DNA of 64,000 nucleotides. Source: Novosphingopyxis baekryungensis DSM 16222. GTDB lineage: Bacteria > Pseudomonadota > Alphaproteobacteria > Sphingomonadales > Sphingomonadaceae. The stretch's first letter is position 1. Each line of letters begins with the position of its first letter. A program made the position numbers and the translations under genes. The notes beneath the pieces are model-generated. The model was not told where the DNA came from and did not search any database. It saw only the letters and a program-made list of their open reading frames with translations. Location: assembly GCF_000420305.1 (NCBI RefSeq), contig NZ_ATUR01000003.1, positions 310,001-374,000 of the forward strand, in the 5' to 3' direction. Shown one piece after another: positions 1 through 64,000 of this stretch.

Positions 1-27
1 TGATCCGGCGCGGCGGCAGCCAACTCG

Positions 28-630
28 TCAGCTTTTCTCCGGCACCTGCCCGAAGGCATTACCCCTCGGCGCGTAGCGGCATACGAGAAACTCTTTGCTC
101 TGATTTTCGGACACCGCGCAGCCAAGCTGCGTAGAGCCGCGCCAGATGACTTGCGTATAATGGCCCATCTGAACCCCGCTCCTGCTGTTGTTCGGCGCGG
201 GCCCGCTGACATAATATTGGCCTTTTTCAATCCAGCTATCGACCATATCGGAATAGGAATAAGCGCCGCGCGTGCCCATCCAAAGATTTTCACCTTCCGG
301 CACACCCCGTTGCTGTGCATGGCCAAAGCGGTTCATCGCGGCCATATCGTCGGCATAGGCCTGCGCGGAGGCTTGCAGCGCGTCGCTCCAAACCAGCGGC
401 GGTACGTTCATGGCGGCCCGTGCGCTGTTGTGCCGCGTCAGCATGACTTGCCGCAAAGAGCCCTCAGCGCCAGCGGGCGTTGGCGGCGCGGTCCGCTGCG
501 GGATGGGCGCCGCAGTCTGTAATGGCTCCATCGCAGGGCCCTGCGCCACAGGACCGGCGCTCTGGATTGGCATGGCTGGGCAAAAGCAGGCTCCCAGAAA
601 TGGCACCAGCAGCAGAATGGACGTTTTCAT
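28..630 (-). CDS. CAP-domain (SCP/PR-1-like) lipoprotein
   Basis: A secreted CAP-superfamily protein of 200 aa. The start at 630 is chosen because it gives a short signal peptide ending in a lipobox (LGAC, Cys15), so the product is probably a membrane-anchored lipoprotein. A Pro/Ala/Gln-rich linker of about 50 residues follows. The CAP domain then begins at LTRHNSARAAM and contains the signature strings GHYTQVIWRGSTQLGC and CRYAPRGN. Bacterial CAP proteins have poorly known functions (lipid or metal binding has been proposed), so no substrate is assigned. An in-frame upstream start at 696 exists but would bury the signal peptide. It is divergent from hemW. Confidence 0.85.
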   Translation of the reverse strand: MKTSILLLVPFLGACFCPAMPIQSAGPVAQGPAMEPLQTAAPIPQRTAPPTPAGAEGSLRQVMLTRHNSARAAMNVPPLVWSDALQASAQAYADDMAAMNRFGHAQQRGVPEGENLWMGTRGAYSYSDMVDSWIEKGQYYVSGPAPNNSRSGVQMGHYTQVIWRGSTQLGCAVSENQSKEFLVCRYAPRGNAFGQVPEKS

Positions 631-814
631 CGTTTGTGTTTCTCCGTTTCTCCGAACTCCCTGCCAGCCGGAACAGGACCATCGGCCGGCGGCCAATCTA
701 CGGGGAAACAGGTTTCATTTTCATGACCCGATCTGCCGATCCAGATCATGAAGACGTACCGGCGCATAGAACTTCGACAAGCGTTGCGTGAGCGGATATG
801 GGCACGGCGTGACC

Positions 815-1972
815 ATGCCAGCGCCCCTTGCCCTTTATATTCACTGGCCGTTCTGCGTCAGCAAATGCCCCTATTGCGATTTTAACAGTCACGTCCGCGC
901 GGCGATCGACGAGGATGCCATGGCCGCGGCCTTGCTGGCCGACATGGCGCATGAGGCGGCCCTGATGCCGGGCAGGACCTTGGGATCGATTTTCTTTGGC
1001 GGCGGCACCCCTTCGCTCATGCCGCCCACACTCGTGGCGCGGCTGATCGACGCCGCCACGACCCATTGGACGCCCGCTGCCGATATCGAAATCACGTTGG
1101 AGGCCAATCCCAGCTCTGTCGAAGCGGCGCGCTTTGCGGATCTGTCGCTGGCTGGCGTCAACCGTGTGTCGCTAGGCCTCCAGTCGCTCGATAACGCCGC
1201 GTTGCAGTTCCTCGGGCGGGCGCATGACGTCACCGAAGCGCTGGCCGCCCTCGATACCGCGCAGGAGCAGTTCGATCGCGTCAGCTTCGATCTGATCTAC
1301 GCCCTGCCCGGTCAGACGCTGGACGCCTGGCAGGCCGAGCTGGATCGCGCGCTCGGTTTCGGCACCGGGCATCTGTCGCTCTATCAGCTGACGATCGAGC
1401 AAGGCACGCGCTTCGCGAGCGATGTGCGCCGCGGCGAATTTGCGCCGATGGACGACGATCTGGCTGCGGAGTTCTTCGCATGCACGCAGACCAACACAGA
1501 AAAGGCCGGTCTGCCGGCCTATGAAACCAGCAATCACGCCCGCCCCGGCCAGGAAAGCCGCCATAATCTGACCTATTGGCGCTATGGCGATTATGCCGGG
1601 GTCGGCCCGGGGGCGCACGGCCGGCGGCGCGCCATGGCGACCGAACGGCACAAGAAGCCGGAAAATTTCCTGAGCGCGGTGGCGCGCAACGGCCATGGCC
1701 TGCGCCTGGAAAACGCGCTGTCCCTGTCAGAGCAGGCCATGGAGGCGCTGCTCATGGGTTTGCGCCTGCGCGAAGGCGTGCGCCTTGACGTCATGGCTTC
1801 GCGCTTCGGCTTTGCCCCGGATGCGCTGGTCGATTGCAATGCGGTGTCACGGTTGCAGGGCCATGGCCTGATCATCCGCAATGGCCCCCATCTGGCACTC
1901 AGCGAGGCCGGGCGTCCGCTGCTGGATGCCATTCTGGCCGACATCGTGACGATCGAGCCGGTAGCCGTGTGA
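815..1972 (+). CDS. hemW: Radical SAM heme chaperone HemW
   Basis: A 385-aa protein of the HemN/HemW radical SAM family. The N-terminal CxxxCxxC cluster site (Cys14, Cys18, Cys21 in FCVSKCPYCDFNSH) binds a 4Fe-4S cluster and SAM. The GGGTPSLM string and the HemW-type CDFNSH context favour the heme-trafficking protein HemW over true oxygen-independent coproporphyrinogen oxidase. The C-terminal HemN domain (LMGLRLREGV) is present. A GTG at 788 would add nine residues. The ATG at 815 is preferred because it matches the usual short leader before YIHWPFC, but neither start has a strong ribosome site. It is followed 24 bp later by xerC. Confidence 0.88.
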   Translation: MPAPLALYIHWPFCVSKCPYCDFNSHVRAAIDEDAMAAALLADMAHEAALMPGRTLGSIFFGGGTPSLMPPTLVARLIDAATTHWTPAADIEITLEANPSSVEAARFADLSLAGVNRVSLGLQSLDNAALQFLGRAHDVTEALAALDTAQEQFDRVSFDLIYALPGQTLDAWQAELDRALGFGTGHLSLYQLTIEQGTRFASDVRRGEFAPMDDDLAAEFFACTQTNTEKAGLPAYETSNHARPGQESRHNLTYWRYGDYAGVGPGAHGRRRAMATERHKKPENFLSAVARNGHGLRLENALSLSEQAMEALLMGLRLREGVRLDVMASRFGFAPDALVDCNAVSRLQGHGLIIRNGPHLALSEAGRPLLDAILADIVTIEPVAV

Positions 1973-1996
1973 TCCCGGCTAGGATAGGCTGACGCC

Positions 1997-2884
1997 ATGG
2001 CCCAGACGCTCATCCGCGAATATGCCGCTTTCCTGAACGACGACCGTCGCCGGTCACCGCATACCGTGCGCGCCTATGTCACCACGGCAGAACGGTTGGT
2101 CTCTTTCCTCGAGAACGAAACCGGTTCTTGCAGTAAAGACGCTATTTCAAATATTTCCGTAAATGATCTGAGGGTATTTCTAGCCAGCCGGCGCGGCGAT
2201 GGCATCGGCAATCGCTCGGCGGCGCGCGAACTGTCTGCCCTGCGCGCCTTTCTTACCTATGTCGGCACAGACAGCGCCACTCTTCGCCGCCTCAAAGCGC
2301 CCCGTGCCGAACGCACGGTGCCCCGCCCGTCTGCCCCCGATGACATCATGGCGCTGGGCGCAGACATGGCCGAAGCCGCCTCCCAGGCTTGGATTGCCGC
2401 ACGCGATTGGGCGGTCCTGCTGCTGCTTTATGGCTGCGGGCTGCGCATATCGGAAGCGCTGTCGCTGCTTGGCGGAGATCTGCCGCTGGGCGAAACATTG
2501 CGGGTCACGGGAAAGCGCGGCAAGACCAGGATCGTGCCCGTGCTGCCAGCCGTTCGCGACGCTGTGGCCCGTTATACCGAGCTGACGCCCTTTCCGGCGG
2601 CAAAAGAGGAGCCACTATTTCGCGGTGCGCGCGGCGGCCCGATGAAGCCCGCCGCCATGCGCAGCGCGGTTTTGCGCGCGCGCCGCCGCCTGGGGCTTTC
2701 GGAGCGGCTGACGCCGCATGCGCTGCGCCACAGTTTTGCAACGCATCTGCTGGCCGGTGGGGCCGATCTGCGTTCGCTTCAGGAACTGCTCGGCCATGCC
2801 AGCCTCAGCTCCACCCAGATCTACACATCCGTCGATGCGGCGCATCTGCTCGACGTCTACCGCAGCGCCCATCCGCGCGCCTGA
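1997..2884 (+). CDS. xerC: Tyrosine recombinase XerC
   Basis: A 295-aa site-specific recombinase of normal XerC/XerD length. The N-terminal SAM-like core-binding domain covers about residues 1-105. The catalytic domain shows the tyrosine recombinase set: Arg in GCGLRISEAL, Lys in GKRGKTRIVP, HALRHSFATHLL, GHASLSSTQIYT with the nucleophilic Tyr near the C-terminus. It would act with XerD at dif to resolve chromosome dimers. It is called XerC rather than XerD from its chromosomal setting beside hemW, which is an inference. It converges on the TonB receptor gene with only 3 bp between stop codons. Confidence 0.87.
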   Translation: MAQTLIREYAAFLNDDRRRSPHTVRAYVTTAERLVSFLENETGSCSKDAISNISVNDLRVFLASRRGDGIGNRSAARELSALRAFLTYVGTDSATLRRLKAPRAERTVPRPSAPDDIMALGADMAEAASQAWIAARDWAVLLLLYGCGLRISEALSLLGGDLPLGETLRVTGKRGKTRIVPVLPAVRDAVARYTELTPFPAAKEEPLFRGARGGPMKPAAMRSAVLRARRRLGLSERLTPHALRHSFATHLLAGGADLRSLQELLGHASLSSTQIYTSVDAAHLLDVYRSAHPRA

Positions 2885-2887
2885 TGG

Positions 2888-4990
2888 TCAGCGCGGCAGC
2901 GCCGCTTTCAGGCCGATCCAGATGGCCCGCGGCGCGCCCAGATCGATAGAGCCACTCTGGTTGCGCGTCACCACCCTGGTATCGAACAGATTCTCCCCGC
3001 GCAGCACGAGGGTCAGCCGGTCGGACAGCGCGGCGGTGGCAAAGGCATCGAGCGTGGTGACGGCGGGCAGCACGTCAGTATTCAGATCATCCTCGAACTG
3101 CGCCCCGACATGGCGCAGGGTGGCCGCCACAGACCAGCCCGCATCCGGGCGCAGCCCTATGGTCGTGCTGGCGGAGAAGCGGGGGGTCTGCGCCGGACGG
3201 AAACCGTCCAGCGCCGCGGCGACACCGCTGCCCCGCGTTTCGGCATCGCTATAGGCGGCGGAACCGGCAAGGCGCAGGATACCGGACTGCGCGTCGGCGG
3301 TCAGCTCCACGCCCCGTGCCTCGACCGCGTCGATATTCCGGCGCTGGCGCAGGTTAGGCTCCAGCGTGACATTGGCCACCGCATCACGCAGATCATTGTC
3401 GAACGCCGTCAGCGCCATATGGAAAGCGCGGGATGGTCGCCAGTCCAGACCGATTTCGGCGCCGCGCAAATGCTCGTTCTGCAGTGCGTCATTGGCCTGC
3501 GTCACGACGGGAAAAACGACAAAGGGCCGGTACAGTTCGTTCAGGGTGGGCACGCGCAGGCCGGTATAGCCCGCCGCCCGCAAGGAGAGATGCGGGTTCA
3601 CGGCCCACAACGCGCCTAGCCGGACATTGCCGTCCCAGCCGCTGCGATCCGGATAGCGACGGTCGATCGCCAAGGCGCCGCTGCCCGTCCGCTCGCGAAA
3701 GAAGCCATCGGCGATCTGCCAGCGATCGGCCCGCACGCCCCCGGTCAGCGTCACCGGCCCAAGCGTCAGATCATTTTCTGCGTACAGGCCGATGTCGCTG
3801 TTGCGCCCGCCCGCATTGCGGCGCGCGGTGATAACACCCGTGAAGGCGCTGAACGCATCCTCGAACAGTTGGCCATCGCTGATCCGCAGATCGGCCCCGA
3901 TGCGCAGGACATTGTGATCACCGGTGGGTGGACGCAGCTCGATCTTGCCGCCCAGGCCGGTCGACGGGGTGGATCGCTGATCGAGCACCTTGACGAAGCG
4001 TGTCGAGCTGATGACGATGTTCGAGAAATCGCGCGCCTGAACATAGCCCAGCAGATCGAACTGCCAGCGGCCGCGCCCCACGAGCCGCAGACTGGCATCC
4101 TGACCGCTGCTGCTGCTGTCCGCCCCTTTGAAGCGCAAGGTGCGATGGTCGGCAAAACCAAGCCCGCGTGCCTGCAGCTCTATGTCAGATGTTATCGGCA
4201 CTGCGGCGCGCAAGCCTATGGAATAGCTGTCGAACTGTGCGCGCACGCTCGCGGAATCGCGCTGCTGCTGCGGCGCGGTGTAGAAGCCCTGCCCCCGGTC
4301 CCATCGGCCAGACAGTACGGCGAAGCCGCTGCCCAGACGCGGGGCCAAAAGGGCGCTGATCTGCGTCTCTGCCCGGTCATTGACGAAGCCGGCGGCGTCG
4401 ATCTGGCCCAACAGATCCGGCCCGCCGCTTTCCAGTTCTATGGTCCCTGCCACCGCGCCGGCACCGAACGCCCCGCTGCCGCCGCCCCGCGTGACTCTGG
4501 CAGAGGCCAAGCGCTCGGGCGCGATGGCGTTGAACGGGATATAGCCGAAGAAGGGATCGGCCATCGGCACCCCATCCAGCAGAACCAGCGCGCGGCTGGT
4601 GGCGTTGCCGCCCAGCGACCGCAAGGTCACGCCCTGCGCCGATGGATTGGAGGATCGGCTGTCCGAGCGGCGAAACTGCTGGAAACCGGCGACATTGGCC
4701 AGCGCATCTTCGATCCGGCCCGATCCGGTGGATGTCAGACTGTCGCGCGTCAAAGTGACCGATCCATAAGCCGCGGTGCCAGGCGTTTCGCGCAACCCTT
4801 CTCCCGTCACCACGATGATGGGCGGGCCGTCATCGCCTGACCGGTCTTCGCCCGCGGACGCCGAACCGCTCTGCTGTGCGCATAGCAGCTGCGGGTGTGC
4901 CCAGGCAGCCATGGCTAGGCCCAGAGACGCTGCCCGTACGGATGGCATACGCCATCCCCTGCCACCTTCCGGTGCAAAGTCCTTCTTCAT
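2888..4990 (-). CDS. TonB-dependent outer-membrane receptor
   Basis: A 700-aa TonB-dependent receptor. The start at 4990 (MKKDFAPEGG) gives a signal peptide ending near LLCAQ. A TonB-box-like stretch (IIVVTGEGL) precedes the plug domain, which has LDGVPMADPF and the Ser-rich SLGGNATSRALVLL region. The remainder is a 22-strand-type beta barrel with the ENLFDTR motif near the end. The C-terminus is AALPR rather than the usual aromatic residue. Ligand unknown; general size and layout resemble BtuB-like or siderophore receptors. It begins 10 bp after the hydrolase-flavin reductase fusion gene, so the two are probably cotranscribed and the enzyme may process the imported ligand. Confidence 0.88.
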   Translation of the reverse strand: MKKDFAPEGGRGWRMPSVRAASLGLAMAAWAHPQLLCAQQSGSASAGEDRSGDDGPPIIVVTGEGLRETPGTAAYGSVTLTRDSLTSTGSGRIEDALANVAGFQQFRRSDSRSSNPSAQGVTLRSLGGNATSRALVLLDGVPMADPFFGYIPFNAIAPERLASARVTRGGGSGAFGAGAVAGTIELESGGPDLLGQIDAAGFVNDRAETQISALLAPRLGSGFAVLSGRWDRGQGFYTAPQQQRDSASVRAQFDSYSIGLRAAVPITSDIELQARGLGFADHRTLRFKGADSSSSGQDASLRLVGRGRWQFDLLGYVQARDFSNIVISSTRFVKVLDQRSTPSTGLGGKIELRPPTGDHNVLRIGADLRISDGQLFEDAFSAFTGVITARRNAGGRNSDIGLYAENDLTLGPVTLTGGVRADRWQIADGFFRERTGSGALAIDRRYPDRSGWDGNVRLGALWAVNPHLSLRAAGYTGLRVPTLNELYRPFVVFPVVTQANDALQNEHLRGAEIGLDWRPSRAFHMALTAFDNDLRDAVANVTLEPNLRQRRNIDAVEARGVELTADAQSGILRLAGSAAYSDAETRGSGVAAALDGFRPAQTPRFSASTTIGLRPDAGWSVAATLRHVGAQFEDDLNTDVLPAVTTLDAFATAALSDRLTLVLRGENLFDTRVVTRNQSGSIDLGAPRAIWIGLKAALPR

Positions 4991-5000
4991 AAAAACCCTA

Positions 5001-6179
5001 TCAAGCGAAGTGCAAACGCCTGTATTTCCCACGAAAATACAGCAGCGGATCGCGCTGGGGTTCATAGCGCACACGCCGGACCCGGCCGATCAGGATTTCA
5101 TGGTCCCCGCCGTCATGCATGGCGAATTTGTCGCATTCGAAGCTGGCCAGCGAACCTTTCAGGATGGGCACTTCGCCCTCCCATTGTTCGACATCGGTAT
5201 CGGCGAATTTGTCCGCGCCCCGGCTTGCAAAGCGGTTCGACACCGGCTGCTGTCCAATATGCAGCACGTTGACCGCAAACCGGTCTGCCGCCTGAAAGGC
5301 AGGTAGGCTCGATGCCGATTTGGCCAGGCACACCAGCAGCAATTCCGGATCGAGCGATACCGAGGTGAAGCTGTTCGCCGTCAAACCCACCGGCTCGCCG
5401 CGTTCATCCACCGTGGTCACCACCGTAACCCCGGTGGCAAAACATCCCAGCGCATCGCGCAGCGTGCCGCTGTCCGATCCCTGAAGATATTCGGGCGGCT
5501 CGCGCGGCACGCGCCGTTCGAGAAATTCCAGCAGCAGCGCATTGAAGACCTCGCTCTGCTCGGCGGCGGCAAGATGGCCTGCCCCTTCGATCTCCGCCAG
5601 CTCCGGATCGCGCATCACCGCGGCCAGCTGCGCCATGGATTCCGGCGTGCTCAAGCGGCTTTGCGCGCCGCGCACGATCAGCGCGGGCTGTCTGATACGC
5701 GCGGCGGCGGCCAGCAAACGCTCGGCGATCTGTTCCATCGTCATGCTGTCGCCGCCGATATCTTCGGTTATCGCGCCGTGATCGCGCGCCGCCGCGATGT
5801 CGATCTGCGGGGGCGAATCCACCAGCACCAGCGCGCTCGCCAGATCGGGCTCTCCCTCGCCCAGCGCGGCCATGGCGATCCATCCGCCCAGCGACGCGCC
5901 CACCAGAACCGGGCGCGAAGAGAAGCGGGCCAGAATGGCCGAAAGATCGCGCACATGGGTGTCGAGATCATAGGGCTGTGCGTCCGGACCGGGCGGCGCG
6001 CGCAGATCCAGGCTGACTGCATAACGGCCCGCCGCAGCCAGCGCCCGGCCAGCATCGTCCCACACCCTGCGGGACTGGCCGCTGCCGGGCAGCAACAGCA
6101 GCGGTGGATCGTTCGAATTGCCAAAGGCACTGGCCGCGATCGGCGCATCGCCAAAGCCAAGCAGTTCCAGCTCAGTCAT
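5001..6179 (-). CDS. Alpha/beta hydrolase - flavin reductase fusion protein
   Basis: A 392-aa two-domain protein. Residues about 1-225 are an alpha/beta hydrolase: the oxyanion region LLLLPGSGQSRRVW, nucleophile elbow GASLGGW, and C-terminal His in GAGHLAAAEQ. Residues about 235-392 are an FMN-binding flavin reductase domain: FATGVTVVTTVDERGEPVGL, TANSFTSVSLDPELLLVCL, FAVNVLHIGQQPVSNRFA, and HDGGDHEILIGRV. Both halves look catalytically intact. The start at 6179 follows a GAGGGG ribosome site; an in-frame start at 6194 is possible. Flavin reductases usually feed FMNH2 to a partner monooxygenase, but none is adjacent. The TonB receptor gene follows 10 bp downstream. The combined function is unknown. 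Confidence 0.85.
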   Translation of the reverse strand: MTELELLGFGDAPIAASAFGNSNDPPLLLLPGSGQSRRVWDDAGRALAAAGRYAVSLDLRAPPGPDAQPYDLDTHVRDLSAILARFSSRPVLVGASLGGWIAMAALGEGEPDLASALVLVDSPPQIDIAAARDHGAITEDIGGDSMTMEQIAERLLAAAARIRQPALIVRGAQSRLSTPESMAQLAAVMRDPELAEIEGAGHLAAAEQSEVFNALLLEFLERRVPREPPEYLQGSDSGTLRDALGCFATGVTVVTTVDERGEPVGLTANSFTSVSLDPELLLVCLAKSASSLPAFQAADRFAVNVLHIGQQPVSNRFASRGADKFADTDVEQWEGEVPILKGSLASFECDKFAMHDGGDHEILIGRVRRVRYEPQRDPLLYFRGKYRRLHFA

Positions 6180-6383
6180 AACGGCGCCCCTCATCGCAGG
6201 TGGTCGGCGGATTGTTCACCGGGATGCGGACGACGGGTTGCGCCATTAAAGCGTCAAAGCCGCCTCGGCGGCACAATCGGGACGGGGTGGAAGCGCATAT
6301 CACCGGCCCGCTGTAACCGCGCGGCACCCTGTTTGTCACCCTCGCCGATAATCAGACGGGAAAGGCCGGATAGCGCTGCCCGT

Positions 6384-7316
6384 TCAACCTTCGGAAGCGG
6401 CCTTGCGTGCGTCGATCTGCCGTCGTCCATCGACCAGCGCGGCTTCCATCTGGCTCTTGCCGGCCTCTGTCAGCAGGGTGATCGACATGCGGCGGTTGCG
6501 CGGATCGGCGGCATCGGCCGGATTGAATGGCTGCCGGTCAGACACGCCTTCTATCTTGTCGAAGCGCTTCTCGCTCAGTCCGCCTGCCATGAGCGCCTGC
6601 CGCGTCGCTTCCGCGCGGGCGGCAGACAGCAGCCAGTTGTTCATCGTCTTACCGGACGCATAGGGCAGGCTGTCGGTATGACCGCGCACCGCAATGGCAT
6701 TGGGAAGTCCGTCGATCGATCCGGCTACGGCCTGCAGCAGCTTGGTGGCGCGCGGGATCAACGCATCGCTGGAAAGCTTGAACATCGCAAAGTCGGCGGC
6801 ATCCACCACTTCGATCCGCAGTCCTTCGGGTGTGCGGATGAAGCGGATATTGTCGGCCAGTTTGCGCAGTTCGGCTTCCTTGTTCAGCTGATCGCGGATT
6901 TCCTTCTCGATCTTGTCGAACTGTTCCTTTTCCTGCTGCCGAACCAGCTCATCGCGGCCGTCCTTGCTGCCAGTCGCATCCTGCGGGATCGTCATGGTGC
7001 GGGTGCCGGTCTGGCCGGCCGCGTGCGGATAATCCTCACGCGACATGATGGACTCGCCGCCGAAGGGACCGTTTGATCCCGCGCTGCCCTCTTTCATTTC
7101 CATCAGCGTGGGCGCGAAATAATCCGCGATGCCCTTGCGCTGGTCCTCATCGGTTGCACCAAGCAGCCACATCAGAAGAAAGAACGCCATCATGGCCGTC
7201 ACGAAGTCGGCATAGGCCACTTTCCACGCCCCGCCATGGTGACCGGCATGGTCGTCGGCGATGATTTTCTTGATGATGATCGGGCGCTGATTGGCCGCGT
7301 CTGCCTTGCTCGCCAT
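6384..7316 (-). CDS. motB: Flagellar stator protein MotB
   Basis: A 310-aa MotB. A basic cytoplasmic tail is followed by a single membrane helix (about 33-52) beginning with the proton-carrying aspartate, Asp37 in YADFVTAMMAFF. A periplasmic linker of about 90 residues and a charged helix follow, then the OmpA-like peptidoglycan-binding domain with AVRGHTDSLPY and NNWLLSAARAEATRQAL. It anchors the MotA4-5/MotB2 stator to the cell wall. The gene starts 3 bp after motA stops; both should be transcribed from the FliA-type promoter at 8264-8290. Confidence 0.95.
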   Translation of the reverse strand: MASKADAANQRPIIIKKIIADDHAGHHGGAWKVAYADFVTAMMAFFLLMWLLGATDEDQRKGIADYFAPTLMEMKEGSAGSNGPFGGESIMSREDYPHAAGQTGTRTMTIPQDATGSKDGRDELVRQQEKEQFDKIEKEIRDQLNKEAELRKLADNIRFIRTPEGLRIEVVDAADFAMFKLSSDALIPRATKLLQAVAGSIDGLPNAIAVRGHTDSLPYASGKTMNNWLLSAARAEATRQALMAGGLSEKRFDKIEGVSDRQPFNPADAADPRNRRMSITLLTEAGKSQMEAALVDGRRQIDARKAASEG

Positions 7317-7319
7317 CGG

Positions 7320-8183
7320 TCAGCGCGCCCGCAGACCGTCAAACACATCGGCAAAGCTCGGCTGGTTGGCATGGTCCAGACCGGAACGCGCCGCTTCGAT
7401 TACCAGCGGCTGCGGATGGCCGTGCAGGCTGGCAATGATGATCTGCTTGGCAACCTCGTAGATCTTGTGATCTTCCTCGACGATCGCCTTCACGCGGTTC
7501 GCCATCGGGCCAACGATGCCATAAGCAAGCAGCACGCCCAGAAATGTGCCGACCAGGGCCGATCCGATCATTTCACCCAGAACTTCCGGTGGTTCGCTGA
7601 TGGCGCCCATGGTCTTCACCACGCCCAGCACGGCGGCCACGATACCCAGTGCGGGCAGTGCATCGGCCAGCCACTGAAGATTGTCCGCCGGGCCCATCAC
7701 GCTTTTATGATGTGTCTTGAGATGCTGATCGACCACATCTTCCACCGAATGCGGATCGAGATCGCCCGAGGATACAACTACCAGACGCAAGCTGTCGCAG
7801 ATCAGCGAAACCAGGGTCTTGTCCGCAAGCAGGCGCGGAAATTCGGCGAAGACGGCGCTGTTCTGCGGGTCTTCCACATGCGGCTCCAGCGCCACCGGCC
7901 CTTCGGAGCGCAGCATCTTCATAAGTTTGCCGCACAGGAAGATGCAGTCCAGATAGTCCTGCCGTTTGAACTTGGGCCCCTTGAACACCTTGGCAAAACC
8001 GCCGCCCAGCGCCTTGATATCCGCGCCGCTATTGCCGGTGATGATGGCCGCCAGCGCGGCGCCGCCGATGACCATCATCTCGATCGGCAAGGCGTGCAGC
8101 ACGGCACCGATATTGCCGCCGGAAATAATGAATCCGCCAAACACCATGACGATCAGGACGACTAGGCCGATTGCTGGCATCAT
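7320..8183 (-). CDS. motA: Flagellar stator protein MotA
   Basis: A 287-aa MotA with four membrane helices: two at the N-terminus (about 1-50) and two around residues 170-220 (PALGIVAAVLGVVKTMG and IGSALVGTFLGVLLAYGIVGP). The cytoplasmic loop carries the charged LRSEGPVALEPHVEDP segment that interacts with FliG in the rotor, and the conserved Pro in ADALPALG is present. The start at 8183 has an AAAGGA ribosome site 12 bases upstream; an upstream GTG at 8228 would add a polar leader unlike the family. It is the full-size stator of this cluster, in contrast to the miniature pair at 16799-17970. Confidence 0.95.
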   Translation of the reverse strand: MMPAIGLVVLIVMVFGGFIISGGNIGAVLHALPIEMMVIGGAALAAIITGNSGADIKALGGGFAKVFKGPKFKRQDYLDCIFLCGKLMKMLRSEGPVALEPHVEDPQNSAVFAEFPRLLADKTLVSLICDSLRLVVVSSGDLDPHSVEDVVDQHLKTHHKSVMGPADNLQWLADALPALGIVAAVLGVVKTMGAISEPPEVLGEMIGSALVGTFLGVLLAYGIVGPMANRVKAIVEEDHKIYEVAKQIIIASLHGHPQPLVIEAARSGLDHANQPSFADVFDGLRAR

Positions 8184-8263
8184 GGTAAAGAAAAATCCTT
8201 TATTGGACCGCTCGCCGCAAAGACACAAACGCCCGGCGCGAGATCAGTCATAGTTCTTTTAGG

Positions 8264-8290
8264 TTAACGGATTGGGCTGCCGAATCTTAA
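8264..8290 (-). promoter_or_regulatory. FliA (sigma28)-type promoter of motAB
   Basis: Read on the minus strand: TTAAGATT, 11 bases, TCCGTTAA. It matches the local consensus TAAAGTTN-N11-GCCGTTAC in spacing and most positions. It lies about 80 bp upstream of the motA start. Confidence 0.55.
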
Positions 8291-8328
8291 ATCAACCGCG
8301 GCCATGGCCTGCTAACCGGGGATATTCA

Positions 8329-9177
8329 TCAGCGCAGGAAATCCATCAGCGAGCGGGAGTTGATCTTGGCATAGACAGCCTGTGCCGCCTGCAGCGAGAC
8401 GTCGAGCGCCTGCAGGCGCGTGATCGCTTCGGTGATGTCCACCTCTTCGATATCTTTGCGGCGCTGGGCCAGCACCAACCGGCTTTCGTCGAATTGCGCC
8501 CGCGCACTATCAAGCCGTCCACGCACCACGCCCTGCTCGGTGAGCGTTTCGGTCATCCGGCCGAGGGCATTATCAAGCGGCGACAAGGCTTTCTGCCGTT
8601 CGGTGATGGTGCCAGTACGCACCACATTGATGGCGTTCTGCATGATCTGCGTGATCGACACTAAGCCCCCCTCTCCATCCGAAATATTTTCGGACAGCGC
8701 GGCAAGAGTGGGCGAGGCGATGATATTGCGGCTGCTGCCGATCGGCACACCGATGGCGACGGTGCCGAACAGCGGCCCACCAAAAGGATCTTCCTGGCCC
8801 ATGATATCCTGCATGTTCGCAAGGATACCCTCCAGCTCGATGGCGATGCCTTCCTGATTGGCCCCGTTGGTCGCCTCATTATTGGCGAGGACGATCAGTT
8901 CCTTTGCGCGGGTCAGGCCGTTGGCGATTTCCACCATGCTGGATTCGGCCTGCACGGCCCGCGTTTCCGCACGCGATATATTGGATACGGACGCCGTGTC
9001 ATTGCCCTGACGAACCGCAATTTGCGAGATTTCCAGCCAGCCCTGCGGATCATCCGATGGACTGACGAGTTTCTTGCCGCTCGAAATGGCTGCCTGCTGG
9101 TCGGCAATGGCTTTCATCACGTCAAGCTGACGCTGAACGGCCTCGCGGGGGCGGCTTCGGTTGATCGACTGGACCAT
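8329..9177 (-). CDS. flgL: Hook-filament junction protein FlgL
   Basis: A 282-aa flagellin-like junction protein (HAP3). The N-terminal coiled-coil shows VMKAIADQQAAISSGKKLVSPSDDPQGW, the flagellin-family pattern, and the C-terminal helix contains LDSARAQFDESRLVLAQRRKDIEEVDITEAITRLQ. It joins the FlgK ring to the filament. It is the last gene of the flgB-flgL operon, 38 bp after flgK. The motA promoter lies just beyond its stop. Confidence 0.9.
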   Translation of the reverse strand: MVQSINRSRPREAVQRQLDVMKAIADQQAAISSGKKLVSPSDDPQGWLEISQIAVRQGNDTASVSNISRAETRAVQAESSMVEIANGLTRAKELIVLANNEATNGANQEGIAIELEGILANMQDIMGQEDPFGGPLFGTVAIGVPIGSSRNIIASPTLAALSENISDGEGGLVSITQIMQNAINVVRTGTITERQKALSPLDNALGRMTETLTEQGVVRGRLDSARAQFDESRLVLAQRRKDIEEVDITEAITRLQALDVSLQAAQAVYAKINSRSLMDFLR

Positions 9178-9215
9178 GGGTTAGGCTTCCTGCTTGGGCT
9201 GCTATGTCCGCGGCA

Positions 9216-10547
9216 TCAGAACAGGCCGAGGATTGTCTGGGTGGTCTCGCGCGCCATCTGAATGACCCGACCGGCCGCCTCATAGGACTGCTGCAGGCGG
9301 ATCAAATCGGCGGTTTCGCGATCGAGATCGACGCGTGAGAGGGAGTCGCGATTGCTGCGGGCGTTGCGGTCCAGCGCGGAGGCAGAGGCCTGCTCGTTCT
9401 TGGTCGCCAATATCAGATTGGCGTGCACCGAGATGATCTGGTTCCAGTCCCGCTCGATATTGCCGCTGCTGCGCAGGCCGTCCAACTCCAGCAGGTTTCC
9501 GTTGGGAACGCCGCCGGTACTAGCCAGCGCAAGCTGTGCGGCGCCGATAGGTTGAAGATTGAGCCCCGATGCGCCGCCGCCGGTGGTCAACAACGGGACG
9601 CCTGCCGTGCCGGCGTCGGTCAATCCGCCCGCATGCCAGTCATTCAGCTGTGTGGCGAAATCTTCAGCGAGTTTGTTCAAATTAGTCAGATCGGTCGTCG
9701 CGGCGGTCCGCGCCCGGCTCAATCCCGCCAGCATGCCATTGCCCGGAACCTTGCCAGACGCACCGTTGACCAGAATGTTGAAACTGCCGTCCGGCTTGTC
9801 TTCTCTGGACAAGGTCGCCGAATTGCCGATTTCGACGATCGTTTCGCCATTATAGCTGACCTTGGCCACGCCATTGGCGCCAAATTCGATCTTTGCGTCC
9901 AACCGCTCGGTTATGACCGCCAGAGCGACATCGCGCGTATCCAGCAAGCCGGCCTGCGCCTGCGAACCCGGCGTGCTGCGACGCAGATCCAGGTTGACGC
10001 GCGACAGGCTGGACAGCGCCTCGTTGATACCCAGTAGTTCGGCATCGGCTTTCAGGCCAATCTGCTCGATAGACAGTTCCAGATTGTCGCCCGTCCGCCG
10101 GAAGGTTTCGGCAGTGGCGTTAATCTCGTTGATAAAGGTCACGCGCAGCGCGCTGTCGAACGGCGCTGCCGCCAGCTCCTGACCACGCGAATAAAATGCA
10201 GCCAATCGCTTGCCGACATGCTCGCCGCCGCTGTCCAGGCCGGTCTCGATCGCGCTCAGCCAGTTGGCCTGCGTTTCCGTGCGCACCAACGCCGCGCCGC
10301 TGAGCCGTACCGACGCCTCGAGAAATTCGTCGCCCGAACGGGCCACGCCGTTGATGCGCACTCCGCTCAACCCGCTTTGCGCGGAATAGAGCGGATTGAG
10401 CGAGCCGGAGATCGTGGCATCGCCAAGGACCACGTCACGGCGGACATAATCACCATTTTCCGCATTCGCGATGTTTTGCGACACCGTTTCAAGCGCAGCG
10501 CCATAGCTGCTGATCGCAGAGCGACCGATGGAAAGCAGTCCACTCAT
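9216..10547 (-). CDS. flgK: Hook-associated protein FlgK
   Basis: A 443-aa HAP1. The N-terminus has the rod/hook family motif (SSYGAALETVSQNIANAENGDYVRR) and the C-terminus closes with ISVHANLILATKNEQ...LIRLQQSYEAAGRVIQMARETTQTIL. The middle is short, giving a compact protein compared with about 550 aa in enterics. It forms the first junction ring at the hook tip. Its start overlaps the flgJ stop by 4 bp (ATGA), so translation is coupled. Confidence 0.92.
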   Translation of the reverse strand: MSGLLSIGRSAISSYGAALETVSQNIANAENGDYVRRDVVLGDATISGSLNPLYSAQSGLSGVRINGVARSGDEFLEASVRLSGAALVRTETQANWLSAIETGLDSGGEHVGKRLAAFYSRGQELAAAPFDSALRVTFINEINATAETFRRTGDNLELSIEQIGLKADAELLGINEALSSLSRVNLDLRRSTPGSQAQAGLLDTRDVALAVITERLDAKIEFGANGVAKVSYNGETIVEIGNSATLSREDKPDGSFNILVNGASGKVPGNGMLAGLSRARTAATTDLTNLNKLAEDFATQLNDWHAGGLTDAGTAGVPLLTTGGGASGLNLQPIGAAQLALASTGGVPNGNLLELDGLRSSGNIERDWNQIISVHANLILATKNEQASASALDRNARSNRDSLSRVDLDRETADLIRLQQSYEAAGRVIQMARETTQTILGLF

Positions 10548-10837
10548 AATGTGCCCTCAAACTGTTTCAGCAGCAGATCGGCAATGCCGAAATCATTGCC
10601 CTTGGCCATGGCATCGGCCAGGTGCGAATCCTGCAGATCGCGGAACTGTTCGGTCGCCTGGTTGCCGAAAAGATCATCGCCCAGACCGGCGCTGCGCATC
10701 GATCCGATCATCTGGCGCATGAACACGGCCTCAAACGCCTCCGCGGCGGCGCGCAATTCTTCCTTGCGCGCCGCCTTGGCGGGATCTGCGGCGGGCGCGG
10801 TCACGCCCACCGGATTTGGTGCGATAGGGCCGGTCAC
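10544..10837 (-). CDS. flgJ: Rod-binding protein FlgJ (N-terminal domain only)
   Basis: A 97-aa protein matching only the rod-capping half of FlgJ (AAEAFEAVFMRQMIGSMRSAGLGDDLFGNQATEQFRDLQDSHLADAMAKG). The C-terminal muramidase domain found in enteric FlgJ is absent. The peptidoglycan-cutting role is probably supplied by the SLT-domain protein at 19415-20212, as in other alphaproteobacteria. It overlaps flgI and flgK by 4 bp on each side. Confidence 0.9.
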   Translation of the reverse strand: MTGPIAPNPVGVTAPAADPAKAARKEELRAAAEAFEAVFMRQMIGSMRSAGLGDDLFGNQATEQFRDLQDSHLADAMAKGNDFGIADLLLKQFEGTL

Positions 10838-11946
10838 AGGATCACCAGCTCGGCCTTGAGCGCACCGGCCTGCTTCAGGGCGTCCAGAATGGCGGCAAGA
10901 TCCGATGCGCTGGCGCCGATGGCGTTAATCGACTGTACGATTTCGGACAGCGATGCGCCGCCGGTGATGTATGTGCTGACCGGCTCCTGATCGATCGAGA
11001 TGTCGCTGCGCTGTTCGACCGCAGTCTGTCCACGGCTGAACGGCGCGGGCTGCACGATCGCTGGCGCCTCATCCACCCGCACGGTGAGCGATCCGTGGCT
11101 GACGGCTGCGGGACTGATCCGCACCGCGCCATTGATCACGACCGTACCGGTGCGCGCATTGACGATGACCCGGGCCGGCGCTTCGGCAGGCGTGACTTCC
11201 ATATTCTCGATCGCGCCCATCAGCATCACGCGGCTTTGCGGATCGGTGGGGGCACGGATGGTGATCGACACCGCGTCATTGGCGGCAGCCAGCTGCTCGC
11301 CAACCTTGTCGTTGATGGCATCGGCCACCCGCAGCGCGGTGGTGAGATCGGCCTCGGCCAGATTGAAAGTGAGATAGGGGGTCTGCTCGAAACCCGTTGC
11401 CACGACGCGTTCCACCGTCGCCCCGCCCGCGATGCGGCCGACGGAGGGAATATTGACGGTGGTGGTGGAGCCGTCACGCCCCTGGACGCCAAGGCCGCCC
11501 ACCGCAAGATTGCCCTGGGCCATGGCATAGATCTGCCCGTCCGCGCCCAGCAGCGGCATCATGATCAAGGTGCCGCCACGCAGCGATTTCGCCTTGCCAA
11601 TGGCCGATACGGTAATATCGATCCGCTGGCCCGGCTTGGCCATCGCGGGAAGCTCCGCCGTCACCAGCACGGCGGCGGCGTTCTTGGTTGCCGGATTGAC
11701 CCCGGGCGGCAAGGTCAGGCCGAAGCGCGTGGTGACGCCTTTCATGGCCACGGTGGCATATTCCAGGCTGTCATCGCCCGTGCCCGCCAAGCCGACGACA
11801 ATGCCGTAACCGGTCAGCTGGTTGGCGCGCAGACCTTGGAAGCCGCCAAGATCCTTGATCCGCTCGGCAGAAACCGGCGCGCTCGCCAATATGCCCGCGG
11901 TCAGGACCAGACCGATCTTGAAAAGAATGGAAAGGATGGTCTGCAT
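10834..11946 (-). CDS. flgI: Flagellar P-ring protein FlgI
   Basis: A 370-aa periplasmic protein of usual length with an N-terminal signal peptide ending near PVSAERIKDLGGFQG. Typical strings are RANQLTGYGIVVGLAGTGDD, VNPATKNAAAVLVTAELP, and IDQEPVSTYITGGASLSEIVQSINAIGAS. It polymerises around the rod in the peptidoglycan layer, assisted by FlgA (18066-18611). It overlaps flgH by one base and flgJ by four. Confidence 0.95.
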   Translation of the reverse strand: MQTILSILFKIGLVLTAGILASAPVSAERIKDLGGFQGLRANQLTGYGIVVGLAGTGDDSLEYATVAMKGVTTRFGLTLPPGVNPATKNAAAVLVTAELPAMAKPGQRIDITVSAIGKAKSLRGGTLIMMPLLGADGQIYAMAQGNLAVGGLGVQGRDGSTTTVNIPSVGRIAGGATVERVVATGFEQTPYLTFNLAEADLTTALRVADAINDKVGEQLAAANDAVSITIRAPTDPQSRVMLMGAIENMEVTPAEAPARVIVNARTGTVVINGAVRISPAAVSHGSLTVRVDEAPAIVQPAPFSRGQTAVEQRSDISIDQEPVSTYITGGASLSEIVQSINAIGASASDLAAILDALKQAGALKAELVIL

Positions 11947-12623
11947 CAGAACGGGCTCACAATGTTGAAGAAGCGCTGGAGCCAGCCCTGCTTGCTGGCC
12001 TGGGCGATTTCACCGGCGCCGCCATAATCGATATGGGCATCGGCCACGCGCGTGGACGGCACGATATTCTCCGGGCCGATGTCTGCGCTGCGGACAAGGC
12101 CGCTGAAGCGCACATATTCGTCGCCGCGATTGAGCCGGATCAGCTTCTCGCCGCGCACCAGCATGGTACCGTTGGGAAAAACCTGCGCCACGGTAACGCT
12201 GATCTGGCCGCTCAAGGCGTTGCTTTGCTGCGCGCTGCCACCGCCCTTGAAATTGGTGCCGCCGCTCACGCTCACATCGCTGGGGTTGAACAGATCAAAC
12301 GGACCGGTCGTCGGCGGTGTGATGCCGAAGCTGCCGTTCTTGTCCACATTGGCACTGTTCGATTTTACTGCCTGGGTCCGCTCGACCAATGCGATGGTCA
12401 GCAGATCGCCGATGCGCGCCGCGCGCGCGCCGGAGGTCAGCGGCGCATAGCCATTGGCCACCTGAAAAATCGAACCATCGGATGCGGCAACGGGCTGGTA
12501 AACCGGTGGCGGCGCGATGGTGGCTGCATAAGCTGGATCGGGCCGGGCCTGCTGCGTGCCTAAACAAGCGGACAGAAGCGGCGTGGCTGCGAGAAGGATG
12601 GCGATATTTTTCATGCTATTCAT
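11946..12623 (-). CDS. flgH: Flagellar L-ring lipoprotein FlgH
   Basis: A 225-aa outer-membrane ring protein. A short signal peptide ends in the lipobox LSAC. Conserved strings include ARAARIGDLLTIALVERTQAVKSNSANVDKNGSF (shown here only to mark the FlgH core) and VFPNGTMLVRGEKLIRLNRGDEYVRFSGLVR. The start could be 12623 or the ATG at 12614; a GTG at 12632 overlaps the flgG stop and is less likely. It forms the bushing in the outer membrane with FlgI. Confidence 0.93.
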   Translation of the reverse strand: MNSMKNIAILLAATPLLSACLGTQQARPDPAYAATIAPPPVYQPVAASDGSIFQVANGYAPLTSGARAARIGDLLTIALVERTQAVKSNSANVDKNGSFGITPPTTGPFDLFNPSDVSVSGGTNFKGGGSAQQSNALSGQISVTVAQVFPNGTMLVRGEKLIRLNRGDEYVRFSGLVRSADIGPENIVPSTRVADAHIDYGGAGEIAQASKQGWLQRFFNIVSPF

Positions 12624-12628
12624 CAATC

Positions 12629-13417
12629 TCACAGCTGCTGGTTGGCGAATTGGAGCATTTCATCGGTCGCCGAAATCATCTTGGAATTGACCTCATAGGC
12701 TCTTTGGGTTTCGATCATGTCAACGAGCTCCTCGACGATGTTGACGTTCGATCCCTCGAGCGCGCCCTGCCGCAGAACGCCGCGGCCTTCCTCGCCAGCC
12801 GCGCCGGTGATCGGCGCGCCACTGGCCGCCGTTTCCTTCAACAGATTGTTGCCGATCGATTCCAGCCCGGCACTGTTGACGAAGTTGGCGATCTCGATCC
12901 GGCCCAGCTCATTGGGTTCAGTCTGTCCCTGCAAAGTGGCCGAAACTGTGCCATCTGCGCCGATCGTTACCGATGTCGCGCCTTCCGGCACCTGGATCTG
13001 CGGCTGCAGCGGCAGGCCGTCGCTGGTCACCATCGTGCCGTCGGCAGTCAGGTTGAAATTGCCCGCACGGGTATAGGCGGTGCCGCCATCGGGCAGTTGC
13101 ACCGGAAAATAGCCATTGCCTTCGATCGCGAGATCCATCGCGTTGCCGGTGGTCTGCAGCGATCCTTGCGTATCGATGCGCGCGGTACCGGAAATGGCCA
13201 CGCCGGTGCCGAGCGACAGACCGGTGGCGAACTTGTTCTGCTGGTCCGCTGCGGCGCCCTTCTGGACGACCTGCTGATAGGACAGCGTTTCGAACTGCGC
13301 CCGATCGCGCTTGAAGCCGGTGGTGTTCACGTTCGCCAGGTTGTTGGCGATCACGCGCATCTTGGTGTTCTGTGCGTCAAGCCCGGTGCGGGCGACTTGC
13401 AAGGCGGAATTACTCAT
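12629..13417 (-). CDS. flgG: Distal rod protein FlgG
   Basis: A 262-aa distal rod protein of the standard FlgG length. The N-terminus has LDAQNTKMRVIANNLANVNTTGFKRDRAQF and the C-terminus GALEGSNVNIVEELVDMIETQRAYEVNSKMI, the paired helices of the axial protein family. It builds the stiff rod that crosses the P and L rings. The gene lies between flgF and flgH in the hook operon. Confidence 0.95.
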   Translation of the reverse strand: MSNSALQVARTGLDAQNTKMRVIANNLANVNTTGFKRDRAQFETLSYQQVVQKGAAADQQNKFATGLSLGTGVAISGTARIDTQGSLQTTGNAMDLAIEGNGYFPVQLPDGGTAYTRAGNFNLTADGTMVTSDGLPLQPQIQVPEGATSVTIGADGTVSATLQGQTEPNELGRIEIANFVNSAGLESIGNNLLKETAASGAPITGAAGEEGRGVLRQGALEGSNVNIVEELVDMIETQRAYEVNSKMISATDEMLQFANQQL

Positions 13418-13471
13418 AAGACTTTATCTCCGTTGGTCGGTCGATCGGTGCGGCGTGGTTCCGGGCGCTCA

Positions 13472-14215
13472 TCAGCCCGGCAGTTGCATGACGCTCGCCC
13501 CGCCATCGTCCATTTCCTTGGCGGAACTCAGAAGCTTGACCTGTGCCTCATAGGCTCGGCTGGTCTCGATCATGTCGACCAGCGCCTGAGTCATGTTGAC
13601 GTTCGATCCTTCCAGAGCACCGCTTTGCAGCCTTGCATCAGGATCTGACGGCAGCGCGCCGCCATTCTTAACGCGAAAGAGGGTATCCTCCGCCTTTACT
13701 ATCTCGCTGCCGTTCGGATTGACCACGCGCAAACGGTCTACCTGCTGTGGCTGGTTCGGATCGCCGCCGGTCGGCACGATCCAGACTCCGCCATCTTCGG
13801 CAATCGTGACCTTGTCGGCCGGGGGCACGATCAGCGGACCGCCCTCCCCCAGAACCGGATGGCCATCGCCAGTGGTCAGCAGACCGCTTTCGGTCAGCAT
13901 CAGATCTCCGCGGCGGGTATAACCTTCATCGCCGCCTGGTGCCTGCACGGCCAGCATGCTCTGCCCCCCAAGCGCGATGTCGAGCGGGCGACCCGTCGAC
14001 TTGATCGCGCCGGGGTTCAGATCGGCCGTCAGCACATATTCGTTCGGCGTCGCCCGGCTCTGCAGCCCTTCACCATGAACATATTGCGCCTGCGCGCTCA
14101 CGATCTCGGCGCGAAAGCCGGTCGTGTCCGCATTCGCCATGTTGTTGGCGATCGCGGTTTGGCGATTCATCACCCCTTGCATGGCGCGAAGGCTGAGATG
14201 GACCATTTTATCCAT
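13472..14215 (-). CDS. flgF: Proximal rod protein FlgF
   Basis: A 247-aa rod protein. Axial-family helices are at both ends (MQGVMNRQTAIANNMANADTTGFRAE and GALEGSNVNMTQALVDMIETSRAYEAQVKLL). It is distinguished from FlgG by order (before flgG) and by the DKMVHLSLRAMQGVM start. It links FlgB/FlgC to FlgG in the rod. Confidence 0.92.
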   Translation of the reverse strand: MDKMVHLSLRAMQGVMNRQTAIANNMANADTTGFRAEIVSAQAQYVHGEGLQSRATPNEYVLTADLNPGAIKSTGRPLDIALGGQSMLAVQAPGGDEGYTRRGDLMLTESGLLTTGDGHPVLGEGGPLIVPPADKVTIAEDGGVWIVPTGGDPNQPQQVDRLRVVNPNGSEIVKAEDTLFRVKNGGALPSDPDARLQSGALEGSNVNMTQALVDMIETSRAYEAQVKLLSSAKEMDDGGASVMQLPG

Positions 14216-14257
14216 GGAAGGCTCCTAGAGTCGGGCGGCTATTGACGGCCAGCTGGA

Positions 14258-15088
14258 TCAGACCTGCAGGTTGACGATGGTCTGCGTCATGTTGTTCGCG
14301 GTCTCGATCGCCTGCGCATTGGCCTGGAAGTTGCGCTGCGCGGAAATCAGCGAGACCAGCTCTTCGGTAATGTCGACATTGGCGGTCTCTAGCGAACCGG
14401 ACCGAACCGTCCCGACCGAACCCGTGCCTGCCTGCGACAGCGTTGCCTGACCGGAAGAACCGGTTGCCTGGAAATGCGCGTCACCAACCGGGCGCAGTCC
14501 TTCGACGGCGGTGAAGGCGGCCATGGCAGCCGCGCCAAGCGGCTCCTGATTGCCGTTGGAATAGGTCGCCGTGATTACGCCCTTGGCATTGACGGCGATG
14601 TTGGCCAGCACGGCGTTGGGATCGGTCGGATCGGTTTCCGGCAGAACCAGATTGATCATATCCGCCTGATTGGTCGACGTCGTATCGCCGTTTGCGTCCA
14701 CTGGCAGCATCTGCAGGATGTTACCGGTCGCATCGACCACCTGCCGGTCGTTGTTGATGCCGAAGGAACCGTTGCGCGTATAGGTGATTGCGCCCGTGGT
14801 CGAAGGGCTCTTCACCGTGAAGAAGCCTTCGCCGGCCACAGCAAGATCGAGCGTACGGTCGGTCGATACCAGCGTGCCCTGGGTGAACTGCTGGACGATA
14901 CCCTGCAGCTGCACGCCCTGACCGGCAATCATCTTGGTCGTCTGCGTGGGCGACGCGGCAAACAGGTCGCCGAACTGCGCGCGGCTCTTCTTGAAGCCGT
15001 TCGAGTTGGCATTGGCGATATTGTTAGAGACCACCGAAAGATCGGATTGTGCTGCCTTCAAGCCGCTGAGCGAGGTAAGAAAGGACAT
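14258..15088 (-). CDS. flgE: Flagellar hook protein FlgE (unusually short)
   Basis: A 276-aa axial protein directly after flgD, the position of the hook protein. The N-terminus MSFLTSLSGLKAAQSDLSVVSNNIANANSNGFKKSRAQF is typical of FlgE, as is the C-terminal SLETANVDITEELVSLISAQRNFQANAQAIETANNM. Typical hook proteins are about 400 aa or longer because of outer D2/D3 domains. Here only about 80 residues separate the core domains, so the hook subunit is nearly FlgG-sized. No separate larger hook gene is seen in the window. Confidence 0.88.
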   Translation of the reverse strand: MSFLTSLSGLKAAQSDLSVVSNNIANANSNGFKKSRAQFGDLFAASPTQTTKMIAGQGVQLQGIVQQFTQGTLVSTDRTLDLAVAGEGFFTVKSPSTTGAITYTRNGSFGINNDRQVVDATGNILQMLPVDANGDTTSTNQADMINLVLPETDPTDPNAVLANIAVNAKGVITATYSNGNQEPLGAAAMAAFTAVEGLRPVGDAHFQATGSSGQATLSQAGTGSVGTVRSGSLETANVDITEELVSLISAQRNFQANAQAIETANNMTQTIVNLQV

Positions 15089-15174
15089 GGATTAACTCCT
15101 GTAGATAAACTGGTTTTGAAAAACCGACGTTGAAACTTGGGTGGAATATCGGGGTATCGGGGCGCTGACGGGGA

Positions 15175-15825
15175 TCAACTGACGCCGCGAACGGTGGCCA
15201 CGTCCACCGGACCGACGGGGGTATTCAGAACGGGGCCGGTTCCTGCCGGGGACAGGCCGACGGCGCTGACCGGAAGCCAGGTCGCGATGGAATTGGCAGA
15301 ACCGCCGGACACCCGGACGGTCAGATTGCCAAGAGCTTCGGGTGTGCCGGCTTCGCTCATGCTGTCGAAGGAGAAGGGCACCCTGCCCGCCTCGATCGGC
15401 CCGGCGGTGCGCGAGCGGACAACCTTGCCTGTGCTGTCGACCAGATCGATGGTCAGCTTCTCGCTGCGTCCGGCCAGATCAATCTCGCCGCGATAGATGC
15501 CGTCGGCATCCGGCGCTGCAACATTGCTGTCCGCCAGCACCGTCTTGCCGATGAACTGGGACGCTTCGGACAGGCGCGTGCCGGAAAAGGACGCGGAAAT
15601 GGACTTGAGCGACTGGTTCATCTCGGCAATGCCCGCCACCGACGAGAACTGCGCCATTTGCCCGACCATTTCCTTGTTATCGACCGGATCGAACGGATCC
15701 TGGAATTTCAGCTGTGCTGTCATCAGCTTGAGGAAACTTGACTGATCGAGGCTGCCGCCGCCTGTCGCATTGGCCGGCTGTGCCCGCACGAGGCCTGGCG
15801 GAAGAGTGCTTTCTACGGTGCTCAC
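15175..15825 (-). CDS. flgD: Hook assembly (capping) protein FlgD
   Basis: A 216-aa scaffold for hook polymerisation. The N-terminal conserved block SFLKLMTAQLKFQDPFDPVDNKEMVGQMAQFSSV is diagnostic of FlgD. The C-terminal part has the FlgD Ig-like/tudor fold pattern with FSFDSMSEAGTPEALGNLTVRVSG. It overlaps flgC by 4 bp and is separated from flgE by 86 bp that hold a small tggtttt/aaaacc hairpin but no evident promoter. Confidence 0.92.
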   Translation of the reverse strand: MSTVESTLPPGLVRAQPANATGGGSLDQSSFLKLMTAQLKFQDPFDPVDNKEMVGQMAQFSSVAGIAEMNQSLKSISASFSGTRLSEASQFIGKTVLADSNVAAPDADGIYRGEIDLAGRSEKLTIDLVDSTGKVVRSRTAGPIEAGRVPFSFDSMSEAGTPEALGNLTVRVSGGSANSIATWLPVSAVGLSPAGTGPVLNTPVGPVDVATVRGVS

Positions 15826-16226
15826 TGGCCCATCCTTACGGTATCGAGGATCAGCGACTTGGCCGTCTGCATCACCTGCACATTGTTCTGATATTGCCGG
15901 GCAGTTTCGATCATATCGATCAGCTCGGCGGCTTCATCGACACCGGCATCCCAGACATTGCCGTCGGCATCGGCCAGCGGATTGTTGGGGTCGTGCCGCA
16001 TCTGTGGCTCGATATTGGACTGGACGACTTTCTCGACATCCACCGTGGCCACGCCGTCGCCGCCCGTGGCGGTGCGGAACACGGGTTTGAGCGCGCGATA
16101 GGCTTCTTCGGCACTTTTATAGGTGGTGCCGGCGTTGGCGAGATTGGACGCCGTCGTGTTCATCCGCGTAATCTGCGCGGACATGGCGCGTCCCGAGATG
16201 TCGAAAATGTTCATGGGACCGGGCAT
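15822..16226 (-). CDS. flgC: Proximal rod protein FlgC
   Basis: A 134-aa rod protein with ISGRAMSAQITRMNTTASNLANAGTTYKSAEEAYRA at the N-terminus and DMIETARQYQNNVQVMQTAKSLILDTVRMG at the C-terminus. The start at 16226 has an AGGGGAG ribosome site 8 bases upstream; the ATG at 16214 is an alternative. It forms the proximal rod with FlgB and FlgF. Confidence 0.93.
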   Translation of the reverse strand: MPGPMNIFDISGRAMSAQITRMNTTASNLANAGTTYKSAEEAYRALKPVFRTATGGDGVATVDVEKVVQSNIEPQMRHDPNNPLADADGNVWDAGVDEAAELIDMIETARQYQNNVQVMQTAKSLILDTVRMGQ

Positions 16227-16229
16227 GGC

Positions 16230-16577
16230 TTATTCTCCCCTGATGGCGCGTGTCAGGGTATTCACGCGCCCTTCGAGAAAGGAGAGCGTGGTGGAATAGC
16301 CGACCGCGTTCTCGGCGAAGAGGGTCTGTTCTGTGGAAAGCTCGACCGTGTTGCCGTCGAGCGACTGCTGCAGCGGAATGCGATAGCCCGCATTGGTCTC
16401 CATGGCGCCCACGGCATCCTTGCCGCCCACCACCTGCTGCATCGCCTTGTCGAAATCGAGGTCGCGGGCCTTGTATCCAGGCGTTGCCGCGTTGGCGATG
16501 TTCGAAGCGAGCATGGATAGCCGCTGCGAGCGTAGCTGCAGGGCGTCTCCGTGAATGCCGAAAATTTTATCTGCCAT
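16230..16577 (-). CDS. flgB: Proximal rod protein FlgB
   Basis: A 115-aa rod protein, first gene of the flgB-flgL operon. The start at 16577 (MADKIFGIHGDAL) has an AGGAAA ribosome site and gives the normal FlgB length; the open frame continues upstream to 16913 but that part overlaps the promoter and is non-coding. The diagnostic string is RSQRLSMLASNIANAATPGYKARDLDF. A sigma54 promoter lies at 16652-16668. Confidence 0.93.
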   Translation of the reverse strand: MADKIFGIHGDALQLRSQRLSMLASNIANAATPGYKARDLDFDKAMQQVVGGKDAVGAMETNAGYRIPLQQSLDGNTVELSTEQTLFAENAVGYSTTLSFLEGRVNTLTRAIRGE

Positions 16578-16651
16578 AACGCTTTTCCTACTTAATCCAG
16601 ACCGTGCCCTGCCGTTGTAGTGCCAGGACGATGGTTTGCCGGGTATCGGTA

Positions 16652-16668
16652 AGCAAAGGCCGTGCCAA
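16652..16668 (-). promoter_or_regulatory. Sigma54 (-24/-12) promoter of the flgB operon
   Basis: On the minus strand: TTGGCACGGCCTTTGCT. This agrees at every fixed position with YTGGCACGrNNNTTGCW. It sits about 75 bp upstream of the flgB ATG. Two CGGCAA-N4-TTGCCG palindromes lie a further 64-97 bp upstream, a standard enhancer distance. Confidence 0.88.
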
Positions 16669-16731
16669 AACGTCAGCAATGGCGTTTTTGCGCGGTGTCG
16701 TCGCGCTATCCGGGTTTCAGACCCGTTCGAG

Positions 16732-16765
16732 CGGCAACATCTTGCCGCCCGGCAAATTTTTGCCG
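16732..16765. promoter_or_regulatory. Double palindromic upstream activator site (CGGCAA-N4-TTGCCG x2)
   Basis: Two copies of CGGCAA-N4-TTGCCG occupy 16732-16747 and 16750-16765, 18 bp apart start to start. They are between the divergent flgB and ExbB/MotA-like genes. The second copy has the spacer ATTT, and a near-identical element (CGGAAA-ATTT-TTGCCG) occurs at 42551-42566 before the second sigma54 activator gene. Binding by one of the two sigma54 activators is inferred from position and repetition. Confidence 0.6.
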
Positions 16766-16798
16766 CTCCGCAATGGGTGGCTGTGTGAAGGGTCGTGG

Positions 16799-17533
16799 AT
16801 GACGTACGAAATCCTGGGACAATATCTCGATCCGGTAGCGCTCGTCGTGGTCGGTGTCGGCTGCATGCTGGTCGCCATCGTCCAGAACGGGCTGCGCATG
16901 GCGGGCAGCGCAATGCTGGCAGCTGGCCATATGGCCGCGCCCCGCAAAAAGGCCGAACGCGCGCGCCTGTCCGTGGTGATGATCGAAGACTGCGTACGTC
17001 GGCGCGGCGTCAGCTGCGCAGATCGCGTAAAAGCCACATGCGCCTTTGCACGCAAACTCGGCATGCTCATGTCCGATGCGCCGGGATTCGAAGCCTATCG
17101 TCAGGCGACGGAACGTCTGCTGGAGGCCCAGGAAACCCAGCGCACGCGCATCGTCCAAGTCTGGAACGATATTGCCGATGCCGCCCCGGCGCTCGGCATG
17201 CTCGGGACCATTTTGGGACTGGTGCAGATGTTTGCGCGCATGGAGACGGCGGAAGGCATCGGCGGCGCCATGGCCATATGCCTGCTGACCAGCCTGTACG
17301 GGCTGGTTTTTGCGCATCTCGTCGCCGGGCCGATTGCGCGCCGGCTGGAAATGCTGGGGCGGCAGGAAGCCGACTGGCAGAACGGCATCGCGCAGCGCAT
17401 GATCGCCCTGGCACGGCGCGAATATCCCGACGGAGCAGCCAGCAGGCTGTCGCTCGTCCCCTCCGTCCAACCATCCGAACCCCAGCCGCAAGCGCAACCG
17501 CCTGACGCGCGCCGCAGAAAGGCCGTGCAATGA
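16799..17533 (+). CDS. MotA/ExbB/TolQ-family membrane protein of a second stator-like pair
   Basis: A 244-aa protein with the MotA/TolQ/ExbB proton-channel fold. One membrane helix is at about 12-30 (PVALVVVGVGCMLVAIV); two more are at about 130-185, with AAPALGMLGTILGLVQMF and GGAMAICLLTSLYGLVFAHLVAGPIARRLE, the family signature. It is shorter than MotA at 7320-8183 (287 aa) and seems to have three helices like ExbB/TolQ. The start at 16799 has a GAAGGG ribosome site. It overlaps the next gene by ATGA, is divergent from flgB, and shares its upstream activator region. Probably an ion-driven motor subunit tied to flagellar function; the exact role is unknown. Confidence 0.8.
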   Translation: MTYEILGQYLDPVALVVVGVGCMLVAIVQNGLRMAGSAMLAAGHMAAPRKKAERARLSVVMIEDCVRRRGVSCADRVKATCAFARKLGMLMSDAPGFEAYRQATERLLEAQETQRTRIVQVWNDIADAAPALGMLGTILGLVQMFARMETAEGIGGAMAICLLTSLYGLVFAHLVAGPIARRLEMLGRQEADWQNGIAQRMIALARREYPDGAASRLSLVPSVQPSEPQPQAQPPDARRRKAVQ

Positions 17534-17970
17534 CGCATAAACGCACTTTGGTAGGGTTTATCGACCTGTCGCTGATCCTGCTCGGATCTGTTGCGCTCAT
17601 CGGAGAGCTGCAGCAGTCGAAGCTCGTTTCGATCGTGCCGCCGTCACCGAAGCGGCATAGCAGCGATACCGACCATATCGAGGTCGGTATCGCCCGCCTG
17701 TTCGAACCGGACGAGGCGCGGCTTTCCACGCAGGGGCAAAGCTGGGTCCGCTATCTGGCCCGCCAGGCGGATGGGCGCCCCATCACCATTGCCGTTTCCG
17801 TCGGTGCCGATAACGAAAAGGCCCGGCTGGACAATTGGGAACGGGCGGCCGCGCGCACCGCTTCGATCATGTATGCGCTGGAAAGCGCGGGCTATCCGAC
17901 CAAACAGATCCGGCCATCCATGCCGCAAAGCAAGGCCGAGAAGGGAAAAATCATCGTCACCCTTGGCTGA
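17530..17970 (+). CDS. Miniature MotB-like protein (membrane anchor plus OmpA-like domain)
   Basis: A 146-aa partner of the preceding MotA/ExbB-like protein. A short basic N-terminus leads into one membrane helix with an Asp at its start (Asp12 in GFIDLSLILLGSVAL), the position of the ion-carrying Asp in MotB/ExbD. After only about 25 residues comes a reduced OmpA-like domain (LFEPDEARLSTQGQSWVRYLA, then SVGADNEKARLDNWERAAARTASIM). The plug and linker of normal MotB (310 aa here) are missing. The OmpA motif is imperfect (VGADN rather than GHTD), so peptidoglycan binding is uncertain. It is followed by the flgA sigma54 promoter. Confidence 0.72.
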   Translation: MTHKRTLVGFIDLSLILLGSVALIGELQQSKLVSIVPPSPKRHSSDTDHIEVGIARLFEPDEARLSTQGQSWVRYLARQADGRPITIAVSVGADNEKARLDNWERAAARTASIMYALESAGYPTKQIRPSMPQSKAEKGKIIVTLG

Positions 17971-17977
17971 TCGTTAG

Positions 17978-17994
17978 CTGGCACGGCTTTTGCT
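17978..17994 (+). promoter_or_regulatory. Sigma54 promoter of flgA
   Basis: CTGGCACGGCTTTTGCT matches YTGGCACGrNNNTTGCW at every fixed position. It begins 8 bp after the stop of the mini-MotB gene and lies 72 bp before the flgA ATG. Confidence 0.88.
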
Positions 17995-18065
17995 TTATGC
18001 TTGGGAGGAGCGGCGCACTGGCGCTTCTGTAACCTTATGCCCTCATGTGATCGCAAGGCCCTATC

Positions 18066-18611
18066 ATGACCAAGAGCAAGCTGCTTTATCTCGGCGCCGC
18101 CACGGCCCTTCTCGCCGTGGCACCTGCCGCTGCGGGAAATTTTCAGAGCCTCGATGATCTTGATGTGGCGGTGGCCGCGCACGCCGGTGCCAAGATTGGC
18201 GATCCGGGCGGGGCGCGCACGCCGATCGACCGGCGACTGAAGCTGAAAGCCTGCCCAGATGCGCCGAGCGTTTCAGGCCCGGTGCTCGGGGCCGCCGTGG
18301 TCCGTTGCGAGCCGATTGGATGGTCGATCCGGGTTCCTCTGCGCCTTGATGCAGCTACGTCCGGCGCAACCAATAGCAATAACGGTGCACCGCGAACAAT
18401 GGCGGCGCGCCAGCAGGAACGCGATGCCATCGTGCGGGGTCAAGCCGTTCGCCTGACCGTCGAAGGCCGCGGCTTCACCCTCTCGCGCACCATGATTGCG
18501 GATGCGAACGGTAAGATCGGTGACATGATTTCGGTCCGCGCGGACCGCTCGTCCAAGCCGGTTCTGGCCCGCGTCGTGGACATTGGCGAAGTATCGGTAT
18601 CCGGTATCTGA
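18066..18611 (+). CDS. flgA: Flagellar P-ring assembly chaperone FlgA
   Basis: A 181-aa periplasmic protein with a signal peptide ending near APAAAGNF. The SAF/FlgA C-terminal domain is visible in VRGQAVRLTVEGRGFTLSRTMIADANGKIGDMISVR and in the final LARVVDIGEVSVSGI. It assists FlgI polymerisation into the P ring. A conserved pair of Cys (KACPD and RCEP) is consistent with the N-terminal domain. It is preceded by its own sigma54 promoter and followed by flgM. Confidence 0.9.
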   Translation: MTKSKLLYLGAATALLAVAPAAAGNFQSLDDLDVAVAAHAGAKIGDPGGARTPIDRRLKLKACPDAPSVSGPVLGAAVVRCEPIGWSIRVPLRLDAATSGATNSNNGAPRTMAARQQERDAIVRGQAVRLTVEGRGFTLSRTMIADANGKIGDMISVRADRSSKPVLARVVDIGEVSVSGI

Positions 18612-18655
18612 CCGCCGCTTTTCCGCGCCCGTATCGCGGCAATATCTTTTTTTCT

Positions 18656-18681
18656 TAAAGTTCTCTCCAAGCTGCCGTTAC
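18656..18681 (+). promoter_or_regulatory. FliA-type promoter of flgM
   Basis: TAAAGTTC, 10 bases, GCCGTTAC, 28 bp before the flgM ATG. Both halves match the local FliA consensus (TAAAGTTN and GCCGTTAC), but the spacer is one base shorter than the 11 seen elsewhere. Confidence 0.55.
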
Positions 18682-18708
18682 CGATAGCGACAAGAGTAAG
18701 AGGTTATC

Positions 18709-18987
18709 ATGAAGATTGATCGTCCCAATAGCTATTCTGCCGTTTCCACCGCAGCAATCCGTGGCGCGAGCAGCAAACCCGTCTCCGCGGTCGGTGAAAC
18801 CCGCCCAGCCAATGACGACAGCGCCGTCCGCCAGTCGGATGCGGCGAAGATCGCCAGCCAGGGCGCCCCGAAAGACGGCGCCAAGATCGAACGGATCCGC
18901 GCTGAAATCGCGGCAGGCCATTATGTGCTGGATATCCAGGCGCTGGCCCAGAAAATGATCGATATGGACGTGCTCGGCGGCGAGTGA
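18709..18987 (+). CDS. flgM: Anti-sigma28 factor FlgM
   Basis: A 92-aa anti-sigma factor. The disordered Ser/Ala-rich N-terminal half and the C-terminal helices (GAKIERIRAEIAAGHYVLDIQALAQKMI) match FlgM. It holds FliA inactive until the hook is complete and FlgM is exported. Its own promoter looks FliA-dependent, giving the usual feedback loop. Its stop overlaps the start of the flgN-like gene (TGATG). Confidence 0.92.
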   Translation: MKIDRPNSYSAVSTAAIRGASSKPVSAVGETRPANDDSAVRQSDAAKIASQGAPKDGAKIERIRAEIAAGHYVLDIQALAQKMIDMDVLGGE

Positions 18988-19280
18988 TGCAGACGCATCG
19001 TATCCAGGCTGCGCAGCAGCAGCTGATCGCCGCGCTCGATGCCGGCGATGCGCCCGACATCCTGACCGCCACGGGAACATTATCCTCGTTGATCGATGAA
19101 CTGCGGGCCACCCCTGCGCTCTACGCCAGCACGGATTTGCGTGAAGAGTTCGAGCATATCGAAAAGCTCTCGGTTGCCGCGGCCTATCGGTTGCGCGTAC
19201 TGACCGATCATACGCGCCAGCGGCTCGAGCTGCTGGGCGCCGACACGCAGCCGATCAGCTACGGCCCGCGCGCCGCCTGA
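18987..19280 (+). CDS. FlgN-like export chaperone (by position)
   Basis: A 97-aa, mostly helical protein encoded one base into the flgM stop. The length, the helical amphipathic pattern (LSSLIDELRATPALYASTDLREEFEHIEKLSVAAAYRLRVL, with two long helices) and the flgM-adjacent place fit FlgN, the chaperone for FlgK and FlgL. No residue-level signature was recognised, so the symbol is withheld. A GTG three bases earlier is an alternative start. Confidence 0.55.
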   Translation: MQTHRIQAAQQQLIAALDAGDAPDILTATGTLSSLIDELRATPALYASTDLREEFEHIEKLSVAAAYRLRVLTDHTRQRLELLGADTQPISYGPRAA

Positions 19281-19371
19281 GCGCGCCTGCCCGCCCCGCG
19301 CGGGCCAAGTTTTTTAGCCTCCTTTCCCAACCACTTCTCATTGTCATCATTCCCGGTCGCTGTCGCTGAAC

Positions 19372-19388
19372 TTGGCACGGACTTTGCT
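19372..19388 (+). promoter_or_regulatory. Sigma54 promoter of the transglycosylase-flhA-fliA operon
   Basis: TTGGCACGGACTTTGCT matches YTGGCACGrNNNTTGCW at every fixed position. It lies 27 bp before the transglycosylase ATG, with an AGGAG ribosome site between. Confidence 0.88.
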
Positions 19389-19414
19389 TCTCTCCTGCAA
19401 ACAGGAGTCGGCAC

Positions 19415-20212
19415 ATGCCATCGGGAATCAACAGCTATGCAAATATGGGCGGTGATCGCATCACCCGCGCCATTGCACAGTCCGCCAAGCGGACTGGCGT
19501 CGATTTCGACTATCTGATGGGCCAGGCCCGCATCGAAAGCGGCCTCAACCCCAACGCCAAAGCCCCCACCAGCTCGGCCACCGGCCTCTATCAGTTTATC
19601 AGCCAGAGCTGGCTGGCAGTGGTCGACCAGCATGGTGCCGATCACGGCCTCGACTGGGCAGCCGGTGCCATCCAGAAAGATTCGCGCGGTCGCTTCAACG
19701 TGGCCGATCCGCAGATGCGCCAGGCGATCCTGGATCTGCGCAAGAATCCAGAGGTTGCGGCCGTGATGGCCGGCGAATTCGCCTCCGACAACAAAGCCTA
19801 TCTGGAGCGGCGCCTGGGCCGCGAGATGGCGCCCGTCGATCTGTACCTTGCCCATTTTCTGGGTGCAGGCGGGGCCACCAAATTCCTGTCCGCCCATGCC
19901 TCCAGTCCCGATGCCGCCGCCGCGCCGCTTTTCGGCAAGGCCGCCGGGGCCAATCGCAACATTTTTTACGCCTCCAATGGCCGCGCCCGCAGCTTCGACG
20001 AAATCCGCAACCGGTTCGCGGACAAGCTCGGCAATGGCGCGAATTTGCCGATGGGCGGCAACTCTCCGCCGGGCGGCAATGACATGCCTTATGTCCAGCC
20101 CGCCGATTATCTGCGGCTGGCCAGCCAGCGGACCACGCCCACGGGCACCGACCTCAATCGTAACGACAATGCGCGACTGGCTTACATGCTGCTCGCGTCA
20201 ATGGGAGCTTGA
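19415..20212 (+). CDS. Flagellar soluble lytic transglycosylase (SLT domain)
   Basis: A 265-aa SLT-family muramidase. The N-terminal catalytic domain shows LMGQARIESGLNPNAKAPTSSATGLYQFISQSWL, with the catalytic Glu in the IESGLNP motif and the GLYQF motif. YLAHFLGAGGATKFL follows. There is no obvious cleavable signal peptide, so export through the flagellar apparatus or another path is possible, as reported for SltF-type proteins of alphaproteobacteria. It probably opens peptidoglycan for the rod, because FlgJ here lacks its muramidase domain. First gene after a sigma54 promoter, directly before flhA. Confidence 0.85.
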   Translation: MPSGINSYANMGGDRITRAIAQSAKRTGVDFDYLMGQARIESGLNPNAKAPTSSATGLYQFISQSWLAVVDQHGADHGLDWAAGAIQKDSRGRFNVADPQMRQAILDLRKNPEVAAVMAGEFASDNKAYLERRLGREMAPVDLYLAHFLGAGGATKFLSAHASSPDAAAAPLFGKAAGANRNIFYASNGRARSFDEIRNRFADKLGNGANLPMGGNSPPGGNDMPYVQPADYLRLASQRTTPTGTDLNRNDNARLAYMLLASMGA

Positions 20213-20220
20213 AGCCTCAC

Positions 20221-22344
20221 ATGAAAGCCGCCTCTTCCCCCGCATCCGGTTCCGCTCTCAGCGCTCTGCTGGATGTCCGGTCGGCCCTGCTGCCGATGGC
20301 CACCCTGCTGCTAGTCGTGTTCCTGGTCTTGCCGGTGCCCGCCTTTGTGCTCGACATCGGGTTCATCACCAACATCATGATTTCGCTCGCGGTGTTGATG
20401 GTGGCGCTGAACGCGTCCAAGCCGCTGGACTTCAGCAGCTTTCCAACGGTGCTGCTGTTTGCAACGCTGCTGCGGCTTGGCCTGAACGTCGCCTCCACCC
20501 GCGTCGTGCTGGTGTCCGGCCATGAAGGCGGCGATGCGGCCGGCCATGTGATCGAAGCCTTTGGCTCCATGCTGATCGGTGGCGACTATGTCGTCGGCCT
20601 GTTCGTGTTTGCCATCCTGATGATCATCAACATGGTCGTCATCACCAAGGGCGCAGGCCGCGTGTCGGAAGTCAGTGCACGTTTCACCCTGGATGCCCTG
20701 CCCGGCAAGCAGATGGCCATCGATGCCGATCTCGGCGCGGGCCTCATCACGCCGGAAGAAGCCAAGCAGCGCCGCGTCGACGTGGCGACCGAGGCCGATT
20801 TCTACGGCTCGATGGATGGTGCCAGCAAGTTCGTGAAAGGCGATGCGATCGCCGGCGTGCTGATCCTGGTCATCAACATTCTCGGCGGCATCGTGCTCGG
20901 CGTGGTCAGCCATGGGCTCGATATCGGCGAGGCCGCGTCCACCTACACCATGCTCGCCATCGGCGACGCGCTGGTGGCGCAGGTCCCTGCCCTGCTGCTG
21001 TCGATCGCCGCAGCCGCGATCGTGACCCGCGTGTCTTCCCCGTTCGATCTGCCCGGACAGATCGCCTCGCAGTTCGGATCGCACAAGGCCTGGATCCCCG
21101 TCGCCGTCATACTGACGATCCTGGGCGTGCTGCCCGGCATGCCGCACATGGTGATTTTGCCTGCGGCCGCCGTGGCCGGCTATTTCGCCTATCGCTTTTC
21201 CCGCCCCGAGCCAGAGGAAGAAGTGCCCGAAGCCCCCGCCCCCAATCCAAGCACCATCAACTGGAGCGACGTGTCGGACGAAGCGATGCTGGGCATCGAG
21301 GTTGGCTACGCGCTCACCCCGCTGGTCGACGAGCGCAAGGATGCGCCGCTGATGAAGCGCGTGACCGGTATCCGCAAGCAATTGTCCAAGGAGCTGGGTT
21401 TCGTCATTCCGCTGGTGCGCATCAAGGATGATCTGACGCTTGATCCCAATGCCTATCGCATCACCATTGGCGGCACCGTGATCGGCGAAGACGTGATCTG
21501 GCCGGAAGACATGCTGGCGATCGACAGCGGTGATATCGACGAAGAGATCACTGGCCGCGCCTGCAAGGACCCCACCTTTGGCATGGACGCGCGCTGGATC
21601 AGCCCGGATATGCGCGCCGAAGCCATCGTGGCGGGTTACACCGTGGTCGACGCCTCCACCGTGCTGGCCACGCATCTCAACCACATGATCCGCCTGAATG
21701 CCGCGCAACTGTTCGGTATGGATGAAACCAAGATGCTGCTCGACAATCTGAAGGAGCGCGCGCCGGAACTGGTCGAGGGGCTCACCCCCAAGGCGCTGTC
21801 CCTGTTTGCCGTGTCCGCCGTTTGCCGCGCGCTGCTGATCGAAGGCGTACCGCTCAAGGACTTCCGCCGTCTGTGTTCGGCCATGGTCGAGGCGACAGGC
21901 GATGGCAGCACGGATATTCCGCTGGTGGTGGAGCGGGTGCGCCAGCGCATCGGATCGCTCATCATCCAGTCGCTCGTCCCTGTCAGCATGCCGCTGCCGG
22001 TGGTCACGCTGGATCCGGAGCTGGAGGGTCTGCTCTCCCAGTCGATCAAGATTTCCGGCGATGCCAGCTTCCCGATCGAGCCCGGCCTCGGCCAACGCAT
22101 CCTGACGGCCATCGAGGAATCCAGTCAGCGCCTGATGCTGCGCCAGCAGAATTTCGCGCTGGTCACCTCCCCCGCCGCGCGCAAGGCGCTGTCCGATCTG
22201 CTGCGTCCGCGCTTCCCCGATACACCGGTGCTCAGCTTCCGCGAACTGCCGGATGACAAGCCCGTGGAAGTCATCGCAACGGTCGGTGGCCCCGCAGAAC
22301 CGGCACCGCAGCCGCAAGCCCATCACAGCTTCACCGGACTTTGA
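20221..22344 (+). CDS. flhA: Flagellar export gate protein FlhA
   Basis: A 707-aa export gate subunit of normal length. About eight membrane helices occupy residues 20-320, with the FHIPEP-type cytoplasmic loop (ARFTLDALPGKQMAIDADLGAGLI and RRVDVATEADFYGSMDGASKFVKGDAIA). The C-terminal cytoplasmic domain binds chaperone-substrate complexes. The ATG at 20221 is preferred; a TTG at 20209 would overlap the preceding stop codon. It is cotranscribed with the transglycosylase and fliA. Confidence 0.95.
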   Translation: MKAASSPASGSALSALLDVRSALLPMATLLLVVFLVLPVPAFVLDIGFITNIMISLAVLMVALNASKPLDFSSFPTVLLFATLLRLGLNVASTRVVLVSGHEGGDAAGHVIEAFGSMLIGGDYVVGLFVFAILMIINMVVITKGAGRVSEVSARFTLDALPGKQMAIDADLGAGLITPEEAKQRRVDVATEADFYGSMDGASKFVKGDAIAGVLILVINILGGIVLGVVSHGLDIGEAASTYTMLAIGDALVAQVPALLLSIAAAAIVTRVSSPFDLPGQIASQFGSHKAWIPVAVILTILGVLPGMPHMVILPAAAVAGYFAYRFSRPEPEEEVPEAPAPNPSTINWSDVSDEAMLGIEVGYALTPLVDERKDAPLMKRVTGIRKQLSKELGFVIPLVRIKDDLTLDPNAYRITIGGTVIGEDVIWPEDMLAIDSGDIDEEITGRACKDPTFGMDARWISPDMRAEAIVAGYTVVDASTVLATHLNHMIRLNAAQLFGMDETKMLLDNLKERAPELVEGLTPKALSLFAVSAVCRALLIEGVPLKDFRRLCSAMVEATGDGSTDIPLVVERVRQRIGSLIIQSLVPVSMPLPVVTLDPELEGLLSQSIKISGDASFPIEPGLGQRILTAIEESSQRLMLRQQNFALVTSPAARKALSDLLRPRFPDTPVLSFRELPDDKPVEVIATVGGPAEPAPQPQAHHSFTGL

Positions 22345-22358
22345 GAGGAACGCGAGCC

Positions 22359-23087
22359 ATGAATTTCCAGACAAGTTCCTCTTTGACCTATGGGCGCAAG
22401 CCCGTTCGGCAAGACCCGAAGCAGCTGATCGAGGACCATATCCCGCTGGTGCGCAAGATTGCCTGGCACGTCTCTGGCAAAGCTCCTGCGACCATAGAGG
22501 TGGAAGATCTGATCCAGATCGGCCTGGTCGCGCTGATCGAGGCGGCACGCCGTTATGAAGATCAGGGGCACCAGTTTTCCACCTATGCCGGCACGCGCAT
22601 CCGCGGCGCGATGATCGATCATCTGCGCGCGCAGAGCAATCTGTGCCGCTCCGCGCTGGATTTCCGCAAGCAGCTGCGCCGCGCGCAGGACAAGTTGATG
22701 AAGCAGCTCGGCCGTGACGCAAGCGAGAAGGAGCTGGCGCTGGAGATGGGCCTTGAACCGGCAGAGTTTCTCTCGCGCTTCGATCAGGCCGCCGATGTTC
22801 AGATGGAATCGATGGACGAGGTCTATTCGGAACACAGCATCTGGTTCGCATCCGAAGACGATGGCGCCGATATGGCGCTGGAGCGCGATGAGCTGACACA
22901 GCTAGTCGCCGCGGGCCTCGGAACGTTGAACGAGCGTGAGCAGATGGTGCTGCAGCTGTTCTTCATCGAGGAACTCAACCTGGAAGAGATCGGCTCTGTG
23001 CTGGGTGTCACCGCCGCGCGGGTTTGCCAGATCAAGAAAGGCGCGCTCGATAATATGCGCAAGAAACTCAGCCAGACGATGGATTGA
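22359..23087 (+). CDS. fliA: Flagellar sigma factor FliA (sigma28)
   Basis: A 242-aa sigma70-family factor. Regions 2 (LVRKIAWHVSGK, IEVEDLIQIGLVALIEAARRYEDQGHQFSTYAGTRIRGAMIDHLR), 3 and 4 (LNEREQMVLQLFFIEELNLEEIGSVLGVTAARVCQIKKGAL) are clear; the QFSTYAGTRIRGAMIDHLR string is typical of FliA. The ATG at 22359 has a GAGGAA ribosome site; a TTG at 22341 is not favoured. It should drive the late genes fliD-fliS, flagellins, motAB and flgM through the TAAAGTT-N11-GCCGTTAC promoters described here. Confidence 0.94.
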   Translation: MNFQTSSSLTYGRKPVRQDPKQLIEDHIPLVRKIAWHVSGKAPATIEVEDLIQIGLVALIEAARRYEDQGHQFSTYAGTRIRGAMIDHLRAQSNLCRSALDFRKQLRRAQDKLMKQLGRDASEKELALEMGLEPAEFLSRFDQAADVQMESMDEVYSEHSIWFASEDDGADMALERDELTQLVAAGLGTLNEREQMVLQLFFIEELNLEEIGSVLGVTAARVCQIKKGALDNMRKKLSQTMD

Positions 23088-23120
23088 AGCATGGCGGCCA
23101 TGCCGGCCAGCTTTATCCAA

Positions 23121-23154
23121 TAAAAAGCGCCCGCCGGTAACTACCGACGGACGC
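23121..23154 (-). terminator. Intrinsic terminator of flagellin gene 1
   Basis: On the minus strand a 13-bp stem (GCGTCCGTCGGTA / TACCGGCGGGCGC, two G-U pairs) is followed by TTTTTATT. It lies 47 bp beyond the flagellin 1 stop. On the plus strand the stem is less perfect and lacks a long T run, although it also follows fliA. Confidence 0.75.
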
Positions 23155-23201
23155 TTGTTCAGCCTTCCCGCATCGAACGCATGCGGGTGGCTTCAGTGCT
23201 A

Positions 23202-24053
23202 TTAACGCAGCAGGCTCATCACGCCCTGCTGGCTCTGGTTCGCCTGGGCAAGCATCGCGGTGGACGCCTGGTTCAGGATCTGGAACTTGGCCAGATTGGT
23301 CGACTCTTCGGAGAAATCGGCATCCTGAATACGGCTGCGGCTTTCCGAAAGATTGGTCACGCGGTCGGTCAGGCTGCTGACGGTGGCCTGCAGACGGTTC
23401 TGCGAGGCACCGAGATCGGCCTGTGCGGTGGTGATCGTCTTCAATGCCGCATCGAGCGTGCCAAGAGCGGTAGCAGCAGCCGTATCCGTCGTGATATCGA
23501 TGGTTACCGCACCGGCGTTATCACCAATGCCGAGCGCGGCGATACCGACATCCGTCAGACCGATCGCCACCTGTTCACCGGATTTCGCGCCGGTCTGGAT
23601 ATTGATAGCCGTCGCCGTTAGCGTAGTACCGTCGGCATTGTTGAGCAGCTGCACGCCGTTGAACGTGGTGTTCTTGGCAATGGCATCGATCTGCTTGGTA
23701 AGCGCGCCGACTTCGGCCTGCAGATTGGTGCGATCTTCCAGCGTCAGCGTGCCACTGGCGGACTGAACGGCCAGTTCGCGCATACGCTGCAGGCTGTTGG
23801 TGATCTCGTTCATGCCGCCTTCTGCGGTCTGCGCCAGCGAGATGCCGTCATTGGCATTACGCTTGGCCATCGTCAGGCCGCGCACTTCAGAGGTCATCTT
23901 GGTGGCGATGGCAAGGCCGGCAGCATCGTCGCTGGCGGAGTTGATGCGCTGGCCGGTGGACAGGCGATCGATGGCCTTCGAAAGGCCCATTGATGCCTTG
24001 GTCGACGCGGACGTCGCCCGCATCGCGGCGGTGTTGGTACCGATAACAGTCAT
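23202..24053 (-). CDS. Flagellin 1
   Basis: A 283-aa flagellin. The conserved N-terminal D0/D1 helices ([60 protein letters not shown]) and C-terminal helices ([60 protein letters not shown]) are present, and the variable outer domain is very short, as in many alphaproteobacteria. It is about 80% similar by eye at both ends to flagellin 2 (24269-25096), so the two arose by duplication. It has its own FliA-type promoter and terminator. Confidence 0.95.
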
Positions 24054-24113
24054 AGGTGTGTTTCCCTTATTGAAGTCTGGACAACTCCCTGATCAAGAGT
24101 TGCCTCGAAGGTG

Positions 24114-24140
24114 GTAACGGCACCTGCCAAGATAACTTTA
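24114..24140 (-). promoter_or_regulatory. FliA-type promoter of flagellin 1
   Basis: On the minus strand: TAAAGTTA, 11 bases, GCCGTTAC, ending about 60 bp before the flagellin start. This and the fliD promoter are the two best matches to the FliA consensus in the window. Confidence 0.82.
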
Positions 24141-24209
24141 GAACAAAAGCACACATTTTATTTGGTTATTATATTCCGATCAGTAACAACATAGTACACA
24201 CGCGTTTTT

Positions 24210-24233
24210 GCCCGCCGGATCACTCCGGCGGGC
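24210..24233. repeat. Perfect 10-bp inverted repeat between the flagellin genes
   Basis: GCCCGCCGGA, four bases, TCCGGCGGGC, 35 bp past the flagellin 2 stop. It could end flagellin 2 transcription, but on that strand it is followed by AAAAACGCG. On the plus strand it is followed by TACGCTTTTTAG, which looks more like a terminator for the opposite direction. Its orientation is therefore ambiguous. Confidence 0.55.
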
Positions 24234-24268
24234 TACGCTTTTTAGTTATGTTAGTCTGGCTTGGTGTA

Positions 24269-25096
24269 TTAGCGCAGCAGGCTCATCACGCCTTCCTGGC
24301 TCTTGTTCGCCTGGGCGAGCATCGCGGTCGATGCCTGGTTCAGGATCTGGAACTTGGCCAGCTGCGTGGATTCTTCGGAGAAGTCGGCGTCCTGGATGCG
24401 GCTGCGGCTTTCCGACAGGTTGGTCACGCGGTCGGTCAGGCTGCTGACGGTGGCCTGCAGCCGGTTCTGCGAGGCACCGAGGTCGGCCTGCGCCGTTGTC
24501 ACCGTGGCAAGAGCCGCATCGAGCGAGTCCAGCGCTGCGTTGGCACCTGCCGTCGTGCTGATGTCGATTGCGGCCACGGTCGTGGTGCCATCGGTCAACG
24601 TAGCGGCCCGCACGTCGGTCAGCTGGATGCCGACCTGCTCGCCGGACTTGGAACCGGTCTGGATGTTGATCACATTGGCATTGTCGAGCAGGCTGACATC
24701 ATTGAACGTGGTGCGGCCGGCAATATCGTCGATCTGAAGCTTCAGCGCGGCGACTTCCTTCTGCAGGTTGCCGCGATCATCCACACCCAATGTGCCACTG
24801 GCCGACTGGACCGACAGTTCGCGCATCCGCTGCAGCATGTTGGTGATCTCGTTCATGCCGCCTTCGGCGGTCTGGGCCAGCGAGATGCCGTCATTGGCGT
24901 TGCGCTTGGCCATCGTCAGGCCGCGTACTTCCGAGGTCATCTTGGTGACGATGGCGAGACCGGCAGCATCGTCGCTGGCCGAGTTGATGCGCTGGCCGGT
25001 GGACAGACGCTCGATCGCCTTGGAAAGGCCCATCTCGGCCTTGGTCGAAGCGGAAGAAGCGCGCATTGCAGCGATGTTGGTTCCGATGACAGTCAT
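24269..25096 (-). CDS. Flagellin 2
   Basis: A 275-aa flagellin with the same N-terminal MTVIGTN helix and C-terminal [26 protein letters not shown] helix as flagellin 1 (the two strings mark the D0/D1 ends). The central variable part differs most (FNDVSLLDNANVINIQTGSKSGEQVGIQ versus the flagellin 1 counterpart). The filament may use both. Its promoter (25155-25181) has a good -10 half but a weak -35 half, so expression strength may differ from flagellin 1. Confidence 0.95.
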   Translation of the reverse strand: MTVIGTNIAAMRASSASTKAEMGLSKAIERLSTGQRINSASDDAAGLAIVTKMTSEVRGLTMAKRNANDGISLAQTAEGGMNEITNMLQRMRELSVQSASGTLGVDDRGNLQKEVAALKLQIDDIAGRTTFNDVSLLDNANVINIQTGSKSGEQVGIQLTDVRAATLTDGTTTVAAIDISTTAGANAALDSLDAALATVTTAQADLGASQNRLQATVSSLTDRVTNLSESRSRIQDADFSEESTQLAKFQILNQASTAMLAQANKSQEGVMSLLR

Positions 25097-25154
25097 TTCG
25101 ATTTCCTTCGTTCTAATCCGGGGCCGGCATCGTGTCTCGCCGGGTTCGAAAAAG

Positions 25155-25181
25155 GTAACGGTGCCAATTCGGATCGCTTAA
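25155..25181 (-). promoter_or_regulatory. FliA-type promoter of flagellin 2
   Basis: On the minus strand: TTAAGCGA, 11 bases, ACCGTTAC. The -10 half matches at seven of eight positions and the spacing is right, but the -35 half is weak. It lies 58 bp before the flagellin 2 start. Confidence 0.5.
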
Positions 25182-25246
25182 ATTGAAAATCGACGGGCCT
25201 GAAAGACCGTCAAATGCCGGCTTTATATATATATAGCGCCATTATT

Positions 25247-25278
25247 TTGACGCTTTGCGACGCTGCATTGACGCTTTG
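25247..25278. promoter_or_regulatory. Pair of TTGACGCTTTG direct repeats, likely activator sites
   Basis: Identical 11-mers at 25247-25257 and 25268-25278, with starts 21 bp (two helical turns) apart, about 60-90 bp upstream of the sigma54 promoter at 25336. Spacing and position suit an enhancer site for a sigma54 activator, possibly the one encoded just downstream. Binding is inferred. Confidence 0.45.
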
Positions 25279-25335
25279 ACGATCAGCTATGCCGGGCCAA
25301 CGGCAATATGCCGCAGCGCGCCGCCATTTGGCGGT

Positions 25336-25352
25336 TTGGCACACCCCTTGCA
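25336..25352 (+). promoter_or_regulatory. Sigma54 promoter of the activator-fliE operon
   Basis: TTGGCACACCCCTTGCA fits the sigma54 consensus, with only G to A at the seventh base of TGGCACG and C at the purine position. It lies 57 bp before the activator ATG at 25410. Confidence 0.82.
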
Positions 25353-25409
25353 TCCACTTGCCATGAGGGAGCCAGCCATGTCGCTGTGCCAAAGTCCGGG
25401 GAAGTAAGA

Positions 25410-26720
25410 ATGTTCGTAACGAAAACCGCCATCAGCGATGCCGCAGCTGCCATGCTGCCCACTTTGACGGCCTATCTGAACGCTGTTCTTATAGACACCA
25501 TACGCATGGAGGACGCGGCCGGTTCCACGCGAACGCGCCCCATCCGCATTTTGACCGAAGACGAGCGCAGCGAGGCATCGCATCGCGATCTGATCCTGTC
25601 CTTCCGCCCCGGCGCGCCCACGCTGGTGCCTGGCGACATGACCCAGCCCATGCAGATTGCCTTTGGCCCCGATGATCTGAAACTTGGCCACGCTCTGATT
25701 GCCGAAGCCGTGCGCCATGGCGGCCCCGCCGTCGGTGAACCGGCCAGCGCCAAGTTGATGCGCTATGCCGCCCGCGTGGCGACGAGCGAAGCGGCGGTCC
25801 TGATCCAGGGCGATACCGGCGTGGGCAAGGAAGGCATGGCCCGCTTCGTGCACAACAACAGCCCGCGCGCGGAAGGCCCGTTCATTGCCGTCAACTGCGC
25901 CGCCCTGCCCGCCAGCATGGTGGAAGCCATGCTGTTCGGTCACAAGCGCGGCGCCTTCACCGGCGCAAGCGGAGAGAGCGAAGGTCTGTTTCGTGCAGCG
26001 GATGGGGGCACATTGTTCCTGGACGAGATCACCGAGCTACCGCTGGAGCTGCAGGCCAAATTGCTGCGCGCGTTGCAGGAAGGCGAAGTGCTGCCCGTGG
26101 GCGAGACCCGCGCCGTGAAGGTCGATATCCGCATCGTGGCCGCAGCCAATCGCAATTTCACCGCCGAAGTGGCCGAGGGTCGCTTCCGCGAAGATCTCTA
26201 CTGGCGCCTCAATGTCATGCCGATCGAGATCGCACCACTGAACGAGCGCCGTCAGGACATCTGCGCCATCGCCGCGACCATGCTGCTCGCCATGCAGAAG
26301 GACGGAGCGGATTTCGCGTGGATCGATGCCGAGGCGCTCCACGCCCTGATGAGCCACGCTTTTCCCGGCAATGTGCGCGAATTGTGCAACATGCTGCAGC
26401 GTGCACTGGTGCTGCGCGAAGGCGACAGCATCACGCTGGAGGATTTCGATCTTGCCCCGGACCCGTTCGCAACGCCGATCGGCAGCATCCCTGCCGCTTT
26501 GCCTACGACGCCCCGTGCCGACCCCACTCCCCTCGCCAACCGCGTCCTGCGTGGCCGTGATCTGCAGACCCAGGCCCGTCTGGCCGAATTCGACGCGATC
26601 AGCGCCACGCTGGAGGAAACGCAGGGCAATCGCCGCCGCGCCGCAGAGCTTCTCGGCATATCCGAACGCACGCTTCGTTACCGCCTCGCCGATATGCGCG
26701 AGCTGGCCGAAGCGGCCTGA
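25410..26720 (+). CDS. Sigma54-dependent flagellar activator 1 (FlbD/FleQ-like)
   Basis: A 436-aa AAA+ enhancer-binding protein. The N-terminal about 105 residues have no recognisable receiver or PAS pattern. The AAA+ domain has Walker A GDTGVGKE (134-141), the sigma54-contact loop GAFTGA (181-186), Walker [10 protein letters not shown], and FPGNVRELCNMLQRAL. A Fis-type HTH ends the protein (RRAAELLGISERTLRYRL). The ATG at 25410 follows a GGGGAAGTAAGA ribosome site. It leads the fliE-flhB operon and is itself behind a sigma54 promoter, suggesting positive autoregulation. Resembles FlbD of Caulobacter in context. Confidence 0.88.
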   Translation: MFVTKTAISDAAAAMLPTLTAYLNAVLIDTIRMEDAAGSTRTRPIRILTEDERSEASHRDLILSFRPGAPTLVPGDMTQPMQIAFGPDDLKLGHALIAEAVRHGGPAVGEPASAKLMRYAARVATSEAAVLIQGDTGVGKEGMARFVHNNSPRAEGPFIAVNCAALPASMVEAMLFGHKRGAFTGASGESEGLFRAADGGTLFLDEITELPLELQAKLLRALQEGEVLPVGETRAVKVDIRIVAAANRNFTAEVAEGRFREDLYWRLNVMPIEIAPLNERRQDICAIAATMLLAMQKDGADFAWIDAEALHALMSHAFPGNVRELCNMLQRALVLREGDSITLEDFDLAPDPFATPIGSIPAALPTTPRADPTPLANRVLRGRDLQTQARLAEFDAISATLEETQGNRRRAAELLGISERTLRYRLADMRELAEAA

Positions 26721-26734
26721 AGGAGGACTGATCC

Positions 26735-27085
26735 ATGCAACCGATGGCCAACAGCCTGCTCGCCGCGCGCAACGCGATCCTGCAGCAGAACAAGACCCTC
26801 CAGAACGTTACCGAAGCACCCAAGGTCGGCAGCGGTCAGATCGGCGGATCGGGCAAAGCGCCCGAAACGCCGTTCACCGATACCATGCGCGACGCGCTGA
26901 GCCAGGTGAACGCATCGCAATCAACCGCTGCCAATGCCGCCGCTGCTTACGACGCTGGACAAACCACCGATATCGCGGCGGTCATGCTGGCCAAGCAGAA
27001 GGCGTCGGTGGGGTTCGAGGCTACCTTGCAAGTCCGCAACAAGCTGCTCTCGGCTTACGAGAACATCATGAACATGCCGGTGTGA
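26735..27085 (+). CDS. fliE: Hook-basal body protein FliE
   Basis: A 116-aa protein that joins the MS ring to the proximal rod. The C-terminal half matches FliE (IAAVMLAKQKASVGFEATLQVRNKLLSAYENIMNMPV). It starts 14 bp after the activator stop and ends 1 bp before fliF, so it is part of the same operon. Confidence 0.93.
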   Translation: MQPMANSLLAARNAILQQNKTLQNVTEAPKVGSGQIGGSGKAPETPFTDTMRDALSQVNASQSTAANAAAAYDAGQTTDIAAVMLAKQKASVGFEATLQVRNKLLSAYENIMNMPV

Positions 27086-27086
27086 T

Positions 27087-28820
27087 ATGAATGAAATGAC
27101 GATTTCCCAGCCCGGCGATGCCGGTTCCGGTGACGGTGGCGGACTGACGCGGGCCACCCAGCGGCTGAAGCCCATGGGCATCAGCGACAGCGGTTCGATG
27201 GCCTCCGGCTTCATGGACAAGGCGCGCGAATTTCTGGGACAACCGGCGGTGGCCAAGGCGCTGCCGCTGATCGGCTTTCTGGCGGTGGTGGCAATGGCTG
27301 CTGCGGCCTGGATGGCGTTTCAGGCGCCGCCGCAGCGCGATCTGTTCCGCGGCCTGCCGGAAAATGACAAGGCCGCCGTGGCAGCGGCGCTGGACAGCAA
27401 TTCCATTCCCTACAGTCTGGACACCGACACCGGCGCGCTGACCGTAGCCGAAGACGATTATTATGCCGCCAAGATGCTGGTCGCCGCGCAAGGGTTGCCC
27501 AAAAGCGCGCCCGATGGCGATACCATGATCTCCAGCATGCCCATGGGGGCCAGCCGCGCGGTGGAAACCGAAAAGCTGCGCGGCGCACGCGAGGCCGATC
27601 TGGCTCGCTCGATCGAAGCCATCGACAGCGTGAACTCGGCCCGGGTGCATCTGGCGGTCGATCCGCCAAGCGTGTTCATCCGCGAACGGAATGAACCGGC
27701 CGCATCGGTGGTGCTCAATCTTGCGCCCGGTGCCACGCTCAGCAGTGAGCAGGTGCAGGCGATCACGCATCTGGTTGCCAGCTCCGTCTCCGGCCTGAAT
27801 TCCGATCGTGTATCGGTGGTCGATCAGAACGGACGCCTGTTGTCGGAAAGCGCCACGGACGGGCCGCTTGGCGAGGCGGGCCAGCAACTGATGGTGCGCC
27901 AGCAGATCGAGGACCGCTATCGCCAGTCGCTCACCGCCTTGCTCACGCCCATCCTTGGTGCGGGCAATTTCGCAGCCGAAGTCTCGGCCGAACTGGATTT
28001 CTCGGAACGTCAGGCAACCAGCGAAACCTTCCCCAAGGACGAGTCCGTTGTGCGCAGCGAAAAGCGCAGCTGGACGGAACAGAGCGATCCCGCTTCCGGC
28101 AATGCCGGCGGCATTCCCGGCGCCGTCAGCGATCAGCCGCCTGCCGATGCCACCGTAGGCGATCAGCTGGCCGATCCCACCGCGCCTGCCGAAATGCAGA
28201 AGCGTCAGGAAGAGATTAACCGCAATTTCGAGCTGGGCCGCCAGGTATCTGTGGTGCGGGAGGCGACCGGCGATGTCAGCCGCCTGTCCGTGGCCGTGGC
28301 GATTGCCAATGGCGCCGATGGCAAACCGCGCAGCCCGGCGGAGATTGCCGCGATCGAACAGCTCATCAAGGGCGCGATCGGCTTCAGCCAGCAGCGCGGC
28401 GATCAGGTGGCGGTGTCCTCGCGCGCTTTCCAGCCGATCGTCGAAGCCAACACGCCCTGGTATGAAGCCAGCTGGGTGTCGCTGCTGGTGCGCAATGTCT
28501 CCGGCCTGATCGCGGCACTGGCGCTGATCTTCTTCATCGGCCGCCCGATGCTCAAGCGCCGCAAGGAGCTGAAGAACGCCGCTGCGGGCAAGACGGGCGA
28601 GGAAAATGAAGACGGCACGCCGGCCCTTCCCACGTCGCTGCAGCCGGAAGCCATCGCGGACAAACCGGTCACGCTCGACATGATCAGCTCTGCCTACAGC
28701 TATCAGGAGCGCGCGCTGCTGATCCAGGATTTCGTCAAACAGAATCCCGATCATGCCACGCTTGTGATCAGAGACCTGCTGAATTCAGCCAAGAACACGA
28801 AGGAAGCAGCCAATGGCTGA
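27087..28820 (+). CDS. fliF: MS-ring protein FliF
   Basis: A 577-aa MS-ring subunit of usual length. Membrane helices are at about 55-75 (LPLIGFLAVVAMAAAAWMAF) and 470-490 (VSGLIAALALIFFIGRP). The YscJ-like ring-building motifs are present (VEADLARSIEAIDSVNSARVHLAVD-type region and LNLAPGATLSSEQVQAITHLVASSVSGL). The C-terminal cytoplasmic tail binds FliG. Overlaps fliG by 8 bp. Confidence 0.95.
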   Translation: MNEMTISQPGDAGSGDGGGLTRATQRLKPMGISDSGSMASGFMDKAREFLGQPAVAKALPLIGFLAVVAMAAAAWMAFQAPPQRDLFRGLPENDKAAVAAALDSNSIPYSLDTDTGALTVAEDDYYAAKMLVAAQGLPKSAPDGDTMISSMPMGASRAVETEKLRGAREADLARSIEAIDSVNSARVHLAVDPPSVFIRERNEPAASVVLNLAPGATLSSEQVQAITHLVASSVSGLNSDRVSVVDQNGRLLSESATDGPLGEAGQQLMVRQQIEDRYRQSLTALLTPILGAGNFAAEVSAELDFSERQATSETFPKDESVVRSEKRSWTEQSDPASGNAGGIPGAVSDQPPADATVGDQLADPTAPAEMQKRQEEINRNFELGRQVSVVREATGDVSRLSVAVAIANGADGKPRSPAEIAAIEQLIKGAIGFSQQRGDQVAVSSRAFQPIVEANTPWYEASWVSLLVRNVSGLIAALALIFFIGRPMLKRRKELKNAAAGKTGEENEDGTPALPTSLQPEAIADKPVTLDMISSAYSYQERALLIQDFVKQNPDHATLVIRDLLNSAKNTKEAANG

Positions 28821-29889
28821 CGTGATTGAGAAAGAGGAAACCGCCCTTTCCGACCTGGCAACGCAAGCGCCGGTTCCATCGACCGAGCTGCGCGAAATCA
28901 ATGACGAGCAAGCGGCGGCGATCCTTCTTCTGCTGTTCTCCGAAAAGGAAGCGGCGGACATTCTTTCCCGGCTGGAGCCCAAGGAAGTCGAACAGCTCAG
29001 CAGCATCATGTACTCGGTGTCCGACATCGGCCCGGGTGAGATCGACACCGTGCTGGACCGGTTCGTCAACCGGGCGAAGCACCGCACGACCCTGGGCTAT
29101 CGCTCCGACGTGCAGATCCAGTCCATGCTCACCGCCGCGCTTGGCGAACAGCGTGCCGAGGTCATGATCAGCCGCACTGCGCCCAAGCGTCCGCAGCCCA
29201 GCCTGGAAGCGCTGGAATGGATGTCACCCTCCGATATCGTATCGATGCTGGAAGACGAGCATCCACAGATGATCGCGCTCGTGCTGTCCTTCCTCTCGGC
29301 GGACAATGCTGCTGCCGTGCTGGGGGATTTCCCTGCCGACCTGCAGGATGATATCGTTTACCGGCTGGCCACACTGGGCCAGGTCAGCAGCGACGCGATC
29401 GATACGATCGAGCAGCTTCTCACCGCCTTCCACGCGCCCAAGGGCAGCGGCGGCAGCATGATCGACAAGGGAGGCAATGCCCCCGAGGTCGCCGCCATCA
29501 TGAACCAGATCGGCAAGAAGAACAGCGCCAAGATGCTCAAAGCCCTGTCCAAACGGGACAAGGGCCTCGCCACCGAGATCGAAGACCAGATGTTCACCTT
29601 TGCCGACCTTATCACCATGGACGTCAAGGACCTGGGCACCGTCATCCGCACGGTGGACAGCGCCCTGCTCGTTCCCGCGCTGAAGGGCGCCGACGAGAAG
29701 CTGCGCGCAAAAATCCTGAGCTCCATGTCAACCCGCGCCGCGCAGACCGTCGAGGACGAGATTGCCGAGAAAGGCCCGATGCCGCTGGCCGAAGTGCTCG
29801 ATGCCCAGAAAAAGGTGATCGCGCAGGTCCGTCAGCTCGCCAACAGCGGAGAAGTTGTGATGGGTGGTCAGGGAGACGATTATGTCTGA
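28813..29889 (+). CDS. fliG: Rotor/switch protein FliG
   Basis: A 358-aa C-ring protein. It has the N-terminal FliF-binding domain, the EHPQ motif (EDEHPQMIALVLSFL) that binds FliM, and the C-terminal torque domain with charged helix residues (FTFADLITMDVKDLGTVIRTVDSALLVPALKGA). It transmits stator force to the rotor. It overlaps fliF and fliH. Confidence 0.95.
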   Translation: MADVIEKEETALSDLATQAPVPSTELREINDEQAAAILLLLFSEKEAADILSRLEPKEVEQLSSIMYSVSDIGPGEIDTVLDRFVNRAKHRTTLGYRSDVQIQSMLTAALGEQRAEVMISRTAPKRPQPSLEALEWMSPSDIVSMLEDEHPQMIALVLSFLSADNAAAVLGDFPADLQDDIVYRLATLGQVSSDAIDTIEQLLTAFHAPKGSGGSMIDKGGNAPEVAAIMNQIGKKNSAKMLKALSKRDKGLATEIEDQMFTFADLITMDVKDLGTVIRTVDSALLVPALKGADEKLRAKILSSMSTRAAQTVEDEIAEKGPMPLAEVLDAQKKVIAQVRQLANSGEVVMGGQGDDYV

Positions 29890-30517
29890 GGCTTTCGCCC
29901 TACGCAGCTTCGCCCCGCAGCAATCGCCCTTTCGTTCGGTCTGGTCGAACGATTCCAGCGCTTTTCAGAGCAATGGCACGCAGCAGCCTGCCGCACCGGA
30001 GCAAACAGCCGCCTCGCCAGTCGATGAGATGGCGCAGGCTGAAGCCTATCTGCAGGAACAGCTGGATGACAGCTACCGTAAGGGTTTTGCCGACGGTCAG
30101 GCAGCCATTGCCCAGGCCAATGAGGAACTGATGGCCTGCTCGGAACGGCTGGCCAGCGCCGTCGAAGCGCTGAAACCACGGCCGGGCAATGCGCTATGTG
30201 AAACCCTGGTGCGCACCATCCGCCAGCTGCTCGACCGCACCGCCGGATTTTCCGAGCCGAGCGCCGAGACGCTGCAACAGCATTGCCAGACCCTGGCCAC
30301 GATGGCGCAAAAGGATTGCACCAACGCCGTGCTGCATCTGCATCCGCTAGACCGGGCCCTGCTCGGCGAACAGGACTTCGGACTGACCATGGAAGAGGAT
30401 GCGTCGATGACGCGCGGCACCCTGTCGCTGAGCCACAGCGAAGGCTGGATCGAACATGGCACCCAGCCGGTGCTCGATGAGCTGGAATCCATGCTGGCCG
30501 CGCTGGACACGCAATGA
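29882..30517 (+). CDS. fliH: Flagellar export ATPase regulator FliH
   Basis: A 211-aa stator of the FliI ATPase. It has a Gln/Ala-rich N-terminus, a helix with DDSYRKGFADGQAAIAQANEEL, and a C-terminal FliH/HrpE domain with weak conservation. The ATG at 29882 has a GGGAG ribosome site and overlaps the fliG stop by 8 bp; a GTG at 29864 would extend it by six residues. Identified mainly by position between fliG and fliI together with the helical pattern. Confidence 0.82.
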   Translation: MSEAFALRSFAPQQSPFRSVWSNDSSAFQSNGTQQPAAPEQTAASPVDEMAQAEAYLQEQLDDSYRKGFADGQAAIAQANEELMACSERLASAVEALKPRPGNALCETLVRTIRQLLDRTAGFSEPSAETLQQHCQTLATMAQKDCTNAVLHLHPLDRALLGEQDFGLTMEEDASMTRGTLSLSHSEGWIEHGTQPVLDELESMLAALDTQ

Positions 30518-31860
30518 TTGCCGCACAGGAAAAGGCGCTGACCCATCTCGTCAATCGCATCGGAAATCTGAACGCCGGGCCACGGCGGATCGGACGGCTG
30601 GTGGCGCATGATGCCGGCATGATGGAAGTGACCGGATTTGATTATCCGATCGGCTTTGGCGGCACCATTCGCACCGCGGACGGCAAGGCCATCAAGGCCG
30701 AGATCGCCGGTTTTCGCGGATCGCGCGCGCTCATGATCCCGCTGGAAAGCGATGGATCGGTGCGCAACGGCGCGCGCGTGGAACCCGACATGCAATCGAG
30801 TATGGCACAGGTGGGCGACGGGCTGCTGGGCCGCGTGATCGGCCCGATGGGCGAACCGCTGGACGGCGCCGGGCCGATCATGTCCGACAGGGACTGGCCC
30901 CTGGCTGGCAAGCGCTCCAACGTTCTCAACCGGGGCCGCGTGACGACACCGATCGATCTGGGCGTGCGCGCCATCAACGGTCTGCTGACGGCTGGCTATG
31001 GCCAGCGCATCGCCATCGCCGCAGGATCCGGCGTCGGCAAGTCGGTTCTGATCGGCCAGATCATCGCCAATGCCGATGTCGATGTCGCGGTCGTCGGTCT
31101 GATCGGCGAACGTGGCCGAGAGGTCAGCGATTTCGTCGAGACCAAGCTCGACGGCCCGATGCGCGGACGAACCGTGACTGTGGCCGTGCCAGCCGACTAT
31201 TCGCCGGTATTGCGGTTGCGGGCCGCCGCGCGCGCCACCGCCATCGCCGAACATTTCCGCAGCGAGGGCAAGCGTGTCCTGCTGATCATCGACAGCCTGA
31301 CCCGTATTGCCCATGCGCAGCGCGAAATCGGCCTGTCGATGGGCGAACCACCCACGATGAAGGGATATCCCCCCTCTGCCCTGGCGCTCATCCCGCGCCT
31401 CATTGAACGCGCCGGCAATGACAAGGCCAGCGGCGGCTCGATCACCGCGCTCTATACGGTGCTGGCCGATGGCGGCGACATGGAGGACCCGGTGGTCGAT
31501 ACGGCGCGCGCGATCGTGGATGGCCACATCATCCTGTCCCGCCTTCTCTCCGAACAGGGAATCTTTCCGGCCATCGACGTCGGCAAATCCCTCAGCCGTG
31601 TGGCCGCGGACATTATCGATGACGAACACCGCACGGCGCAGACCAATTTCCGCCGGCTCTGGTCGGCCTATGAGGAAAATCGCGATCTGCTTTTGATGGG
31701 CGCATATCGCCAGGGCAGCGACCCGGCGATCGACGAGGCCGTCGCCCGTCATGACGATCTACTGGAATATGTCCGGCAGGGCTCACGCGACGCGGTCTCG
31801 ATGGAAGACAGCGTTACCGCGCTGCAGCACGGTTTCGGACAACGGGGGAATGAAGCGTGA
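30514..31860 (+). CDS. fliI: Flagellum-specific export ATPase FliI
   Basis: A 448-aa F1-like ATPase. Walker A is in IAAGSGVGKSVLIGQI, Walker B in RVLLIIDSLTRIAHAQREIGLSMGEPP (both marked by family strings), and the KGYPPSALALIPRLIERAGN segment is specific to type III export ATPases. It unfolds and feeds substrates to the FlhA/FlhB gate. ATGA overlap with fliH and GTGA overlap with fliJ indicate translational coupling. Confidence 0.96.
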   Translation: MIAAQEKALTHLVNRIGNLNAGPRRIGRLVAHDAGMMEVTGFDYPIGFGGTIRTADGKAIKAEIAGFRGSRALMIPLESDGSVRNGARVEPDMQSSMAQVGDGLLGRVIGPMGEPLDGAGPIMSDRDWPLAGKRSNVLNRGRVTTPIDLGVRAINGLLTAGYGQRIAIAAGSGVGKSVLIGQIIANADVDVAVVGLIGERGREVSDFVETKLDGPMRGRTVTVAVPADYSPVLRLRAAARATAIAEHFRSEGKRVLLIIDSLTRIAHAQREIGLSMGEPPTMKGYPPSALALIPRLIERAGNDKASGGSITALYTVLADGGDMEDPVVDTARAIVDGHIILSRLLSEQGIFPAIDVGKSLSRVAADIIDDEHRTAQTNFRRLWSAYEENRDLLLMGAYRQGSDPAIDEAVARHDDLLEYVRQGSRDAVSMEDSVTALQHGFGQRGNEA

Positions 31861-32288
31861 AGAAGATACTTAAAAGTCGCCAGCGCATCCTTGGCATGCG
31901 CGAAACGCAGCTGCGCATCGCCACGGGAGACAGCGCTGCGGCGCGCGGCAATGAAAGCAGCCTAGAACAGAAGCGCACCCAGCTCAAGGCATTGGCCGTG
32001 CATATGCACAAGGCCGGTGCCCAGTGCCGCGAGGGCCGCAGCCTGCATGCGCAGCTCGAACTGGTCGATCGCCTGTGCCAGGCAGATGACAGCATGGCCG
32101 GCGCGATCGAACAGGCCCGGCAGAAAACTGCACAGATGGAGCGGCAACGGATTGCCGCCTATCAAAAACGCGAGATGGCCGATCGTCTGGTCGGCCGCGC
32201 CGCCAATGATCTGGCAACGGAGCAGGACCGCAAACTGTCCGAACAGCCCCGCGCCAAGCCGCGAAAGATGAAGGGAACGGGCCTGTGA
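31857..32288 (+). CDS. FliJ-like export protein (by position)
   Basis: A 143-aa, charged, predicted coiled-coil protein between fliI and fliK. It starts with GTG overlapping the fliI stop. Long helices (RQRILGMRETQLRIA and LDRLCQADDSM-like region, then QKTAQMERQRIAAYQKREMADRLV) resemble FliJ, the central stalk that stimulates FliI. Sequence identity to known FliJ is too low to be sure by eye. Confidence 0.6.
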   Translation: MKKILKSRQRILGMRETQLRIATGDSAAARGNESSLEQKRTQLKALAVHMHKAGAQCREGRSLHAQLELVDRLCQADDSMAGAIEQARQKTAQMERQRIAAYQKREMADRLVGRAANDLATEQDRKLSEQPRAKPRKMKGTGL

Positions 32289-34051
32289 GCAATATTTCTT
32301 CCGGATTCGGCATGATGGCCGGACGATCTTTCAAGCCAACTGGCACGGTTTCTGCATCATCCAAATCGATGACAGCTTCCTCCCTCCCTATTGGCGGCAG
32401 ACCGAAGGCCTCTATCATGCAGGCTCGCGGCACCTCCACCATTGCGCCATCGTCGATATTTGGCGTCCAAACCGGTGCGACCAAGGTCGGAGCTGATTCC
32501 GACGCGCTCAACCGCACCAAGGGTAACGACGCTGATGCAGATCCGAGCAAGTCGCTAAAGCAAACAACGGTTCCAGCCGCGGGAATATTGGGCATACGCA
32601 ATGGTGCAGCCCTTCCATCGGCGAAGGAGTCTGCCGGAACGACGGTTTCGGACACAGGCGACGAATGGGCTGACGATCCGTTCGAAAATTTCGGCCTTCC
32701 AGCTATCATGTCACTGGCGCTGCCGCAGACGCCCTCGCCAGCTCAGCAAGCGCGCGGCGCGCTTGGTGGCCTTGCCCCGGCCTCGACGAATGGATCCAGC
32801 GAAATGATGGCTGCGGAAACGACCGGAGAGTGGAAAGGCGCACCACTATCCAGTGGCAGCGGCTCTTCATCGTCGCCCGAAACCCCGGCGCGCCCGATTG
32901 TTTCCTTGGCTCCCGATGTTCCGGAGTTGATCCACACGGTGAAATCACCAGCGAACGGCAACTCGACGGGCGAAGGCAGCGCTGCCGGCCTCCCTCTTCC
33001 TGACGCAAGCCTTCCCCGCAATAGTTCTGACGCGCCCTTGGCGCGCCCGATAGTTAGCCAAGCGCCGTTCGATCCTATCGAGTCGCAGACGTCCCCGGCT
33101 GTATCGGCGGCAAATCGGTCGCTCCTGTCCGAAGGAACCACGACCGACGAGCGCCTTTCGCCTTTGGATACTCCGTCGTCATCGGCTGCCAACACGCGCA
33201 CCCCAGACGAAACCATGAGCGCTGCAAATGTAACACGCTCTGGCTTTCTGGAACCAGCCGGCAACCGCTTGAGGCAACGTCCTGGGCTCGCGGAACGCAC
33301 CGCGGCAGCCTCGAACGACGCAAATGGTATCGCCTATACCAACATCCAGCCGCCTGCTGCTGACGATCATGTTACGGCGGCCCGCACGGCAAAATCTCTC
33401 GAAGCGGCACAGAACGGAGCGGCTCAATCCGAGTTGCCTAGCCCGCTCGACTCCGCAGAGGGAACGACACAACCCGATCGGTTCTCCGCCTTCACGCAGC
33501 AGCTTACGCGCAGCATGGCCGCGCCTGGCGCGGGCGCCACAGCAACGGCGGACTATGTGCAGGGACCGCCCATTCCGTTCGATCAGCAATTCGGTCCGCG
33601 CGTGGGCAGCGCCATCAGCGCGGCGATGAACAGCATGGCCGTCAAGGATGGCACGCTGCTGTTGCAGATTGCGCCCGAACATCTGGGCAAGCTGGAAATC
33701 GCCATCGATCAGGGAAGCGAGCGGCTGCACATTACCACCGAAAATGAGTCCGTCCGCAGCGCCATTGCGCAAGCGCATGGCCGTATCGAACAGGAATTGC
33801 GCAGTGCCGGCCATCGCATGCTCGTGGAGGTGGCGGCCCGCGATAGCGCCGCCACCAGCCAGAATGGCACCGCGGGTCAGCAACATCAGGCCGGCCAGTC
33901 GGAGGCGAATGCGCAATCGCAGTCTCAATCGCAAGGGCAGGCCCGTGTCGGCCATCGTGATCCCCGGTCGCCTGGCGGCCAGCCGAATGATGCTCCCCTG
34001 CCCGGCCAGGCGCCGGGCCAGCGCCCCTCTTCCAACATCCATTATGCCTGA
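32285..34051 (+). CDS. fliK: Hook-length control protein FliK
   Basis: A 588-aa protein. The N-terminal about 400 residues are low-complexity Ser/Thr/Pro/Ala, as expected of the molecular ruler. The C-terminal FliK domain contains TLLLQIAPEHLGKLEIAID and HGRIEQELRSAGHRMLVEVA. The last about 70 residues are Gln/Gly rich. It switches FlhB substrate specificity when the hook is long enough. GTG start overlapping the fliJ-like stop. Confidence 0.85.
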   Translation: MSNISSGFGMMAGRSFKPTGTVSASSKSMTASSLPIGGRPKASIMQARGTSTIAPSSIFGVQTGATKVGADSDALNRTKGNDADADPSKSLKQTTVPAAGILGIRNGAALPSAKESAGTTVSDTGDEWADDPFENFGLPAIMSLALPQTPSPAQQARGALGGLAPASTNGSSEMMAAETTGEWKGAPLSSGSGSSSSPETPARPIVSLAPDVPELIHTVKSPANGNSTGEGSAAGLPLPDASLPRNSSDAPLARPIVSQAPFDPIESQTSPAVSAANRSLLSEGTTTDERLSPLDTPSSSAANTRTPDETMSAANVTRSGFLEPAGNRLRQRPGLAERTAAASNDANGIAYTNIQPPAADDHVTAARTAKSLEAAQNGAAQSELPSPLDSAEGTTQPDRFSAFTQQLTRSMAAPGAGATATADYVQGPPIPFDQQFGPRVGSAISAAMNSMAVKDGTLLLQIAPEHLGKLEIAIDQGSERLHITTENESVRSAIAQAHGRIEQELRSAGHRMLVEVAARDSAATSQNGTAGQQHQAGQSEANAQSQSQSQGQARVGHRDPRSPGGQPNDAPLPGQAPGQRPSSNIHYA

Positions 34052-34090
34052 TGCCAAGCGCGTCACATCTTCGAAACACGGAGTTCGATC

Positions 34091-34639
34091 ATGAGTGAAG
34101 ACAAGAAACCCGCCAAGAAAGGCAAATTGAAGAAAATTCTTCTGCCGGTGGTTGGCATCCTCCTGATTGGCGGGGCGTGCGGCGCCGGCGGGTTTTTCTA
34201 TGCCGACATGATGGGCGGTCACGGCGCAGCCGAAGCCAAGCCGGACCTGCCGAAGATCGTGCTGAAGGACGGCAGCACCGTCGACGGGCCAACCCACGGC
34301 GGCAAATCGGAAAAGACCGAATATCAGGTCACCTATCATCCCATCGAGGAAAGTTTTACGACCAACCTGCGTGGCGGATCCGGCTTCGCGCAGGCCGAGA
34401 TGGCGGTGTCCACCATCTATGACGAGCGCGTCGTCCAGGCCCTGACCGATCATGACATTGCCGTGCGCAATGCGATCGTGCTGGAAATGGCCGATACCGA
34501 TGCGATGGAGCTAGAGACGGTCGCCGGAAAGAAAAACCTGGCACTGCGTCTGCGGGATCGGATCAACGAGACGCTGGAAGAAAAGACCGGCTTCGGCGGG
34601 ATCGACGAAGTGTATTTCACCAAGCTGGTGCTGCAGTAA
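34091..34639 (+). CDS. fliL: Basal-body protein FliL
   Basis: A 182-aa membrane protein. A basic N-terminus (KKPAKKGKLKKI) is followed by one helix at about 16-38 and a periplasmic domain with SGFAQAEMAVSTIYDERVVQALTDHDIAVRNAIVLEMADTD and IDEVYFTKLVLQ at the end, as in FliL. It supports the stator near the motor. It is 4 bp before fliM. Confidence 0.92.
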   Translation: MSEDKKPAKKGKLKKILLPVVGILLIGGACGAGGFFYADMMGGHGAAEAKPDLPKIVLKDGSTVDGPTHGGKSEKTEYQVTYHPIEESFTTNLRGGSGFAQAEMAVSTIYDERVVQALTDHDIAVRNAIVLEMADTDAMELETVAGKKNLALRLRDRINETLEEKTGFGGIDEVYFTKLVLQ

Positions 34640-34643
34640 GATC

Positions 34644-35576
34644 ATGGCCGCCGCCCAGGAAAAAGCCCCTGACAATGCCGCCGGGTCAATGCGCGACGAT
34701 GCGTCGCACAGTTTCCTGACGCGCAATTCGGATGAAGCGGATATCACGCCCATCATCCGGCGTACGGCCAAGCGGCTGGCCGGGGGGCTGCGCATGGCGC
34801 TGCAGCCGCTGACCAGCGAAAAGCTGAACGTGACCGCAGAACCGCCGCGCACCGAGCTCCAAGCCGACTGGCTGGAAGCCCAGGGCGCATCGATGGGCCT
34901 GGCCTTCTTCCAGCTGCCGCCGATGAAGGGCCGCGCTGCGCTGCGTCTTCCGCATGATTTTATTGCTGCGCTGGTCGACGCCTTTTTCGGCGGATCGATT
35001 GGCCGGAGCAAGAGCAAGAAGAACAGCTATTCCTCCACCGATATGCGCCTGATGCATCGCATCGCCAGCGCGATCGGCCCGCAGCTGGGCGCAGCCTGGG
35101 CGGAGACCGGCCCATTCCGTTGCCTTGCCGCCGGATTGACCGACGATCCGGACGAAATACGCCCGAACGGCGTCAATACGGCCTTCGTCATCCAGCCGTT
35201 CACCCTGTCCTATGCCGGCGATACCAGCTTCAGCATCGAAATCGTCTATCCGGTCGAGATGATCAAATCGGCGCGCGAGGAATGGTCCGTCGTGCCGGAC
35301 GTGGCGACCATCCCGCTGGACCCGCAATGGCATGAGGATCTGGGGGCAGCGTTGAGCGAGGTCTATCTGCCCGTGCGATCGGTGCTGGCACGGCCCACCA
35401 TGACCCTGCCGGAACTGGCCAATCTGAAGCCCGGCGACATCATACCCATCCCGCCTGCCCGCAATCTTCCCCTGATTGTCGGCGATCGGCCCTTCGCACG
35501 CGGCAGCCTTGGCGAGCAAAACGGCCTCGCCGCCTTCCGCATCGACTATATCGAAAAAGGATCAATCCATGAATGA
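34644..35576 (+). CDS. fliM: Flagellar switch protein FliM, lacking the CheY-binding peptide
   Basis: A 310-aa C-ring protein. The middle domain (about 45-240, with ALRLPHDFIAALVDAFFGGSIGR) and the C-terminal FliN-like domain (LPELANLKPGDIIPIPPARNLPLIVGDRPFARGSLG) are clear. The usual N-terminal peptide LSQxEIDALL, where phospho-CheY docks, is not seen: the protein begins MAAAQEKAPDNAAGSMRDD. No upstream room exists for a longer start, since fliL ends 4 bp before. Overlaps fliN by 8 bp. Confidence 0.9.
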   Translation: MAAAQEKAPDNAAGSMRDDASHSFLTRNSDEADITPIIRRTAKRLAGGLRMALQPLTSEKLNVTAEPPRTELQADWLEAQGASMGLAFFQLPPMKGRAALRLPHDFIAALVDAFFGGSIGRSKSKKNSYSSTDMRLMHRIASAIGPQLGAAWAETGPFRCLAAGLTDDPDEIRPNGVNTAFVIQPFTLSYAGDTSFSIEIVYPVEMIKSAREEWSVVPDVATIPLDPQWHEDLGAALSEVYLPVRSVLARPTMTLPELANLKPGDIIPIPPARNLPLIVGDRPFARGSLGEQNGLAAFRIDYIEKGSIHE

Positions 35577-35949
35577 CATGACGGAGGCCCCGAGCATGAG
35601 TGATGCCGCCGGCCTGCAGGACGGCAACGGTGCGGCAAATCCTTGCCGGGCGGACGGCCCCAGCTTTGCCGATCCCAATTCGGATCACTATCGCTTTCTG
35701 GCGGACATTCCGGTGCGGCTGTCGGTCGAAGTCGGCAATGTATCCTTAAAATTGTGTGAAATCATGAACTTGACGGAAGGCTCGGTCGTCGAGCTGGGCC
35801 GCCAGGCGAACGAAATGCTCGATATCAACGTAAATGGCACGCTGGTTGCAAAAGGAGAGGTCGTAACCGTCGACGGCCGTTTCGGCATCCGCGTGGCAGA
35901 GGTTGTCACGAAGAACGTCGGAGGTGCGAGAGTTGAAAGGCGTGCCTAG
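35569..35949 (+). CDS. fliN: Flagellar switch protein FliN
   Basis: A 126-aa SpoA-domain protein. A variable N-terminus leads to DIPVRLSVEVGNVSLKLCEIMNLTEGSVVELGRQANEMLDINVNG and AKGEVVTVDGRFGIRVAEVV, the FliN core. The ATG at 35569 follows AAAGG. It forms the lower C ring with FliM. Its TAG stop overlaps the fliO GTG start. Confidence 0.94.
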   Translation: MNDMTEAPSMSDAAGLQDGNGAANPCRADGPSFADPNSDHYRFLADIPVRLSVEVGNVSLKLCEIMNLTEGSVVELGRQANEMLDINVNGTLVAKGEVVTVDGRFGIRVAEVVTKNVGGARVERRA

Positions 35950-36332
35950 TGACCTATTATATCCTCAAGCTGGTGATCATGCTGCCCCTGATGGTGGCCA
36001 TGATCGTGGGAGCCTTGTGGTTATACCGTAAATATCAGCCGGGAATGGTGCCCGGTGTCCGCCAGCGCGATCTGCGCCTGGTCGAGACGCTGTCGATGGG
36101 CACCTCCGGCAAGCTGGCCGTGGTGGAATTTGGCGGCCAGCGTATTCTGCTCTCCGCCACGCGCGGCAAGATCGAGCAGATCACCGCCCGCGACATGACC
36201 GAGCTGGAACGCCAGGCGTATGCCGCCTTGCCGATGGCCGATGCCGGGGTGAGCGACCACCCCAATCCTTTTTCCGGAATCATGAACAAGGCGCTCGCCG
36301 CGCGTGCCTCGCTCCGCCAGAACCGGAGCTGA
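35949..36332 (+). CDS. fliO: Flagellar export protein FliO
   Basis: A 127-aa protein with a single N-terminal membrane helix ([19 protein letters not shown]) and a small cytoplasmic domain ([37 protein letters not shown]), typical of FliO. It helps assemble the FliP ring. It starts with GTG overlapping fliN. Confidence 0.85.
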
Positions 36333-36336
36333 GCCG

Positions 36337-37203
36337 ATGACGACCCTTTTGCAACGTCCCGGCGTCCGCGCGCTCCTGAAGCTGCTGCTGACCGCGCTGA
36401 TCCTGCTTCTGCCCGTCGAACTGTCCGCGCAGGCCACAGCCGTGCCCCCGGCGCAGCAGCCCGCCGCCGCCGCGCCGATTACCGCGCCGGCTGCACCATC
36501 CGCCGCGCCGCAGGCACCGGGCGCGTCCGAAGCCCTGACCCGCGCGCTGGACGATGTCTCCGGCGACGGCGCACCGCTGACGCTGTCCCTGCAGATCCTC
36601 ATCCTGATGGGGCTGCTGACGATTTTGCCCAGCCTCGTGCTGATGATGACCAGCTTCACGCGCATCATTATCGTGCTGTCGATCCTTCGCCAGGCGCTGG
36701 GCCTGCAGCAGACACCGCCGAACCAGGTGCTGATCGGGCTGTCGCTGTTCCTGTCGCTGTTCGTGATGGCGCCGTCGATCGAGCAGATCAACAGCCGCGC
36801 GATCGAGCCCTATGGCGCCGATCAGGTCACGCTGGAGCAGGCCGTCTCCGTCTCCGGTGAGGTGTTCCACGCCTTCATGGTGAAGCAGACCCGCCAGACC
36901 GATCTCAAACTGTTCATGGACATCGCCAAGGTGGACGGCGTGGAAAGCCCCGAGGCAATCCCCTTCACCATCCTGCTGCCCGCCTTCGTCACCAGCGAGC
37001 TGAAGACCGCGTTCCAGATCGGCTTCATGATCTTCCTGCCGTTCCTGATCATCGATCTGGTGGTGGCATCCACGCTGATGGCGCTGGGCATGATGATGCT
37101 CTCCCCCACCATCATCTCGATGCCGTTCAAACTCCTTCTCTTCGTCCTCGTCGACGGCTGGGCCCTCACCATGGGTTCGCTTGCCGGCTCCTTTGTCAGC
37201 TGA
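36337..37203 (+). CDS. fliP: Flagellar export gate protein FliP
   Basis: A 288-aa gate protein with a cleavable signal peptide (to about LSAQA) and four membrane helices. Family strings: [40 protein letters not shown] and [48 protein letters not shown], the FliP signatures. The ATG at 36337 has a GGAG ribosome site. It forms the FliPQR channel. Confidence 0.95.
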
Positions 37204-37211
37204 GGCCCTTC

Positions 37212-37484
37212 ATGGAACAGACAGATTATGTCATCGGTATTGCGCAGCAGACGCTCTGGATCACCGCGCTCGCGGCGGCTCCGCTGCTGATCCCTGCGCT
37301 CGCCATCGGCATCCTGCTGGGCATGGTGCAGGCCGCCACCTCGATCAACGAGGCAACGCTCAGCTTCGTGCCCAAGCTGATCGTGGTCGGTGCGATGCTG
37401 GCGCTGTTCGGCGGGTCGATCCTCTATCTGATCGCCGATTTTACCATCGAAACCTTCAATCGCATTCCGGAACTGCTGGTCTGA
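37212..37484 (+). CDS. fliQ: Flagellar export gate protein FliQ
   Basis: A 90-aa protein with two membrane helices and the FliQ signature LIPALAIGILLGMVQAATSINEATLSFVPKLIVV. It is 8 bp after fliP and is the small subunit of the FliPQR channel. Confidence 0.95.
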   Translation: MEQTDYVIGIAQQTLWITALAAAPLLIPALAIGILLGMVQAATSINEATLSFVPKLIVVGAMLALFGGSILYLIADFTIETFNRIPELLV

Positions 37485-37521
37485 TGATGACTGCCGTCCC
37501 ATCAGGCGCGGAGCCACGGCC

Positions 37522-38304
37522 ATGATGTCGCCCGCCTTTGCCGGGGCGGAGGACCAGCTGTGGCAATGGGTCATGGCGATGATCCGGCCGGGGGCTGCAA
37601 TGATGGCCGCGCCCTTTTTCGGCGCGGCGCAGGTGCCGCGGCAGGTGCGCATCATCCTGGCGCTGATGATCGGTCTGGCCGCCACCGGCCCGGCCAATAT
37701 CACCATGCCTGCCGAAACATTGGCAAGCTTTGCCGGCTTCATGTTCCTGGCGGGCGAAGTGGTGGTGGGCGTGGCCATGGGCTTTGCCCTGCAGATCGGC
37801 TTTTCCGCCGTGTTCGTGGCCGGTGAGACGCTCAGCAACGCCATGGGGCTGGGTTTTGCCTCCATGAACAACCCGCAAATGGGCGGCTCGACCCCGGTGG
37901 TCGGCCAGTTCCTGTCGATCATCGCCACGCTTTTGCTGCTGGCGATGGACGGGCATCTCATGCTCATCGCCATCATCGTCGACAGTTACCGCACCTTGCC
38001 GCCGGGCGATGCCTTTCCCAGCCTGATCGCGATCGACAATCTGGTCCAGTTTGGCGGATCGCTGTTTTCTCTGGGCCTGCTCATTGCCATGCCGGTCGGC
38101 GCGTCTTTGATCCTGATCCAGATCGTCATGGCCATGCTGGCCCGCTCCGCCCCTGCCCTCAACCTGTTTGCCGTCGGCCTGCCGGTCGCGCTGCTGTCCG
38201 GCCTGGTGTTGCTGGCGATGGCCGCGCCGATCATGGCGGACGGCATCATGAATGCGATGGGCGACGGGCTGGAACAATCGCGCATGATCGCGGCGGGAGG
38301 TTAG
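37522..38304 (+). CDS. fliR: Flagellar export gate protein FliR
   Basis: A 260-aa, multi-helix membrane protein with FliR features (RPGAAMMAAPFFGAAQVPRQVRIILALMIG and FVAGETLSNAMGLGFASMNNP). The first of two adjacent ATG codons is used. It completes the FliPQR export channel, and flhB follows 3 bp later. Confidence 0.93.
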   Translation: MMSPAFAGAEDQLWQWVMAMIRPGAAMMAAPFFGAAQVPRQVRIILALMIGLAATGPANITMPAETLASFAGFMFLAGEVVVGVAMGFALQIGFSAVFVAGETLSNAMGLGFASMNNPQMGGSTPVVGQFLSIIATLLLLAMDGHLMLIAIIVDSYRTLPPGDAFPSLIAIDNLVQFGGSLFSLGLLIAMPVGASLILIQIVMAMLARSAPALNLFAVGLPVALLSGLVLLAMAAPIMADGIMNAMGDGLEQSRMIAAGG

Positions 38305-38307
38305 CGC

Positions 38308-39450
38308 ATGGCCGACTCTCCCTCAGGTGGCGGTGAAAAAACCGAAGATCCTACCGACAAAAGGCTGAAGGACAGCGCCAAGAAAGGCGATGTCCTGCAG
38401 TCCAAGGAACTGGGCGTGGCGCTGATCATGATTGGCGGCGCGGCCATGTTTGCGCTCTTCGGCGGCCAGCTGGTGGAGGCCAGCTCCGCGGTCGTGCGCT
38501 CTGGCCTGATGATCGAGCAGCAGGATCTGGAAAGCTTCGACATGGCGGACCGCACCATGAAGCTGCTGGCGCCGCTGGTGCTTCCCTTCGGCGCGCTGGC
38601 GGCGCTGCTGATGGCGCTGGCGGTCGGCACCCCGGCGCTGCTGGGGTCGCTCGGCTTCCGCTGGCAGGCGATCAGCGTGAAGCCCAACAAGATGAACCCG
38701 GCATCCGGGCTGAAGCGCATGTTCGGCACCCATGCGCTGATCGAGCTGGGCAAGGCGCTGGCCAAGGTCGTCGTCATGGGCGTGGTCGGCGTCATGCTCA
38801 TCATGTCGTCCATCGGCGATATGGTGCAGCTTGGGCTGGGCGATATCCGCAGCAGCATCGGCGCGTTCGGCAGCCTGTTCATCTACACCCTGATGGCGAT
38901 GGCCGCCTGTCTGGTGTTCATCGCCATGATCGACGTGCCCGCCCAGATGTTTCAGCGCACCAAGAAACTGCGCATGACCAAGCAGGAAGTGAAGGACGAG
39001 CACAAGGAGAGCGAAGGCTCGCCCGAAGTGAAGCAGGCCATCCGGCAACGCCAGCATGAGATGATGAGCGGATCGGCCCGCGCGGCGGTGGAAGACGCCA
39101 CCGTGCTGCTGGTCAACCCGACCCATTTCGCCGTGGCGCTGCGCTATGATCAGGCGCGCGACGCGGCGCCCGTGGTGCTTTATCGCGGACGGGGCGAGCT
39201 GGCGCTGATCATGCGCGAGCTGGCCGATGAGGCCAAGGTGCCGATCCTGCATTATCCTGAGCTCACGCGCGCCATCTACTACACGTCCAAGGCCAATCAG
39301 CTGGTGGACGAGCGGCTGTACATGGCCGTGGCCGCCCTCCTCGCCTTCCTCTTCCGGCTGGATGCCGAGCTGACGGCAAGGACCGAACGGCCCGACATCG
39401 ATGTGCCGGACGATCTCAAATTCGACGCCGATGGGCGGCTTTCGCCCTAA
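38308..39450 (+). CDS. flhB: Flagellar export switch protein FlhB
   Basis: A 380-aa export gate protein of normal length. The N-terminus has the typical EKTEDPTDKRLKDSAKKGDVLQSKEL, followed by four membrane helices. The autocleavage motif NPTH is at Asn270 (VLLVNPTHFAVAL), so substrate switching should work. The last codon (TAA) is also the first part of the fliD FliA-type promoter. Confidence 0.95.
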   Translation: MADSPSGGGEKTEDPTDKRLKDSAKKGDVLQSKELGVALIMIGGAAMFALFGGQLVEASSAVVRSGLMIEQQDLESFDMADRTMKLLAPLVLPFGALAALLMALAVGTPALLGSLGFRWQAISVKPNKMNPASGLKRMFGTHALIELGKALAKVVVMGVVGVMLIMSSIGDMVQLGLGDIRSSIGAFGSLFIYTLMAMAACLVFIAMIDVPAQMFQRTKKLRMTKQEVKDEHKESEGSPEVKQAIRQRQHEMMSGSARAAVEDATVLLVNPTHFAVALRYDQARDAAPVVLYRGRGELALIMRELADEAKVPILHYPELTRAIYYTSKANQLVDERLYMAVAALLAFLFRLDAELTARTERPDIDVPDDLKFDADGRLSP

Positions 39451-39474
39451 AGTTTTCACAGCCATCGCCGTTAC
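39448..39474 (+). promoter_or_regulatory. FliA-type promoter of fliD-fliS
   Basis: TAAAGTTT, 11 bases, GCCGTTAC, 21 bp before the fliD ATG. It is the best match in the window to the FliA consensus TAAAGTTT/GCCG(A/T)TA. Its first three bases are the flhB stop codon. Confidence 0.85.
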
Positions 39475-39495
39475 AGATTTCAAGAAAGGGCGTTC

Positions 39496-40890
39496 ATGCT
39501 ATCCAGTATTTCCAATCTCGTCAGCGGCCAGTCGGGGGTGAATTCCGCCCAGCTGGTCAATGATCTCGTGGCGGCCACGCGCCAGCCGCGCGAGGCTGTG
39601 ATCAGTCAGAAGGAACAGCTCAACAGCGCCCGGATATCCGCTTTGGGTTCGGCATCATCGTCCCTGAAGACCTTTTCAGAGGCGCTGAGCACCATTCTCG
39701 ATGGTCGCCGCTTTACCGGCAATCTGGTGTCGAGCGACGGCGGCGTGGCGTCGGCCAGCTTCATCGATGGCAAGACCCCCAAGGGCCTGCCCGTATCGGT
39801 AGATGTGAAACAGCTAGCGTCCGAACAGCGCGTCATTTCCCGCAACTATGCCACCGGGCAAGCGGCAGTGGGCGAAGGCACGCTGACGATGCAGACCAGC
39901 AGCGGCAGCTTCGATGTGACCATTGATGCCAGCAACAACACGCTGGCCGGCCTGCGCGATGCCATCAATGATGCCGATGCCGGCGTGACCGCCAAGATCC
40001 TGGTTGATAGCCGCGGCGCGCGGCTGGTCGTGTCCGGCAATGAAGGCGCGGACCAGAGCTTTACGATGAGCGCATCGACCACCGGCGCCGGCACGCTGGC
40101 GGATTTCACCTATCCGCAAAGTGGCGGCACGGGCATGTCGGTGGTGGCTGAAGCGACCAACAGCATCATCATTGTCGACGGTGTGGAGCTGATCAACAAT
40201 TCCAACTCGATCGAAGATGGGATCGAGGGCGTGCGGCTGAACCTTCTGGCCGCCAAGCCCGGCGAGCCGATCACCATTTCCAGCGACAAACCCGTCGCCA
40301 CCACGCGCGACCTCGTGACCGAATTCATCGATGCGTTCAACACTCTCAAAAAGGGTCTGAACAGCGCCACTGCGCCCGGCGTGGATGGCGATAGCGGTGG
40401 CCCGCTGGCCGGCAATCGCGCCATTCGCGATATGGCCCGCCGTCTTGGCCAGATGAGCAGTACTTCTTTGTCCACCGATGGCCCCTTCCGCACCCTGGCC
40501 GATATCGGCGTGCGGACGGAGCGCGATGGCACGCTGAGCCTGAACAGTGCCCAATTCGACAAGGCGATCGCGGCGGATCCGGAAGCGGTTGCCGCCATGC
40601 TCGATCCGCTGGAACCTGACGCCGAACACCCCGGCCTTGCCGGCGTGCTCGACGAGGTGAAAACGGCGCTGGAGGACAAGAACAGCCCGCTGACCTTGGC
40701 CAAGGCCCGCTTCGACCAGGTGTCCAAAAGCCTTGCCGAAATGCGCGAGAAACTGAGCGACGATATCGATCGCTACCGCGCCAATCTGCAGCAGACTTTC
40801 GGCAATATGGATCAGCAGCTCGCGATCCTGCGACAGACGCAGCAATATGTCGAGCAGCAGACCAAGATCTGGAACAACACCAACGATTAA
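39496..40890 (+). CDS. fliD: Filament cap protein FliD
   Basis: A 464-aa HAP2. The N-terminal domain starts with SNLVSGQSGVNSAQLVNDLVAATRQPREAVISQKEQLNSARISALGSASSSLKTF, a FliD pattern, and the C-terminal coiled coil has EKLSDDIDRYRANLQQTFGNMDQQLAILRQTQQYVEQQ. It caps the filament and adds flagellin. First gene of a FliA-dependent unit with fliS. Confidence 0.93.
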   Translation: MLSSISNLVSGQSGVNSAQLVNDLVAATRQPREAVISQKEQLNSARISALGSASSSLKTFSEALSTILDGRRFTGNLVSSDGGVASASFIDGKTPKGLPVSVDVKQLASEQRVISRNYATGQAAVGEGTLTMQTSSGSFDVTIDASNNTLAGLRDAINDADAGVTAKILVDSRGARLVVSGNEGADQSFTMSASTTGAGTLADFTYPQSGGTGMSVVAEATNSIIIVDGVELINNSNSIEDGIEGVRLNLLAAKPGEPITISSDKPVATTRDLVTEFIDAFNTLKKGLNSATAPGVDGDSGGPLAGNRAIRDMARRLGQMSSTSLSTDGPFRTLADIGVRTERDGTLSLNSAQFDKAIAADPEAVAAMLDPLEPDAEHPGLAGVLDEVKTALEDKNSPLTLAKARFDQVSKSLAEMREKLSDDIDRYRANLQQTFGNMDQQLAILRQTQQYVEQQTKIWNNTND

Positions 40891-40912
40891 TCCGTCGACA
40901 GGAAAACGACCA

Positions 40913-41305
40913 ATGTACTACGCACCCAATCGCGCCATGGCCCAGAGTTATGGCAATGTTGACAAGAACAGCCGGATCGCCGCCGCCAATGCGCATGAGC
41001 TGGTCGAGATCATGTTCGAACAGCTTCTGCTGCGCATCGACCGGGCGCTGAAATGCCTGGAGCGCGGGGACATGCCCGCCATGTTCCAGTCACGCGCCCG
41101 TGCCTCCGATATTCTGAATGCCTTGGAAGAGAGCCTGGACTTCGACCGTGGCGGCGAAATTGCGACCACGCTGGCCGTGGTTTACCGCGAGGCTTCCAAC
41201 CGTCTGAACGCCGCACAGGGCGCGGAAACCGAGCCGATGCTGCGCGGCGCACGCGAAATCATCTCGGAAATATCCGACGCATGGACCCAGATCGGGCGCA
41301 AATAA
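40913..41305 (+). CDS. fliS: Flagellin export chaperone FliS
   Basis: A 130-aa helical chaperone: MAQSYGNVDKNSRIAAANAHELVEIMFEQLLLRIDRALKCLERGD at the N-terminus and LAVVYREASNRLNAAQGAETEPMLRGAREIISEISDAW later, as in FliS. The ATG at 40913 follows an AGGAAAA ribosome site 22 bp after fliD. It keeps flagellin unpolymerised before export. Confidence 0.92.
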   Translation: MYYAPNRAMAQSYGNVDKNSRIAAANAHELVEIMFEQLLLRIDRALKCLERGDMPAMFQSRARASDILNALEESLDFDRGGEIATTLAVVYREASNRLNAAQGAETEPMLRGAREIISEISDAWTQIGRK

Positions 41306-41315
41306 GATAGGGGTC

Positions 41316-41344
41316 GGTGGTCCGGCGGCGTTCGCCGGACCACC
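41316..41344. terminator. Perfect 12-bp inverted repeat between convergent fliS and activator 2
   Basis: GGTGGTCCGGCG, five bases, CGCCGGACCACC. It lies 11 bp after the fliS stop and 46 bp after the end of the opposing activator gene. There is no T run, so intrinsic termination is uncertain, but the position suits a shared transcription end. Confidence 0.5.
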
Positions 41345-41390
41345 ATGACCGGCCTGACTAGCTTGTAATCAGAGCGTGATCAGCAAGACA

Positions 41391-42422
41391 TCAGGCGGCC
41401 TGTCGATCGTCGCGGGTAATCCCGTGGCGGCGCATTTTCTCGACAAAAGTGGTGCGCTGCAGATCGACCAGCCGGGCGGCCTTGGCGATAACGCCGCCGC
41501 ATTCGACCAACGCCTCAATCATGAGGCGGCGCTCTTCGTCCTGCAGATGGCTCTGCAGGGAGAAACCGTCGGTAAAGCGGACCGGCGAATCGCCTGAATT
41601 GTCCTGTGCGATATCGTCCAGATCGGTCATCTCGGCATGCATCGATCCCACGCTGCGCTCGGTCAGCAGCAGTTCGGCCTCTTCCCTGCCGATCGTTTGG
41701 CCGGGAAAGAAAATCGTCGCACGCTCGATCACATTGCGCAGTTCGCGCACATTGCCCGGCCAGCTGTAGCGCGCCAGCCGCGCCACCGCTTCGTCGCTGA
41801 TGGTCGGACGTGCGCCGTGGTCCTCGCTCTGGTTCAGGAAATGCTCGGCAAGCGCGGCAACATCTTCCGGGCGCTCCGCCAGCGACGGGATGCAAATGGG
41901 AATGACGCAGAGCCGATAGAAAAGATCTTCGCGAAAATCGCCTGCGGCAATCTGCTTTTGCAGATCGCGGTTGGTCGCGGCGATGATGCGTACATTGACG
42001 GGGATCTGCTTCTTGCCGCCGACGCGGCGGATCGCGCGTTCTTCGATCACGCGCAGCAACTTGACCTGGAGGGACAGCGGCATTTCGCCCACTTCGTCCA
42101 GAAACAGCGTGCCGCCCTCGGCCTGCTCGAACAGGCCGATATGGCGGCCGGAGGCCCCGGTGAAGCTGCCGCCCTCATGGCCGAACAGTTCGGATTCGAT
42201 CAGTTCGGTCGGAATGGCGCCGCTGTTGATGGCGATGAACGGCCCGTCGGCGCGTTTGGAAGCGCGATGGATGGCGTTGGCCACCACTTCCTTGCCGCAG
42301 CCGGATGGGCCGGTGATGAGCACCGAGGCCATGGCGTTGATGGAAAACCGGATCATGGTGCGGACAGATGCGATCGCATCGCTGGAACCAACCACCATTT
42401 CGGAAATCATCTTCGTTGACAT
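41391..42422 (-). CDS. Sigma54-dependent activator 2 without receiver domain
   Basis: A 343-aa AAA+ activator. It starts almost directly with the AAA+ domain: Walker A GPSGCGKE (38-45), contact loop GSFTGA (85-90, Ser replaces the usual Ala), [23 protein letters not shown], and [19 protein letters not shown]-terminal Fis-type HTH ([26 protein letters not shown]) follows. There is no receiver, GAF or PAS domain, so activity is probably controlled by amount or by a partner. The ATG at 42422 is preferred over an upstream start at 42491. A CGGCAA/TTGCCG cluster lies upstream. Likely a flagellar regulator related to FlbD. Confidence 0.85.
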
Positions 42423-42550
42423 GCATACCCCGTTTATCAAATCGCCACCGCCCCAAGGTCGAAAGCGAAGCGGCGTGACGGCTGCCTGCACTTTCGATGC
42501 CCCTTCTTGCGGGCAAGATGGTTAACAAAATCTTGAGATCCCCTTGAGGG

Positions 42551-42588
42551 CGGAAAATTTTTGCCGCCCCGGCAACGCTAAATTGCCG
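42551..42588. promoter_or_regulatory. CGGCAA/TTGCCG operator cluster upstream of activator 2
   Basis: CGGAAA-ATTT-TTGCCG (42551-42566) is one base from the element at 16750-16765 with the same spacer. It is followed by CGGCAA (42570-42575) and TTGCCG (42583-42588); TTGCCG-CCC-CGGCAA also forms an inverted repeat. It starts about 130 bp upstream of the activator ATG, suggesting autoregulation. Confidence 0.55.
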
Positions 42589-42652
42589 CTAATTCACTCA
42601 TGACGAGGTGTTTTTAACCGCGCGGCCCCATCCAATCGATTACCGAAGAAAG

Positions 42653-42679
42653 TTAATGCGGGGGCAAAGCATCCGTTAA
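42653..42679 (+). promoter_or_regulatory. Possible FliA-like promoter before the oxidoreductase
   Basis: TTAATGCG, 11 bases, TCCGTTAA. The -10 half is identical to that of the motA promoter and the spacing fits, but the -35 half is weak and the start codon is 112 bp away. Confidence 0.28.
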
Positions 42680-42791
42680 GCTGCCCATCCGTCCCGTGCG
42701 GCAAGAGGCCGCTGCGAACGCGCTGCATGTTGCGTTCTGCCTGCCGCCTGCCCAAATGCTGGTCTTCATACCCAATAAAGGAGACGATTGC

Positions 42792-43919
42792 ATGAGCGAT
42801 ACCAACCAAGGCCTCGAACTCAGGTCAACGATTACCGAGGCCGGCACGCTCGTGCTCAATCTGGAAGATGTCACCATCGATGCGCCCGCTGCCGATGAAG
42901 TGGTGGTGCGGGTGGAAGCGACGCCGATCAATCCGTCCGATCTCGGCCTGCTGCTCGGCCCGGCAGACCTTTCCACCATGCAGAGCGGCGGCAGCGCCGA
43001 CCGTCCGGAACTGACGATGGATCTGCACAAGGGCACCATGAACATGGTGAAGGGCCGTGTGGGCGAATCCATGGCCGTCGGCAATGAAGGCGCTGGTACG
43101 GTGATCGCTGCCGGGTCCGACGTATCGGACATGATGGGCAAAACCGTCGGCATGCTGGGCGGCGCGATGTACACCACGGTGCGCAAGCTGAAGGCGCGCG
43201 ACTGCATCATTCTGCCGGATGGTGCCAGCGTGGCGGACGGCGCCTCGATGTTCGTCAACCCCCTCACCTCGCTGGGCTTTACCGAGCAGATGAAGATGGA
43301 TGGCTTCAAGGCGCTGGTGCACACCGCTGCCGCCTCCAACCTGGGCCAGATGCTCAACAAGATCTGCATCAAGGACGGTATCCCGCTGGTCAACATCGTG
43401 CGCAGCGATGCGCAGGTGAAGCTGCTGAAAGACATCGGCGCGACCTATGTCATCGACAGCAGCAAGGATGACTTCATGGAGAAGCTGACCGACGCGATTG
43501 CCGAGACGGAGGCCTTTCTGGGCTTCGATGCGGTGGGCGGCGGCAAGCTGGCGGGCAAGATCCTGCACGCCATGGAAGCCGCGGCGCAGCGCAACATGAC
43601 CGAATATAGCCGCTACGGCTCCAGCCAGTTCAAGCAGGTCTATATCTATGGCGCGCTCGACACCGGACCGATCGACCTTGGCCGTGGCCCTGGTTTGACA
43701 TGGAGCGTGAGCGGCTGGCTGCTGACCAATTTCCTGGGCAAGGCCGGCATGGAAAAGGCGCTGGAAATGCGCGCCCGCGTGAAGGATGAGCTGAAAACCA
43801 CCTTCGCCAGCAGCTATACCGAGACGATCTCGCTGACCGACGTGCTGAAGCCCGATGTGGTGAAGGCCTATCAGAACAAGTCGACCGGCGAGAAATATCT
43901 GATCGACCCGACCAAGTAA
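42792..43919 (+). CDS. Zinc-type alcohol dehydrogenase / quinone oxidoreductase family protein
   Basis: A 375-aa medium-chain dehydrogenase/reductase. The GroES-like N-terminal domain includes EVVVRVEATPINPSDLGLLLGPADL and VGNEGAGTVIAAGSDV; the Rossmann domain includes ALVHTAAASNLGQMLNKICIKDGIPLVNIVRSDAQVKLLKDIGATYVID. Zinc-binding Cys residues typical of classic alcohol dehydrogenases are not seen, so it belongs nearer the quinone-reductase branch. Substrate unknown. AAGGAG lies ahead of the ATG at 42792. It converges on the ribB-like gene with a palindrome between them. Confidence 0.8.
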   Translation: MSDTNQGLELRSTITEAGTLVLNLEDVTIDAPAADEVVVRVEATPINPSDLGLLLGPADLSTMQSGGSADRPELTMDLHKGTMNMVKGRVGESMAVGNEGAGTVIAAGSDVSDMMGKTVGMLGGAMYTTVRKLKARDCIILPDGASVADGASMFVNPLTSLGFTEQMKMDGFKALVHTAAASNLGQMLNKICIKDGIPLVNIVRSDAQVKLLKDIGATYVIDSSKDDFMEKLTDAIAETEAFLGFDAVGGGKLAGKILHAMEAAAQRNMTEYSRYGSSQFKQVYIYGALDTGPIDLGRGPGLTWSVSGWLLTNFLGKAGMEKALEMRARVKDELKTTFASSYTETISLTDVLKPDVVKAYQNKSTGEKYLIDPTK

Positions 43920-43935
43920 GCGCTAGGCAGGAACA

Positions 43936-43965
43936 TCGTCATCCCGGTGAAAGCCGGGATGACGA
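43936..43965. repeat. REP-like palindrome (12-bp arms) between convergent genes
   Basis: TCGTCATCCCGG, six bases, CCGGGATGACGA. The motif cgtcatcccgg...ccgggatgacg is common between genes of many alphaproteobacteria. It probably ends transcription from both sides or is a REP-type element. Confidence 0.6.
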
Positions 43966-44005
43966 CAGGTTGCGATCGATCAGTTCAGTGCGCGGCCCAT
44001 GGCAT

Positions 44006-45280
44006 TCAGGCGATCGCGCGTTCGCCGACGATCGAGAGGCCATAGGCATCCAGCCCTACCAGGCTGTGGTGCGTATTGGTGAGCAGCACCATGTCCTGCA
44101 CGCCAAGCTCCGTCAAAATCTGCGCGCCCGCGCCATAATCGCGTAGCTCTTCCGGCTGGGGCTGGCGGCGGCCCTGACGCATGTCGATCGCGCGGCTCAT
44201 GAAAGTGGGCGTGGCGCGGTTCAGAATCACGATCACGCCGCTGCCTTCCTCGGCAATCATTTCCATCGACCGTTCCAGAATTGCGCCGCGCTCGCCCTCT
44301 TCGCCCAGCATGTCGCCAAAGGGCGAAAGCTGATGCATGCGCACCAGCGTGGGCTTGGCCGGATCGATATGTCCCTTGACCAGCGCAGTCTGCTCGGTGC
44401 CGGTGGCGCTGTTGTAAAAGGCCACGCAATTCCACTCGCCACCCCAGCGGCTGGTGAAGCGCTCTTCGGCCCGTTTCTCGACCAGCCGGTCATGCTTGCG
44501 GCGATAGGCGATGAGATCGCGGATCGTGCCGATCTTCAGATTGTGCCGCCGGGCAAAGCCAACCAGATCGTCCAGCCGCGCCATCGATCCATCGTCGCGC
44601 ATGATCTCGCAGATCACGCCGGATGGATTGAGCCCGGCCAGCCGCGAAACGTCCACTGCCGCTTCGGTATGGCCCGCGCGGATCAGCACACCGCCTTCGC
44701 GCGCCACCAGCGGAAAGACATGGCCCGGCGTCACGATGTCGGCGCGCCCCCGATTGGGATCGATTGCCACATTGATCGTGCGCGCGCGGTCCCCGGCCGA
44801 GATGCCCGTGGTGACGCCTTCTTTTGCCTCAATGGAAACGGTGAAGGCGGTCGACAGCCGGTCCTCGTTGCGGCGGACCATCAGGTCCAGCCCCAGTTCG
44901 TCGACCCGCTTCTTGGTCATCGACAGGCAGATGAGCCCGCGGCCATGGGTGGCCATGAAATTGATCGCATCGGGCGTGGCCATCTGCGCGGGGATCACCA
45001 GATCGCCCTCATTCTCCCGGTCCTCATCGTCGACCAGAATGAACATGCGCCCGTTCAGCGCTTCGTTGATGATCTCCTCCGCGGTCGCCATGACGCTGCC
45101 GCCATCGCTCGCGAGATAGGCCTCCAGCTTGTCCAGCGTCTCGGCACTGGGGTTCCAGTCCGCAGCGCCAAGATTGCGCAAGGTGTTGGCGTGCAGCCCG
45201 GCGGCGCGGGCAAGACCTGCACGGGTCATGCGCCCAGATTCGACCAGGTCGGTGAGGCGATTTTTGAGTGTCTGTGTCAT
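44006..45280 (-). CDS. ribB: HTH-fused 3,4-dihydroxy-2-butanone-4-phosphate synthase with degenerate GTP cyclohydrolase II domain
   Basis: A 424-aa three-part protein. Residues about 3-60 form an XRE-like helix-turn-helix (MTRAGLARAAGLHANTLRNLG). About 65-270 is an intact RibB domain: FILVDDEDRENEGDLVIPAQM, GVTTGISAGDRA, TPGHVFPLVAREGGVLIRAGHTEAAVDVSRLAGL. About 275-424 is a RibA-like domain that has lost the zinc cysteines (RMHQLSPFGDMLGEEGERGA in place of the CLTGD...RCDCG region) and the RQEGR motif, so it should not hydrolyse GTP. Thus only the RibB reaction (ribulose 5-phosphate to dihydroxybutanone phosphate) is expected. The ATG at 45280 is chosen; a GTG at 45286 is possible. Two TCACA/TGTGA palindromes sit just upstream. 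Confidence 0.88.
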   Translation of the reverse strand: MTQTLKNRLTDLVESGRMTRAGLARAAGLHANTLRNLGAADWNPSAETLDKLEAYLASDGGSVMATAEEIINEALNGRMFILVDDEDRENEGDLVIPAQMATPDAINFMATHGRGLICLSMTKKRVDELGLDLMVRRNEDRLSTAFTVSIEAKEGVTTGISAGDRARTINVAIDPNRGRADIVTPGHVFPLVAREGGVLIRAGHTEAAVDVSRLAGLNPSGVICEIMRDDGSMARLDDLVGFARRHNLKIGTIRDLIAYRRKHDRLVEKRAEERFTSRWGGEWNCVAFYNSATGTEQTALVKGHIDPAKPTLVRMHQLSPFGDMLGEEGERGAILERSMEMIAEEGSGVIVILNRATPTFMSRAIDMRQGRRQPQPEELRDYGAGAQILTELGVQDMVLLTNTHHSLVGLDAYGLSIVGERAIA

Positions 45281-45290
45281 GGCCACGATA

Positions 45291-45306
45291 TCACAGCGCG
45301 CTGTGA
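45291..45306. promoter_or_regulatory. Perfect 16-bp palindrome TCACAGCGCGCTGTGA, likely operator
   Basis: It is 10 bp upstream of the ribB-like ATG. A second site with the same arms is at 45324-45340. As the encoded protein carries an HTH domain, binding by the protein itself (autorepression) is a reasonable guess. Confidence 0.6.
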
Positions 45307-45323
45307 CGACATCAAGTGCTTTT

Positions 45324-45340
45324 TCACATTTTCGATGTGA
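45324..45340. promoter_or_regulatory. Second TCACA-N7-TGTGA palindrome upstream of the ribB-like gene
   Basis: TCACAT, five bases, ATGTGA. It shares TCACA/TGTGA arms with the palindrome at 45291-45306; the centres are about 34 bp apart, close to three helical turns. Confidence 0.5.
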
Positions 45341-45448
45341 TACGGAGCATATTGTTCATGGGCGGCGATCAATCTGCCGATCAGGCGCTGTCCTACATCT
45401 GTCGCGCCGCCTACACTGCCAAGCCATGTTTTCCTATCGCTGCCTTTC

Positions 45449-45496
45449 CATACCGCGAGCTGCAAACGCCGTCATACCGCGAGCTGCAAACGCCGT
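45449..45496. repeat. Tandem duplication of a 24-bp unit
   Basis: Two exact copies of a 24-base unit beginning CATACCGCGAGCTGC at 45449-45472 and 45473-45496. It is in non-coding DNA and is probably a recent slippage duplication or an intergenic repeat remnant. Confidence 0.8.
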
Positions 45497-45759
45497 CGAG
45501 AAGCTCGGTTCATCGATCCTGCGGAACGGCTGGACAGAATTTGGCGCGGACGGGGTGTGTCACTTGCGAACTTCCGGCGGGCTGCCTTCGACGGCCTTGC
45601 GCGCTTGCGCCTGCTATTGCCGAATTTTCGGCGGGCGCCGCCGTGCGGCGGTTTCGCACTGCGCTTGGCAAAAGCCCGTCGCTCGTCCTATATCTGCCGG
45701 AGCAAACTGGCGCTTCCCGCTCATTCCGATGCGATCCGCGCTGACAATGGAGATGCTTT

Positions 45760-46941
45760 ATGGCCGGCATGGCCCCTTTTGATTGGGAAGACCCCTTCCG
45801 GCTGGACCAGCAGCTGTCCGATGACGAGCGGATGATCCGCGACAGCGCGCATGGCTATGCGCAGGACAAGCTGCAGCCGCGCGTGCTCGAAGCGTTCGAG
45901 AAAGAGCATACCGATATCGAGATTTTCCGCGAAATGGGCCAGCTCGGCCTGCTCGGCATCACCGTGCCGGAAGAATATGGCGGCGCGGGCGCATCCTATG
46001 TGGCCTATGGCCTCGTCGCGCGCGAAGTGGAGCGGGTGGATTCGGGCTATCGCTCGATGATGAGCGTGCAGAGCTCGCTGGTGATGTATCCCATTCAGGC
46101 GTTCGGCAGCGAGGAACTGAAGCGCAAATTCCTGCCCAAGCTGGCCAGCGGCGAATTTATCGGCTGCTTCGGCCTGACCGAGCCCGACGCCGGGTCCGAT
46201 CCGGCGGGCATGCGCACCACCGCGAAGAAGACGGCCAATGGCTATTTGCTCAGCGGTTCCAAGACCTGGATCAGCAACGCGCCCTTCGCGGACGTGTTCG
46301 TGGTCTGGGCCAAGTCCGAAGCGCATGACGGCAAGATCCGCGGCTTCGTGCTGGAAAAGGGCATGAAGGGTCTGGAAGCGCCCAAGATCGAGGGCAAGAT
46401 GAGCCTGCGCGCGTCCACCACCGGCATGATCATGATGGACGAGGTCGAAGTTGGCGAGGATGCGCTGCTCGACGTCGAGGGGCTCAAGGGCCCCTTCTCC
46501 TGCCTCAACCGGGCGCGCTACGGCATCAGCTGGGGCGTGATGGGCGCGGCGGAATTCTGCATGCACGCCGCGCGCAATTATGGTCTGGAGCGCCACCAGT
46601 TCCAGCGCCCGCTCGCCGCCAACCAGCTCTATCAGAAGAAGTTGGCGGACATGATGACCGAGATTTCTCTGGGCCTGCAGGGCAGCCTTGCGGTCGGGCG
46701 CCAGATGGATGCGGGCACGTTCGCGCCAGAAATGATCTCGATCGTGAAGCGCAACAATTGCGGCAAGGCGCTCGATATCGCGCGCCAGTCCCGCGATATG
46801 CACGGCGGCAACGGCATTTCGGCAGAATATCACATCATGCGGCACATGGTGAATCTGGAAACGGTGAACACCTATGAAGGGGCGCATGACGTCCATGCGC
46901 TGATCCTGGGCCGCGCGATCACCGGCATCCCGGCCTTCTGA
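45760..46941 (+). CDS. gcdH: Glutaryl-CoA dehydrogenase
   Basis: A 393-aa acyl-CoA dehydrogenase that oxidises and decarboxylates glutaryl-CoA to crotonyl-CoA. The specific GCDH pattern is strong: [80 protein letters not shown] and the catalytic Glu373 in [19 protein letters not shown]. It is FAD-dependent and cytoplasmic. The CoA-transferase gene follows 1 bp later, supporting glutarate degradation (lysine or tryptophan catabolism). Confidence 0.92.
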
Positions 46942-46942
46942 G

Positions 46943-48121
46943 ATGGCGTGGCCGAAGCTGCAATGGGATAGCGAACCCACGGGCCCGCTTAAGGGCATCA
47001 AGGTGGTCGACATGTCCACCGTGGTGCTGGGTCCGTTGGCCACGCTGCTGTTCGCGGACATGGGCGCGGAGATCATCAAGATCGAGAACCGCGTCGGCAA
47101 CACGCCGGGCGACATGATGCGCTATGCCGGCTGGTCGCCGACCGGCGATCTCGGTCCCATTTTTGCAGCGCTCAATCGCAACAAGAAAGGGCTGGAGCTC
47201 AACGTCAAGGAAGAGGACGGCAAACGCATCCTGACCGATCTGATCGCGAGCGCCGACGTGTTTTTCCACAATGTCCGCATGGCGGGCATGGAGCGGCTGG
47301 GCTTCGATTATGAAGCCGTCAAGGCGATCAATCCGAACATCGTCTATGTCCATGCCGCCGGCTTCGGCGAAGGCGGGCCGCACGAGCATCGCCAGGCCTA
47401 TGACGATCTGATCCAGGGCGCGTCCGGCTTCTCCGCCCTGTTCGAGCAGCGCGATGGCGGACGGCCGGTCTATGCGCCCTCGCTGATCGTCGACAAGACC
47501 ATCGGCGTCTTTGCCAGCAACGCCACGCTGGCCGCCCTTCTGCACCGGGAGCGCACCGGCGAGGGGCAGTTCGTGCAGATACCGATGTTCGAGACCTTCA
47601 CCTGGTTTCACATGGTGGAAAATCTTTACGGCGCGACCTTCGACGAGGGCGACGGCAAGCTCGGTTATACCCGCAGCGCCAATCCGCGCCGTCGTCCCTA
47701 CCCCACCAAGGACGGCTATATCGGCATCGTGCCCTATTCGGACAAGCAATGGGCCAAATTCTTCGAGCTTGGCGAACGCGACGGCGTGTTCGAGGATCCG
47801 CGCTTTTCCACCTATCAGGCACGCACGGAGCACACCGCCGAGCTATATGGCATCATCGAAGAGGTCGCGGCGACCAAAACCACGGACGAATGGATGGCGC
47901 TGCTGGACGAGCACCAGATCCCCGCCATGCGCTACAACCGGATGGACGATCTGCTGACCGAGGAGCATCTACAGGCGGTGGACTTCTTCCAGCACCGCGA
48001 AGGACCGCATATGCACGGCTATCGCTCCATGCGCCATCCGGTGGCCTTTTCCGCCACGCCCGCCAGCACCTATGCCGATCCACCGCGCATCGGCCAGCAT
48101 GACGAGGAAATCAAAAACTAG
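46943..48121 (+). CDS. Family III CoA-transferase (CaiB/BaiF), probable glutarate CoA-transferase
   Basis: A 392-aa family III CoA-transferase. The N-terminal GPLKGIKVVDMSTVVLGPLATLLFADMGAEIIKIE is typical; the catalytic Asp is probably Asp154 in AYDDLIQGASGFSAL. The cofactor strap region RSANPRRRPYPTKDGYIGIVPYSDKQW follows. The function is inferred from its place directly after gcdH, as with succinyl-CoA:glutarate CoA-transferases; other acids are possible. Confidence 0.82.
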   Translation: MAWPKLQWDSEPTGPLKGIKVVDMSTVVLGPLATLLFADMGAEIIKIENRVGNTPGDMMRYAGWSPTGDLGPIFAALNRNKKGLELNVKEEDGKRILTDLIASADVFFHNVRMAGMERLGFDYEAVKAINPNIVYVHAAGFGEGGPHEHRQAYDDLIQGASGFSALFEQRDGGRPVYAPSLIVDKTIGVFASNATLAALLHRERTGEGQFVQIPMFETFTWFHMVENLYGATFDEGDGKLGYTRSANPRRRPYPTKDGYIGIVPYSDKQWAKFFELGERDGVFEDPRFSTYQARTEHTAELYGIIEEVAATKTTDEWMALLDEHQIPAMRYNRMDDLLTEEHLQAVDFFQHREGPHMHGYRSMRHPVAFSATPASTYADPPRIGQHDEEIKN

Positions 48122-48136
48122 GCTGGTGCAGGCCGC

Positions 48137-49015
48137 TCAGCGATATTCCTCTTCCTGCCACCAGGGATAGAAATCCGGCATGTCGCGGGACACCTTGTCC
48201 TCATAGTTCGGCAGGCGTTTTTCCAGGAAACTAGCCACGCCCTCCTTGGCGTCCGACGAGCGGGACCGACGATAGACGCCGCGGCTGTCGATGCGATGCG
48301 CGGCCATCGGGTGGCTTTCCCCGGCCATCCGCCACAGCATCTGCCGGGTCAGTGCCACCGAGACCGGCGCGCTGTTCTCGGCAATTTCGCGCGCCAGGGC
48401 ATAGGCCGCCGGCAGCAGCTCGTCCGCCGATTTCACGCCCAGAACCAGCCCGGCATCCTGTGCCTCGCCCGCACCGAAGATGCGCCCCGTCATGCACCAT
48501 TCCAGCGCGCGCTGCAGGCCTACCAGCCGCGGCAGAAACCAGCTCGACGCCGCCTCCGGCACAATCCCCCGCCGGGCAAACACGAACCCGAAACGGGCAT
48601 CGTCGCTCGCCAGCCGCACGTCCATCGCCAGCGTCATCGTGGCGCCAATGCCCACCGCCGCACCGTTGATCGCCGCGATGACCGGCTTGTGCATCTCGAA
48701 CAGGCGCAATGTCAGCCGCCCGCCGGTATCGCGAACACGATGGTCCGACAGATCGTCAACGGTCTCGTCCGATGTGAACGGACCGCCGCCATCCTGCGGC
48801 TTCAGATCGGCGCCCGCACAAAAAGCCTTGCCCGCGCCGGTGATGACCACCGCGCGCACCCGGTCGTCGGCATCGGCCGCGTCCAGCGCCTTGATCATCT
48901 CGCCCATCATCACCGGCGTGAAGGCGTTCATCTTGTCGGGCCGGTTCAGCGTGATCGTGGCGATCGCATTCTCCACCCGGTAAGACACTTCGCTGTAATC
49001 GCTCTGCAGATCCAT
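48137..49015 (-). CDS. Enoyl-CoA hydratase/isomerase (crotonase) family protein
   Basis: A 292-aa crotonase. The CoA-binding oxyanion motifs are ITLNRPDKMNAFTPVMM, GAGKAFCAGADLK and AINGAAVGIGATMTLAMDVRLAS. The active-site stretch GFVFARRGIVPEAASSWFLPRLVG retains one Glu (VPEAASS), while the position of the first Glu in classic hydratases is not acidic. It could hydrate crotonyl-CoA made by GcdH. It ends 15 bp from the convergent CoA-transferase gene. Confidence 0.82.
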   Translation of the reverse strand: MDLQSDYSEVSYRVENAIATITLNRPDKMNAFTPVMMGEMIKALDAADADDRVRAVVITGAGKAFCAGADLKPQDGGGPFTSDETVDDLSDHRVRDTGGRLTLRLFEMHKPVIAAINGAAVGIGATMTLAMDVRLASDDARFGFVFARRGIVPEAASSWFLPRLVGLQRALEWCMTGRIFGAGEAQDAGLVLGVKSADELLPAAYALAREIAENSAPVSVALTRQMLWRMAGESHPMAAHRIDSRGVYRRSRSSDAKEGVASFLEKRLPNYEDKVSRDMPDFYPWWQEEEYR

Positions 49016-49033
49016 CTCATTGTCCTCTCAAGG

Positions 49034-49064
49034 AAAAAGGGCGAGAAGCTTGCGCCCCCGCCCT
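49034..49064 (-). terminator. Possible terminator between the SDR and crotonase genes
   Basis: On the minus strand, AAGGGCG, a loop of about 15 bases, CGCCCTTTTTCC. Stem GGGCG/CGCCC with a T run, located just after the short-chain dehydrogenase stop. Confidence 0.5.
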
Positions 49065-49095
49065 TCATAATGCCGTGGCCGACGATATGATCCGC

Positions 49096-49878
49096 TCAGC
49101 GCGGGGCCATCCGGATACCGCCGTCCAGGCGCACGTCCTCGCCGTTGAAATAGCCGGTCTCGATCATGGTGAGCGCCAGCTTGGCATATTCCTCCGGCAT
49201 GCCGAGCCGCTTGGGGAACGGCACGGACGCGGCCAGTGCGTCCTTCACATTCTGCGGGGCGGCCTGCAGCAGCGGCGTATCGAAAATGCCCGGCAGGATC
49301 GTATTCACGCGAATGGCCTCGCTCATCAGATCGCGCGCGATCGGCAATGTCATGCCGACGACGCCGCCCTTGGAAGCCGAATAGGCCGCTTGCCCGATCT
49401 GGCCATCCTCGGCCGCCACGCTGGCCGTATTCACGATAGCACCGCGATCGCCGTCTTCCAGGGGATCGAGCGTGAGCATGCCCGCAGCGGATTTGGTGAT
49501 GCAGCGGAAGGTGCCGACCAGGTTGATCTGAACGACCCAGTCGAAAGCACTGGTGGGATATTCCTTGATCTCACCCGTTTCCTTGTCGCGCTTCACCGTC
49601 TTGATGGCATTGCCGACACCGGCACAATTGACCAGGATCCGCTCCTGCCCATGGGCCTCGCGCGCCTTGGCAAAGCCAGCGTCCACATCGTCGTCGCTGG
49701 TCACGTTGACCTTGCAGAACACACCGCCGATCTCGCTGGCAACGGCCTCGCCCTTTTCGGCGTTCATGTCGAAAATAGCGACCTTTGCGCCTTTGCTGGC
49801 GAGCAGCCGCGCGGTTGCGGCACCAAGGCCGGACGCCCCGCCGGTGACGACGGCGGCGGTATTTTTATCGATGATCAT
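49096..49878 (-). CDS. Short-chain dehydrogenase, 3-hydroxyacyl-CoA dehydrogenase type
   Basis: A 260-aa SDR. The NAD-binding GGASGLGAATARLL, NCAGVG, catalytic Ser in NTASVAAEDGQIGQ and AYSASKGGVVG (Tyr-x-x-x-Lys) are in place. Overall it resembles HSD10-type 3-hydroxyacyl-CoA dehydrogenases (RILVNCAGVGNAIKTV and the C-terminal PFPKRLGMPEEYAKLALTMIETGYFNGEDVRLDGGIRMAPR are marker strings). It would oxidise 3-hydroxybutyryl-CoA. It follows the thiolase gene by 33 bp, probably in one operon. Confidence 0.83.
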   Translation of the reverse strand: MIIDKNTAAVVTGGASGLGAATARLLASKGAKVAIFDMNAEKGEAVASEIGGVFCKVNVTSDDDVDAGFAKAREAHGQERILVNCAGVGNAIKTVKRDKETGEIKEYPTSAFDWVVQINLVGTFRCITKSAAGMLTLDPLEDGDRGAIVNTASVAAEDGQIGQAAYSASKGGVVGMTLPIARDLMSEAIRVNTILPGIFDTPLLQAAPQNVKDALAASVPFPKRLGMPEEYAKLALTMIETGYFNGEDVRLDGGIRMAPR

Positions 49879-49911
49879 GGGATTCTCCTGAGATGGATGA
49901 TGTCGCGGGCG

Positions 49912-51084
49912 TCAGCCCAGCCGTTCGATGATGGTGACATTAGCCTGGCCGCCGCCTTCACACATGGTCTGCAGACCATATTTGCCGCCGGTCTGTTCCA
50001 GCGCGTTGAGCAGCGTCGCCATCAGCTTGGTACCGCTGGCGCCAAGCGGGTGACCGAGCGCGATGGCACCGCCATGGACGTTAAGCTTGTCCGCGTCCGC
50101 ACCGAGATGCTTCAGCCAGGCCAGCGGCACCGGCGCAAAAGCTTCGTTGACCTCATACAGATCGATATCGCCGATCTTGAGGCCGGCGCGTTCCAGCGCC
50201 TTTTCGGTGGCGAACAACGGCTCTTCCAGCATGATGACCGGATCGCCTGCGGTGATAGTGAGGTTATGAATGCGCGCGCGCGGCGTCAGGCCGTGATCCT
50301 TCAAGGCCCGCTCGGACACGATCAGCACGGCGGACGAACCATCGCAAATCTGGCTGGCATTGGCAGCGGAGATCATGCCGCCGTCCTGCAACGTCTTGAC
50401 CGACTGGATGCCTTCCAGGGTTGCGCCGAAACGAATGCCTTCATCGACATCATGGCAGATCTCGCCCTCGGGCGTCTCCACTTCGATGCCGACAATCTCC
50501 TTGTCGAACGCGCCGGACTGGCTCGCCTTGGCCGCCTTTTCATGGCTGTGCAGGGCGAAACGGTCGAGATCTTCCTTGGTGAAGCCATGTTTCTCGGCGA
50601 TCATCTCCGCGCCCATGAACTGGCTGAACATGACATCCGGATAGGCTTCTTCCAGCCGCGGGCTTTTGTAATTGCCCATCCCTTCCTTCATGTAGAGCGC
50701 GGCGGTGGAACCCATCGGCACGCGGGTCATGGACTCGATACCATTGGCGATCACGACATCCTGCGTACCGCTCATCACTGCCTGCGCCGCGAACTGCACC
50801 GACTGTTGAGAGCTGCCGCATTGCCGGTCGATCGACACCGACGGCACGCTTTCCGGCAGACTGGAGGCCAGCACGGCGTTGCGACCGATATGTACGGCCT
50901 GTTCGCCGCCCTGCATCACGCAGCCGGTAATGACGTCTTCGATGGCCTTGGGATCGATCCCCGTGCGCGCGACCAGCTGGTCGAGCACATGGGCCCCCAG
51001 ATCGACGGGATGCACGCCCGCGAGCTTGCCCCCCCGCTTGCCGCCGGCGGTACGGATGGCATCTACGATATAGGCTTCGGGCAT
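49912..51084 (-). CDS. Acetyl-CoA C-acyltransferase (thiolase)
   Basis: A 390-aa thiolase with all active-site motifs: nucleophile Cys89 in IDRQCGSSQQ, NEAFAPVPLAW, GGAIALGHPLGASG and the final Cys in TMCEGGGQAN. It cleaves 3-ketoacyl-CoA; acetoacetyl-CoA or longer chains cannot be told apart here. First gene of a thiolase-SDR operon. A TTTACGTTTACGTCAA site lies 60 bp upstream of the start. Confidence 0.92.
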   Translation of the reverse strand: MPEAYIVDAIRTAGGKRGGKLAGVHPVDLGAHVLDQLVARTGIDPKAIEDVITGCVMQGGEQAVHIGRNAVLASSLPESVPSVSIDRQCGSSQQSVQFAAQAVMSGTQDVVIANGIESMTRVPMGSTAALYMKEGMGNYKSPRLEEAYPDVMFSQFMGAEMIAEKHGFTKEDLDRFALHSHEKAAKASQSGAFDKEIVGIEVETPEGEICHDVDEGIRFGATLEGIQSVKTLQDGGMISAANASQICDGSSAVLIVSERALKDHGLTPRARIHNLTITAGDPVIMLEEPLFATEKALERAGLKIGDIDLYEVNEAFAPVPLAWLKHLGADADKLNVHGGAIALGHPLGASGTKLMATLLNALEQTGGKYGLQTMCEGGGQANVTIIERLG

Positions 51085-51143
51085 GGGGCTCTCCTGGATG
51101 TGACGGACGCTATTGGGGTCTCGATCTGCAACCTAAAGGCTAG

Positions 51144-51159
51144 TTTACGTTTACGTCAA
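51144..51159. promoter_or_regulatory. MerR/LiuR-like operator upstream of the thiolase
   Basis: TTTACGTTTACGTCAA (reverse TTGACGTAAACGTAAA) is an imperfect palindrome TTKACGT-WA-ACGTMAA. I recall similar sequences as LiuR-type sites in proteobacterial acyl-CoA degradation genes. The identity of the regulator is inferred. Confidence 0.42.
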
Positions 51160-51274
51160 TGCGTAAGCGGAACATTCCATGCGCGATCTTGTGAATTTCC
51201 CGCTTGCAATGCAGGCACCGCCCGGAGTAGAGGCGTCGCTCCCAAGGGACATAGCCGCTCTGATCGCGGCGCAC

Positions 51275-51350
<76 letters not shown>

Positions 51351-51352
51351 TT

Positions 51353-51424
51353 CCCTAAATCTCAACGAGAACCCTACGCAGGGCATATTAGAGGGCAGCG
51401 GTTCGATCCCGCTAGGCTCCACCA
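51353..51424 (+). pseudogene. Decayed tandem copy of tRNA-Ala
   Basis: Immediately after tRNA-Ala there is a second copy. Bases 51396-51426 are identical to 51322-51352 (31 bp, covering T arm, acceptor 3' strand and CCA). The region 51384-51395 resembles the anticodon arm with a few changes, and the 5' half (ctcaacgagaaccctac) is only weakly similar to the D arm. The acceptor 5' strand is lost, so it should not fold. It may be a duplication relic or an integration-site scar. Confidence 0.7.
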
Positions 51425-51426
51425 TT

Positions 51427-51775
51427 TTCGACAACGGGAAACAGTCCGGGGGACTGTATCCGGTCGAAAATTCCAAGCGAAGCGCCGGATGTCTCGGCGC
51501 AGCCTTGTTGATGCTGCTTCGCTACTTCTCTACGCCCCCCCATTCTCAAAACCGTTCGCGCAGAGCTTGTCGAAGGGCCGTCTTTGTTTTCCGACGCATA
51601 AGACCCCTAGCAGCCACGTCCTTCGACAGGCTCAGGAAGAACGGATGTGGTGATCGAGCCGGGCCAAGCCACAGCTGCATCCTATGACAAGTTCATGATA
51701 AACGGGATGGTGACAGGACTCAGCTAGGCGACGGCGTTCATCTCGCTCCCCGACTTCGCCCCCTCCCCGCGCACT
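51427..51775. other. Intergenic region with REP-like inverted repeat
   Basis: No gene is seen in these about 350 bp. GAGCTTGTCGAAGG (51563-51576) and CCTTCGACAGGCTC (51620-51633) form an inverted repeat with one mismatch, 43 bp apart, of a kind frequent in sphingomonad genomes. Confidence 0.55.
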
Positions 51776-51812
51776 AAAAAAGGCGCCAGACCATCGGTCC
51801 AGCGCCTTTTTT
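51776..51812. terminator. Bidirectional intrinsic terminator
   Basis: AAAAAAGGCGC, about 15 bases including AGACC/GGTCC-type pairing, GCGCCTTTTTT. It has T runs on both strands and sits 27 bp past the stop of the minus-strand FYDLN gene. Confidence 0.85.
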
Positions 51813-51838
51813 CTGTCCGCAAACGGAAGGCCTCAGCC

Positions 51839-52162
51839 CTACTCGTCCTTGTTGTCGTCGTCGTCGCTGGACTTGGTCACGCCCAGATCGTCGTCGTCGC
51901 CGAGGTCCACGTCGCTGTCCGGCGTGTCGTCTGAATCGACCTCATCGACATCGATGTCGAGATCGTCATCCGCCTCCTCGGCCTTCTCCTTCTTCTTGTC
52001 CTTTTCCTCATAAGGAATAGGCTGCTTGGACTTCAGGACCGGCTCTGGCTCCCACTTCTCACCGCATTCGATGCACTCGACTGGATCATCCTTGCCCAGA
52101 TCGTAGAAGCGCGTGCCGCAGTTCGGGCAGGTGCGTTTATGTCCCCATTCGGCTTTGGCCAT
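51839..52162 (-). CDS. FYDLN-type acidic zinc-ribbon protein (TIGR02300-like)
   Basis: A 107-aa small protein. The N-terminal zinc ribbon has four Cys in two CxxC pairs (CPNCGTRFYDLGKDDPVECIECG), a short Lys-rich linker follows, and the last about 45 residues are almost all Asp/Glu/Ser. This composition matches the FYDLN acid family of alphaproteobacteria, whose role is unknown. It has a terminator just downstream and is divergent from aroA. Confidence 0.85.
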   Translation of the reverse strand: MAKAEWGHKRTCPNCGTRFYDLGKDDPVECIECGEKWEPEPVLKSKQPIPYEEKDKKKEKAEEADDDLDIDVDEVDSDDTPDSDVDLGDDDDLGVTKSSDDDDNKDE

Positions 52163-52350
52163 GTGGCTCTCTTTCCTTGGTAACGTGGTAGGCGGGCCGC
52201 GTGAATTCGCGGCGGCATGTGAATGTTAAGTGGCGCGCGCGCTCTTAAATGACAAGAGCGCTTTGGCAAGCCCCCTGTCGGCATCCGCCGAGGCAAAGCA
52301 CCGCGCTGCCCGTTGACAGGACGCCGGAGCCGCGCGAAGCATCCTTGGTC

Positions 52351-53676
52351 ATGACCACCACCCCGACCCATTTCGCGCCATCCGGATCGCTGCACGGCGC
52401 CGTGACCGTACCCGGCGACAAGAGCATCTCCCATCGCTCGCTCATGCTGAGCGCACTCGCCATCGGGCGCAGCCGGATCGAAGGCCTGCTGGAGGGAGAG
52501 GATGTGCTGGCCACCGCAGCGGCGATGCGGGCGATGGGCGCGGACATCCTGCGCGGGGAAGACGGCATCTGGACCGTGCATGGCGTGGGGGTCTGCGGGC
52601 TGATGCAGCCTGCCGGCGCGCTCGACATGGGCAACAGCGGCACCTCCACGCGGCTGCTGATGGGGCTGGTGTCAAGCCATGCCATCAGCTGCACCTTTAC
52701 CGGCGATGCATCGCTCAGCCATCGCCCGATGGGCCGGGTGATCGATCCCCTCCGCCTGATGGGCGCCGATATTACCGCCTCTCCTGGTGGCACCTTGCCG
52801 GCCATGGTGCGCGGCATCGTGCCCGCCGTGCCGATCGAATATCGCCTGCCCGTTGCCTCCGCCCAGGTGAAATCGGCGGTGTTGCTGGCCGGCCTGAACA
52901 TAGCGGGCATCACCCGCGTGATCGAACCCGTGCCGACGCGTGATCATAGCGAACGGATGCTGAAGGGCTTTGGCGCGGACATTTCGGTGGAAAGCGAGGC
53001 AGACGGCACGCGCATCATTTCCATCACGGGCGAGGTGGGCCTGCAGCCGCAAGACATCGTCGTGCCGGGCGATCCTTCGTCTGCGGCATTTCCCGTCGTT
53101 GCCGCGCTCATCGTACCGGGATCGGATGTCATCGTTCGCGGGGTCGGCCTCAACCCCACGCGTGCCGGGCTGTTCCAGGTGCTGCAGGACATGGGCGGCG
53201 ATATCCGGTTTGAGAATGAGCGGGAGGTTGGTGGTGAGCCGGTGGCCGATCTTCATGTGCGCCACAGCGTGCTGACAGGCATCACCGTACCACCCGAGAT
53301 CGCGCCGAGCATGATCGACGAGTTTCCCATTCTCTTTATTGCCGCCGCCTTTGCCAAGGGGCGCACGCATACCAGCGGGCTGGAAGAGCTGCGCGTCAAG
53401 GAATCGGATCGATTGGCGGTAATGGCCGCCGGCCTGGCCGCGATCGGCGCGCAAGTCGAGGAAGCGGAAGACGGCCTGATCATCCAGGGCACGGGCGGCG
53501 AGACGCTGCCCGGATCGAATCAGCCCGTCGCCAGCGCGCTGGACCATCGTATCGCCATGAGCTTTGCCGTGGCCGGGCTGCACTGCCGGGAAGGCGTGCT
53601 GATCGATGATATGCACCCGGTGCAGACCAGTTTCCCGCAATTCGAACCCATGCTGCGCGGATTGGCTGGCGCATGA
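52351..53676 (+). CDS. aroA: 3-phosphoshikimate 1-carboxyvinyltransferase (EPSP synthase)
   Basis: A 441-aa EPSP synthase of the shikimate pathway. Motifs: GDKSISHRSLMLSALA near residue 20, LDMGNSGTSTRLLMG, PLSASQVKSAVLLAGL-like SAQVKSAVLLAGLN, DPSSAAFPVVAAL, ELRVKESDRLAVMAAGL and DHRIAMSFAVAGL. The ATG at 52351 is used; the frame stays open upstream to 52249 but that part shows no similarity. It overlaps cmk by 4 bp. Confidence 0.95.
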   Translation: MTTTPTHFAPSGSLHGAVTVPGDKSISHRSLMLSALAIGRSRIEGLLEGEDVLATAAAMRAMGADILRGEDGIWTVHGVGVCGLMQPAGALDMGNSGTSTRLLMGLVSSHAISCTFTGDASLSHRPMGRVIDPLRLMGADITASPGGTLPAMVRGIVPAVPIEYRLPVASAQVKSAVLLAGLNIAGITRVIEPVPTRDHSERMLKGFGADISVESEADGTRIISITGEVGLQPQDIVVPGDPSSAAFPVVAALIVPGSDVIVRGVGLNPTRAGLFQVLQDMGGDIRFENEREVGGEPVADLHVRHSVLTGITVPPEIAPSMIDEFPILFIAAAFAKGRTHTSGLEELRVKESDRLAVMAAGLAAIGAQVEEAEDGLIIQGTGGETLPGSNQPVASALDHRIAMSFAVAGLHCREGVLIDDMHPVQTSFPQFEPMLRGLAGA

Positions 53677-54302
53677 TCATCGCCGTCGATGGCCCTACCG
53701 CGTCCGGCAAAGGCACAATCGCCCGCCGTCTGGGCGCGCATTTCGGCCTGCCCGTGCTTGACACCGGGCTGCTGTACCGGGCGGTGGGGCATGGCGTCGC
53801 GCAGGCGGGCGACGACGCGCAGGATGAAGCGGCGGCCATGGAACACATCGCGTTCCCCAATGACCTGCTGGACGATCCGGCGCTGCGATCGGAGCGGATC
53901 GGCGGCTATGCCAGCCAGGTGTCCGCCCATCCCAAAGTGCGCCAGGCCCTGTTCGATCGGCAGGTGGCTTTTGCAGCCCAGCCCCAGGGCGCGGTGCTGG
54001 ACGGGCGCGATATCGGCACGGTGATCGCGCCGCATGCGGACGCGAAGCTCTACATCACCGCTTCGGTCGATGCCCGGGCGAAGCGGCGCTTTGCCGAAAT
54101 GCACAGGCGCCGAGAAGATGTCACATTGGCCGCGATTGCCGACGATTTGCGCGCCCGCGACGCGCGCGACATGGAACGCGCCGCAGCGCCGCTCAAGCCC
54201 GCCGACGATGCGCTCTTGCTCGATACATCGGACCTCACTATAGAGCAGGCTGTCCGGCAGGCGATTGCTCTGGTGGAACGAAGGATAGAGAGCCGGTCTT
54301 AA
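53673..54302 (+). CDS. cmk: Cytidylate kinase
   Basis: A 209-aa CMP kinase. The P-loop is DGPTASGKGTIARRLG at the N-terminus, followed by LDTGLLYRAVG, AVLDGRDIGTVIAPHADAKLYITASVDARAKRRF and RDARDMERAAAPLKPADDALLLDTSDLTIEQAV. It phosphorylates CMP and dCMP. ATGA overlap with aroA; the order aroA-cmk-rpsA is common in alphaproteobacteria. Confidence 0.95.
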   Translation: MIIAVDGPTASGKGTIARRLGAHFGLPVLDTGLLYRAVGHGVAQAGDDAQDEAAAMEHIAFPNDLLDDPALRSERIGGYASQVSAHPKVRQALFDRQVAFAAQPQGAVLDGRDIGTVIAPHADAKLYITASVDARAKRRFAEMHRRREDVTLAAIADDLRARDARDMERAAAPLKPADDALLLDTSDLTIEQAVRQAIALVERRIESRS

Positions 54303-54533
54303 AGCTGGCCCGTTTTTGAAAGGTGCGCGGCGACTTCTGGTAATGGAGGTTGCCTGACGTGCCTTTTTGGCTTTGGATTGCAGGCGATGTCGCCTCGGCT
54401 CACGGCACTTCGTTTTGCCCCGATCATCGCCCGAAGGATGCCGTTCGACACAACCGGTGCGGACGGCAGTTTGGCCAAAGACCGCCGGACACAACCGGCT
54501 GGCCAGCATAGTATATACAAGGATCAAGCCTCT

Positions 54534-56228
54534 ATGGCCTCCATGGCAAATCCATCCCGCGACGATTTCGCGGCCATGCTCGAAGAAACACTCCCCGCGG
54601 ATCAGGGCTTTGAAGGCCGCGTGGTAAAAGGCACCGTCACCGGCATCGAGAATGATCTCGCCGTGATCGACGTGGGCCTCAAGTCCGAAGGCCGCGTGCC
54701 GCTTCGCGAATTCGCGAGCCCCGGTCAGAAAGCAGATATTTCCGTTGGCGACGAAGTCGAGGTCTATGTCGACCGCGTCGAGAACGCCAATGGCGAAGCC
54801 ATGCTCAGCCGCGATCGCGCCCGCCGCGAAGCCGCCTGGGACAAGCTGGAAGCCGAATATGACCAGAGCGCCCGCGTCGAAGGCACCATCTTCGGCCGCG
54901 TGAAGGGTGGCTTCACCGTCGATCTCGGCGGCGCCGTGGCCTTCCTGCCCGGCAGCCAGGTCGATGTGCGCCCCGTGCGCGACGTGACCCCGCTGATGGA
55001 CATTCCGCAGCCTTTCCAGATTCTCAAGATGGACCGTCGCCGCGGCAATATCGTCGTGTCGCGCCGCGCCATTCTGGAAGAAACCCGCGCTGAGCAGCGT
55101 TCGGGCCTGATCCAGTCGCTGGTCGAAGGTCAGGTGATCGAGGGTGTGGTCAAGAACATCACCGATTATGGTGCATTTGTGGATCTGGGCGGAATCGACG
55201 GCCTGCTGCATGTCACCGACATGAGCTACAAGCGCGTCAATCACCCGACCGAAATCCTGAACATCGGCGACACGGTGAAGGTGCAGGTTATCCGCATCAA
55301 CCGCGAGACGCAGCGCATCAGCCTCGGCATGAAGCAGCTGGAAGCCGATCCATGGGATGGCGCGATGGCGAAATATCCGGAGGGCATCAAGCTCAACGGT
55401 ACCGTCACCAACATCACCGAATATGGCGCCTTTGTGGAGCTGGAGCCGGGCATCGAAGGCCTGGTCCACGTGTCCGAGATGAGCTGGACCAAGAAGAACG
55501 TGCATCCCGGCAAGATCGTTTCGACGAGCCAGGAAGTCGAAGTGGTCGTGCTTGAGGTGGACAGCGAGAAGCGTCGCATTTCGCTCGGCCTCAAGCAGGC
55601 TCAGGGCAATCCATGGGACGATTTCGCCGAGAAATATCCTGTCGGCGCCACGGTCGAGGGCGAAGTCAAGAACGCCACCGAATTCGGTCTGTTCGTCGGC
55701 CTCGACGGCGATGTGGACGGCATGGTGCACATGTCCGACATCGCCTGGGGCATTTCGGGCGAAGACGCGCTGCATCTCCACCGCAAGGGTGAGATGGTGC
55801 AGGCCGTTGTGCTCGACGTCGATCCCGAGAAGGAGCGTATCTCGCTCGGCATCAAGCAGCTTGAGCGCGGTGCGCCCCAGGCCGGTGCCGGCGACGATCT
55901 GCGCCGCGGCGCCACCACCACCGTTACCGTGCTCGAAGTGCGCGACGGCGGACTGGAAGTTCAGGCTGGCGAAGATGGTGCCACCGGCTTCATCAAGCGC
56001 AGCGACCTTGGCCGTGACCGTGACGAACAGCGTCCCGATCGCTTCCAGGTCGGCCAGAAGTTCGATGCGATGGTTACCGGGTTCGATCGGTCCAAGAAGC
56101 CGAATTTCTCGATCAAGGCGCTGCAGCTCTCCGAAGAGAAGCAGGCTGTCGAGCAGTACGGTTCCACCGACTCGGGTGCCTCGCTCGGCGACATTCTCGG
56201 CGAAGCGCTGAAGAAAAAAGAAGACTGA
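54534..56228 (+). CDS. rpsA: 30S ribosomal protein S1
   Basis: A 564-aa S1 protein with six S1 RNA-binding repeats, for example GVVKNITDYGAFVDLGGIDGLLHVTDMSYKRVNHP, GTVTNITEYGAFVELEPGIEGLVHVSEMSW and GEVKNATEFGLFVGLDGDVDGMVHMSDIAW. It docks mRNA on the ribosome. The ATG at 54534 follows AAGGA; the longer in-frame extension from 54378 is not similar to S1. It is followed by an intrinsic terminator. Confidence 0.95.
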   Translation: MASMANPSRDDFAAMLEETLPADQGFEGRVVKGTVTGIENDLAVIDVGLKSEGRVPLREFASPGQKADISVGDEVEVYVDRVENANGEAMLSRDRARREAAWDKLEAEYDQSARVEGTIFGRVKGGFTVDLGGAVAFLPGSQVDVRPVRDVTPLMDIPQPFQILKMDRRRGNIVVSRRAILEETRAEQRSGLIQSLVEGQVIEGVVKNITDYGAFVDLGGIDGLLHVTDMSYKRVNHPTEILNIGDTVKVQVIRINRETQRISLGMKQLEADPWDGAMAKYPEGIKLNGTVTNITEYGAFVELEPGIEGLVHVSEMSWTKKNVHPGKIVSTSQEVEVVVLEVDSEKRRISLGLKQAQGNPWDDFAEKYPVGATVEGEVKNATEFGLFVGLDGDVDGMVHMSDIAWGISGEDALHLHRKGEMVQAVVLDVDPEKERISLGIKQLERGAPQAGAGDDLRRGATTTVTVLEVRDGGLEVQAGEDGATGFIKRSDLGRDRDEQRPDRFQVGQKFDAMVTGFDRSKKPNFSIKALQLSEEKQAVEQYGSTDSGASLGDILGEALKKKED

Positions 56229-56263
56229 TCCGGTTTCGGATTACCGCGCTTTAGCGGTCAAGG

Positions 56264-56300
56264 CGGCTCGCCTCCCTCGGGAGGCGGGCCGTTCTTGTTT
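56264..56300 (+). terminator. Intrinsic terminator of rpsA
   Basis: CGGCTCGCCTCC, loop CTCG, GGAGGCGGGCCG (one G-T pair), followed by TTCTTGTTT. It is about 35 bp after the rpsA stop. Confidence 0.8.
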
Positions 56301-56382
56301 CCGTTCCGTTAACCCCCATTATTCGAGACGGGGTGCATCTTTTTCTGTATATGATGCCACAGGCGCAATTAGCTTGCATTGA

Positions 56383-56400
56383 TACTAATATAGATTAGTA
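56383..56400. promoter_or_regulatory. Inverted repeat TACTAAT-N4-ATTAGTA upstream of ihfB
   Basis: A perfect 7-bp-arm palindrome in an AT-rich stretch, ending 42 bp before the ihfB start. It may be an operator or part of the promoter; a possible -35 TTGCAT lies just upstream. Confidence 0.4.
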
Positions 56401-56442
56401 CGCCGCGCACCGTGTCCCCTAAAGGCCTTTGGAGGTGCCAGG

Positions 56443-56724
56443 ATGATCAGATCGGAACTGATCAAAAAACTCGAAGACGAGAACCCTGAATTGAAGACAC
56501 AGGAGATCGAGAAGATCGTCGACCTGTTATTCAATCAGATCGTGCAGCGGCTCGCCGATGGCGGCCGTGTCGAGCTACGTGGCTTTGGCGCGTTTTCCAC
56601 CCGCGCGCGCGATCCGCGCAAGGGCCGCAATCCCCGCACCGGCGAAACGGTCGATGTGCCCGGCAAGCGCGTGCCCTATTTCAAGCCGGGCAAGGAAATC
56701 CGCGAAAAGCTCAACGAGGGCTGA
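56443..56724 (+). CDS. ihfB: Integration host factor subunit beta
   Basis: A 93-aa HU/IHF-family DNA-bending protein. [86 protein letters not shown] covers the fold, with the Pro-containing beta arm ([14 protein letters not shown]). The first residues and length favour IhfB over HU. IHF often helps sigma54 promoters, several of which occur in this window. Confidence 0.92.
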
Positions 56725-56808
56725 TCCGACGCCCAAACCGGGGCGCCGCGACGATGCTATCCCTCCGCAGATGTCGTGCCTTTGAACCGGGGACTGTAGC
56801 GTCCACCG

Positions 56809-57861
56809 CTAATTGGCCGCCTCCATCTGGGCGAGAAAGCGTTCTGTCGCGGCTTCCAGTTTTTCTACGGTCTGCGACAGGGTGGTCGCCGAACTTTCCA
56901 GGCCGACCGAAAGCTGGATCGACTCGGATGCCACGTTCGATAATTTGTCGCATCGCCCCGCCAATGATGAGGTCTCTTCCGCGCCATTTTCGGAGCTTTT
57001 CTGAATGGCCACGGATTTGGTCTGCTGTTCGCTCACTTCGAGACTGATAGCATCCGCCGAGTCCAACAGCCGTTCCACGACATTGTTCACGTTCCTGACC
57101 GCATCCTCGGTGTTGCCGGTTTCGACCCGCATGCCGTCAATGAGCATAGTCGCACCTCCGGTCACCGCGCGTACGTCATGGGCAAGCGACTTCACTTCAT
57201 CGGCCACGACCGCAAACGCACGCCCAGCCGCGCCCGATCGCGCTGCTTCGATGGTCGCATTCAGCGCCAGCATGCGCGTTTGATCGGCAATGTCACCGAT
57301 GACGCCCAGAACCTTGCCGAGCTTGCGGGAACTTTCATCCAATTCCCTTATGGTCTGCTCGCTGGTCTCGGTTCTCTGCCGCGCTTCGGCCCCTATACGC
57401 GCGATATACGCCCAGGAAATGTCCACCGTGGCGACGGATTCGTGGAGCGCGCGGGCATCGCTCACCAGTTTGCGGGCATGTTGCGCCGATGTTTCGGCCG
57501 CTGCCGTCACCCCGACCAATTCCCGGGCGGTCGTTTCGGCAAATGACCGCATCTTGTGGGATGAGGTTTCCAGCTCGTGAGATGCGGTCCCGAGGGAATG
57601 AGCGATCGTAGCGACCGTATCGCGAAATTCTCTGGAAAGCGCCGCAATCGCTCCGCGATCGGAAACCGAAAGACGGGCATCCAACGCATCGGCGCGCAGA
57701 CGCTCTTTGGCCAGGTCGCTCTCCGCCTGCTCCGCTCTTGTCACGGCTTCTTCGAGCTGTCGTGACAGCTGCTCCGCGGAAGGGCGCGTCTCCTCGCCCT
57801 CCTTTACGGCTTTGCCGAGCGACGCCGCTCTTTCATGCCGTCCCGGAAACAGGCGATGCAT
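56809..57861 (-). CDS. Soluble methyl-accepting chemotaxis-like protein
   Basis: About 350 aa from the start at 57861. The C-terminal part is a chemoreceptor signalling domain with its hairpin tip intact (VIGDIADQTRMLALNATIEAARSGAAGRAFAVVADEVKSLAHDVR). The N-terminal about 80 residues are charged coiled coil. No membrane helix or sensor domain is visible, so it is cytoplasmic. Upstream in-frame starts at 57921 and 57930 would overlap the TusA-like gene by about 40-50 bp and cannot be ruled out. Third gene after the DsrE-like and TusA-like genes; signal unknown. Confidence 0.8.
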   Translation of the reverse strand: MHRLFPGRHERAASLGKAVKEGEETRPSAEQLSRQLEEAVTRAEQAESDLAKERLRADALDARLSVSDRGAIAALSREFRDTVATIAHSLGTASHELETSSHKMRSFAETTARELVGVTAAAETSAQHARKLVSDARALHESVATVDISWAYIARIGAEARQRTETSEQTIRELDESSRKLGKVLGVIGDIADQTRMLALNATIEAARSGAAGRAFAVVADEVKSLAHDVRAVTGGATMLIDGMRVETGNTEDAVRNVNNVVERLLDSADAISLEVSEQQTKSVAIQKSSENGAEETSSLAGRCDKLSNVASESIQLSVGLESSATTLSQTVEKLEAATERFLAQMEAAN

Positions 57862-57880
57862 TGCCTTGGCCACCGCGCCC

Positions 57881-58108
57881 TCAGCCTCTGCGTTCGATAT
57901 GGTAGCGAAAGAGATCGCCATCGCGTTCATGCGACAGCAGCGCATTGCCCGTGGTGCGGCAGAAGGCACCAAAGTCTTCGAGCGATCCCGGATCGCTGCA
58001 CAGTACCTCCAGAACCTGCCCGGGCTCCAGCTGACCCAGAGCCTGCTTTGCCTTGAGAATCGGGAGAGGGCAGTTCAGCCCCCGCGCATCGAGCGTTTTG
58101 GTTATCAT
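57881..58108 (-). CDS. TusA/SirA-family sulfur-carrier protein
   Basis: A 75-aa protein with the sulfur-carrier motif LDARGLNCPLPILKAKQAL near the N-terminus (the Cys in CPxP carries persulfide) and a GQVLEVLCSDPGSLEDFGAFCRTTGNALL core. It is 26 bp after the DsrE-like gene. It may pass sulfur between proteins, or be regulatory; the exact role is not clear. Confidence 0.88.
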   Translation of the reverse strand: MITKTLDARGLNCPLPILKAKQALGQLEPGQVLEVLCSDPGSLEDFGAFCRTTGNALLSHERDGDLFRYHIERRG

Positions 58109-58134
58109 GGTCAGCCGTCTCGGTTCGCAGAAAA

Positions 58135-58641
58135 TCAGATATACAGATTGATGTCGCAATCGACGGCGTTTTCCAGATAGGTCGCTGCCCCCGCCACCTC
58201 GACGCCGTCGATCATCGTGTCGGTCTTGTAGCCAAGCAGATCCATGGTCATCTGACATGCGATCAGGCGCACCCCCGAGATGCGCGCAGCCTCTCTGAGA
58301 TCTTCCACCGAAGACACGCCGCTCTTGGCGATCATCCGCTTCATCATGCGGCTGGTCACCCCCGTCATCCCGGGCAGCATTCCGATCCAGTTGGGCATCG
58401 CGATATGCCCGCCCATAGCCGGCATCCTCATGGCGCTGTTGCCGAGGGACGTAACGCTGAGATCGAGATCCTTTTCCAGGAGACCAAGGCCGTAAAATGT
58501 GAAGAACATGGTCACCTTCATGTCCATGGCCGCAGCCGTGCTGGCCAGAATGAACGGGGGATACGCCCAGTCCAGCGTACCCTTGGTAACGATGAGAGAC
58601 ATTGAGCGTGCAGCGCCCTGCTGGTCGCTGCGCGCCGCCAT
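58135..58641 (-). CDS. DsrE/DsrF-like family protein
   Basis: A 168-aa protein of the DsrE/DsrF/DrsH-like family: SLIVTKGTLDWAYPPFILASTAAAMDMKVTMFFTFYGLGLLEK at the N-terminus and GVRLIACQMTMDLLGYKTDTMIDGVEVAGAATYLENAVDCDINLYI at the end, including a conserved Cys in IACQMTMD. Members often sit with TusA-like proteins in sulfur trafficking, as here. The start at 58641 is chosen; GTG at 58677 and ATG at 58602 are alternatives. Confidence 0.82.
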   Translation of the reverse strand: MAARSDQQGAARSMSLIVTKGTLDWAYPPFILASTAAAMDMKVTMFFTFYGLGLLEKDLDLSVTSLGNSAMRMPAMGGHIAMPNWIGMLPGMTGVTSRMMKRMIAKSGVSSVEDLREAARISGVRLIACQMTMDLLGYKTDTMIDGVEVAGAATYLENAVDCDINLYI

Positions 58642-58805
58642 GTCATGTGTTTGCTTACTCAAAACATTTCCAGACACATATTAGCGACCACCCCCATGAA
58701 ATGGGCCCTAATAGCATTTGGTTAAGAATTATTGCGCGATCTGACGGACTTACGCGATGGGTCGGGTGCTCAGATGATCCGCTGTCGGCCAGATGTCGGA
58801 CTGGA

Positions 58806-59576
58806 TCAGCTCTTCAGCCGATAGCCCGTCCGGAACATCCAGAAGATCACGCCGAGACATATCGCCAGAAACAACGCCAGCGCACCCATGCTGACGGCGA
58901 TGGAGACATCCCCTGCCCCGAAGAAGGTCCAGCGAAAGCCGCTGATGAGATAGACCACCGGATTGAACAGCGTCAGCGTCTGCCAGAAAGGCGGCAGCAT
59001 ATTGATGCTGTAGAACGCACCGCCCAGAAAGGTGAGCGGATAGACCACGAGCAGCGGGATGACCTGCAACTGCTCGAAATTCTTTGCCCAGATGCCGATG
59101 ATGAAACCGAACAGGCAAAAGGCGATGGCGATCAGGATCATCATGCCCATCATCAGCACGGGATGATCCACCCGTGGCTCGACGAAAAAGGTGCTGGTCG
59201 CCAGAATGATGATGCCGATGATGACGGATTTCGTCGCCGCCGCCCCGACATAGGCCAGCACGGTCTCGAACGCGCTGAGCGGAGAGGAAAGCAGCTCGTA
59301 GATCGTGCCGGTCCATTTGGGCATGTAGATGCCGAAGCTGGAATTGCTGATGCTCTCGGTAAACATCGACAGCATGATCAGGCCGGGCACGATGAACGCA
59401 CCGTAGCTGGTGCCGCCCACATCGCCCATGCGGCTGCCGATGGCCGATCCGAAGACGATGAAATAGAGCGCGGTGGTGAGCACCGGGAGGACCAGGCTGG
59501 TCCAGAAGGTCCGGCGAAACCGGGCCAGCTCGAACTTGTAGATGGCCCAGACGCCGCGCAGATTGTTGTCGCTCAT
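58806..59576 (-). CDS. ABC-2 type transporter permease
   Basis: A 256-aa permease with six predicted helices of the ABC-2 family ([58 protein letters not shown]). It overlaps the ATPase gene by 4 bp and would form an exporter with it. Substrate unknown; similar pairs export drugs or cell-surface components. Confidence 0.88.
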
Positions 59577-60502
59577 GCTGTTTGCCCATTATGTACCAGC
59601 TCGACGAAAATATCCTCGAGCGAACTCTGCCGCGTGTTCAGATCCGAAAAACCGATGCCAAGGTCGCTGACGCGGCGCAGCAGCGACGGCACACCGGTCT
59701 TTTCCGCGCGCGCATCGAATTCATAAACCAGCTCATGCCCCTCGGCGGCCAGTTCGGGCCGCCATTCGGCCAGCTCCACCGGGATCGCAGTAAGCGGCGT
59801 ATCGAGGTTGAGCGTCAGCCGCTTGCGGCCAAGCTTGCGCATCAGCACCTGCTTTTCTTCGACCAGGATCAGCTTGCCACCGGTGATCACACCCACCCGG
59901 TCGGCCATTTCCTCGGCCTCCTCGATATAATGCGTGGTCAGGATGATCGTGACGCCGCGCTCGCGCAACCGGCGGACCATCCGCCACATATCGCGCCGCA
60001 GCTCCACATCCACGCCGGCCGTCGGCTCGTCCAGAAACAGGATATCCGGTTCATGGCTGAGCGCCTTGGCGATCATCAGGCGGCGTTTCATGCCACCGGA
60101 CAGCTCCTGCACCTGCGCATCGCGCTTGTCCCATAACGTCAGATCGCGCAGCAATTCCTCGATAAAGGCTGGATTGGCCGCTTTGCCGAACAGCGCGCGG
60201 CTGAACCGGATGGTATCGATCACCTTTTCGAACGCATCGGTGTGCAGTTCCTGCGGCACCAGCCCGATCTTGCGGCGGACCTTGCGGTAGGACTGGCGAA
60301 AATCCTTACCATCCACGATCACCGTGCCGCGGGTTGGCGTAACCAGACCGCAGATGATGCCAATCATGGTGGTCTTGCCCGCGCCATTGGGACCGAGCAG
60401 CGCGAAGATTTCACCGCGCTGGATCGTCAGATCGATATCCGACAGGGCGACCGTGCCGCTCGCATAGACTTTGGCGAGTCCGCTGATTTCGAGAATGCTC
60501 AT
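59573..60502 (-). CDS. ABC transporter ATP-binding protein
   Basis: A 309-aa ATPase. Walker [19 protein letters not shown]-loop, signature [15 protein letters not shown], Walker [13 protein letters not shown], and H-loop [15 protein letters not shown]. The C-terminal extension of about 80 residues is usual for ABC-2 exporters. Partner permease follows with a 4-bp overlap. Confidence 0.92.
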
Positions 60503-60594
60503 ATGTCAGCGCGTCTACCGGAGTGCACGCCCGGTTGATAGACATCTTGACCAACAGGGGCCTGTGCCGCCATTCGGGCCAGACAGGCCCACGT

Positions 60595-60679
60595 GCGGAC
60601 GTGGCGGAATGGTAGACGCTGCGGACTTAAAATCCGCTTGCCCTAGGCAGTGCGGGTTCGAGTCCCGCCGTCCGCACCA
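60595..60679 (+). tRNA. tRNA-Leu (anticodon TAA)
   Basis: An 85-nt class II tRNA with encoded CCA. Acceptor GCGGACG/CGTCCGC, anticodon stem GCGGA/TCCGC with loop CTTAAAA (anticodon TAA), long variable arm (TGCCCTAGGCA), T arm GCGGG/CCCGC, 3' ACCA. Confidence 0.95.
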
Positions 60680-61143
60680 GAATTTTGCGAGACACAGATC
60701 TCCGGATGCGCGACCACAATCCGGTCGGCCAGTGGGTAGAGATGCTCGTTTTCACGCTCGACACGGCCGGAAAGCGCCAGGAAAATGGCGTTGGCTTCAC
60801 GCTGAAAGCGCAAGGGGTCTGCACCGATGGCGCCTATCCTCGTCCAAGTGGCCGAGAATTTCTCGAACGCAGGGCCAAGGCTGCCCATCTCATCGAAAAA
60901 AGTGCGTGCAACGGCTGCGACTTCGGGATCATCCGATTCGATCAACCGTGGATATAATAGGCTGTCTTCCTGGGCAAAATGGATGCGCAAATCGCTGCTA
61001 ATTTTGGTCAGTCGTGCGCCGATCTCACGTGCCAGGGAACCGGACGTCTCGGTGTGCAGCTTGTCAGCCAGATGCAGGATCGCCGTGGCCTGTTGCATGA
61101 CATTGTCATGCTGTCGGCGGAACCTGTTTACCGTGATCTTCAT
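60643..61143 (-). CDS. Hemerythrin-domain (HHE) protein
   Basis: A 166-aa protein with a four-helix HHE cation-binding pattern: RQHDNVMQQA, then IHFAQEDSLLYPRL, and ENEHLYPLADRI near the end, supplying His/Glu ligands for a di-iron site. Possible role in O2, NO or iron sensing. A GGAG ribosome site precedes the ATG at 61143. The final residues (GGTRTRTA) and stop codon lie antisense within the tRNA-Leu gene, so the true protein end is unusual. Confidence 0.82.
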   Translation of the reverse strand: MKITVNRFRRQHDNVMQQATAILHLADKLHTETSGSLAREIGARLTKISSDLRIHFAQEDSLLYPRLIESDDPEVAAVARTFFDEMGSLGPAFEKFSATWTRIGAIGADPLRFQREANAIFLALSGRVERENEHLYPLADRIVVAHPEICVSQNSGADGGTRTRTA

Positions 61144-61357
61144 ACGCGATCTCCTCTGCGGTCAAACACACCGTCCACCATGACTTGCCTATGATGTTGA
61201 AGATTCGATGAAGATTGATCATGAATCGCGGAGCGCAGGCGGCCATTTAACCATGCGTCGACAGGTCGGCGGCTTGGCTCCGATGAAGCAAATCATCAGT
61301 TCAGTCGCCCGATTTACCGCTTGGCGAGCATGGGGAGGACGCGGCATAGCGTGGGCC

Positions 61358-62815
61358 ATGCGTTTCCCCTTCGTCCTGCTTTCCCTCATCGCCATGCTGC
61401 CGATCGGCGGATGCGCTGACGGTGTGGACAATGCCAGCATCTCGGTCGCCGTGATCGGCAACGAAAAAGCCGATTTTGCCATCGGCCGATTGCCGCTTGA
61501 ACGGGGGGCAGGCCTGCTACGCGCGGCAACCGCGCAGGGGCTTGTTTCCTTCGATGCACAGGGCCGGATCAATCCCGGGCTGGCCGAACGCTGGATCGCC
61601 AGCGAAGACGGGCTCAGCTACATCTTCCGGATCGGCGATGCCGAATGGAATGGCGCCGGCGAAGTGACCGCCCGGCAAGTCGCCACCATATTGCAGCAGC
61701 GGCTGGATGAATTGCGCAGAGGCGGCTTCGGCGGCGATCTGGTGCTGATCGGTCAGGTCAATGCAATCACCGATCATGTGCTGGAAATTCGGCTGACCAA
61801 GCCACGCCCCAATTTGCTCGAGCTGCTGGCCCAGCCGGAGTTCGGCATCGTCAAAGGGCGCGCCGGGTCCGGCCCGATGCGCAGCACCGAAGGTGCTACA
61901 CCCGTGCTCATGCACCGCAGTTATAATCTCGAGGATGCGCGCGAGGAGCTGGTGCCGCCCCGCATCATGCTGCGCGGGCGCACCGCCGCCAATGCCATCG
62001 CGGCCTATGCCACGGGCGCAGTGGATGTGGTGGAGGGCGGGCGGTTCGCGCATCTCCCGCTGATGGATGCGGCCAGAGTGGATGCGCCCGCGATCAGTGT
62101 GGACCCGGTGGTCGGCCTGTTCGGCCTGTCGGTGGTGAACGAGACAGCGTTTCTGAAAGAGCAGGTGAACCGGGAAGCCCTGGCCATGGCGATGGACCGG
62201 ACGGCGTTGCTGGCTCCGTTCGAGCGTCCGGAATGGGCCATAGCGGAAACAATCTGGCCGCCTGACCTGTTCGGCGAATGGACCATCGATCCGCCGGGAT
62301 GGACGACCGCCACCTTCGCGGAACGCCGGACCGAGGCCGCACGCCGCGTTGCCATCTGGCGCGACAAGAATGGCCCCACCCCGCCCCTGCGGATCGCCAT
62401 GCCGGTGGAGGCGGGCGGGCGGCTGCTCTTTGCCCGGATTGCCGCCGATCTGGCCGTGATCGGGCTGGAAGCGCAGCGCGTGGGCCCGCAGCAGGATGCG
62501 GACCTGCGGCTGATCGATCAGGTGGCCGATTATGACGGACCGCTGTGGTATCTGACCCGCCTCTCCTGCCCCGCCACGCCCATCTGCAATGAACAGGCCG
62601 ACAGGCTGGTCCGGACAGCGCTGGACGTCGAAACCCTGCCCGATCGCCGCCGCCTGCTGCGCGATGCCGCCGCCGCTATACAGGCGGACGGCCGCTTCAT
62701 TCCGCTGGCCGCGCCCTATCGCTTCTCGATCGTGCGGCCTGGCGTGCAAGGCCATGCGCCCAATGCGCGGGGCTGGCATCTGTTGCAATATCTGGGCGGT
62801 GGACCCACTTCCTGA
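61358..62815 (+). CDS. Orphan extracellular solute-binding lipoprotein (family 5, peptide type)
   Basis: A 485-aa substrate-binding protein. The start at 61358 gives a signal peptide ending in a lipobox (PIGGC); longer in-frame starts at 61283 and 61208 exist. The SBP_bac_5 pattern is seen in LVSFDAQGRINPGLAERWIASEDGLSYIFRIGDAEWNGAGEVTARQVA and KEQVNREALAMAMDRTAL. No permease or ATPase genes of an oligopeptide importer are adjacent. Ligand unknown. Confidence 0.8.
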   Translation: MRFPFVLLSLIAMLPIGGCADGVDNASISVAVIGNEKADFAIGRLPLERGAGLLRAATAQGLVSFDAQGRINPGLAERWIASEDGLSYIFRIGDAEWNGAGEVTARQVATILQQRLDELRRGGFGGDLVLIGQVNAITDHVLEIRLTKPRPNLLELLAQPEFGIVKGRAGSGPMRSTEGATPVLMHRSYNLEDAREELVPPRIMLRGRTAANAIAAYATGAVDVVEGGRFAHLPLMDAARVDAPAISVDPVVGLFGLSVVNETAFLKEQVNREALAMAMDRTALLAPFERPEWAIAETIWPPDLFGEWTIDPPGWTTATFAERRTEAARRVAIWRDKNGPTPPLRIAMPVEAGGRLLFARIAADLAVIGLEAQRVGPQQDADLRLIDQVADYDGPLWYLTRLSCPATPICNEQADRLVRTALDVETLPDRRRLLRDAAAAIQADGRFIPLAAPYRFSIVRPGVQGHAPNARGWHLLQYLGGGPTS

Positions 62816-62848
62816 GCCAGGCGCCATGGTGGTGCAAAAGGATGTACG

Positions 62849-63271
62849 GTGAAAGTCAGCAGGGATCAGATGGACCGGATCGACGAGATGGTCGGTTCAC
62901 GCGCGCGCGATCCCCTGGCGGTGCGCCAGCGGGTCGAAGCCATGGAGAAGCTGCTGGAAGGCATGTTCGTTATCCCCGGCATCAATCGGCGCGTGGGGCT
63001 GGATTTCATCGTGGGTCTCGTACCCGTGGTCGGCGATATCATTACCGCCGCCATGGGCAGCTACCTCATCTGGGAAGCGCGCAATCTGGGCATGTCGAAA
63101 TTCCAGATGACGCGCATGGCCGGCAATATCGGCATCGATACCTTGTTCGGCGCGGTGCCGCTGGTGGGCGATGCCTTTGATTTCCTGTGGCGTTCGAACA
63201 CGAAGAATCTGCGCATCATCCGCAAGCATTTGGACAAGCATCATCCCGAAACGGTGACGATTCAGCAATAA
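62849..63271 (+). CDS. DUF4112 domain-containing protein
   Basis: A 140-aa small membrane protein. The core VIPGINRRVGLDFIVGLVPVVGDIITAAMGSYLIWEARNLG and RMAGNIGIDTLFGAVPLVGDAFDFLWRSNTKNLRII are characteristic of DUF4112, with two hydrophobic segments. GTG start after an AAAAGGA ribosome site. Function unknown. Confidence 0.85.
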   Translation: MKVSRDQMDRIDEMVGSRARDPLAVRQRVEAMEKLLEGMFVIPGINRRVGLDFIVGLVPVVGDIITAAMGSYLIWEARNLGMSKFQMTRMAGNIGIDTLFGAVPLVGDAFDFLWRSNTKNLRIIRKHLDKHHPETVTIQQ

Positions 63272-63304
63272 GGGCTGGCCAGTAACAACGTCCGGCCGCA
63301 GCGC

Positions 63305-64000
63305 TCAGCCGCCGCGCCATATTTTGATATCGGTATCGTCCGGTATGGTCCGCCGGGCACAGCCGGTCGTACGAAAGCGCCGATCAAGGCACAGGCGCAC
63401 ATCGGTCAGCCAGCCGCGCCGGTTGCGCCGCAGCTCTATCGCCTCCGGCTCCAGCCCGGGATTGGCCATCGCAAAAGCATCGCGCACATCCTTTGCCGTC
63501 GGCTCGCGGCGGCTGAGCCGGTCCATGTCCGGAAATGCTAGGGCATCGAACAGCACGCGCGATGCACGCAGATAGGCCGACGGACGCCGGGCCATGCAGC
63601 TGCCATGCTTGGCCCATTCATGGTTCACTAGCGATACCGATGGCATATGACAGATATTGGCGCGCAAAGTGGCAGGTGGCACGGCGGACACGGGGCGGCA
63701 ATATTGCGGCCAGGGCGCCCGGCCCCGCCCCTGCGGCCATAAGCCATGCAGGATAAAACCAAACTCCCCCATGCGCCCGCTGCACTGCAGGGCGTCGCGC
63801 ATGCTGGTCTTGCGTGTGCGGCAATATTCGGGCGACCAGCTAAGCGACAAAATATAACCGCCGATCGGCACGCGACGCACGGGCGCATCCGGTGGACGGG
63901 ACACAGCCTCGCTGCGCGGAAGAACGGAAGGCGCGCGGCATTGCCAGCCCTGCGCCGCGGCCGGAGCGGCCAGTGCTAACGCCGCCCCTGCCCCGGCAAC
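63305..64000 (-). CDS. Ribonuclease T2 family protein (5' end beyond window)
   Basis: The visible part is about 231 aa and continues past the right edge, where the reading frame runs into a signal-peptide-like stretch (AGAALALAAPAAAQGWQC) without a start codon in view. Both T2 active-site motifs are present: FILHGLWP and HEWAKHGSC, each with a catalytic His. It is presumably secreted to the periplasm to degrade RNA. Several Cys could form disulfides. Confidence 0.88.
   Translation of the reverse strand, partial: VAGAGAALALAAPAAAQGWQCRAPSVLPRSEAVSRPPDAPVRRVPIGGYILSLSWSPEYCRTRKTSMRDALQCSGRMGEFGFILHGLWPQGRGRAPWPQYCRPVSAVPPATLRANICHMPSVSLVNHEWAKHGSCMARRPSAYLRASRVLFDALAFPDMDRLSRREPTAKDVRDAFAMANPGLEPEAIELRRNRRGWLTDVRLCLDRRFRTTGCARRTIPDDTDIKIWRGG

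Follow-up and report, generated by a model that had tools for sequence, protein, structure and literature searches.

Dual stators are known from Shewanella (PomAB and MotAB) and Pseudomonas (MotCD), and the ExbBD and TolQR motors of the same superfamily combine an A-subunit of three transmembrane helices with a B-subunit of about 145 amino acids. According to the accessible part of PMC12505986, flagellar stators are structurally conserved and are marked off from ExbB/TolQ-type motors by a square fold, a plug and linker and an OmpA-related domain, among other features. In the same part of that source, no OmpA homology is discernible in the B-subunits of the ExbBD/TolQR group, and R90 and E98 are given as the FliG contacts of MotA.

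The window analyzed here is a stretch of 64,000 nucleotides from Novosphingopyxis baekryungensis DSM 16222. Its flagellar cluster carries a canonical motA-motB pair and, between flgB and flgA, a second pair of genes for which we coined the names sA and sB. The names MotA2/MotB2 were avoided, since MotB2 is already used for a Cereibacter protein (title of PMC10954123). The features concerned are:

6384..7316, minus strand: full-length canonical motB, encoding both a plug and an OmpA domain (profile matches)
7320..8183, minus strand, start codon provisional: canonical motA of the MotA1 type, in the same cluster (profile score)
16230..16577, minus strand: flgB, divergent neighbour of sA (NCBIfam/Pfam)
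16799..17533, plus strand: sA, PomA-type MotA-like A-subunit of 244 aa, TM1 missing
17530..17970, plus strand: sB, short MotB-like B-subunit of 146 aa, with Asp12 in its transmembrane helix and an OmpA-fold domain from about residue 43
18066..18611, plus strand: flgA, downstream neighbour of sB (NCBIfam/Pfam)

An earlier note, made from the DNA sequence alone, had described two overlapping reading frames of 244 and 146 aa between flgB and flgA, and both were found again at its coordinates, sharing the ATGA at 17530-17533. The full-size motA-motB that it placed at 6384-8183 is likewise genuine, with MotA1 (TIGR03818) reaching 330.5 bits against a cut-off of 303.8 and MotB containing both plug and OmpA domains. 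Among the neighbouring products, FlgB (TIGR01396, 85.4 bits) and FlgC (TIGR01395) scored above their cut-offs, while FlgA and FlgM were above cut-off for one model each (PF13144 and PF04316) and below or slightly under it for the other (TIGR03170 and TIGR03824, respectively). The note's central suggestion of a second, flagellum-linked pair from the stator superfamily without a named family was borne out in the libraries searched. No description of the pair was found in the literature searched, which lay mostly outside subscription journals and included the accessible parts of PMC12505986, PMC13015449, PMC8921679 and PMC3930126.

Distribution, flagellar linkage and regulatory sites

With the sA profile, at least 64 carrier loci in 44 genera were identified among 149 Sphingomonadaceae genomes; by score, the matches listed comprised 30 strong, 6 middle and 28 distant carriers. 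Dropped from this count were matches of 60-63 bits in G085, G052 and G056, as MotA1, as well as the PomA-like genes of G007, G052 and G056, which had no sB or flgA match beside them (a weak flgB-type match lay 4 kb off in L073). The removal of G013 (E 9.7e-4, 588-aa frame, no FliF) reduced 31 genomes to 30 loci. The gene order is strongly conserved: flgB adjoins sA in all 64 loci identified, sB is present in 63, the remaining locus being cut by a contig end, and flgA follows in 62, the exceptions being the same contig end and one locus without flgA in 1.4 kb. Both genes had low dN/dS ratios (0.06-0.39) in 8/8 species pairs, with dS saturated in several of them, and are under purifying selection. 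Since flgB adjoins sA throughout, sB is next in 63 loci and dN/dS is low, sA-sB is a real gene pair and not a product of chance reading frames.

FliF was present in 63 of the 64 carrier genomes, the exception (G142) being a metagenome-assembled genome (MAG) of 320 contigs, and MotA1 was found above its cut-off in 62. Among the 53 FliF-less genomes, 52 had no identified sA among the matches listed, and the sole carrier was the fragmented MAG. The corresponding Fisher p of 5e-16 is uncorrected for kinship and serves only as a guide because the genomes are related. Among the matches listed, the pair is not widespread outside flagellated genomes, a spread that the earlier note had named as a ground for refuting its reading. 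In four genera (g3, g16, g24 and g45) no sA locus was identified in the FliF-less genomes among the matches listed, while flagellated congeners keep sA. One FliF-less genome, G023, gave a single weak sA match (E 1.3e-4). A second collection of 24 loci, titled Blastomonas, Sphingomonas, Rhizorhabdus, Rhizorhapis and uncultured kin (one just Alphaproteobacteria), contained sA, sB and flgA in every case and a visible flgB in 22. Some of its genomes are shared with the set of 149, and the scan favours this family because it used one sB peptide pattern.

The pair is accessory and dispensable, as in three FliF-bearing genomes (G005, G105 and G118) flgB directly adjoins flgA and sA-sB is absent. Among the 33 FliF-bearing genomes without an identified sA among the matches listed, 23 regions of 21 genomes were examined, and in those of genomes other than the ones named here the junction lay outside the stretch examined or was not recognised. 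In G085 the slot between flgB and flgA (L181:10755-12235) is occupied by an LPP20-family protein and a FlgT_N protein where sA-sB would be expected, so that it resembles a site for motor accessory genes. G019 contained a very weak sA-like frame (E 1e-3) with no sB match, and in G030 flgB was found with no flgA or sA match. Locus L082 (G036) has a decayed-looking flagellar region, with flgB in two overlapping frames, a partial FliF and no MotA1; its sA and sB frames are open. Five genomes (G006, G021, G043, G071 and G123) had two full-length FliF matches each at separate places, which suggests that they carry two flagellar systems.

The regions flanking sA and sB in the window contain the following sites:

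16653..16667, minus strand: sigma-54 type site TGGCAC-N5-TTGC toward flgB (perfect match)
16732..16747, no strand assigned: palindrome CGGCAA-N4-TTGCCG, the first of two in tandem before sA (motif search)
16750..16765, no strand assigned: second palindrome of the tandem pair (motif search)
17979..17993, plus strand: sigma-54 type site before flgA, close behind sB (motif search)

Allowing up to one mismatch, the sigma-54 site toward flgB was found in 29/29 relatives, compared with 1% of shuffled regions having a site on either strand, and no such site toward sA was found in any of the 29. The site before flgA occurred in 25/29 relatives at the same stringency, and in 22 it lies no more than 25 bases from the sB stop; the shuffle control covers the flgB-side sites and the palindromes. 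Palindromes of the form CGGCAR-N4-YTGCCG begin 21-106 bases before sA in all 29 relatives and form a tandem pair in 24, an arrangement present in 0.7% of shuffled regions. They are likely to be regulator sites. Besides the two before sA, the window contains further copies at 32142 and 35633. Since the sigma-54 sites serve flgB and flgA, none points toward sA and the palindromes precede it, sA-sB looks like a transcription unit of its own between two sigma-54 operons, with its start overlapped by likely activator sites. In Caulobacter, FlbD acting at ftr sites activates middle genes and represses early ones (PMC3930126, accessible part). By analogy, we infer that the palindromes may bind an FlbD-like regulator and that a Caulobacter-style control may operate here. 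Sigma-54 regulators are present in the window, none of them above the FlbD cut-off.

Ancestry and structure of the two subunits

The earlier note had called the larger protein MotA/ExbB/TolQ-type. The superfamily assignment holds, with sA reaching 64.4 bits against the PF01618 MotA_ExbB model (cut-off 22.9), while the suggested likeness to ExbB does not hold as a matter of descent, sA being a PomA-type protein that has lost TM1. The closest solved structures to sA were PomA chains, with residues 6-197 aligning to PomA 26-218 across one small gap. Its AlphaFold model (pLDDT 87, 25 alignment rows) superimposed on residues 18-229 of PomA from the Vibrio Na+ stator PomAB (PDB 8brd) with Z 17.9 and an rmsd of 3.1 over 207 residues at 27% identity, compared with Z 13.7-16.0 for MotA chains, 13.1 for the best ExbB and 12.1 for TolQ. 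Hydrophobic stretches cover approximately residues 5-34, 128-146 and 153-180, and the model places helices 32-44, 48-69, 71-76 and 82-93 between the first transmembrane helix and helix 97-146. In L086, a full PomA-type relative, the hydrophobic stretch at the N-terminal start is double. Since the PomA alignment begins at residue 18-26, sA has a single hydrophobic stretch at its start and no extra one was found in the in-frame DNA upstream, TM1 has been lost. sA is thus a PomA-type A-subunit without TM1, with three transmembrane helices and a cytoplasmic domain of PomA size.

The PomA model matched all 30 aligned sA proteins at E 0.001 or better. On the other hand, sA stayed below the cut-off of every stator equivalog that it matched, e.g. 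PomA NF006527 with 95.6 bits against 341. In a quick, unrooted tree of 89 A-subunits, sA and its relatives group with the PomA-type proteins that other alphaproteobacteria carry, while distant long branches hold the MotA1 of the cluster itself and the TolQ/ExbB rows; the MotA1 and TolQ/ExbB rows are mostly less than half filled, the long branches meet, the central branch is weak (64), and nearness alone was used. The model scores and the tree place sA with the PomA types, and an origin as a duplicate of the cluster's own motA is rejected. Descent from ExbB is rejected as well, PomA being nearer in sequence, in model Z score and in the tree.

PomA-type genes also occur beyond the family. The sA profile recovered 28 loci from the class with PomA-type A-subunits and no flgB or flgA match beside any of them; one was adjoined by a full MotB and one by a 415-aa MotB-like frame. 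Similarly, 20 loci from other families of the order had no flgB, flgA or sB match beside the PomA-type gene, and an FlbD-like gene adjoined the A-subunit in all 20, which are 20 of the non-family matches. Many alphaproteobacteria (L086-L113 in the class and L208-L227 in the order) possess a full-length PomA-type MotA gene that has no visible MotB neighbour, the adjoining FlbD-like gene of the order loci encoding a sigma-54 regulator. In a sample of 385 genomes of the class, the matches to the sB profile beyond the family fell in frames of 222-559 aa and did not exceed 52.4 bits, with 7 to 9 candidates scored per genome in the class searches. A diverged short form of sB may exist outside the family, since the same profile missed three known distant-lineage carriers in the class sample (G014, G041 and G103). 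No place covering 80% of the query was found in plasmid records.

The smaller protein, sB, was modelled (pLDDT 81) as a transmembrane helix at residues 3-32 containing Asp12, followed by an OmpA-fold domain from about residue 43 that aligned to OmpA domains with Z 13.4 over 99 residues and to H. pylori MotB with Z 12.5. The membrane Asp12 pointed out earlier indeed lies inside the N-terminal hydrophobic helix and is invariant in the 30-row alignment. From this Asp to the first OmpA strand, the window sB has 46 residues and the window MotB 142. The distance was 43-54 residues in 46 of the 48 sB measured; these are drawn from 54 rows, six of which were unfit for the search expression, with 5 middle-lineage and 28 distant sB lying outside the set. 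Two genomes of one genus (L032 and L033; g25, 2.1 Mb) have 99 and 102 residues instead, a linker longer by about 50. The Pfam MotB_plug model matched 23 of 30 aligned sB at E 0.01, and 37/48 have a Phe at a distance of 30 residues from the Asp, where the plug segment of the window MotB has one too; the window sB and its three closest relatives (L006-L008) are without this Phe. The statement that the protein lacks the plug/linker region is therefore correct for the window sB and wrong as a generalisation with respect to the plug, while the short linker is near-universal.

The OmpA-like domain, which the earlier note had considered reduced, keeps its fold in the window sB, although its score against the OmpA profile (18.6) is under the cut-off of 27.2. 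The OmpA model matched 28 of 30 aligned sB at E 0.01 and none of the 11 sB proteins from the distant lineage, which profile comparison ties to sB (probability 79, E 1.7e-5 for the pair). An Arg occupies the OmpA wall-binding place in 30/30 sB, and an Asp precedes it by 15 residues, the spacing seen in OmpA, in 17/30; in OmpA both residues serve in wall binding. A reduction is therefore apparent in the partial retention of the wall-binding Asp and in the loss of the match from one large lineage.

Four positions of the A-subunit (P130, T137, T/S165 and P178), which we take to be ion-channel positions of TM3 and TM4, did not vary except for Thr/Ser exchange in 92/92 proteins (30 of the window type, 6 middle, 28 distant and 28 PomA-type); the channel Pro and Thr are kept in the PomA-type relatives as in sA. 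The transmembrane Asp of sB was invariant in every set aligned (30/30 and 25/25, which overlap, as well as 11/11, 17/17 and 5/5). Position 75 of sA aligns with PomA 96 and is presumably the MotA E98 site. It is acidic in 30/30 proteins of the window lineage, 6/6 of the middle and 13/28 of the distant lineage, a loss that proves little alone because the PomA-type relatives also keep the acid in just 13/28. At position 67 (the PomA R88/MotA R90 site), Arg or Lys was found in 6/30 window-lineage sA versus 24/28 PomA-type relatives, and 27/30 window-lineage sA have an Arg or Lys two places beyond it. In these alignments, the channel residues and the sB Asp are fixed in every lineage while rotor-face and wall-binding residues vary, which suggests a need for ion flow and an output that depends neither on a single MotA-like contact with FliG nor on an anchor in the peptidoglycan.

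Comparison with described motors and possible functions

Compared with PomAB, the pair resembles its closest relative in the A-subunit from PomA residue 18-26 on but differs by the missing TM1, by the low PomA score and by a B-subunit that has 146 aa and a very short linker. With the canonical MotAB of the cluster it shares the superfamily, the flagellar location, the transmembrane Asp and, in most measured sB, a plug-like helix. sA is nevertheless far from MotA in the tree (a statement of distance only, as the MotA1 rows are gappy), and the spacing from Asp to strand separates sB from MotB. The number of three transmembrane helices for the A-subunit and the size of approximately 145 aa for the B-subunit are shared with ExbBD/TolQR, whereas the lower Z scores with ExbB and TolQ and the OmpA fold of sB are not in keeping with that group; neither a condensed cytoplasmic domain of two or three helices nor a B-subunit without OmpA homology was found in sA-sB. 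ZorAB of the Zorya system belongs to the same superfamily, but ZorA models aligned to sA at Z 8.2 or less, and a defence-system reading is rejected, with 0 PADLOC families found for sA and sB. Of the flagellar marks in the accessible part of PMC12505986, the square fold of four transmembrane helices is absent from sA and the long plug plus linker from sB. Because these two features were tested and not found, we do not file sA-sB in the flagellar stator family, although it may still work like a stator.

We favour the reading that sA-sB is a flagellum-dedicated, ion-driven stator derivative that acts as an auxiliary unit at the motor alongside the normal MotAB, because the channel is fixed while the rotor face and the wall anchor are free to change, and we place about half of our belief in it. 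Within the MotAB/PomAB/ExbBD superfamily, the pair would make up an ion-driven unit, probably with five sA around two sB. It descends from a PomA-type stator A-subunit, on which sequence, model and tree agree, and has lost TM1, and the sB linker is very short. Judging by the kept channel residues, ion flow past the sB Asp would make the sA ring rotate, in line with the rest of the superfamily. The likeliest output would be at the flagellar base, where the cytoplasmic domain of sA may meet FliG or another rotor-proximal protein and add an auxiliary, low-torque or regulating input, and sB would be held near the membrane or by another basal-body part and not by a long reach to the peptidoglycan. 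The flgB-sA location, the co-occurrence with FliF, the PomA type of sA, the kept channel, the sB Asp and the acid at position 75 in two lineages all argue for such an auxiliary unit, while the scarcity of Arg or Lys at the R90 site, the broken square fold and the dispensability of the pair argue against it.

The pair might instead have left the rotor and become a flagellum-dedicated energiser of stator descent, powering basal-body building or wall remodelling in the periplasm near the rod and P-ring by an ExbBD/TolQR-like action. The place between flgB and flgA, with a lytic transglycosylase-like gene also near, the TolR/ExbD-like size of sB and the distant lineage, which lost the OmpA match and kept the channel, would all fit. 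We regard this as a serious rival, though a clearly less likely one: the cytoplasmic domain keeps the full PomA size and fold, absent from ExbB/TolQ, gene neighbourhood is weak evidence of a partner, and flgA persists in FliF-bearing relatives that have no sA-sB.

Somewhat less probable again, yet also a serious rival, is a stator regulator that drives nothing and competes for or occupies MotAB sites, braking the motor or modulating it according to load, perhaps under cyclic-di-GMP control. The strictly conserved channel Pro/Thr and sB Asp would be hard to explain in a passive blocker, even though MotA1 stands alongside in nearly all carriers and the pair apparently has its own transcription unit. 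A link to cyclic-di-GMP is hinted at by diguanylate cyclase genes between sB and flgA, present in 4/4 wide-gap loci examined; GGDEF genes were sought in just these four loci of the distant lineage:

L077:4878-5813, opposite to sB: GGDEF diguanylate cyclase gene
L197:4471-5574, opposite to sB: GGDEF diguanylate cyclase gene
L198:2055-3239, opposite to sB: GGDEF diguanylate cyclase gene
L200:4932-6041, opposite to sB: GGDEF diguanylate cyclase gene

A PomA-type A-subunit with kept channel residues beside a MotA1-type stator in the same genome is also what an alternative full stator, driving the flagellum alone with another ion, would look like. The missing TM1, the short spacing from Asp to OmpA strand, the wall-binding Asp in little more than half of the aligned sB, and the fact that only 2/64 carriers are without MotA1 above its cut-off (the fragmented MAG and the decayed-looking flagellar locus) make this very doubtful. 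A non-flagellar function with the location as inherited synteny is the least credible reading, for although gene order can be inherited without functional need, sA went unidentified in the FliF-less genomes of four genera whose flagellated members keep it (among the matches listed, with the weak match in G023).

A more far-reaching and tentative proposal, to which we give clearly less than even weight, is that sA-sB is a repurposed PomA-type stator of the Sphingomonadaceae. It would have kept its ion-driven core while losing TM1, the linker that reaches the wall and, in a single lineage, a recognisable wall-binding domain, and would now serve the flagellar base as a second rotary unit whose output is not propulsion but assembly, braking or sensing. 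If true, evolution would here have taken a step back from the flagellar class in the direction of the ExbBD class. A stator-descended pair in the flagellar clusters of 44 genera breaks two of the marks of flagellar stators given in the accessible part of PMC12505986, and sA-sB amounts to a natural experiment in which the expendable parts of a stator can be studied.
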